The notes under the pieces: model-generated | The model's database searches: none | What the model saw: only the letters and a program-made list of their open reading frames with translations | Told to the model about the DNA's origin: nothing | NCBI GenBank assembly: GCA_035527835.1 | Contig: DATKZS010000073.1 | Span: forward strand, 1 to 27,181 | Origin: DATKZS01 sp035527835 [NCBI: bacterium] | GTDB taxonomy: Bacteria > RBG-13-61-14 | DNA length: 27,181 nt | Direction of reading: 5' to 3' | In this document: piece after piece, positions 1 through 27,181 of the stretch | How positions within the stretch are numbered: position 1 is the stretch's first letter | Layout of the letters: every line of letters starts with the position of its first letter | Program-made: the position numbers and the translations under genes

Positions 1-37
1 ACGCGGCCGCCGAAAGCAATAAGACCATCCTTTTCAT
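1..37 (-). CDS. 5' end of an exported protein (partial)
   Basis: On the minus strand an ATG at 37 opens a frame reading MKRMVLLLSAAA before the window ends. Basic residues followed by a hydrophobic run look like the start of a signal peptide. A purine-rich GAGGGTGG (42-49) sits 4 nt upstream as a plausible ribosome-binding site. It would be the next gene downstream of the two selenoprotein candidates, separated from them by the MITE-like element. Only 12 codons are visible, so the function cannot be told. Confidence 0.4.
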   Translation of the reverse strand, partial: MKRMVLLLSAAA

Positions 38-50
38 TTTTCCACCCTCT

Positions 51-301
51 TGTCCAAAATAGGCCGCAAGAAAACCGCCAAGACGCCAAGAGCGCCAAGG
101 ATCGCCAAGTAAATCATGATGTTTCTTTGCGGCCCGGCAAAGAACAGCTCGGGAGCGTTGGCCCCAACCGGCTTGGCGAACCGGCCGACGGGAGCGCCAA
201 GCAAGAAATATTCGCACCCAAGCCCTTGTAAAATCGTGTTGAAAAATAATCCTTGGCGCTCTTGGCGTCTTGGCGGTTCTCCGGTCCGTTTATTTTGGAC
301 A
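51..301. mobile_element. MITE-like element with long imperfect terminal inverted repeats
   Basis: The left arm (51-101) starts TGTCCAAAATA and the right arm (250-301) ends TATTTTGGACA. About 12 unrelated bases follow in each arm, then roughly 28 bp of perfect inverted repeat made of CGCCAAGA-type units (AACCGCCAAGACGCCAAGAG on the left). The 150-bp centre has no convincing gene. A spurious ORF reading NRQDAKSAKD crosses the right arm; this peptide signature recurs from this kind of CGCCAAG repeat in many bacterial genomes. I see no target-site duplication. The right arm supplies the last codons and stop of the selenoprotein candidate at 290-529. Confidence 0.6.
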
Positions 302-529
302 GCACTGATCTTCTATCTTGTTATCCTGCTCTTCCCGCGCTCGGGGCTTTTCAGGCCCGGCGAGCAGCTCGACCAGGCTGAATCCCATGACGGCGAAGAT
401 CGTGCCCGTGACCCACGGGTTTTTGCTCATGGCTCAGGCGCCGTGGCAGCCGATGAAGTAGCTGTAAAGGAAGCCGAGCCCGAAGCCGGCTACGGCCCCC
501 ATCCATTTCCATCCTTTCCATTTATTCAT
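290..529 (-). CDS. Probable selenoprotein, DUF6132-like small membrane protein, copy B
   Basis: Reading on the minus strand from ATG 529 gives a 79-residue protein if the in-frame TGA at 436-434 (codon 32) is read as selenocysteine. AAGGA at 540-536 lies 6 nt before the ATG. There are two hydrophobic segments (about residues 12-27 and 39-56), and between them GCHGA-U-AMSKNPW. DUF6132 proteins carry a Gly-Cys...Gly-x-Cys-Pro...Asn-Pro motif there, so Sec replaces the second Cys. The neighbouring copy (653-814) has its TGA at the same aligned position. A perfect 6-bp hairpin with loop GGU follows 20 nt after the TGA. The hydrophilic tail ends CCPK and its stop lies inside the MITE-like element, so the C-terminus may have been altered by insertion. 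The role is unknown; a membrane thiol/selenol redox or sulfur-handling function is inference. Confidence 0.7.
405..419 (-). promoter_or_regulatory. Candidate bacterial SECIS hairpin (copy B)
   Basis: On the minus strand CCCGTG (419-414), loop GGT (413-411) and CACGGG (410-405) form a perfect 6-bp stem. The loop starts 20 nt after the TGA at 436-434. This fits the usual bacterial SECIS description: a short stem, a small apical loop with G in its first two positions, and about 16-37 nt from the UGA. The hairpin overlaps codons for NPWVTG. Confidence 0.6.
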
Positions 530-545
530 TGCTGGTCCTTGTTAT

Positions 546-624
546 GGTGGGTGGGACACTCCTGTCCCGCACGCTTCCTAATCATGGTGACGCCGCCCGA
601 CAAGAGTGTCGGGCTCCACCTACC
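546..624 (+). repeat. Cloverleaf-like double-hairpin repeat, copy 1
   Basis: An outer stem (GGTGGGTGG with CCACCTACC, one G.U) encloses two hairpins, GGGACACTCCTGTCCC and CCGACAAGAGTGTCGG. The cores are GACA-CTCC-TGTC and GACA-AGAG-TGTC. The centre carries CATGGTGACGCCGCCCGACA. The same architecture appears at 7610-7683 (inverted, with a closely similar centre) and at 11139-11200. This copy lies between the two selenoprotein candidates. Confidence 0.8.
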
Positions 625-652
625 TTAATGTCCATATTCGTCGCCCCTGTTA

Positions 653-814
653 TTAAATAAAGGACCCGGCCATCAGATATCCGATGGCGGCGAAGATCGC
701 GCCCGTGAACCACGGATTGGCGTAGGCCGGTCAACCGATCTTGCAGCCCACCAGTTTGCTGAAGGCAAAGCCGGCGCCAAAACCCGCGACCAGTCCCATA
801 GCGTGTATCAACAT
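653..814 (-). CDS. Probable selenoprotein, DUF6132-like small membrane protein, copy A
   Basis: From ATG 814 on the minus strand, reading the in-frame TGA at 733-731 as selenocysteine gives 53 residues: MLIHAMGLVAGFGAGF..., then LVGCKIG-U-PAYANPWFTG, then a second hydrophobic segment and a TAA stop at 655-653. The pattern is two membrane spans flanking Gly-Cys-x-x-Gly-Sec-Pro and an Asn-Pro-Trp. That matches DUF6132, where Cys stands in place of Sec. An in-frame ATG at 838 would add eight residues, and neither start has a clean ribosome-binding site. It follows the epimerase by 31-55 nt and is probably co-transcribed with it. Without recoding it breaks into two peptides of about 27 and 25 residues, which explains why gene callers miss it. 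The conserved TGA in two diverged paralogues argues against pseudogenes. Confidence 0.72.
702..716 (-). promoter_or_regulatory. Candidate bacterial SECIS hairpin (copy A)
   Basis: On the minus strand CCGTG (715-711), loop GTT (710-708) and CACGG (707-703) pair, extended by one U.G pair (716/702). The loop begins 20 nt after the TGA at 733-731, the same spacing as in copy B. The loop starts with G, as expected for a bacterial SECIS. Confidence 0.55.
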
Positions 815-869
815 GGCCTCATCAATTCCTTGAGTCATTAGGATAGCACATGTGGGCGGAATCCGCGGC

Positions 870-1805
870 TCATCCGCCGCTCTTCATCCATTCCACGGTC
901 TGGCGCAGTCCGTCCTTCAGGGAAGTTCGGGGTTCCCAGGCGAGGAGTTCGCGGGCCAGGGACACGTCGGCGCGGGAGTTCTTGACCTCTCCCTGGCGCG
1001 GCTCGGCGTGTACCGCCTCGACTTTGGCGGCGCAGAGGTCGCGGATGATGTTCCAGAGGTCGAGGACGCTGGTTTCGCCGGCGGCGGCGATGTTGATAAA
1101 GCGGCCGGCGGCGGCCGGTGACTCGGCGGCGGCTATGTTGGCGGCCACGCAGTCGGCGACGAAGGTGAAGTCGCGGGTCTGGCGGCCGTTGCCGAAGATG
1201 ACGGGGCTTTTGCCGGCGAGGGCGGCACGGATGAAACGGGGGACCACGGCGGCGTATTGCGAGTCCGGGTCCTGGCGCGGGCCGTAGATGTTGAAGTAGC
1301 GGAGGGCCACGGTGTCGAGGCCATAAGAGGCGTGGAAGGCCATGCAATATTGCTCCTGGGCGAGCTTGGACACGGCGTAGGGCGAGAGCGGCATCTGGGC
1401 CATGTTCTCTTTTTTGGGGAGCGCGGGGTTGGCGCCGTAAATGGATGATGAGCTGGCGCACACGAAGCGCTGGACCTGGGCGTTGCGGGCGGCGATCAAG
1501 AGATAGAGGGTGGCGGTGACGTTGGACTCGTGGGTGGCGGTGGGGTCTTCGATGCTGCGGGGCACGGAGCCGAGCGCGGCCTGGTGGAGGACGACGTCTA
1601 TTCCTTTGGCGGCGGCGCGGCAGATTCCGGGCTCTCTGAGGTCGCCCCTGATCAGCTCGATGTCTTTCTTGAAGGGCGCGAGGTTCTTTTCCTTGCCGGT
1701 GATAAAGCTGTCCACCACCCGGACCCGCTCTCCCTTTTTGAGCAGGGCCTCGACCAGGTTCGAGCCGATGAATCCGGCGCCGCCGGTGACCAGCCAGGCG
1801 CGCAT
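870..1805 (-). CDS. UDP-N-acetylglucosamine 4-epimerase-like SDR enzyme (WbpP/TviC type)
   Basis: A 311-residue extended short-chain dehydrogenase. The NAD-binding GGAGFIG is at residues 8-14 and the catalytic set is Ser118-121 with Tyr143 and Lys147 (YAVSK). The stretch GSVPRSIEDPTATHESN and the later ALRYFNIYGPRQDP closely recall WbpP/TviC-type UDP-GlcNAc/UDP-GalNAc C4-epimerases, which supply sugars for O-antigen or capsule. The start is fixed by TGATG coupling: the upstream gene's TGA (1807-1805) shares its last base with this ATG. Substrate specificity is inferred from family resemblance. It lies between a TPR/cNMP regulator and the selenoprotein candidates and faces away from the glycan cluster that starts at 3476. 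Confidence 0.85.
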   Translation of the reverse strand: MRAWLVTGGAGFIGSNLVEALLKKGERVRVVDSFITGKEKNLAPFKKDIELIRGDLREPGICRAAAKGIDVVLHQAALGSVPRSIEDPTATHESNVTATLYLLIAARNAQVQRFVCASSSSIYGANPALPKKENMAQMPLSPYAVSKLAQEQYCMAFHASYGLDTVALRYFNIYGPRQDPDSQYAAVVPRFIRAALAGKSPVIFGNGRQTRDFTFVADCVAANIAAAESPAAAGRFINIAAAGETSVLDLWNIIRDLCAAKVEAVHAEPRQGEVKNSRADVSLARELLAWEPRTSLKDGLRQTVEWMKSGG

Positions 1806-3208
1806 CAGGCGGACCCCGCCTTGGCGGCCGAGAGGTCGGCGGTGGTCTTGCGGAGCCGCTCGCAGAGGGTCTCGATGAAGACCTTGTAAATCTTGATGGC
1901 GATCTTGTCGTCGGATTCGAGGAGGTCGGCGAATTTTTCGCGGGTGATCTCGAAGGCCTCGGTCCCGTCCTTGCCGGAGATGACGCGGGCGGACGTCGGG
2001 GCCTCGTCCACCAGGGCCATCTCTCCGACGTGGGAGCCTTGGCCGAGCTCGACCAGGGTGGCGGTCTTGCCGCCGGTCAGGCGCTGCACCACGACCGAGC
2101 CGGCCTTGGCCACGTAGAGGGCGCGGCCGGGCTGGTCCTGCTCGATGATGAGCTCGCCGGGCTTGAACTTGCGCGTCGTGCAGATGGTCCACAGCCGCTT
2201 CATCTCGGTCAGAGAGAGGCGGTCGAAGAGGCTGGTGTTTTTGAGGAACTCGAAGCCCTCCATCACGCTCACGATCTGGGCGCGCGGCCCTTCCACCGAG
2301 GGGTGCGGTCCGGGCACCGCGACCACTTCCTGCTCGACCGGCTCCAGGTCCTCGATCACCTCGAACTGTCCGCCGGCGGGGGCCTCGACCACCTCGACGC
2401 TCTCGGCCAGCCTGGCATCGAGCCGGGCCGCGTGCGCGCCGGCGTCGCGGTATGACGGATCAATCGCGGCCACCGCCCTGTACTCGGCGATGGCCTCGGC
2501 CAGGCTGCCCTGCTTTTCCAGGAGCTGGGCCAGGTTGTAATAGACCGAGAGCGAGCCCGGGGAGATGGGCACGCTCTTGGCGACGCTCCGGTACTTGGCG
2601 ATGGCCATTTCCAGGTAGCCGTTGATGGCCAGGATGTTGCCGATCATGACGGCGGCTTCGAGGTGGCTCTCGTCATCGTTGCCGACCTTCTGCAGGAGCT
2701 CCATGGACTTCTGGTACTTCTTGATCTGGAAATAGTACTTGCCGGCGAGGAAGTGGTTGACGGCCTTTTCAAAGCAATAGGCGGCGCGCTCGTAGTTCTT
2801 GAGCTTGGTGTAGAGGTCGGCGGCGGTTTGCCAGGAGCTGAATTTCTCGTAGTTGTGGGCGGCGCGGTCGAGGTCTCCGACCTTGATCCACATCTCCGCG
2901 GCGCGGTCGTACTGGTCGGTGCGCTCGTAGAGCTCGGCGGCGCGCTTGAACTCCTCGTTGGACTCCAGCACCAGCGCCGCCTTCTCGTAGTCCTTGGCGG
3001 CGAAGAACATCTTGGCCAGCTTGACCTGCACCGGCCGGTCCCGCTTCACCTTGGACATGAGAACGTACCCGATGTCCTCGGCGCAATGGCTGTACAGCTT
3101 GGCCGCTTCCTCCAGATTGCCCGCCTCCAGATAGCCGGCCACCGCGCCAACCACCTGGTTGGTGGTAACGTATTGCCGCTCCTCCATGGAAAGGCCCGTG
3201 TCGTTCAT
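1805..3208 (-). CDS. TPR-repeat protein with C-terminal cyclic-nucleotide-binding domain
   Basis: 467 residues. Residues 15-260 are helical tetratricopeptide-like repeats (for example KAALVLESNEEFKRAAELYE and the following units). An acidic linker (270-310) leads to a cyclic-nucleotide-binding domain at about 318-455. The phosphate-binding cassette reads GEMALVDEAPTSARV (395-409). The Glu is present, but the usual Arg position of the R-x-A motif holds Thr405, so cAMP/cGMP binding is doubtful. No signal peptide or membrane span is visible, so it is probably a cytoplasmic scaffold. AAAGGATGGGA precedes the ATG. It is the first gene of a minus-strand unit and is translationally coupled to the epimerase. 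It is divergent from the glycan operon. Confidence 0.8.
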   Translation of the reverse strand: MNDTGLSMEERQYVTTNQVVGAVAGYLEAGNLEEAAKLYSHCAEDIGYVLMSKVKRDRPVQVKLAKMFFAAKDYEKAALVLESNEEFKRAAELYERTDQYDRAAEMWIKVGDLDRAAHNYEKFSSWQTAADLYTKLKNYERAAYCFEKAVNHFLAGKYYFQIKKYQKSMELLQKVGNDDESHLEAAVMIGNILAINGYLEMAIAKYRSVAKSVPISPGSLSVYYNLAQLLEKQGSLAEAIAEYRAVAAIDPSYRDAGAHAARLDARLAESVEVVEAPAGGQFEVIEDLEPVEQEVVAVPGPHPSVEGPRAQIVSVMEGFEFLKNTSLFDRLSLTEMKRLWTICTTRKFKPGELIIEQDQPGRALYVAKAGSVVVQRLTGGKTATLVELGQGSHVGEMALVDEAPTSARVISGKDGTEAFEITREKFADLLESDDKIAIKIYKVFIETLCERLRKTTADLSAAKAGSA

Positions 3209-3356
3209 GCTCGTCCCATCCTTTATTCAAAATATGATCAACGATGCGCGCCGGCGCCGTGACTTCCCGGGCATCGCCGTACCGCCCCGATAATATCCAG
3301 AGGGCGGCGGGTAGTCAAGAACGGCGGGCCCGGGGGCCGGCGCCACGGCCTTTATA

Positions 3357-3385
3357 TTGACTTGGCGCGGCGCGGCTTTTAGAAT
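3357..3385 (+). promoter_or_regulatory. Sigma70-type promoter of the glycan operon
   Basis: TTGACT (3357-3362), a 17-nt spacer and TAGAAT (3380-3385) match the consensus at 5/6 in each box. Transcription would start near 3392, leaving a leader of about 85 nt before the ATG at 3476. Confidence 0.6.
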
Positions 3386-3475
3386 GGAGAGCGTGGCATA
3401 TTTTCATCTCCAGAGGGCATACTTTCGCCCGCTGAAAAATCCGTCTCCACTCATTTCCGGAAAGCGCCGCCGCCC

Positions 3476-4777
3476 ATGAAAATCCTTTACGTGATCCATT
3501 CCTTCCCTCCCTTCCACTGGCGGGGGACGGAGGTTTACGCCCTGGAGCTGGCCGGGGCCATGGCCGCCTCGCACGAGGCGCACGTGTTTTACCTGCGCGA
3601 CGATCCGGAGGCGCGGGCGGTAACGCTGGAACATGATGCCTTCCGGGACCTGCCGGTGCACCGGGCGCGGATGAGGATAAATCCGGCTGACCCGGAGACT
3701 TATTTTTTCCATGCGGCGCAGGAGGGCGCGTTCTCGGAGCTTTTGAACTCGCTTCGGCCGGACGTTGTCCATTTTGTGTATTACACGGGCGGGCTGTCGC
3801 TCAAGCTGCCGCGGCTCGCCGGACGGAGCGGGGCCAGGGTGTTGCTCACGGTCACGGACTTCTCGGGGCTGTGCCCGCGCGGGCAACTGCTCGATGACGA
3901 GGGAGTGAGGTGCCGGGGTCCGCGGGAGGGACTGCGCTGCGTGCCGTGTCTGTTTAAGCAGACCGCGCTCACGAAGCAGCCGTGGCTCGATTACCTGCTC
4001 CGGGAGTATGCTCCGCTCAAGCTGGCGCCCGCGGGGAGCGGGCGGGAGCTCGGGCTGATGCGGCGGAGGCTGGACGCGGTTCGGGCGGCGTTCGGGCAGG
4101 CCGAGCTGGTGATCTATCCCAACGCGAACGCGATGCGCTTGTATCATGGCTCCGGGGTCAAGGCGCCGCGCGAACGGGTGATGGACTACGGGATTGACAC
4201 GGCGCCGTTTCGGGAGCACCGCAAGTCGGCGGCGGCGTTTGCCCGGATCGGGTTCATCGGCCAGCTCCTGCCCCACAAGGGCCTGCACGTGCTGGCCAGG
4301 GCGCTCAGCGGGCTTACCGGCGAGTGGAAGCTCATCATCCACGGCAGTCTCGACGACCCGGGCGCGCGCGAGTATTATGAATCGCTCGAGCTCGACCCGG
4401 AGCGCGCCGAGTTCCGCGGCACGTTCCCGTTCGAGCGGATGAACCGGGTGCTGGAAGGCATTGACGTGCTGGTGGCGCCGTCGCTGTGGGACGAGAACTG
4501 CCCGCTGATCGTGAAGTACGCGCTCGCCACCGGGACGTTCGCGGTGCTGGCGGACCAGCCGGGCATGGTCGCGGACCGGAGCGGGATCAGGAGGGCGCGG
4601 TTTTTCAAGCCGGGCGACGCGGAGGCGCTCCGGGATGCGCTCAAGGAGGCGATGGAACGGAGCCAGGCCCCGGCCGGACCCGCGCTCAATGAAGCGCTTG
4701 AGAGCAGGGCCATCATTGACATCAAGGACCAGGCGGCGGAGCTGGAAAAAATTTATAAGGGAGGAGCGGAAAAATAG
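3476..4777 (+). CDS. Glycosyltransferase family 4 protein
   Basis: A 433-residue GT-B fold enzyme. The N-terminal acceptor domain opens with MKILYVIHSFPPFHWRGTEV. The C-terminal donor domain has IGFIGQLLPHKGLHVLARAL (258-277) and the nucleotide-sugar binding stretch PSLWDENCPLIVKYALATG (335-353). In GT4 enzymes this last segment is the EX7E motif. Here Glu340 is present but the second Glu position holds Tyr348, so the donor site is atypical. Four cysteines (133, 146, 155, 158) lie in the inter-domain region seen in many GT4 members. It is the first gene of the plus-strand glycan operon; its TAG is immediately followed by the next ATG. The sugar it transfers cannot be told. Confidence 0.85.
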   Translation: MKILYVIHSFPPFHWRGTEVYALELAGAMAASHEAHVFYLRDDPEARAVTLEHDAFRDLPVHRARMRINPADPETYFFHAAQEGAFSELLNSLRPDVVHFVYYTGGLSLKLPRLAGRSGARVLLTVTDFSGLCPRGQLLDDEGVRCRGPREGLRCVPCLFKQTALTKQPWLDYLLREYAPLKLAPAGSGRELGLMRRRLDAVRAAFGQAELVIYPNANAMRLYHGSGVKAPRERVMDYGIDTAPFREHRKSAAAFARIGFIGQLLPHKGLHVLARALSGLTGEWKLIIHGSLDDPGAREYYESLELDPERAEFRGTFPFERMNRVLEGIDVLVAPSLWDENCPLIVKYALATGTFAVLADQPGMVADRSGIRRARFFKPGDAEALRDALKEAMERSQAPAGPALNEALESRAIIDIKDQAAELEKIYKGGAEK

Positions 4778-5686
4778 ATGGCGCGGGCGGTGATCATCGG
4801 GGGATCAGGCTTCATCGGGCGGTGGCTGACTCGCGCGCTCGAGGGCCGCGGCTATGAGGTCGCGGTGATTGATCCGGCGCCGCCGGCGGAGCAGGCCGCG
4901 TGGATCGAGCTTGACGCGCGCGACCCGGCGGCGGTGGCGGACGCGGTGCGGCCGGGCGACGTGGTCGTTCACCTGTTCCACTCCACGGTTCCCGCGGAGT
5001 CCATGGCCGATCCCGCGGCCGAGCTCGGCCAGAACGTGATCCCGTACGTCACGTTGCTGGACCGGTTGGCCGGCCGCTCGCCCGGGCTGTTCGTCTATTC
5101 GTCCACCGGCGGGCAGATTTACGGTGAGATTGACGGCCCCATTCCCGAGACCGCGGAATGCAAGCCGGTGTCGGCCTACGGCGCGGCCAAGCTGGCCATG
5201 GAGCGGTTCACGCGCCTGGCCTCGGAGCTGCGCGGGTTCCCGCACCTGATCGTCCGGATCGCCAACCCCTACGGCCCGTACCAGGAGCTCACCAACCGGC
5301 ACGGCGTGGTGCCGCACCTCTTCCGCGGCATTCTGTTCCACCAGCCGTTTATCGTTTACGGCGGCGGGTCCACGGTGCGGGACTACATATATATAGAGGA
5401 CGCGGCCCAGGCCGTGGCGCGGCTGATCGAGCGGGGCGTGAAAAATCGGACCGTGAACATCGGCACGGGCGCGGGCACGGCGCTCGCGGAGCTGATCCGT
5501 CTGGCCGAGCGGGTGAGCGGGGGCAAGGCGATGATCGAGGATGCGCCGATCCGGGCGTGCGACGTGGGCCGGAACGTGCTCGATGTCAGTCTGCTCCATG
5601 ACCTCACCGGCTTCGCCCCCGCGGTCGGCCTGGAAGAGGGGCTCCGGCGCACCTGGGAGTACATGAAGGCCCATGCGAAAACGTGA
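4778..5686 (+). CDS. NAD-dependent epimerase/dehydratase (nucleotide-sugar SDR)
   Basis: 302 residues. GGSGFIG at 8-14 binds NAD(P); SST at 108-110, Tyr134 and Lys138 (YGAAK) form the catalytic set. The stretch RIANPYGPYQ and a C-terminal helix that ends EEGLRRTWEYMK follow the UDP-glucose 4-epimerase/GDP-mannose dehydratase superfamily pattern. It begins directly after the GT4 stop codon and overlaps the next gene by 14 nt, so it is translated within the same operon and should make a sugar nucleotide for the neighbouring transferases. It is only a distant relative of the epimerase at 870-1805; substrate unknown. Confidence 0.83.
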   Translation: MARAVIIGGSGFIGRWLTRALEGRGYEVAVIDPAPPAEQAAWIELDARDPAAVADAVRPGDVVVHLFHSTVPAESMADPAAELGQNVIPYVTLLDRLAGRSPGLFVYSSTGGQIYGEIDGPIPETAECKPVSAYGAAKLAMERFTRLASELRGFPHLIVRIANPYGPYQELTNRHGVVPHLFRGILFHQPFIVYGGGSTVRDYIYIEDAAQAVARLIERGVKNRTVNIGTGAGTALAELIRLAERVSGGKAMIEDAPIRACDVGRNVLDVSLLHDLTGFAPAVGLEEGLRRTWEYMKAHAKT

Positions 5687-7559
5687 GTGGCTGATCGCGG
5701 TCCTCGTGCTCGCGGCCTATCTGGCCCTGCGCGGCCCGGACCTGCTCGGCCCGTTCATCCTGCCCTTCGAGACCGCGTTCCAGGAGGCCATCGCGCTGCA
5801 TCACGTCCGACAGGGCATCGTGAGCGACCATTTCCTGCCCGTGCTCACGCGCCTTGGAGACCAGAATTTTTATCACACCGCGCACCCGCCGCTCCTGCAC
5901 ATCATCTACGCGCTGCTCTACCGGGCGGTGGGCGTGCACGAGTGGGTGACGCGGGGCTTAAGCCTGCTGCTTTATTTCGTCTCCGCGCTCTGGTGGCGCT
6001 CGATGCTGGGCCAGGAAGCCAGGTCGGGGTGGGCGGTTTTTCCGCTCGCGTTTTTTTTGCCCGCGCCTTTCATCCTGGCCACCACCACGAACTACGAGCC
6101 GCTGTCCATCTTCATGGTCTCGCTGATCGCGTGGCTCATGCTCCGGAGAGACGCCGGGGCCTTGTGGCTCGCGCCCGTTCTCACCATCGGGCTCCTGGTG
6201 GACTGGCCGGTGTATCTGGCCGTGCCCGCGCTGATTGTCATGCAGTGGCGCGAGCCGAAGAAACGGAGCGTGCTGCTCGGGCTCTTCGCTTATGAGATCA
6301 TTTTTTTCGCCGGCCTCCAGGCGTATCAGTATTCGGTTACCGGGGAGGCCGCGTTTTTCTCGCACGCCGAGACGCGCGCGAACCCGCTGGCGCTCGTCCA
6401 GGCCGGGACGTGGACGGAGCTCGGCGGCCACTTCGCGGACCTGATGGGGGCGCCGGCGACAATGGTCGCGGCGGCGGCCCTGCTGGTGCTGATCGCGTCA
6501 CTGGCCGGCGCCATCCGCTCGGGCGCCGGCCGCGGGCGTCTTTCCCGCGATCCGGCCGTGTTCTTCATCCTGTTCCTTTGCCTGCTCCTGCTCACGGCGA
6601 CCCAGCTCGTGTCCCGCCATTACGTGTACCTCTCTTACTTCGCGCCGCTCATCGTGTTCGCCCTTCACCGGTCGCTCAGCCGCGCGGGCGCGCTCAAGAT
6701 CGCGCTGCTCGCCGTGATGGCCCTTTTTCTGGCCCGCGACTATATTCTGGCGCAGCAGCGCGGCCCCACGTTTTTCGGCATGGCCGATCGGCTGAAGAGC
6801 GCCTACATCAAAACGGCGTTCGCGAGCGCGGCGGCGGGGCCGTGGTATTTTTATGACAACATCGAGACCATGCACCCCATGTCGGCCGCGGCCTCCGAGT
6901 GGATCGCGGCCAACCGCCCCGACCTGCTTCACCTCGACTTCCGGCACGGCGAGGTGGAGCAGTTCACCGGGCTTGTTAATGGAGCGGACGATTACCGCCT
7001 GATTTTCGCGGTGCCGGGGCAGAAGGTGCTGGTAAAAAGGGAGCTGGCGGAGCGCCTTCCCGAATACCTGATCGTTGACTATCAGAGCGGCGCGGGCTCC
7101 ATGTTCATCATGACCGGCCGCGGCCGCGCCTGTTCGGGCGGGACGTGGATCCAGACCCGTCCTTACTACGGCGCCAATATCACGGACTGCCGTATCGCTT
7201 CATACGCAATACGCGAGCCGCCGGGGCCTTGGGGCTCGAAGCTGACGAAGCCGCTGGCCGGGACTGCCCAGGCGCTCAGCGTCCGTCCGGAGATCGTGCA
7301 CTCGCTTCCGTTCGCGCGCTCGGACGGCGTCGCGTTCATGGCGATGGCAAGATATAGTAAGGTAGGCGGAAGGGAGCCGCGGCTGTTGTTCGCGAGGTTC
7401 ATGAGCGACCGGGAGCCGGCGCGGACGCAGAGCCTTGACGTCGCCCATGCGGACGCCATCGTTCTCCTAACGACGCCGGGGCCGAAAATGAACGCATCAT
7501 TTGACGACGCTTATTGGGTGGAGCCGATTTTGCGGCGGGACGGCGCGGCGGCGGAATAA
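5673..7559 (+). CDS. Multi-spanning GT-C type membrane glycosyltransferase (ArnT/PMT-like)
   Basis: 628 residues. An N-terminal membrane helix is followed by a loop with acidic residues (Glu33, Glu38) and HPPLL at 71-75. This is the arrangement of GT39/ArnT-like transferases that use a polyprenyl-phosphate sugar. About ten hydrophobic segments cover residues 6-365. The remaining 250 residues are predicted to be extracytoplasmic and contain two cysteines in a GGTW...DCR region. It would add sugar outside the cytoplasmic membrane, plausibly using a lipid-linked donor made by the GT2 at 7739-8617. The last codons are part of a 19-nt sequence repeated at 7698-7716. The family call is by topology and motif; acceptor unknown. 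Confidence 0.75.
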   Translation: MRKREWLIAVLVLAAYLALRGPDLLGPFILPFETAFQEAIALHHVRQGIVSDHFLPVLTRLGDQNFYHTAHPPLLHIIYALLYRAVGVHEWVTRGLSLLLYFVSALWWRSMLGQEARSGWAVFPLAFFLPAPFILATTTNYEPLSIFMVSLIAWLMLRRDAGALWLAPVLTIGLLVDWPVYLAVPALIVMQWREPKKRSVLLGLFAYEIIFFAGLQAYQYSVTGEAAFFSHAETRANPLALVQAGTWTELGGHFADLMGAPATMVAAAALLVLIASLAGAIRSGAGRGRLSRDPAVFFILFLCLLLLTATQLVSRHYVYLSYFAPLIVFALHRSLSRAGALKIALLAVMALFLARDYILAQQRGPTFFGMADRLKSAYIKTAFASAAAGPWYFYDNIETMHPMSAAASEWIAANRPDLLHLDFRHGEVEQFTGLVNGADDYRLIFAVPGQKVLVKRELAERLPEYLIVDYQSGAGSMFIMTGRGRACSGGTWIQTRPYYGANITDCRIASYAIREPPGPWGSKLTKPLAGTAQALSVRPEIVHSLPFARSDGVAFMAMARYSKVGGREPRLLFARFMSDREPARTQSLDVAHADAIVLLTTPGPKMNASFDDAYWVEPILRRDGAAAE

Positions 7560-7716
7560 GAAGAAGTCATTGTTACTAACGGGAGCGATAAATGTTGGAC
7601 CTAAAGATAGGTGGGCCCGACACTCTTGTCGGGCGGCGGCGCCATGGTTGAGAGGCGCGCGGGACAGGAGTGTCCCGCCCACCCTGGCGCCATTGTCGGC
7701 GCGGCGGCGGAATAAG
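7542..7716 (+). repeat. Direct repeat of 19 nt flanking a hairpin repeat
   Basis: GGCGCGGCGGCGGAATAAG occurs at 7542-7560 (end of the GT-C gene including its stop) and again at 7698-7716. In both places it is followed by a similar (A/G)AGAAGT...AACGG stretch. Cloverleaf repeat copy 2 lies between them. A segmental duplication accompanying the repeat's arrival would explain the layout. Confidence 0.65.
7610..7683 (-). repeat. Cloverleaf-like double-hairpin repeat, copy 2 (inverted)
   Basis: The outer stem is GGTGGGC with GCCCACC. The hairpins are CCCGACACTCTTGTCGGG and GGGACAGGAGTGTCCC. Read on the minus strand it aligns with copy 1 (546-624), including a centre with CCATGGCGCCGCCGCCCGAC. It sits in the gap between the GT-C and GT2 genes of the glycan operon. 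Confidence 0.8.
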
Positions 7717-7738
7717 GAGAAGTTATCGGGGTAACGGC

Positions 7739-8617
7739 ATGGCAGCGGCTTCTGCAAAACCCGATCTTTCCATCATCGTCCCGGTCTACAACGAGCGGGA
7801 GGCGGTGGGGGGAGTGCTGGATTCGATCCGGGACGCGGGGATCAGCGCGTCTTACGAGATCGTGGCGGTGGACGACGGAAGCACGGACGGGAGCGCGGAG
7901 ATTCTGGAAAAGCTCGCGGCCGCCGGACGGATCAGGGTCGCGCGGCACGGGCGCAACGTAGGTTACGGCGCGGCGTTGAAGACCGGGATCAGCGCGGCGC
8001 GCGGCGAGCTGGTGATGATCATTGACGGCGACGGCTCGTACCCGGTCAAGCACTTCGACGAGTTCGTGGGTGAGGCCCGGGACCACGACATGGTGGTGGG
8101 CGCGCGGGTGACCGCGGTGTTGCAGGAGCCGAAGATCCGGACGCTGGTCAAGCGCTTCATCATCCGGATGCTTAAAGTGCTCGCGGACATTGACGTTCCG
8201 GACCTTAACTCCGGGCTCCGGCTGATGCGGCGTGAGCAGGTCATGCGCTACTTCCATCTTCTTCCCGACGGCATCTCGTTCACCTCGACCATCACGCTGA
8301 TCCTGCTCTCGGAGAACCGGCCGGTCAAGTTCGTGCCCATTGATTATTTCGCGCGCACCGGCGCGTCCAAGTTCAAGCCGCTGCGCGACACGCTGGGCAT
8401 CCTGCTCCTGATTTTGCGGACCTTCCTTTACTTCAACCCGCTCAAGGTGTTCGTTCCGGCCGCGGCCGCGCTCATGGCGCTGGCGCTGATCATCGGGGCG
8501 GGGTCGGCGCTGGCGGGCCGTTTCATGGACGTGACCACGGTGGTCGTGTTTTTAACGGCGGTGCAGGTGTTCGTGCTGGGGCTGGTGGCGGACCTGATCG
8601 CGAAGAGGCGGCAATGA
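7739..8617 (+). CDS. Family 2 glycosyltransferase, polyprenyl-phosphate sugar synthase-like
   Basis: 292 residues from ATG 7739; CGGGG seven nt upstream can serve as ribosome-binding site. The GT-A domain starts LSIIVPVYNE (residues 10-19). It has VAVDDGSTDGS, the metal-binding IDGDGSYP and NSGLRLMRREQVMRY, as in dolichyl/undecaprenyl-phosphate mannose or glucose synthases. Two C-terminal hydrophobic segments (about 237-285) anchor it in the membrane. It may charge a lipid carrier for the GT-C enzyme upstream (inference). The stop overlaps the next start in ATGA. The 180-nt gap before it, filled by a hairpin repeat, is the only sizeable gap in the operon. Confidence 0.85.
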   Translation: MAAASAKPDLSIIVPVYNEREAVGGVLDSIRDAGISASYEIVAVDDGSTDGSAEILEKLAAAGRIRVARHGRNVGYGAALKTGISAARGELVMIIDGDGSYPVKHFDEFVGEARDHDMVVGARVTAVLQEPKIRTLVKRFIIRMLKVLADIDVPDLNSGLRLMRREQVMRYFHLLPDGISFTSTITLILLSENRPVKFVPIDYFARTGASKFKPLRDTLGILLLILRTFLYFNPLKVFVPAAAALMALALIIGAGSALAGRFMDVTTVVVFLTAVQVFVLGLVADLIAKRRQ

Positions 8618-10035
8618 AGGTATTGCTGGTCAACCCGCCGGCCAAGCGCATGGTGCGGAGCATCCTTCCCGCGGAGGTCGAGGCGGAGCGCGGGCTGTTC
8701 CCGCCGCTCGGCGTGCTTTACCTGGCGGCGTCGCTTCGCGGCCTGGCCGATGTCACGGTCCATGTCATTGACGCGCAGGCGGAGGGTCTTGCGGCGGACG
8801 ACGTTGCGCTCCGGGTGATCGAGCACGAGTACGACGTGGTGGGCGTCACGGCGCTCACCTTCACTCTGGTTGACGCCATGGACGTGGCGCTGGCGGTGAA
8901 GGCGGCGCGGCCGGGGACGGTGGTGATCGCGGGCGGTCCGCACTCGCATATTTTTCCGGAGGCTACGCTGGGGCTGGGGCCGTTCGACGCGGTGTGCCGG
9001 GGGGAGGGCGAGCTCAGCCTGCGTTCGCTGATCGCGGGCTGGCCGGGGACCAGGGACGATCCTCCTCCGGGCATCTGGTGGAGGGGCGGGAAAAAGGGCG
9101 AGCCGGACGCGGCGCCCGTGATCGAGGCGCTGGACGGTCTGCCGTTCCCGGCGCGGCGGCTTTCGCGCGTGGAGCTGTATCATTCGGTGCTTTCCGGGCT
9201 TCGTCCCATCACCACCATGATGTCGTCGCGGGGGTGCCCGTTCGGCTGCGTGTTCTGCGACCGTCCGCATCTGGGCAAGCGCTTCCGGCCGCGCAGCGCA
9301 ACGAACGTGGTGGACGAGATGGAGGAAGCGGCGGGGCTGGGGATCAAGGAGATCGTTTTTTACGACGACACGTTCACGGTTGACCGGGAGCGGGTGCGTC
9401 AGATCGCGGAGCTGATACTCACGCGCGGGCTTCGGGTGGCGTGGGACGTGCGGGCGCGGGTGAGCGACCTCGAAGCGGACGACTACAAGCTTTGCCGGCG
9501 GGCGGGAATGACCCGCGTGCACTTCGGGGTCGAGTCCGGCGACCCGGAGCTGCTTAAGAGCCTGCGCAAGGGCATCACCATCGGGCAGGCGCGGGAGGCC
9601 TTCAAGTGGGCGCGGGAGGCCGGGCTGGAGACGCTCGCTTATTTCATGGCCGGCCTGCCCGGCGAGACCGGGGAGACCATGCAGCGGACCTTGGAGCTGG
9701 CCATCGAGCTGTCGCCCGACTACGCGCATTTTTCGGTGCTGATCCCGTTTCCGGGCACGCCGGTGTATCAGACGGGCCTGGACCGCGGGATCATCCGGAG
9801 CGACGTATGGTCCGAGTTCGCGGCGGCGCCGCGTCCGGAATTCACGCCGCCGGTGTGGGAGGAGAACCTTAACAAGGCCGAGATCCTGGCGGGGCTGGCC
9901 CGCATGTACCGCAGGTTCTACCGGCAGCCGCGGGTGCTGGCGCGGCGGATCAAGCGGGCGGGCAGCGTGGCCGGGCTGGCGCGGGGGGCGCGGCTGGGCC
10001 TGAGGATCCTGTTCATGCGGAGCGGCCGGCCATGA
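8614..10035 (+). CDS. Radical SAM protein with N-terminal cobalamin-binding-like domain
   Basis: 473 residues. Residues 1-140 resemble the B12-binding Rossmann domain of class B radical SAM enzymes (MKVLLVNPPAKRMV..., GLFPPLGVLYLAASLR, AGGPH). The base-off DxHxxG motif is absent. The radical SAM core starts with SSRGCPFGCVFC, placing the cluster ligands at Cys208, Cys212 and Cys215. It has ...VHFGVESGDPELL and MAGLPGETGETM further on. It overlaps both neighbours by 4 nt (ATGA) inside the glycan operon. Relatives there modify sugars or lipid carriers, for example by methylation or hopanoid-type chemistry. Which reaction it performs is not evident. Confidence 0.85.
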   Translation: MKVLLVNPPAKRMVRSILPAEVEAERGLFPPLGVLYLAASLRGLADVTVHVIDAQAEGLAADDVALRVIEHEYDVVGVTALTFTLVDAMDVALAVKAARPGTVVIAGGPHSHIFPEATLGLGPFDAVCRGEGELSLRSLIAGWPGTRDDPPPGIWWRGGKKGEPDAAPVIEALDGLPFPARRLSRVELYHSVLSGLRPITTMMSSRGCPFGCVFCDRPHLGKRFRPRSATNVVDEMEEAAGLGIKEIVFYDDTFTVDRERVRQIAELILTRGLRVAWDVRARVSDLEADDYKLCRRAGMTRVHFGVESGDPELLKSLRKGITIGQAREAFKWAREAGLETLAYFMAGLPGETGETMQRTLELAIELSPDYAHFSVLIPFPGTPVYQTGLDRGIIRSDVWSEFAAAPRPEFTPPVWEENLNKAEILAGLARMYRRFYRQPRVLARRIKRAGSVAGLARGARLGLRILFMRSGRP

Positions 10036-11075
10036 GCGGCGCGCTCATCAGCGTCATCGTGATTTTCGATCGCGGCCGGTTCGAGCCGTGCCTCACCTCG
10101 CTGCTCGCGCAGGAGGGGATGAATTTCGAGATCATCGCGGTGGTGCCTGACGAGACTGCCGCGCTCGGCGTGCCGAGGCATGGTCGAGTGCAGACGCTTT
10201 CCATCTCCGACCGCAACCCGGCCCGCAGGCGCAACCTGGCCGCGGCGCGCGCGCGCGGCCAATACCTTGCGTTCATTGACGACGACGCTTTTGCCCCGCC
10301 CGACTGGCTGAGAAAGGGCGTGGGGCGGCTGGAGGGCGGCCCGGGCCTGGCCGGCGTGGGCGGGCCGAACCTGATCCCGGAGGGCGCGGGATTTTCCGAG
10401 CGGGTCACGGACATGGTGCTGACCACGCGCCTGATCGGGGCGGGCAGCCGGGCATACAGCAAGCGAGGAACGGCAGCACCGGCCAAGCCTGGCGAGGTCC
10501 ACCTGGTGAATTTTTTAGTGAGGCGCGAATGGTTCGAGCGGGTGCGCGGGTTTAACGAGGAGATCGGATACGGGGGCGAGGACACGGAGTTCGTGCTGCT
10601 GGCCGCGAAGCAGGGCGGCAGGTTCGTGTTCGACCCGGAGCTGTGGGTCTTTCACCGGCGGCGGCGCTTCGGCTGGTCCTACTTCGGGCAGCGGTTTAAG
10701 CTCCGGGCGCAGAGCGCCAGGCTGTTCATCGCCTATCCCTCGGTTTACATCACCAACGCCGGGTTCCTGTTCGCGCTGATCGGCTTTCCTCTGCTGGCGG
10801 CACTGGCCATTGCGCTTTTTGTTTTGAAAAGCGCGGCGGGGATAGCCGCGCTGGCCGGGCTTTATGTTGCCGCGTGCCTGGCCCTTTCCTGGAGACGATG
10901 GCGCCGGAGACCGTTGCTTGCCCTGATCGCTCCCTGGGCTTTTTTCGCGCACCACGCTGTAAACCTGGCCGGGCTGTGGTGGGGGCTGGCGGGAGCCTTG
11001 GTTAGCGGACCGTGGAGGGTGAGGAGGAAGCTCAGGAGTTCTCGGTCGTCCCTCCGGGACTCTGAGATTGATTAA
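10032..11075 (+). CDS. Family 2 glycosyltransferase with C-terminal membrane segments
   Basis: 347 residues. The GT-A domain (about 1-215) contains RNPARRRNLAAARARG, the DXD-type FIDDDAFAPPDWL and a GYGGEDTEFVLLA motif equivalent to the ED of the catalytic base. The C-terminal third has two to three hydrophobic stretches and a very basic cluster. It starts inside the previous stop (ATGA). The last residues (SSRSSLRDSEID) are encoded by a hairpin repeat (GTCCCTCCGGGAC at 11048-11060). The native C-terminus has therefore probably been replaced or extended by repeat DNA. It is the last gene of the glycan operon. Confidence 0.82.
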   Translation: MSGALISVIVIFDRGRFEPCLTSLLAQEGMNFEIIAVVPDETAALGVPRHGRVQTLSISDRNPARRRNLAAARARGQYLAFIDDDAFAPPDWLRKGVGRLEGGPGLAGVGGPNLIPEGAGFSERVTDMVLTTRLIGAGSRAYSKRGTAAPAKPGEVHLVNFLVRREWFERVRGFNEEIGYGGEDTEFVLLAAKQGGRFVFDPELWVFHRRRRFGWSYFGQRFKLRAQSARLFIAYPSVYITNAGFLFALIGFPLLAALAIALFVLKSAAGIAALAGLYVAACLALSWRRWRRRPLLALIAPWAFFAHHAVNLAGLWWGLAGALVSGPWRVRRKLRSSRSSLRDSEID

Positions 11076-11128
11076 CATGTTCACCCGGGAATGAATTCCC
11101 GGGCTACGATCGTCTGTCCCTCCGGGAC
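11048..11128. repeat. Cluster of small palindromes (REP-like)
   Basis: GTCCCTCCGGGAC occurs at 11048-11060 and 11116-11128. Between them is the longer palindrome CCCGGGAATGAATTCCCGGG (11084-11103). The region could terminate or stabilise the glycan transcript and resembles dispersed intergenic palindromes of high-GC environmental bacteria. Part of it is translated as the tail of the GT2 gene. Confidence 0.6.
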
Positions 11129-11138
11129 GGAAAATGAA

Positions 11139-11200
11139 GGTGGCCGCGACACTCCTGTCGCGGTCCGCGAAAAGACGGGGACAAGAGTGTCCCCGCCACC
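11139..11200 (+). repeat. Cloverleaf-like double-hairpin repeat, copy 3
   Basis: The outer stem is GGTGGC with GCCACC, the hairpins are CGCGACACTCCTGTCGCG and GGGGACAAGAGTGTCCCC. Stems differ from copies 1 and 2 but pair perfectly, and the GACA-CTCC-TGTC and GACA-AGAG-TGTC cores are kept. This is compensatory variation. The centre is shorter and unrelated to that of copies 1 and 2. It lies in the 367-nt gap after the glycan operon. Confidence 0.8.
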
Positions 11201-11306
11201 ATCCTCATACGCTCAATCCATTTTGATGACACCCGCTCCCCTTTTGGGGGCCATGGGTGGGCGAGAGAGAGGGTCGCGATTAAAGCCGCTCGTGAAGAAT
11301 GAGGTG

Positions 11307-11335
11307 TTGCGATTTTTATTGGAAACGGTTAGATT
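11307..11335 (+). promoter_or_regulatory. Weak sigma70-like promoter before the exported TPR gene
   Basis: TTGCGA (11307-11312), a 17-nt spacer and TAGATT (11330-11335) match four of six positions in each box. It is the best-spaced candidate in the gap 11076-11442. Transcription would run through the G-rich repeat tract that follows. Confidence 0.35.
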
Positions 11336-11347
11336 CAGGGACTGACA

Positions 11348-11430
11348 GGGGGAAGGGAAGGGAAGAGAAGGGTTGGAAGGGTGTGAAGGTGTGAAGGGTA
11401 TGAAGGTGAGAAGGTGAGAAGGGAGAGAAG
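11348..11430 (+). repeat. Purine-rich tract with six tandem 8-nt units next to a ribosome-binding site
   Basis: After a run of GGG blocks separated by short A-rich links (11348-11372) come GTGTGAAG, GTGTGAAG, GTATGAAG, GTGAGAAG, GTGAGAAG and GAGAGAAG (11381-11430, with single extra G at two joints). The array runs straight into the AAGGAGG used by the gene at 11443. The strand is almost free of C, so G-quadruplex or triplex formation is possible. Confidence 0.7.
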
Positions 11431-11442
11431 GAGGAAAAAACG

Positions 11443-12330
11443 ATGATGAAGAAGACATTCTTGGTTTTGGTTCTGGCGGTTTTTGCCGTGGCGGCTTTTT
11501 GGTGGGGACCCCGGGCTTCGGGCGCGGACGCGGCGGCGGTGATTGCGCAGGCGCAGGCCCTGTCGGACCAGGAGAAGTTCGAGGAGTCGAACCAGCTTTT
11601 GATGGACCTTGCCAAGCAGGACCCCGACCACCCGGACGTTTACTGGAAGATCGCGGAGAACTACTACGACCTCGGGGAGCGGATCAACATCGAGAATGAC
11701 AAGGACAAGAAGCTTTCGATGTACAAGCAGTGCGAGGCGTGGGCGAAGAAGGGTTATGACAAGAACCCGGGCCTGGCGGACAACGCCTTCTGGATGGCGG
11801 TGGGCATGAGCCAGCAGGCTCAGACCAACGGGATCGCGGTGACCCTGCTTTCCGACCGGACGCTGGCTAGGCGGATCGAGGACTTTTACCTCAAGTCGAG
11901 CCAGGCCAAGGAGTACCATTACCGGACGAAGAACGCCGACACCATCTCGAGCGCCTATTTCGCCCTGGGCCAATTTTACCGCAAGGTTCCGGACTTTTTC
12001 ATCGTGAAGATACTGATGGGCACGAAGGGCGACATCAACCTGTCGGTTACGAACTGCCAGAAGGCGGTTGAGATGTATCCGAAGAACGTTGAGTACAACA
12101 AGGAGCTGGGGGTGAGCTTGCTTTGCCGCGGAGAGAAGGACGACAACGACGCGGACACGGCGGAGGGCAAGAAGTGGCTGCAAAAAGCCATGGCGCTGCC
12201 GGCGGAAAACGCGCTGGACCGGATTGACCAGTCGGACTCGAAGAAGCTGCTGGCGGACCCGTCGCTGGCTTGCGGTTACGGCCGGGTTCAGCAGGAAGAG
12301 GTCTCGGAGGACGCGTTCAAGAACAAATAG
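11443..12330 (+). CDS. Exported TPR-containing protein
   Basis: 295 residues from the first of two adjacent ATGs; AAGGAGG lies 8 nt upstream. Residues 1-27 form a signal peptide (MMKKTFLVLVLAVFAVAAFW..., ending around ASGADA), so it is periplasmic or secreted. There is no lipobox. Residues 30-110 and 175-245 contain tetratricopeptide-like helices (LSDQEKFEESNQLLMDLAKQ, later NCQKAVEMYPKNVEYNKELG). The layout recalls single-domain periplasmic TPR proteins of the RMD family type, but I cannot assign a role. It has its own promoter candidate and a strong terminator, so it is a monocistron lying between the glycan operon and the convergent electron-transfer operon. Confidence 0.8.
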   Translation: MMKKTFLVLVLAVFAVAAFWWGPRASGADAAAVIAQAQALSDQEKFEESNQLLMDLAKQDPDHPDVYWKIAENYYDLGERINIENDKDKKLSMYKQCEAWAKKGYDKNPGLADNAFWMAVGMSQQAQTNGIAVTLLSDRTLARRIEDFYLKSSQAKEYHYRTKNADTISSAYFALGQFYRKVPDFFIVKILMGTKGDINLSVTNCQKAVEMYPKNVEYNKELGVSLLCRGEKDDNDADTAEGKKWLQKAMALPAENALDRIDQSDSKKLLADPSLACGYGRVQQEEVSEDAFKNK

Positions 12331-12346
12331 GCGGGATATTTCAGGG

Positions 12347-12386
12347 CGGCGCTCCGTGGCTTGTCCGCGGGGCGCCGTTTTTTATT
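12347..12386 (+). terminator. Rho-independent terminator
   Basis: CGGCGCTCCGTGG (12347-12359), loop CTTGT and CCGCGGGGCGCCG (12365-12377) pair over 13 bp with two G.U pairs. TTTTTTATT follows. It ends transcription of the exported TPR gene 16 nt after its stop codon. Confidence 0.9.
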
Positions 12387-12413
12387 GGATGGTGAGACGC
12401 GGGATTTGAGGCC

Positions 12414-13262
12414 TCATTGCGTGGTCTGGCCGGGCAGGATTTGCGGGGCGTTGTCCTTGCCGAAGTCCACGATCAGGCCTCCGGTCTCGCAGACTTTGAT
12501 GTCCTTGAATCCCTTTGGCCTTCCCTTGTAGTCCTCGCAGCTCAGGGCCTTGAAGAGGAGGTCGGGCACGAACTGCTCCTTGATGCAGGTGAGGAGTTTG
12601 GCGCGGGGTTCGCGGGGGTCGTGGTAGTGGTGACACACGGAGCAGTCTTTCTCCTCGTGGCACTTGACGCATGAGCTCATGAGGAAGAGCTCTTTGGTGG
12701 GGGTGTTGATGGTTTTATCGCCGAGGCAGTGGCATTGCCAGCAGCGGAAGAAAGGCGGGAACTGGTGGGAGCGGTGCTTGTAGAGCTTTCTGGAGACGAA
12801 GGTATTGATGCGTGGGTGGGCGGCGTCCGCATAGAATGTCGACGCCGGGTCTTTGGCGAGCCTTTTATGGCAGTCGGCGCAGTTTTGCTGGGAGAGGACC
12901 TGGGGGATTAAGGCGCCGTCGGTGTGCTCGGGGTGGCAGGAGACGCAGGTCCGTCCGAGTCCGTCGTGGAGTGTGTTCTGGGCCTTGGCGGCATGGCAAT
13001 CGGCCGAGGCGCAGGATTCGTCGGTGACGCCGATGAACGGCGCATGGCAGGCCATGCAGTCGGCCTGAAGTTGCTTGTGGGCGGGAGAGAGCTTCTTGCC
13101 CAGGAATACGGAGGGCGGCGCGAAATAGAGATAGTAAGCTCCCCAGATCATGAAGCCGATGGTCCAGAGGGTGAGCCACCATGAGGACTCGACCAGGCGT
13201 ACCGCGATCGGGTCCTTGATCTCGACCTCTCCGGCGGGCCCTTTGTAGGAATAGGTCTTCAC
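12414..13262 (-). CDS. Membrane-anchored multihaem c-type cytochrome (seven haem motifs)
   Basis: 282 residues from a GTG at 13262 that overlaps the upstream TGA (GTGA), giving translational coupling. There is one membrane helix at about residues 28-48, with the remainder expected in the periplasm. Haem-attachment sites are CMACH (69), CVSCH (106), CADCH (128), CWQCH (174), CVKCH (198), CSVCH (207) and a widened CASADCH (84, CX4CH). The N-terminal KTYSYKGP...DPIAVRLVESSWW and spaced His residues recall NrfH/cytochrome c3-like quinol-linked cytochromes. It would accept electrons from the cytochrome b encoded next to it and pass them to a periplasmic partner. The terminal oxidant is unknown. 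A further Cys-containing segment (226-258) lies after the last haem site. Confidence 0.85.
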   Translation of the reverse strand: MKTYSYKGPAGEVEIKDPIAVRLVESSWWLTLWTIGFMIWGAYYLYFAPPSVFLGKKLSPAHKQLQADCMACHAPFIGVTDESCASADCHAAKAQNTLHDGLGRTCVSCHPEHTDGALIPQVLSQQNCADCHKRLAKDPASTFYADAAHPRINTFVSRKLYKHRSHQFPPFFRCWQCHCLGDKTINTPTKELFLMSSCVKCHEEKDCSVCHHYHDPREPRAKLLTCIKEQFVPDLLFKALSCEDYKGRPKGFKDIKVCETGGLIVDFGKDNAPQILPGQTTQ

Positions 13263-14086
13263 GGCGCACCGTACCAGGTCATGGAGATGATGTGGACGAC
13301 GCTGAAGACGACGAGGCCGAGAGTGGATGGCACGTGGAGGAGGAGCCATCCTCGGATGATCCATCGGAACCTCATATGGCGGCCGAGGAGCACGAACAGG
13401 TCGTGAACTTCCTCGGCCTTGGAGGCGAGGGCCATGAAGTCGTCCTGTTCTCCCGGGGGGACCTTTTCGGCCCAGGGGCTCACGTCGGCTGATGGCGGGG
13501 CGCTGCCCACGTCGGTCCGATAGAGGGGAATGACCAGGTCGTTGAAGACTTCGAGAAATACGCCTCCCTTTTCGGAGCATAGTTCGGAGAGCTCCTCGTG
13601 CAGCCGGGAGATGCGGCGGCAGAGGTCGTCGGGGATGAGGACGGCGATTTCCTTTTTGGCCTGGGCGCGGGGCATGAAGTAAAGGATGAAGAGTCCGGCG
13701 GCGCCGGAGACGACGGTCAATGCGAGCATGCTGAGCGCGATGACGGCGACGGTGTTGCGGAGGTGGAAGCCGGAGTGTCCGACCGCGAGGTAGAGGCTTA
13801 AAGAGCCGAGCACGGTATGGGCGTAGAGCCACTGTTCGAGGTGGAAGGCCATGAGGCGGGGCCAGTCGCGGCGGACCTTGTAGAGAATGGAGACCGCGAT
13901 CAAGGCGAAGGCGGCGATTCCCATGGCGAGTCCGCGGGGTGATCCTCCGGAGCAGTCCTCCCCGGACAAGCAGGGCCGCATCCAGGCTATGGCCCCGGCG
14001 GCGCCGGCCAGGAGGGCGATGACCCAGAAGACGCGGTTCCAGTTTTGCATCATGCCGCGGGCGTGTATGTTCTTACTCTTTGTCAT
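13259..14086 (-). CDS. Putative dihaem cytochrome b-type membrane subunit
   Basis: 275 residues with about five membrane segments (18-36, 52-70, 84-104, 112-138, 246-268). His90 and His104, and His251 and His265, are each 14 residues apart in two helices. This is the spacing used for two bis-histidine haem b groups in cytochrome b proteins, so a transmembrane electron wire is likely. His82 and His108 are alternatives. A soluble segment (about 140-235) separates the helices. The start at 14086 overlaps the preceding stop by 14 nt; MMQNWN at 14053 is an alternative start. It is sandwiched between the iron-sulfur protein and the multihaem cytochrome, linking a cytoplasmic donor or quinone to the periplasmic haems. 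No close named family is recognised. Confidence 0.7.
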   Translation of the reverse strand: MTKSKNIHARGMMQNWNRVFWVIALLAGAAGAIAWMRPCLSGEDCSGGSPRGLAMGIAAFALIAVSILYKVRRDWPRLMAFHLEQWLYAHTVLGSLSLYLAVGHSGFHLRNTVAVIALSMLALTVVSGAAGLFILYFMPRAQAKKEIAVLIPDDLCRRISRLHEELSELCSEKGGVFLEVFNDLVIPLYRTDVGSAPPSADVSPWAEKVPPGEQDDFMALASKAEEVHDLFVLLGRHMRFRWIIRGWLLLHVPSTLGLVVFSVVHIISMTWYGAP

Positions 14087-15509
14087 AAGCCTCGATCAGG
14101 TCCTCCGGCTTGAGGACGCGCATGGCCCCGGTGGGGCAGTTGTAGACGCAGGCCATCTGCTGGTAGTCGCCGCACATGTCGCACTTGACCACGATCTGGC
14201 GATATTTTTTCTCGGCGTCGCCCCCTTCTCTTTTTCGGCGGCGCAGGATTTTTCGGGCCCGGCTTTTCGGGCCGCCCTCTTCGAGCTTGACGATCAGGAT
14301 GTTGCCGTAGGGGCAGCGGCGGGCGCAGCCTCCGCAGCCGTTGCAGAACTCGGTGTGATGGATCTCTCCGTCCTTGTCGCGGACGATTCCGCCGACGGGG
14401 CAGAGGAGGCATTCGGGGTTCTCGCAGTGGAAGCATGAGGTGGGGACGAGGAATCGTCCGAGCCTCGATCCCCTGCGCTCGATGCGGGTGTGTCCGCGGT
14501 ATGCCTCGCAGGCTTCGACGCAGCAGTCGCAGTTGATGCACTTTTCGAGGTCCACCACCAGGATCTCTCGGGCCTGGGCCAGTCCTTTCTGGACCACGAA
14601 CCTCATGGCCTTGGCCTTGCGCTCGTCCTGGCTCATGGCCTTGGCCTCCTGCTCGCGGGCGGTGATGGTGGCCTTGATCTGATCTTCCACCTCGGGGTAC
14701 AGGGAGAGGATCTGTCCGAACTCGCGCCTGCCGATGCGGACGGCTTCCACGTCGGTCATGGCCACGATATTGGCGCTGCGCTTCTCGTCGCGGACCAGGG
14801 CCATCTCTCCGAAGTAGGAGCCGTCCTTCAGATAGGTGATGATCTTTTCATGGTCGAGCGGGCCGCGGCTCACCTTGACGAAGCCGCTGCGGATCAGATA
14901 GAGGCAGTCGCCGGCGTCTCCCTCCTTGATGATCACCTCACCCTTCTTGAAGCTCACCAGCTCGACCTTGTTGGCGAGCGCGTCAATGATGTCCTCGTTA
15001 AGGGACGCGAAGAGGGAGACGCGCTTCAAGTGGGTGCGGAGCGAGCGCTCGATGTACTTCCGGTCAATGCGATTTTTGACCTCGGGCGAGCGGCGGAGCA
15101 TCTCCAGGAACACGGCTTTGGGGACCTGGAGCATGACGGCGCGGGTCTTGGCGGTCACGGAGGCGGTTCGGGGCTGGCCGGAGAGCGGTCCCATCTCGCC
15201 GAAGAAATCGCCCTTGACCAGGGTGGCCAAACTCAGGGTCTCCTGGTTCTGGGCGGTGGCGGTGACGTCAACCTCGCCGGAGAGGATTACGTAGAAGGTC
15301 TCCTCGTAATCCCCCTGATGGCAGATGGCCTGGCCGGGCAGGAATTGCAGGAGCAGGGCCTGGTCCACGACCTTGGCGATGACCCTCTGGTCCACCCCGT
15401 CGAAGAAGGGGACCTTGTCCAGAAACTGCTCCGGCCGGAGCCCCTCCAGAAACGGGATCTGGTGCAGCTCCTCGGCGAGCTGGGCTATGGTCTTATTGCC
15501 GATCTCCAA
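14073..15509 (-). CDS. Twin cyclic-nucleotide-binding domains fused to a four-cluster 4Fe-4S ferredoxin subunit
   Basis: 478 residues. Two cNMP-binding domains lie at about 33-150 and 164-280, with intact phosphate cassettes: Gly104-Glu105 with Arg114, and Gly234-Glu235 with Arg244. A helical linker leads to a DmsB/HybA-like iron-sulfur domain with 16 ligand cysteines: 324/327/330/334, 359/362/367/370, 389/392/395/399 and 443/446/454/458. This is the four-4Fe-4S electron-relay arrangement. The start is TTG 15507-15509 preceded by AGGA at 7 nt; no upstream ATG fits. It is the first gene of the operon with the cytochrome b and multihaem cytochrome. Such a fusion could gate electron flow by cAMP or cGMP, which is inference. 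No catalytic molybdopterin subunit is encoded nearby. Confidence 0.85.
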   Translation of the reverse strand: MEIGNKTIAQLAEELHQIPFLEGLRPEQFLDKVPFFDGVDQRVIAKVVDQALLLQFLPGQAICHQGDYEETFYVILSGEVDVTATAQNQETLSLATLVKGDFFGEMGPLSGQPRTASVTAKTRAVMLQVPKAVFLEMLRRSPEVKNRIDRKYIERSLRTHLKRVSLFASLNEDIIDALANKVELVSFKKGEVIIKEGDAGDCLYLIRSGFVKVSRGPLDHEKIITYLKDGSYFGEMALVRDEKRSANIVAMTDVEAVRIGRREFGQILSLYPEVEDQIKATITAREQEAKAMSQDERKAKAMRFVVQKGLAQAREILVVDLEKCINCDCCVEACEAYRGHTRIERRGSRLGRFLVPTSCFHCENPECLLCPVGGIVRDKDGEIHHTEFCNGCGGCARRCPYGNILIVKLEEGGPKSRARKILRRRKREGGDAEKKYRQIVVKCDMCGDYQQMACVYNCPTGAMRVLKPEDLIEAYDKE

Positions 15510-15558
15510 CTTTCAATCCTAAAGTTTCTCGTTTCTGGTTTCTAGCGCGCCGCCACAT

Positions 15559-16742
15559 CTATATTGACGGATACAATCTTCTTGGTTTTATCCTGGCGTC
15601 CTCGGTCGTGAAACGCCGGCGGATGGGCTTAGGATGAAGCGCTTGATCCTCCAGCCAGGCCTCAACTTCACGTTTGAGGGTTTCAATGTCCGGAATCCTT
15701 CGATCCAGACATTGTTTGGAAAGGACGCTCAACTCGATTTCCGCCATGTCCAGCCAACTGCCGTGCTTGGGAGTATGGTGAATCTCCAGCTTGTCGGCGA
15801 TCCGTTTGGCCTCCGGCGGCTCAAACGCCTCATCAAGAGAAGATTTCGAATGCGTATTGAGGTTATCCATCACCACCACAATCCTCTCCACCGCCGGATA
15901 AATGTCATCCGCCACGATCTTCAGCGGATGGGCAAAATCCGTTTGGGTGCGGCGTTCCGTGACCTGAAGCGATTTGCGCCCGGTGAGCGGCTCCACCACC
16001 ATGAACAGATTGGCCACGCCGTTACGCCGGTACTCATGATCGTAAAGAGCGGGTTGTCCGGGCCGGGGCGGAAGCGGGATGCGAACCTCCCCGATCAACT
16101 GCTTGCTCGTTTCATCAATGCACACCTGGGGGCGCAACGGATCATAGGGCCGCTGGTAAACATCAAGCACGTCTTCCATCGCGCAGACAAACTCCGCGCC
16201 GGGCTGGCCCGGAAAACACCATTGCTTTTTCAACCAGGGCTTAAGCCGGTTTTTTTTAACGTCCGCCGCACGGTCTCGTCGGAGACGCTCTCCACCAATT
16301 CCATCTCCGCCAATTGGTCGGCGAGAAGCTGCATGGTCCAGCCCCGCCGGCCGCTCGGAGGGTCCCCGCAAGCCATGGCGATGAGACGTGCTTCCACCTC
16401 CCCATGGATTTTGGGCGGAGGGAACACCTCCCGCTTTTTCCGGTTCAGCGCCGACTCTAATCCCTCCTCCACAAACCTTCGCCGGACCCGCTCCACCGTG
16501 CAACGGCCAACATTCAACGCGGTGACGATCTGGTCGTCCTTCAGTCCCGGACCGTGGGGACCGGAATCGCCGGCGAGGAGAATCTGGGCATGAAGCCGGC
16601 GGGGAGCGGAAGCCTTTCCTTTGGAGACAATCTCCTGGAGATAGGAGCGTTCTTCCGCGCCGAGCGTAACCGCATAAATCTTCTTGTGAGCTCGCTCCTT
16701 TTGGAAAAAATTGGTATGTTTTTGATATGGACAGAATAACAT
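15559..16742 (-). CDS. IS630-type transposase, two frames joined by probable -1 frameshift
   Basis: The first frame (down to TGA 16232-16230) encodes the helix-turn-helix part: LTLGAEERSYLQEIV-like N-terminus, KDDQIVTALNVGRCTVERVR, and TVRRTLKKTGLSPG at its end. The second frame (to TAG 15561-15559) has VKKNRLKPWLKKQWCFPG and the DDE catalytic domain: Asp in QVCIDETSKQ, Asp in VVVMDNLNTHSK, Glu in WLDMAEIELSVL. Both meet at A8 (16257-16250 on the minus strand), where slipping back one base on A-AAA-AAA joins LKK to NRLKPW. The element therefore looks intact. The start is uncertain: ATG 16742 and 16754 lie at or beyond the apparent element end, although AAGGAG occurs inside. Confidence 0.8.
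15560..16738 (-). mobile_element. IS630-family insertion sequence
   Basis: The boundaries are inferred from TA dinucleotides outside both ends (about 15560-15563 and 16737-16738); IS630 elements insert at TA. Inner ends both start TATT on their own strands, but the inverted repeats beyond that are weak (TTGACGGATACAA against TTCTGTCCATATCAA). The left end falls about 50 nt upstream of the electron-transfer operon's start codon and the right end abuts a truncated integrase. Confidence 0.65.
16250..16257 (-). other. A8 slippery site for -1 frameshifting
   Basis: Eight A residues on the minus strand (TTAAAAAAAACCGG) sit exactly where the helix-turn-helix frame must change to the DDE frame. The zero frame reads TTA AAA AAA ACC GGC and the -1 frame AAA AAA AAC CGG. 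Confidence 0.7.
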
Positions 16743-17376
16743 GGCTGCTCGCATTTATCAATTTAACTGTGGTAGTGCACTAGCGGCCCAGCTCGCGGAA
16801 TCAGCGCAAGGTAAGGCTGAAACCGACCCCCTTGTTGACACCTGTGAGCGGGACTTTTCGCGGCTGATGGACATAGACCTTAAGGCCGCAAAAATTCCGA
16901 AGCGAGGGCCAGGCGGAGTGGTGTGCTTCCATTCACTGCGACACAGCTTTATCAACATCCTCTTGGAACAGGGGGCAGGCGCGAAAGAGGTCCAGGACTT
17001 GGCGCGGCACCAGACGTTGAGCATGACCATGAACCACTACGCCAAGTCCAGCATTAAGAGACGGCGGGAGCTGGCTGAGGGCTTGGGTGAAACCATCAAG
17101 ATGGGGCTGAATCCCATAACCGGCCCGGAACGGAAGGTGGTGGGTCTTGAAACCCACGATTATCCCGAAGGAATTTTGGCTCCCCGGAAGCAACTCTATT
17201 TATTAGCCGACATTCTGCCGCTAAAATTAAAAAATGTAGGCAGCGAAATGAGTTACATGAGGCCGCCTGTTAACAATGTGAGAGAAATTCCGTTAACTCG
17301 GATTGCACTACTCCGCCTTTTTTACCATCAGAAGCAGCCCCCAAAATGGCCTCGCATGAGGCCAAACCTCAACTGA
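16741..17376 (+). pseudogene. Tyrosine recombinase/integrase, C-terminal remnant
   Basis: The open frame starts at the edge of the IS630 element. It contains the end of a tyrosine recombinase catalytic domain: HSLRH (residues 64-68, HxxR box), ARHQTLSMTMNHYA with His90 and nucleophile Tyr100, then SIKRRRELAEGLGE. The N-terminal core-binding domain and first catalytic Arg are missing, so the gene was cut by the insertion or by an associated deletion. The frame stays open for 100 residues after the domain (to 17376) without recognisable features. Similar recombinases catalyse integration of genomic islands, and this one probably belonged to the accessory DNA on its right. No matching 5' half is seen left of the insertion. 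Confidence 0.75.
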
Positions 17377-17620
17377 ACCAGAGTGCGATGTGCCGGATCA
17401 CCTGCTCCTTGGGGGACTGATTTGCCCACACAGTTCAAGAAAACGACGGACATATCCGACGACATCAGCCTGAATGTTATCGTCGCGGCGGCCAGTGATG
17501 AATTCTGCGACTCGGCGCGGCCCAGTCCCTTCATGGTCCAGGAAATTTTCGCGGAGCCCCGCGCAAGCCTCCCGCGCTGAAGGATCATTGAGCAGAGGTT
17601 GAAGCCGGTCTTTCAATCGG
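17111..17620. other. Degenerate stretch between integrase remnant and methyltransferase cassette
   Basis: After the recognisable integrase domain this stretch has no convincing gene. A palindrome GGCCTCGCATGAGGCC lies at 17348-17363. A minus-strand frame from TTG 17646 to 17398 (82 residues, starting MELKVRLINRLKDRLQPLL) has a protein-like composition. It has no ribosome-binding site and overlaps the plus-strand ORF at 17621, so I do not call it. Base composition drops in GC from here rightward. Confidence 0.4.
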
Positions 17621-17818
17621 TTGATAAGTCTAACTTTTAACTCCAATGTAAAGCGGTGCTATACAGTTTCTTTCGGAAATAAGCTGTTTCGACTTGACTT
17701 TCGAGCTGAGCAACTTAAATTAGAATGGACATTGGCAGACGGAAAGCTAGCTTCGTGGATCAATGCAATGGCTGTGATTGCCAAAGCAGAAGAAACTTTG
17801 ATCGCAGGAGACGTTTAA
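17621..17818 (+). CDS. Small hypothetical protein upstream of the methyltransferase
   Basis: 65 residues from a TTG start; there is no in-frame ATG until near the end. The middle (RCYTVSFGNKLFRLDFRAEQ) looks like beta-strands and the end (INAMAVIAKAEETLIAGDV) like a helix. The stop lies 4 nt before the methyltransferase ATG, which suggests co-translation. No clear ribosome-binding site precedes the TTG. A weak promoter-like pair (TTAACT, 17 nt, TATACA, about 17638-17666) inside it would instead make this a leader. The protein is not recognised. Confidence 0.35.
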   Translation: MISLTFNSNVKRCYTVSFGNKLFRLDFRAEQLKLEWTLADGKLASWINAMAVIAKAEETLIAGDV

Positions 17819-17822
17819 ACCG

Positions 17823-19277
17823 ATGAAAACAGGAAGCGTTTTAGCCAGAGGCCTCTCAGCTTCAGATGTGAAACCTTACTGGAGATCCAGGTTGATTGAT
17901 CACTTACAACAACCGCGAATACTGGAAGGCATCATGGTATCTCAAGACGGCCATCTCGACTTTAGATCTCGTGACTGGGAATCATATTGGAAAACGTCCG
18001 ATCTATCAGATGAAATGCGCGCAGGGCTAGAGGAGTTGAAGAAACGCTGGACTGATTCCATCACGACCCTTCAATCGCCCCGTTTCAAACGCAAATATTG
18101 CGACGTTTATTTTGATCTTCTTGAAAAAGCTCTTTTGGCTGACGATGATTTTCTCATATCCCGGTTCGACTCTTTTGAGAACATTTATATCGCCAGCGAT
18201 GAAGGACTTTTTCCTACGATAGCCATGACGACTAATTTTAGAAATCCGCTCTTGTTGTTTCTGGCCCTTAATGGCTTTCGCAAGCACAGAAGACAAGACT
18301 CAAGAATGATGCCTCTAATGACGGCGTCCTTCGATAATACATCCTCTTTGTATTATTGTTTGACCAAGGAAAGCCTGATCAAGCATTCTGACCGATATCT
18401 GCTGATCTATATTAATGCTGATATTGTAAACAGAAGTGGATGTTTCGAATTCCTCCACTTCTTAGATGGGATTTTATTTTCCAGACAAGGCCAATATATG
18501 CAAGACAGGGCTGAAAGGATTTCCTCAAAGGTGCTCCCGCCGATGGTGAACAATATACTTCTATCAAGAAGTCATTCCGGCGGTCCTATAAAAATACTGG
18601 ACATCGGCTCAGCCGATGGGCGCCTCCTTCGAGATATCATCTCCGATCTCACTGGCCGTTTGGACATTCCGGGCAAATTTCAAACAACTCTTCTCGATGG
18701 GGCATCAATTGATCCCAAAACCCATTTCAAAACGCAAAAATTATTGCACCGAATAGCGCGCATAGACTTCATCAAGTCGGACTATAAATCCTTTCTGGAT
18801 CAGCCCCCGGAGGATTCTTCGCATTATGATTTCATCTTTATGTTCAAAGTGCTCCATAATATGAGCTCTTTTTCAATAAGCCATGATGCCATCTCTCCAG
18901 ACCCTCCCGGCAATTTGCGCGAAGTCTCTAATTACTATCAGGCTCAAGCCAAGTCCATAAACATTGTTCACACTACTGACTCCCCAACTCATTTCACGTT
19001 CTTTCCGAAAAGACGGTTTAACCAGATGTCATTGAGGACCGATTCCGGTTCCAGCGTGATTGGAAAATGCGCGGAATTGGCGAGATGGACACTAATAGAT
19101 GACTACGATCTCGATCCTTCTTCACTACGGGAGCACTTAATTGGCGCCAAGCCCCATAACCCGTTCCTGGTTTATGATCTCACCAAAGCTCTTGGATTGA
19201 GGACGAATCATTTCTATTGCATATGCTCCAACCGAGATGATCGGCCCGACAAGGGGGAATTGATATGGCCCATCTGA
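17823..19277 (+). CDS. SAM-dependent methyltransferase with large unknown N-terminal domain
   Basis: 484 residues; AGGAGA lies 11 nt before the ATG. Residues 256-266 (IKILDIGSADG) are the SAM-binding motif I of a class I Rossmann methyltransferase, followed by TTLLDGASID at the motif II position and YDFIFMFKVLHNMSSFS at the motif IV region. The first 240 residues match no family I recognise; they include an IYIASDEGLFP...TNFRNPLLLFLALNGFRKH stretch that may be a substrate domain. The NPPY-type motif of DNA adenine methylases is absent, so RNA, protein or a small molecule is more likely (inference). It overlaps the radical SAM gene by 13 nt. Codon use is AT-richer than in the left half of the window, suggesting transfer. 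Confidence 0.7.
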   Translation: MKTGSVLARGLSASDVKPYWRSRLIDHLQQPRILEGIMVSQDGHLDFRSRDWESYWKTSDLSDEMRAGLEELKKRWTDSITTLQSPRFKRKYCDVYFDLLEKALLADDDFLISRFDSFENIYIASDEGLFPTIAMTTNFRNPLLLFLALNGFRKHRRQDSRMMPLMTASFDNTSSLYYCLTKESLIKHSDRYLLIYINADIVNRSGCFEFLHFLDGILFSRQGQYMQDRAERISSKVLPPMVNNILLSRSHSGGPIKILDIGSADGRLLRDIISDLTGRLDIPGKFQTTLLDGASIDPKTHFKTQKLLHRIARIDFIKSDYKSFLDQPPEDSSHYDFIFMFKVLHNMSSFSISHDAISPDPPGNLREVSNYYQAQAKSINIVHTTDSPTHFTFFPKRRFNQMSLRTDSGSSVIGKCAELARWTLIDDYDLDPSSLREHLIGAKPHNPFLVYDLTKALGLRTNHFYCICSNRDDRPDKGELIWPI

Positions 19278-20197
19278 TACGTCAGGAACGCAAATCTCCC
19301 GTGCTGTCCAGGCCGACCCTTCCTTGCATTTCCATGCACTACACCATAAACCTGACAACCGGCTGCGTTTTCGGCTGCAGGTATTGTTACGCCCAAGGAT
19401 ACAGGCGCAATCTTGGTCCGGGCAAATGCATATTCTATTGCAACTCTTTTGATAAACTTAAAGCAGAATTGCCAAAAAAGAGAACTAAACCTCAAATCAT
19501 ATATTTCAGCACTGCCTGCGAGCCCTTTGCTCCATTTCCCGAGGTGCAGGATGAATTGTATAAGATCATGCATTTGCTTCTCGCCAATTCAATCTCCATT
19601 TATATCTCGACAAAGGCCCACATACCGAAAAAATTCATTGAGATCTTTTCCCGCCATTCCGACAAGATCTTCGTTCAAGTAGGGATCACGACCCTTGACG
19701 ATAAGATCAGACGAGTTCTGGAACCACATGCCGCCCCGATCTCGTCGAGAATTAATAACATCGCCGAACTGCTTTCCGTTGGCGTTTTTACCGAAGCTCG
19801 GATGGATCCCATCATCCCAACTCTTACCGATCGAGAGGAATCATTAAGGCCTCTATTCCATGATTTTTCCGAGCTGGGTCTGGAAAACGCCGTTGCCAGC
19901 TATCTCTTTCTGCGAAAATCAAACCGGCCGTCAGTCTACCAAGCCCTCCGGGATCTGGATTGCCGCGTAGACGATTTTTATACCGATCGAATTGACAACT
20001 ATTGCGGCGGCGGTTCTATTGAAGTTCCTTCCCGCCAATATCGAGAAGAAAAATACAAGTTGATGGCCTCGCTAGCCAACGAACACGGCATTTCGATGAA
20101 ATTCTGCTCATGCAAGAATCCTGGTTTGACAGGCAACATTTGCCATCCCTATGGCCAGGCGACAAATGAACCCGAGGATCGATTGGAACTTTTCTAG
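19265..20197 (+). CDS. SplB/Rv2578c-like radical SAM protein
   Basis: 310 residues; GGGGG lies 7 nt before ATG 19265. TTGCVFGCRYCYAQG gives the 4Fe-4S ligands Cys34, Cys38 and Cys41. The spacing, the YTINLTTGC entry, FSTACEPFAPFPE, and the later STKAHIPKKF and ...RVLEPHAAPISSRI all follow spore-photoproduct-lyase-like radical SAM proteins. A C-terminal CSC...C set (Cys281, 283, 293) could bind a second metal cluster. It overlaps the methyltransferase by 13 nt, so the two products are probably made together and may act on the same substrate. The reaction is unknown; DNA photoproduct repair is only one option. Confidence 0.78.
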   Translation: MAHLIRQERKSPVLSRPTLPCISMHYTINLTTGCVFGCRYCYAQGYRRNLGPGKCIFYCNSFDKLKAELPKKRTKPQIIYFSTACEPFAPFPEVQDELYKIMHLLLANSISIYISTKAHIPKKFIEIFSRHSDKIFVQVGITTLDDKIRRVLEPHAAPISSRINNIAELLSVGVFTEARMDPIIPTLTDREESLRPLFHDFSELGLENAVASYLFLRKSNRPSVYQALRDLDCRVDDFYTDRIDNYCGGGSIEVPSRQYREEKYKLMASLANEHGISMKFCSCKNPGLTGNICHPYGQATNEPEDRLELF

Positions 20198-20213
20198 CAA
20201 GGAGGACGCAAGT

Positions 20214-20924
20214 ATGTACCAGGATATCGAGATTGACCGCCTGCTTCCCCATCCGGAGAACAGCAACCGCATGGACCCGAAACTTATGAAAAAGTTGGAA
20301 GAAAACATCCGTAAATCCGGCAACTATGAGACAATAACGGTCAGGCCTCATCCCCAATTTGAAGGAGATTATCAAATTCTAAATGGTCATCACCGGGTTG
20401 AAATTCTTAAGAGAATCGGATTTGATCGGGCAAAGTGCGATGTTTGGGATATTAATGACGCCGAAGCGCGCCTGCTCATCGCTACCCTAAATAGACTCGA
20501 AGGACAGGATGTCCCCGAATTAAGGCACAATTTGATACAGAACCTGTTGAGAGACTTCGACATCCCGTCACTGGAGTCCCTCATTCCCGAAAGCGCCAAG
20601 CAAATTGAAGACATGATCGAACTGTCGAAAGAAGAATTCAAAGACATCGAACAACAGATCAAAGAAATGTCTTCTCATTTTGAATTCAACCTCCCCGACT
20701 TGAGAATGCTTGAGTTCGTAATGAACAGTGAGCAATACAAAACAGTGGTTGAAGCTTTGGAGATTATGAAAACCCGTGAACAACTAGCGGATGAAAATGA
20801 GGCTCTCTACGAATTAGCCAAAAGGTATACAGAACAAACATGCGCCCTATCTTCCTCTGCTTCCAGTACTGATCATAGCACCACCAACTCATCCCTGATA
20901 TCTCCGAACTTGGAAGCGAATTAA
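20214..20924 (+). CDS. ParB/sulfiredoxin-fold (ParBc) protein
   Basis: 236 residues. The start is set by AAGGAGG 8 nt before ATG 20214, although the frame is open further upstream into the radical SAM gene. Residues 1-100 form a ParB N-terminal-like domain: IEIDRLLPHPENSNRM, LEENIRKSGNYETITVRP, and NGHHRVEILKRIG (57-69), the box that binds CTP or ATP in this superfamily. Residues 125-225 are helical and charged, without the ParB helix-turn-helix. Such ParBc proteins occur as stand-alone enzymes in phage and modification islands and are not necessarily chromosome partition proteins. It starts 16 nt after the radical SAM stop and closes the cassette. Confidence 0.75.
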   Translation: MYQDIEIDRLLPHPENSNRMDPKLMKKLEENIRKSGNYETITVRPHPQFEGDYQILNGHHRVEILKRIGFDRAKCDVWDINDAEARLLIATLNRLEGQDVPELRHNLIQNLLRDFDIPSLESLIPESAKQIEDMIELSKEEFKDIEQQIKEMSSHFEFNLPDLRMLEFVMNSEQYKTVVEALEIMKTREQLADENEALYELAKRYTEQTCALSSSASSTDHSTTNSSLISPNLEAN

Positions 20925-20943
20925 AGGCAGGTGGACTTGACCA

Positions 20944-20960
20944 GAGCGACTTGCTCGCTC
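20944..20960 (+). terminator. Possible weak terminator between convergent genes
   Basis: GAGCGA and TCGCTC pair around a 5-nt loop 20 nt after the ParBc stop. There is no adjacent T run on either strand (GCGGTTTT lies about 15 nt further), so its strength is doubtful. Confidence 0.25.
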
Positions 20961-20984
20961 CTGTAGCCAGCTGCGGTTTTCGGC

Positions 20985-22058
20985 TTATCCGCCATCTTTC
21001 TTCCACTTCAGATGATTGGCGCGCAGTTTTTCCGCGGCCTCCTGGGAGCGTTCCGGATGACCCTTCAGATCGAGATAGACCTGAACCGGATGCACACACC
21101 GCACTTTATCATGCATCTTGGCCTCGTGGAAAACCCCCGCATCGTTGGGGACCGCCAACCAGACGTTTGCGCCGCGCTCGTCCTCATGGAACGAGATGCT
21201 TTCGAGCAGTTTGGGCGATGGCTCTTCCGGCACGTAAACGGTCACAATCCTGAAACCGGCAAAATGGTCGAGCAGCCAGGACGCGGCCAGTCCGGTTGCG
21301 GCATAGGGTATTGAGGCCTTGGTCATGACGGCCACGATCTGGCGCAACAGGGCATCCCCCGACTGGGCGGGAATGTGACCGGCGATGATGTGATGCTTGG
21401 AGAAGTCGTACTCCTCCCGCCAGGCATCCAGCAACAGGTCCGGATCGCGAGGCTTGATCGCTCCCGCATAGTTTCGAGTGACAAGCTCGTCCTCCTCGAG
21501 GCGGGTGACGATCCGGCTGGTGAAGCCTTCGTCCATTTCCGTTGCCTCGGCGATCTCTCTCTGGGTGAACGACTGCTCTTGATGCATGAGCAACCAACGG
21601 GCGATCCGGGAGCTCTTGGGCGCGAAGGCGCTGACGGGACGGCCACGGCGGACGAAACGGTTGGGTTTCCCCTCCACAACTATCCTCAAACCCGGAGCAA
21701 TGATTCGGGCGTTGCCGGAAAGGTCCAGCCAGGCCACCCCGGCCTCCTCGCACACCTGGCTTCCGACCTGGCCCATGAAGGGGACCGCTACCAAGGGAAT
21801 GGCGGCCTTACCCAACTGGCGGACGTATTGCCGCGCCTGCTTTGCGGCCCAGGCGACCGCTCCAGCGCCCGCGACGCCCTTCCACTCCACCACGAAGGTG
21901 AACGGGCCCGCTTCGATCAGGGCATCCGCCGCCACATCGTGAACAGCCGACCGGCGCGGCTGTAGGGTAACCCGCACCTTGTTCGGGCTGACGCTGAGCA
22001 GATCGGCGAGCGCCTTGACGATCTGGGCCATCGCCTGTTTTTCCGAGGGCACCTTCAT
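20985..22058 (-). CDS. AbiEi-like winged-helix regulator with a PD-(D/E)xK-like N-terminal domain
   Basis: 357 residues. The N-terminal part has Asp45 and a VVEWK strand with Glu58 and Lys60, the spacing of the PD-(D/E)xK nuclease fold. IPLVAVPFMGQVGSQVC and LDLSGNARI (111-119) follow; both are typical of large AbiEi-type antitoxin/transcription-regulator homologues. Residues 147-195 form a winged helix (SRIARWLLMHQ, FTQREIAEATEMDEGFTSRI). The C-terminal half resembles the AbiEi nucleotidyltransferase-like region but ends in a His- and Lys-containing tail. In AbiE type IV toxin-antitoxin systems AbiEi represses and AbiEii is the toxin; no AbiEii is adjacent. Family assignment is by recognition only. 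It appears to be expressed from a leaderless promoter and has higher GC than the cassette on its left. Confidence 0.65.
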   Translation of the reverse strand: MKVPSEKQAMAQIVKALADLLSVSPNKVRVTLQPRRSAVHDVAADALIEAGPFTFVVEWKGVAGAGAVAWAAKQARQYVRQLGKAAIPLVAVPFMGQVGSQVCEEAGVAWLDLSGNARIIAPGLRIVVEGKPNRFVRRGRPVSAFAPKSSRIARWLLMHQEQSFTQREIAEATEMDEGFTSRIVTRLEEDELVTRNYAGAIKPRDPDLLLDAWREEYDFSKHHIIAGHIPAQSGDALLRQIVAVMTKASIPYAATGLAASWLLDHFAGFRIVTVYVPEEPSPKLLESISFHEDERGANVWLAVPNDAGVFHEAKMHDKVRCVHPVQVYLDLKGHPERSQEAAEKLRANHLKWKKDGG

Positions 22059-22065
22059 GATTAAC

Positions 22066-22094
22066 TATATAAGCTATTTTGAGCATTTTGTCAA
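22066..22094 (-). promoter_or_regulatory. Consensus promoter giving a leaderless mRNA
   Basis: On the minus strand TTGACA (22094-22089), a 17-nt spacer and TATATA (22071-22066) are followed after 7 nt by the ATG at 22058. Transcription would start at or next to the A of the start codon, and no ribosome-binding site is present. Confidence 0.75.
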
Positions 22095-22103
22095 GTAGCT
22101 CAA
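22079..22103. promoter_or_regulatory. Inverted repeat over the -35 box, possible operator
   Basis: TTGAGC (22103-22098, minus strand) and GCTCAA (22084-22079) are exact inverted 6-mers separated by 13 nt and enclose the TTGACA box. The position fits autorepression by the winged-helix protein downstream (inference). Confidence 0.45.
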
Positions 22104-22653
22104 TTTAGTCAAGTCAGTTTTCGTCTCCTAACTCGAAACTAAGAAAAGGCCGCTGGCGATGGGAGTCAACCCTGTCGTTTGCAAAAAGAACCAGATTGGG
22201 GGACTTTTTGCAAGCGAGGGAGCAAAAAAGGGGCAAAAAGCTGTTAAAATGTTGGGTTAGAAAATCTATATTCTGGGGTTCAAAAGCAACCCTGCTGTTA
22301 AATAAGGTCATGCGTTAACCAGAGAATGGTGATTTCAAGTCAAAAGCGGGAAAAAGGGTTTGCAACTGGTTAACAACTGGGCTGCTTGGCCTCGACAGTC
22401 TCCCAATTCATCCCCCGAGGATTCAACTGATTGAAATATATAAGATTTCTCAGAAGGCCAGTACGAAATCAAGATTGGACACCAACGGCACTTTTTTGAA
22501 AAGTTGGATGGATAGAGAGCGTGAGTTGCCAGACTTCATTTGCAGCATTTCTGGCTCGGGCCTGAAAAAGGTAGATTAAATAAGGGGTTGTATTACATGG
22601 GTTATTTAGGGGGGAGTGAAATCTGGGTTAACAAGGATTTCACCCCCTGAAAA
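22104..22653. other. Gene-free AT-richer region with two long inverted repeats
   Basis: No supported gene in about 550 nt. TTGCAAAAAG (22179-22188) is inverted exactly at 22204-22213 (CTTTTTGCAA) with a 15-nt loop. GTTAACCAG (22314-22322) is inverted at 22366-22374 (CTGGTTAAC). A minus-strand frame at 22114-22311 has no ribosome-binding site or recognisable features. The tract ends at a tRNA-like fragment, as expected for an island edge. Confidence 0.5.
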
Positions 22654-22679
22654 TTCCTGGGGAGGGACTCGAACCCGAA
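22654..22679 (-). other. tRNA 3'-end fragment, probable attachment-site remnant
   Basis: On the minus strand this reads TTCGGGTTCGAGTCCCTCCC followed by CAGGAA. It has a T-loop TTCGAGT, a T-stem of which only the upper three pairs hold, and an acceptor-like CCCAGGA plus discriminator. No D arm, anticodon arm or pairing 5' acceptor strand is found upstream. It is therefore a fragment, of the sort left when an integrase recombines within a tRNA gene. Confidence 0.6.
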
Positions 22680-22688
22680 TATGGCTCT

Positions 22689-23003
22689 ATGCTAAAAGGG
22701 CATAAAGCGGGTCAAAAATTACCTGTTACTGCACAGTCCAGCCAAGAACAGAGACAAGATCAAGAGCTTACAAAAGTCAATCCTGTAAATACCAAGACAA
22801 TAGTGGCACGAACAGCGGTAAACGAATCCATAATAAAAGACCGACATTTTCCCATATCTTCCCATAACCGGCCCAGAACGGAGAAGGCCCCTGGCGCAGA
22901 CTTGGACCCGGACTTGAAGGCAATCGTGGAGTCGTGGCCAGACCTGCCGGAACCCATTAAACAAGGGATCGCGGCGATGGTCCGGGCCGCGAAGAAATGT
23001 TGA
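22689..23003 (+). CDS. Hypothetical protein with island-type C-terminal motif
   Basis: 104 residues. The first 70 are polar and featureless; the C-terminus DPDLKAIVESWPDLPEPIKQ and the following GIAAMVRAA form a short helical motif. I associate it with the ends of integrase-linked proteins in island DNA, though not with a named domain. The frame opens directly after the tRNA fragment and lacks a clear ribosome-binding site, so it may be the displaced tail of an integrase or a small gene. The 280 nt after it (23004-23283) hold no supported gene. Confidence 0.4.
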   Translation: MLKGHKAGQKLPVTAQSSQEQRQDQELTKVNPVNTKTIVARTAVNESIIKDRHFPISSHNRPRTEKAPGADLDPDLKAIVESWPDLPEPIKQGIAAMVRAAKKC

Positions 23004-23283
23004 AGAATGTTAAGGTCTGCTGGCGAATGCTCGCATTGGCATGGAAGGATGGTGGAGATCACGCGAGCCCCGGCCGCCCCGAAGAAGCTGACAAGAATTA
23101 TGGGCCACGGCGCAGCCAGCGCTATCAGGACGGCGCTAAAGGAAACGAGGCAAGGACGATGTATAGCCCCGGCCGGATCGCCGCTCCTGGGCCGTCCTTT
23201 GGGCATCCTGGCCGGCAGTAAAAGCAGAGGGTGGGGCCGCCAACATAATACCTGAAACTGCAAACTAAAGCGTGAGGACGAGC

Positions 23284-23949
23284 ATGAAGAAGAAGGACTC
23301 AAGGAAAAAGGCAGGGACGGTGAAGCAAGAGCCCACCAAGCTGGCTGTGCCAACCTACACCGACGATGAAAAAGCGATCATCTCGAAGTCAACGGAGCGG
23401 AGAAAGAACCCTCCACCCCAATATACTACTGAAGGGGAGAAGGATGGGAAGCTTCAGAACATTGCCATCTCTCCCGAGAAACCACAGCTCGATTACGCAA
23501 AATTTATTCTGGCTTTTGGCACGGTTCATGACCCTACCCATACTCTTTTTCTCAATCAAGCAACCAATAGCTTCCCGGCCCCCATAAAACTCATTGACCG
23601 GGTGAATATAACTGCGGCCCTAATGTATGGGATCGCGCCGAACAACGAGGTGGAAGCGATGCTCGGTCTCCAGATGGTGGCGACGCACAACCTAGCGATG
23701 GAGCTGTTGGGTCGGGCCATGAGGAGTCAAAACCGAGACGCGACCTGCGACGACATCAACATGGCCACGAAGCTGCTCAGGACCTATACGGCCCAGATGG
23801 AAGGCCTGAACCGGAACCGCGGCAAGTCCCCGAGCCAGAAGGTAACGGTGGAGCATGTCCACGTGAACGAAGGCGGACAGGCCATCGTCGGGAACGTCGA
23901 GCGAGCGCCGGCGGGGAGGGGGGAGGAGGGGGGTAATGACAAAAACTGA
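23284..23949 (+). CDS. Conserved hypothetical protein (QKVTVEHVHV family)
   Basis: 221 residues. ATG 23284 is preferred to the GTG at 23272 because that GTGAGGA serves as the ribosome-binding site. The N-terminus is basic (MKKKDSRKKAG). The central part (about 105-170) has GIAPNNEVEAMLGLQMVATH, then AMELLGRAMRSQNRD, and KLLRTYTAQMEGLNRNRGK. The conserved end is QKVTVEHVHVNEGGQAIVGN. I recognise this as a protein of unknown function found across proteobacterial and other accessory genomes, nearly always followed by an HGGKSTGP protein, as here. It overlaps the next gene by 14 nt. Confidence 0.7.
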   Translation: MKKKDSRKKAGTVKQEPTKLAVPTYTDDEKAIISKSTERRKNPPPQYTTEGEKDGKLQNIAISPEKPQLDYAKFILAFGTVHDPTHTLFLNQATNSFPAPIKLIDRVNITAALMYGIAPNNEVEAMLGLQMVATHNLAMELLGRAMRSQNRDATCDDINMATKLLRTYTAQMEGLNRNRGKSPSQKVTVEHVHVNEGGQAIVGNVERAPAGRGEEGGNDKN

Positions 23950-24229
23950 GGAGCCACCCCTTGCTATGCACCGTTCGCCACGGTGCGGTGCGAAGTGTAA
24001 GCGCACCGGACAGCCCTGCCGGATGCCCGCTATGGCCAACGGCAGGTGCTTCTTGCATGGCGGCAAAAGCACCGGCGCAAAAACCAACAAAGGCCTTGCG
24101 CGATGCCGCAAAACAGGCTGGAAACATGGCCTCTATTCCCGTGAAGCCCTGGACCGGCGCCGGGAGATAAGGCGTCTCCTGAACGAGTCGAGAAAGCTGC
24201 TACGGCAAATCCAAGAAAGCCAGCCCTGA
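23936..24229 (+). CDS. HGGxSTG-motif small protein
   Basis: 97 residues. RCGAKCKRTGQPCRMPAMAN, then GRCFLHGGKSTGAKTNKGLA and KTGWKHGLYS form the known Cys/His-rich HGGxSTGP signature. Four conserved Cys (GAKC, QPC, RC) plus His could bind zinc. The C-terminal 30 residues are a basic helix. Its start lies inside the previous gene after a GGGAGGAGGGGGG purine run acting as ribosome-binding site. The function is unknown; the pair travels as a unit in prophage and island regions. Confidence 0.75.
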   Translation: MTKTEEPPLAMHRSPRCGAKCKRTGQPCRMPAMANGRCFLHGGKSTGAKTNKGLARCRKTGWKHGLYSREALDRRREIRRLLNESRKLLRQIQESQP

Positions 24230-24277
24230 TCCCAAAGGCCCGCTGGGACCCGGGCCATGAATTGAGGAAATGGCAAC

Positions 24278-24306
24278 TTGATACATTTATCCCGCCTTGC
24301 TATGAT
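24278..24306 (+). promoter_or_regulatory. Sigma70-type promoter of the type I restriction locus
   Basis: TTGATA (24278-24283), a 17-nt spacer and TATGAT (24301-24306) match the consensus at 5/6 in each box. The leader to the hsdM ATG is about 60 nt. Confidence 0.65.
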
Positions 24307-24374
24307 TGCTCCCGCATGACCCACGAGAGGCGCGGACCAGCGCCGGGAAATTTTCGGCAAAAGGGAGACACCAC

Positions 24375-25949
24375 ATGGCCAGGGGCAACAGTAACGGGGC
24401 CAATCTGGGCTTTGAGAAGGAGCTGTGGCAGCTCGCCGACGCGCTCCGCTCCAACATGGACGCCGCCGAGTACAAGCACGTCGTGCTCGGCCTGATCTTC
24501 CTGAAGTACATCTCCGACGCCTTCGAGGAGCAGCACGCCAGGCTCGAAGCCGCGGTGAAGCAGGGCGCCGACCCCGAGGACCCCGACGAGTACCGCGCCG
24601 TCAACATCTTCTGGGTCCCCAAGGACGCCCGCTGGTCGCTCCTCCAAGCCGGCGCCAAGCAGCCCACCATCGGCAAGGTCGTGGACGACGCCATGCTCGC
24701 CATCGAGCGCGACAACCCATCCCTCAAGGGCGTCCTGCCCAAGGAATACGCTCACCCGCGCCTGGACAAGCAGCGCCTGGGCCAGCTCATTGACCTGATC
24801 GGCAACATCGGCCTGGGCGACGAGGCCAATCGCTCCCGCGACATCCTGGGCCGGGTCTACGAATATTTCCTTTCGCAGTTTGCCAGCGCCGAGGGCAAGA
24901 AGGGCGGACAGTTCTACACGCCCCGCTGCGTGGTCCGGGTGCTGGTCGAGATGCTCGCGCCCTACACGGGCCGGGTCTACGACCCCTGCTGCGGCTCCGG
25001 CGGCATGTTCGTTCAGTCAGTCGAGTTCGTCAAGGCCCACGCTACGGGCAACGGCAACGGGGGCAAGGCCAGGGGCGATGTCAGCGTCTTCGGCCAGGAG
25101 TCCAACCACACCACCTGGCGGCTGGCCAAGATGAACCTCGCCATCCGCCAGATCGAAAACAACCTCGGCAAGGAGCACGCCGACAGCTTCCACCGCGACC
25201 TCCACCCGGACCTCAAGAGCGACTACGTCCTCGCCAACCCGCCCTTCAACGATTCCGACTGGCGCGGCGACCTCCTGAAGGAAGACAAACGCTGGAAATA
25301 CGGCACGCCCCCGGCAAGCAACGCCAACTTCGCCTGGGTCCAGCACTTCATCCACCACCTCGCGCCCACCGGACAGGCCGGCTTTGTCCTGGCCAACGGC
25401 TCCATGTCCTCGAACCAGTCCGGCGAGGGCGAAATCCGCAAGAACATCATCGAGGCCGACCTGGTGGACTGCATGATCGCCATGCCCGGTCAGCTCTTCT
25501 ACTCGACCCAGATCCCCGTCTGCCTCTGGTTCATCTCCCGCGATAAGAAAAATCATCGCTTCCGCGATAGGCGCGGCAACGTCCTGTTCATAGACGCCCG
25601 GAAGCTCGGGACCTTGATTGACCGCGTCCACCGCGAGCTCACCGACGACGACATCAAGAACATCGCCGACACCTACCACGCCTGGCGCGGGGATAATAGG
25701 GACAGCAAAAAGAAATACCAGGACGTGCCCGGCTTCTGCAAGTCCGCCACGCTCGCCGACATCCGCGGGCACGGCCATGTCCTCACCCCCGGCCGCTATG
25801 TCGGCGCGGCCGAGGTCGAGGACGACGGCGAGCCGTTCGAGGACAAGATGGCCCGCCTCACCGCCGAGCTGCGCGAGCAAATGGAAGAGTCCGCCAAGCT
25901 CGACAAGATCATCTGGGCCAACCTGAAGGACATCGGCTATGGCGGGTAA
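24375..25949 (+). CDS. hsdM: Type I restriction-modification system methyltransferase subunit
   Basis: 524 residues from ATG 24375 (GGGAG about 8 nt upstream); an in-frame ATG at 24306 overlaps the promoter and is rejected. The N-terminal HsdM domain begins [20 protein letters not shown] and contains [18 protein letters not shown]. The N6-adenine methylase core has [18 protein letters not shown], the SAM-binding [10 protein letters not shown] (203-212) and the catalytic NPPF (288-291). Length and motifs are those of an intact family member. It modifies DNA together with HsdS. Its last 20 codons (25890-25949) recur in diverged form at 26307-26366. No hsdR is in the window, and the only hsdS is interrupted. 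Confidence 0.93.
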
Positions 25950-26277
25950 AAAACCGAAAATGCCGGGCCGGGAATCGCGCCGGACCCTGGGCCGGGGCCG
26001 TGCGGGGGTATCCTTCACCGCAGCCTGGCCGGACCGGGGAATTGTGCAAGGGGTCATTGCACAATTACCCTGTAGGCAGATCATCCCCCCGTTTGAGCGT
26101 CTGCACGGCCCAGATACCCCTCCCTGGTACGCCGGGCCAGCCCTCCGTAATGGATGCTACCTGCCCCAAAACCTCAAAGGCCAACTCCCCACCGTCGAAC
26201 AGATCGAGGCGGAACTGGCCCCGCCGCCGAAAGCTCAGGGCAAGAAGCGGAAGCCGGGGAAAAAGGGGACGGGGTGA
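25939..26277 (+). CDS. Small ORF with a DUF1016-like C-terminal remnant
   Basis: 112 residues starting inside the end of hsdM (11-nt overlap). Residues 1-70 are Pro/Arg/Gly-rich and unlike a folded protein; they include a 10-bp hairpin at DNA level. From residue 74 [20 protein letters not shown] is like the tail of DUF1016 (YhcG-type PD-(D/E)xK) proteins, which are common next to type I restriction genes. It then ends in a Lys-rich tail. I read it as a deletion relic of such a gene fused to junk sequence. Its TGA overlaps the next ATG (TGATG). Confidence 0.35.
26040..26066. repeat. Perfect 10-bp hairpin
   Basis: AATTGTGCAA (26040-26049), loop GGGGTCA, TTGCACAATT (26057-26066). It lies in the filler sequence behind hsdM and may mark an inserted small element or recombination relic. 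Confidence 0.6.
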
Positions 26278-26366
26278 TGACGGAGAGGTGGAGAACAATG
26301 GCGCAGTCGGTCAGGCTCGACAAGCTCATCTGGACCAACATGAAGGAGATCGGTTATGGCAAATGA
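26277..26366 (+). pseudogene. 3' fragment of a second hsdM
   Basis: A 29-codon frame reads ...SVRLDKLIWTNMKEIGYGK. Its last 19 residues match the HsdM end [19 protein letters not shown]. At DNA level 26307-26366 and 25890-25949 agree at about 48 of 60 positions by my count. In both places the following gene starts with ATGGC inside the final Tyr-Gly codons. It is therefore the tail of a diverged hsdM copy and not a recent tandem duplicate. Confidence 0.7.
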
Positions 26367-26907
26367 AGGATGGGCATTATTGGCAGCACTTGGCTTGGGA
26401 TATTTGGTTGGTAAACCACCTAATCCCCAGGCTCCTCAAATGGCCAGACCTCGACCTTTGACACCGGCGGAAATCCAAGGATTGTCTAAGTACCATTCGG
26501 GTTGGTCTCCCTTCACGGAAAAATTTATAAAACGTAGGAAAAAACTGGATGAGTTCGAATTGGTAGAGACCGTAAATGCTCTGCCGGAGGACATCAAAGC
26601 CGCCTATAAAGATGCTCTCAACTGCTATCTATTCGGACAGAATCTGGCTTCGACTAACATGGTTTGTCTGACGATAGAACAAATAATCCGTGTTGCCGCA
26701 GGAAGCGATGAGGGTAAACTTTTTGAAGTGATAGATACGGTCTGTAAAGAAAAAAATCTTTCTCCACACATACAGAGGGACTTGCACCTTCTACGCCAAA
26801 TCCGAAATATTCATAGCCATTATGTTGAGCCACTGGGCGAACTCGATCTTCTAAAATTATTCAAGACGGTAGGCGACCTAGTCAAGGAGTTAAAAATTGG
26901 CGCGTGA
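26356..26907 (+). CDS. DUF4145/HEPN-like protein of the restriction locus
   Basis: 183 residues starting within the hsdM-tail fragment. A hydrophobic N-terminus (ALLAALGLGYLVG, residues 7-19) may be a membrane anchor. Residues 75-175 (KDALNCYLFGQNLASTNMVC, IEQIIRVAAG, LHLLRQIRNIHSHY) resemble the DUF4145 pattern, with a late R-N-x-x-x-H helix as in HEPN-like domains. Such proteins often accompany type I restriction operons; their role is not settled. Its codon use is AT-richer than hsdM, so it came with the second hsdM lineage or separately. It overlaps hsdS by 11 nt. Confidence 0.6.
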   Translation: MANEGWALLAALGLGYLVGKPPNPQAPQMARPRPLTPAEIQGLSKYHSGWSPFTEKFIKRRKKLDEFELVETVNALPEDIKAAYKDALNCYLFGQNLASTNMVCLTIEQIIRVAAGSDEGKLFEVIDTVCKEKNLSPHIQRDLHLLRQIRNIHSHYVEPLGELDLLKLFKTVGDLVKELKIGA

Positions 26908-27040
26908 ATGGAAAGAAAAAAGTCTATCTTCACTCATGGAAGTGAAGCATGGCTACGCTTTTCCTGGCGAAAATATTCACGACGATCCGCGAGGCGACAT
27001 CCTCCTAACCCCTGGCAATTTTTCCATCGGCGGCGGTTTT
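26897..27040 (+). pseudogene. hsdS: Type I restriction specificity subunit, N-terminal fragment interrupted by an insertion
   Basis: From a TTG start the first 48 residues (EWKEKSLSSLMEVKHGYAFP, then ILLTPGNFSIGGGF) match the beginning of HsdS target-recognition domain 1. The sequence then stops matching at 27041, where TGTCCTGCC begins an insertion sequence. The gene's remainder is not in view. The specificity subunit is therefore inactivated in this copy unless the element is excised. Confidence 0.75.
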
Positions 27041-27181
27041 TGTCCTGCCTCAGTTGAAAATGGAGAGTCCTGCCGCCAAGATAGTTATACGAACAAGGAG
27101 GCGGGACGATGGAAGGGAAGCGGAGACGGTTTACGGCGGAGGAGAAGGTACGGGTGTTGAAGCGGCACTTGGTGGACAAGG
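27041..27181 (+). mobile_element. Left end of an insertion sequence (IS3-like) inside hsdS
   Basis: The element appears to start TGTCCTGCCTCAGTTG immediately after the last hsdS-like codon. It has a 68-nt untranslated end and then a transposase start. TG at the tip is usual for IS3-type elements. The other end lies outside the window, so family and boundaries are tentative. Confidence 0.6.
27109..27181 (+). CDS. Transposase OrfA-like N-terminus (partial)
   Basis: 24 codons are visible, reading MEGKRRRFTAEEKVRVLKRH and LVDK. AAGGAGG lies 7 nt upstream. Basic residues followed by FTAEEKVRVL are the start of the helix-turn-helix protein of IS3-type elements (RRRFTAEQK...). The rest lies beyond the window. 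Confidence 0.65.
   Translation, partial: MEGKRRRFTAEEKVRVLKRHLVDK

Follow-up and report, generated by a model that had tools for sequence, protein, structure and literature searches.

A tandem pair of probable selenoprotein genes related to DUF6132 in a bacterial contig

Two small genes with an in-frame TGA

The window, a stretch of 27,181 nucleotides of contig DATKZS010000073.1, carries two small genes in tandem on its minus strand, here called P1 and P2. P1 (814-653) encodes a two-helix membrane protein of 53 residues, with coding sequence at 814-656 and a stop codon TAA at 655-653 that is followed directly by another TAA. P2 (529-290) is its paralogue of 79 residues, with coding sequence at 529-293 and a stop codon TAA at 292-290. 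Each is interrupted by one in-frame TGA, located at 733-731 in P1 (motif GCKIGUPAYANPWFTG, where U marks the TGA) and at 436-434 in P2 (motif GCHGAUAMSKNPWVTG). A sequence-only reading had described two diverged homologous small membrane proteins with one TGA each at the same aligned place, between GC and NPW, and the read-through frames and their alignment bear this out: the proteins are 49-52% identical, both TGAs fall in the same column, and both share a Gly-rich hydrophobic stretch, the motif GC-x3-U-x4-NPW-x-TG and a second hydrophobic stretch. The window contains two occurrences of the DNA pattern GC-x3-TGA-x4-NPW, where 100 shuffles gave a mean of 0.00. Neither gene is in the list of open reading frames of at least 60 amino acids, and TGA terminates 6 of the 15 long genes of the window.

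Several features of the surrounding DNA were recorded. The DNA around the hairpins described below (382-421 and 679-718) is 88% identical between P2 and P1, above the expectation from about 50% protein identity. A palindromic element occupies 51-301; its arms (70-102 and 249-281) are 97% complementary and its tips (51-61 and 291-301) are exact 11-bp inverted repeats. The final codons of P2 (Cys-Pro-Lys-stop) sit inside the end of this element, and the P2 C-terminus may derive from an insertion. A 111-nt dispersed repeat lies between P1 and P2 (546-656) and again, in opposite orientation and 77% complementary, 7 kb away at 7573-7683, with an additional short copy at 11139-11162. Judged by eye from the open reading frames, translations of 15559-17376 and 24306-26907 resemble a degenerate transposase and integrase remnant and, farther along, a restriction-modification methylase. 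The two nearest genes upstream of the pair encode an epimerase and then a TPR-cyclic-nucleotide-binding protein. Among 20 genomes searched, the best full-length match of the latter (39%) was in Deltaproteobacteria bacterium RIFOXYA12_FULL_58_15, a genome that also holds a TGA-bearing homologue (L030, below), so that, on protein similarity, the window organism is probably related, though distantly, to that lineage.

Relatives with TGA or cysteine at the aligned site

A scan of genome contigs with a TGA-specific DNA pattern returned 26 matches, two of which are clear homologues with TGA in place: L007, from an uncultured proteobacterium, and L030. The other 24, when read through, gave no related protein and were discarded. 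Profile searches were then made of 869 genomes in three phylum-level sets: 195 genomes from the phylum of the L030 genome, a sample of 329 from that of the L007 genome, and a sample of 345 from that of a third genome. The profile matched 25, 43 and 2 genomes of these sets, and TGA homologues were present in 3, 6 and 2, counts that include L007 and L030. After inspection of the translations, the relatives outside the window comprised 12 distinct loci in which the site is TGA, spread over 11 genomes, and 70 in which it is Cys, besides one spurious match; many further internal stops flagged by the profile search were terminal stops. The claim that the TGA stands where relatives have Cys was thereby upheld, and the search for homologues with Cys or Sec at that position, which the same reading had proposed, yielded both kinds. 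Since relatives carry TGA at the same place, the observation in P1 and P2 is more than chance. A tblastn search of plasmids with P2 gave no match; in viral contigs, the TGA pattern gave 5 matches, none in an open homologous frame, and a search with the two-protein alignment gave 33 pattern matches, none confirmed.

One alternative is that each TGA is an ordinary stop or a nonsense mutation, which would make P1 and P2 short peptides or pseudogenes. TGA is indeed a normal stop elsewhere in the window, as counted above, and the single hairpins are unexceptional against shuffles. Against this, 14 genes from widely separated genomes have this codon at the aligned position, never TAA or TAG among the homologues inspected, and similarity continues after it: identity runs on past the TGA over 18 of 24 residues between L123 and L125 and over 16 of 24 between L122 and L125. 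With the preservation of the hairpin at synonymous sites, reported below, these observations make the ordinary-stop explanation very improbable.

The Sec forms have three residues between Cys and Sec, and most Cys forms have four between both Cys (GCRTGTCPITSNPW). One Cys form, L096, has the Sec-type spacing of three residues and is placed next to Sec forms in a weak tree. That tree was built from 83 rows (L116 was dropped) and 67 columns, and its forks are mostly weak; the Sec forms make up two groups (SH-aLRT 85 and 91), and one Cys row sits inside the second. Genome G281 holds two Sec paralogues from different branches (L109 and L123), and genome G494 holds both a Sec form (L122) and the Cys-x3-Cys form L096. 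The Sec homologue L133 (1561-1608, GSGUALSCNPWVTG) keeps the hairpin and lacks the first Cys, though a Cys follows Sec at a distance of 5 residues; in its genome selA was not found and tRNA-Sec was found.

Kinship with DUF6132

The profile of the Sec forms (12 sequences) was aligned with that of the Cys forms (27 sequences) using hhalign, which gave a probability of 99.5 and an E-value of 1.2e-22. The Pfam model of DUF6132 (PF19628) matched 24 of the 27 tested Cys forms at E<=0.01 and, weakly, 3 of the 12 tested Sec forms (best E 0.02). P1 and P2 themselves gave no DUF6132 match up to E 10 and did not reach the gathering cut-off; their best Pfam match was DUF5957 (E 0.026-0.055), below its own cut-off. 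In NCBIfam release 20.0, the 12 Sec forms matched only unrelated models, and those weakly (E 0.05 or worse), and the matches of P1 and P2 were all sub-threshold. The description of the pair as DUF6132-like therefore stands at the level of the family, through the profile-profile match and the Cys forms, but not at that of the Pfam model, which misses P1 and P2. The Sec forms resemble PF19628 in size, two-helix shape, G-rich first helix and the loop GC...C..[ITSA].NP[WY]; they differ in that Sec replaces the second Cys and that three rather than four residues separate the pair. These comparisons of sequence support the placement of P1 and P2 in the DUF6132 superfamily, within a branch that contains Sec.

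A hairpin within the conserved motif

A SECIS-type hairpin follows each TGA. In P1 (716-702, minus strand) it reads UCCGUG-GUU-CACGGG, with 6 bp, a 3-nt loop GUU at 710-708 and -5.6 kcal/mol; in P2 (419-405, minus strand) it reads CCCGUG-GGU-CACGGG, with 6 bp, a 3-nt loop GGU at 413-411 and -7.9 kcal/mol. In both genes 20 nt separate the UGA from the loop and the loop starts with G, as had been claimed. The same reading cautioned that the hairpin overlaps codons of a conserved motif and that its conservation alone is no independent proof. Window sequence by itself says little for the hairpin: 44-nt stretches folded singly were no stabler than dinucleotide shuffles (z 0.07 for P1 and 0.13 for P2), and 66-nt stretches gave z 0.88 and -0.14.

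The bSECIS rules, as set out in a 2026 inventory (PMC13188914), are a loop of 3-9 nt, a stem of 4-16 bp, G in loop position 1 or 2, a spacing of 16-37 nt and an MFE of at most -7.5 kcal/mol. P2 satisfies all of them and P1 all but the energy (-5.6 vs -7.5). Across the 14 Sec genes, 9 passed at a spacing of 19-20 and 1 at 31, while 4 fell short of -7.5; 9 of the 70 Cys relatives passed, 1 of them at a spacing of 20.

Covariation was assessed in an alignment of the nine Sec genes (of 14) of the NPW type, which is gapless from the TGA on; L134, L114, L122, L123 and L125, which differ in their motif, were excluded. RNAalifold, unprompted, returned one stem of seven pairs joining columns 17-23 with 27-33. 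The outer pair (17/33) is A-U, G-C or C-G in seven genes and an A/C mismatch in P1 and P2, and its 3' base is the synonymous third position of a Gly codon. Pair 21/29 is G-C, A-U or G-U: in L037 and L081, Thr ACG has become Met ATG together with Pro CCG to CCA, so that the pair is kept as A-U, and L109 has G-U. Over the nine genes, 95.2% of cells are paired, compared with 89.2% in shuffles and 22-57% in slid structures. The covariation score was 0.294 against a shuffled mean of 0.165, and of 500 shuffles 1 was as high; of the five covariation measures, two lay within the shuffle range (both-side changes, 207/500; further pair types, 150/500).

A codon-aware null was constructed by drawing synonymous codons according to the usage of each locus (2000 draws). 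The summed MFE of the nine genes was -92.4, against -54.0 under synonymous recoding (sd 6.7; best draw -78.6), and none of the 2000 draws reached it; the genes form 60 pairs, compared with a mean of 42.9 and a maximum of 51 in recoded sequences. Taken individually, P1 (p 0.19) and P2 (p 0.05) were not significant. The same test found no significant folding excess (z -1.15) in 33 Cys relatives with [NSD]P[WYF], a subset for which the motif was accepted anywhere in the protein and which L057 and L058 entered through SPW elsewhere. All 70 Cys relatives together gave z -3.3, or about 0.8 kcal/mol per gene compared with 4.4 in Sec genes. The nine genes are related, and the hairpin tests are therefore not fully independent. 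Among the genes left out, L134 (motif NPWSGM) has another stem at the same place with its loop at 19 nt (-6.4), and in L114 the stem is longer and the loop lies at 20 nt; no hairpin at 19-20 nt was found in L122, L123 or L125. Covariation and the codon-aware control support the predicted hairpin for the NPW-type group.

Selenocysteine machinery in the genomes of relatives

Of the 11 genomes with a Sec relative, 10 (all but G633) had selA over the cut-off and 9 (all but G001 and G230) had tRNA-Sec, and one or both were found in all 11; selB was over the cut-off in all four of these genomes tested. ARAGORN identified one of the tRNAs as tRNA-Sec with anticodon TCA. Eight control genomes with Cys forms only gave selA in 6, selB in 4 and tRNA-Sec in 4. 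Within the phylum set of L007, selA was found in 206 of 329 genomes, and a count made by eye and by hand gave selA in 6/6 Sec genomes vs 20/36 Cys-only genomes (p ~0.04). As selA is common in these groups, its presence gives weak statistical support, and the machinery in relatives agrees with Sec insertion and is no proof of it.

Readthrough could also occur without selenocysteine, through a UGA-suppressor tRNA, a code in which TGA means Trp or Gly, or leaky readthrough, and in one genome a lone read-through codon would look identical. Genome-wide recoding of TGA was rejected, since the codon ends 6 of the 15 long window genes and the code is thus not changed throughout. Furthermore, relatives carry Cys at the place and not Trp or Gly, the hairpin fits the bacterial rules (PMC13188914) in most NPW-type genes, and selA and/or tRNA-Sec accompany the Sec forms in all 11 genomes of relatives. 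Readthrough of this kind is likewise very improbable. P1 and P2 are, on the comparative evidence, very probably a tandem pair of selenoprotein genes in which UGA is read as selenocysteine; this reading rests on the replacement of Cys by TGA, on coding sequence at both sides of the TGA, on the covarying hairpin and on the Sec machinery in the relatives' genomes. UGA would be decoded as Sec and translation would proceed to the TAA. Insertion would be directed by a short hairpin of 5-9 bp that lies 20 nt downstream, has G as the first base of its small loop and overlaps codons of the conserved NPW-x-T-G motif.

Gene neighbourhood and possible function

The flanks of 82 loci (70 Cys and 12 Sec) were searched with neighbour proteins. 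A thioredoxin gene lies on the same strand in 19 of the 82 loci and on the opposite strand only in 2; in 14 loci the same-strand gene is within about 300 nt, 5 of these being confirmed by Pfam. Pfam-confirmed thioredoxin neighbours belong to L007, L098, L099, L111, L121 and L097. DsbD-like proteins are encoded on the same strand in 5 of the 82 loci, and neighbours with DsbD_TM and a thioredoxin domain were confirmed by Pfam at L121, L094, L106 and L097, the DsbD-like neighbour of L118 being outside the confirmed set. L121 and L097 share the gene order thioredoxin, DUF6132, DsbD_TM/thioredoxin on one strand. L007 is the only Sec locus adjoining thioredoxin, the rest of the link coming from Cys relatives, and several of the loci flanked by thioredoxin or DsbD are close relatives of each other; for these reasons a relay role is drawn from the wider family.

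Structure prediction for four sequences gave a mean pLDDT of 61, with helices at 3-25 and 38-56 and with Cys and Sec within or close to the segment that joins them, which agrees with two helices and no more. The protein would have two membrane helices, the first of them short, linked by a loop with Cys-x3-Sec, and this arrangement of a membrane hairpin with the Cys-Sec pair at its turn suggests a reversible selenenylsulfide. We infer that Cys and Sec could form such a bond and relay reducing equivalents between thioredoxin and a partner, which may be a DsbD/CcdA-type transporter. The DsbD/CcdA membrane thiol relay (Pfam DsbD_TM) is found beside Cys relatives, and the mode proposed here is likewise that of a membrane Cys pair cooperating with thioredoxin; the relay is, however, a neighbour and not a homologue, the DUF6132 forms being far smaller and no relation having been found.

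The selenoproteins might instead serve outside a thiol redox relay, in carriage of selenium or sulfur, in metal binding by the Cys/Sec pair, or as a structural membrane peptide beside redox proteins. Thioredoxin is next door in only 14 of the 82 loci, L030 has an OsmC-like gene upstream instead, and L133 lacks the first Cys of the pair, all of which favour a role of this kind. The one-strand gene order of L121 and L097 and the strand bias of thioredoxin speak for the relay, as does the statement in PMC13188914 that the great majority of known selenoproteins with a Cys/Sec pair are held to be redox proteins. A role outside a relay thus deserves serious weight, though we lean away from it.

Relation to known selenoproteins and significance

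The text of the 2026 inventory (PMC13188914) counts 119 prokaryotic selenoprotein families and subfamilies, and in the sections compared its Table 1 contains neither DUF6132 nor a CxxxU motif. The portions of PMC12013277 and PMC9312934 used here name no selenoprotein family of the DUF6132 type. In the open-access journal literature, nothing linking DUF6132 with a selenoprotein was found; DUF6132 by itself led to work on plant nucleotide sugar transporters, irrelevant by title. P1, P2 and their relatives thus appear to be a selenoprotein family not yet described. In common with the bSECIS selenoproteins entered in that table, they have an in-frame UGA, in most members a downstream hairpin whose small loop begins with G at 16-37 nt, Cys homologues and selA, selB and tRNA-Sec in hosts of relatives; unlike the inventory's energy rule, some members have hairpins weaker than -7.5 kcal/mol. 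YeeE/YedE thiosulfate transporter and MerT-type selenoproteins in the same table are likewise membrane proteins with Sec, but they belong to other families with other motifs (GUxSG; C/SxxU), and the Pfam scan of P1 and P2 gave no relation to them.

Stated in full, the proposal is of a new selenoprotein family in at least three phylum-level groups, consisting of membrane hairpins of about 55-80 residues that would use a Cys-x3-Sec pair in a relay between thioredoxin and a membrane transporter and would carry their SECIS within an invariant motif; in this complete form we consider it evenly poised between right and wrong. If true, gene catalogues miss these genes, because the TGA splits each into pieces too short to call, and the prokaryotic selenoproteome would gain very small membrane proteins as a family. 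With the SECIS folded into the codons of the motif, RNA and protein would constrain each other, as in the change of Thr to Met with that of CCG to CCA; an element that overlaps an invariant motif of the protein, and in which compensation also replaces an amino acid, would exemplify dual coding cleanly. The uncharacterised DUF6132 family would then gain its first functional lead, its reactive site being likely the position at which Sec appears.
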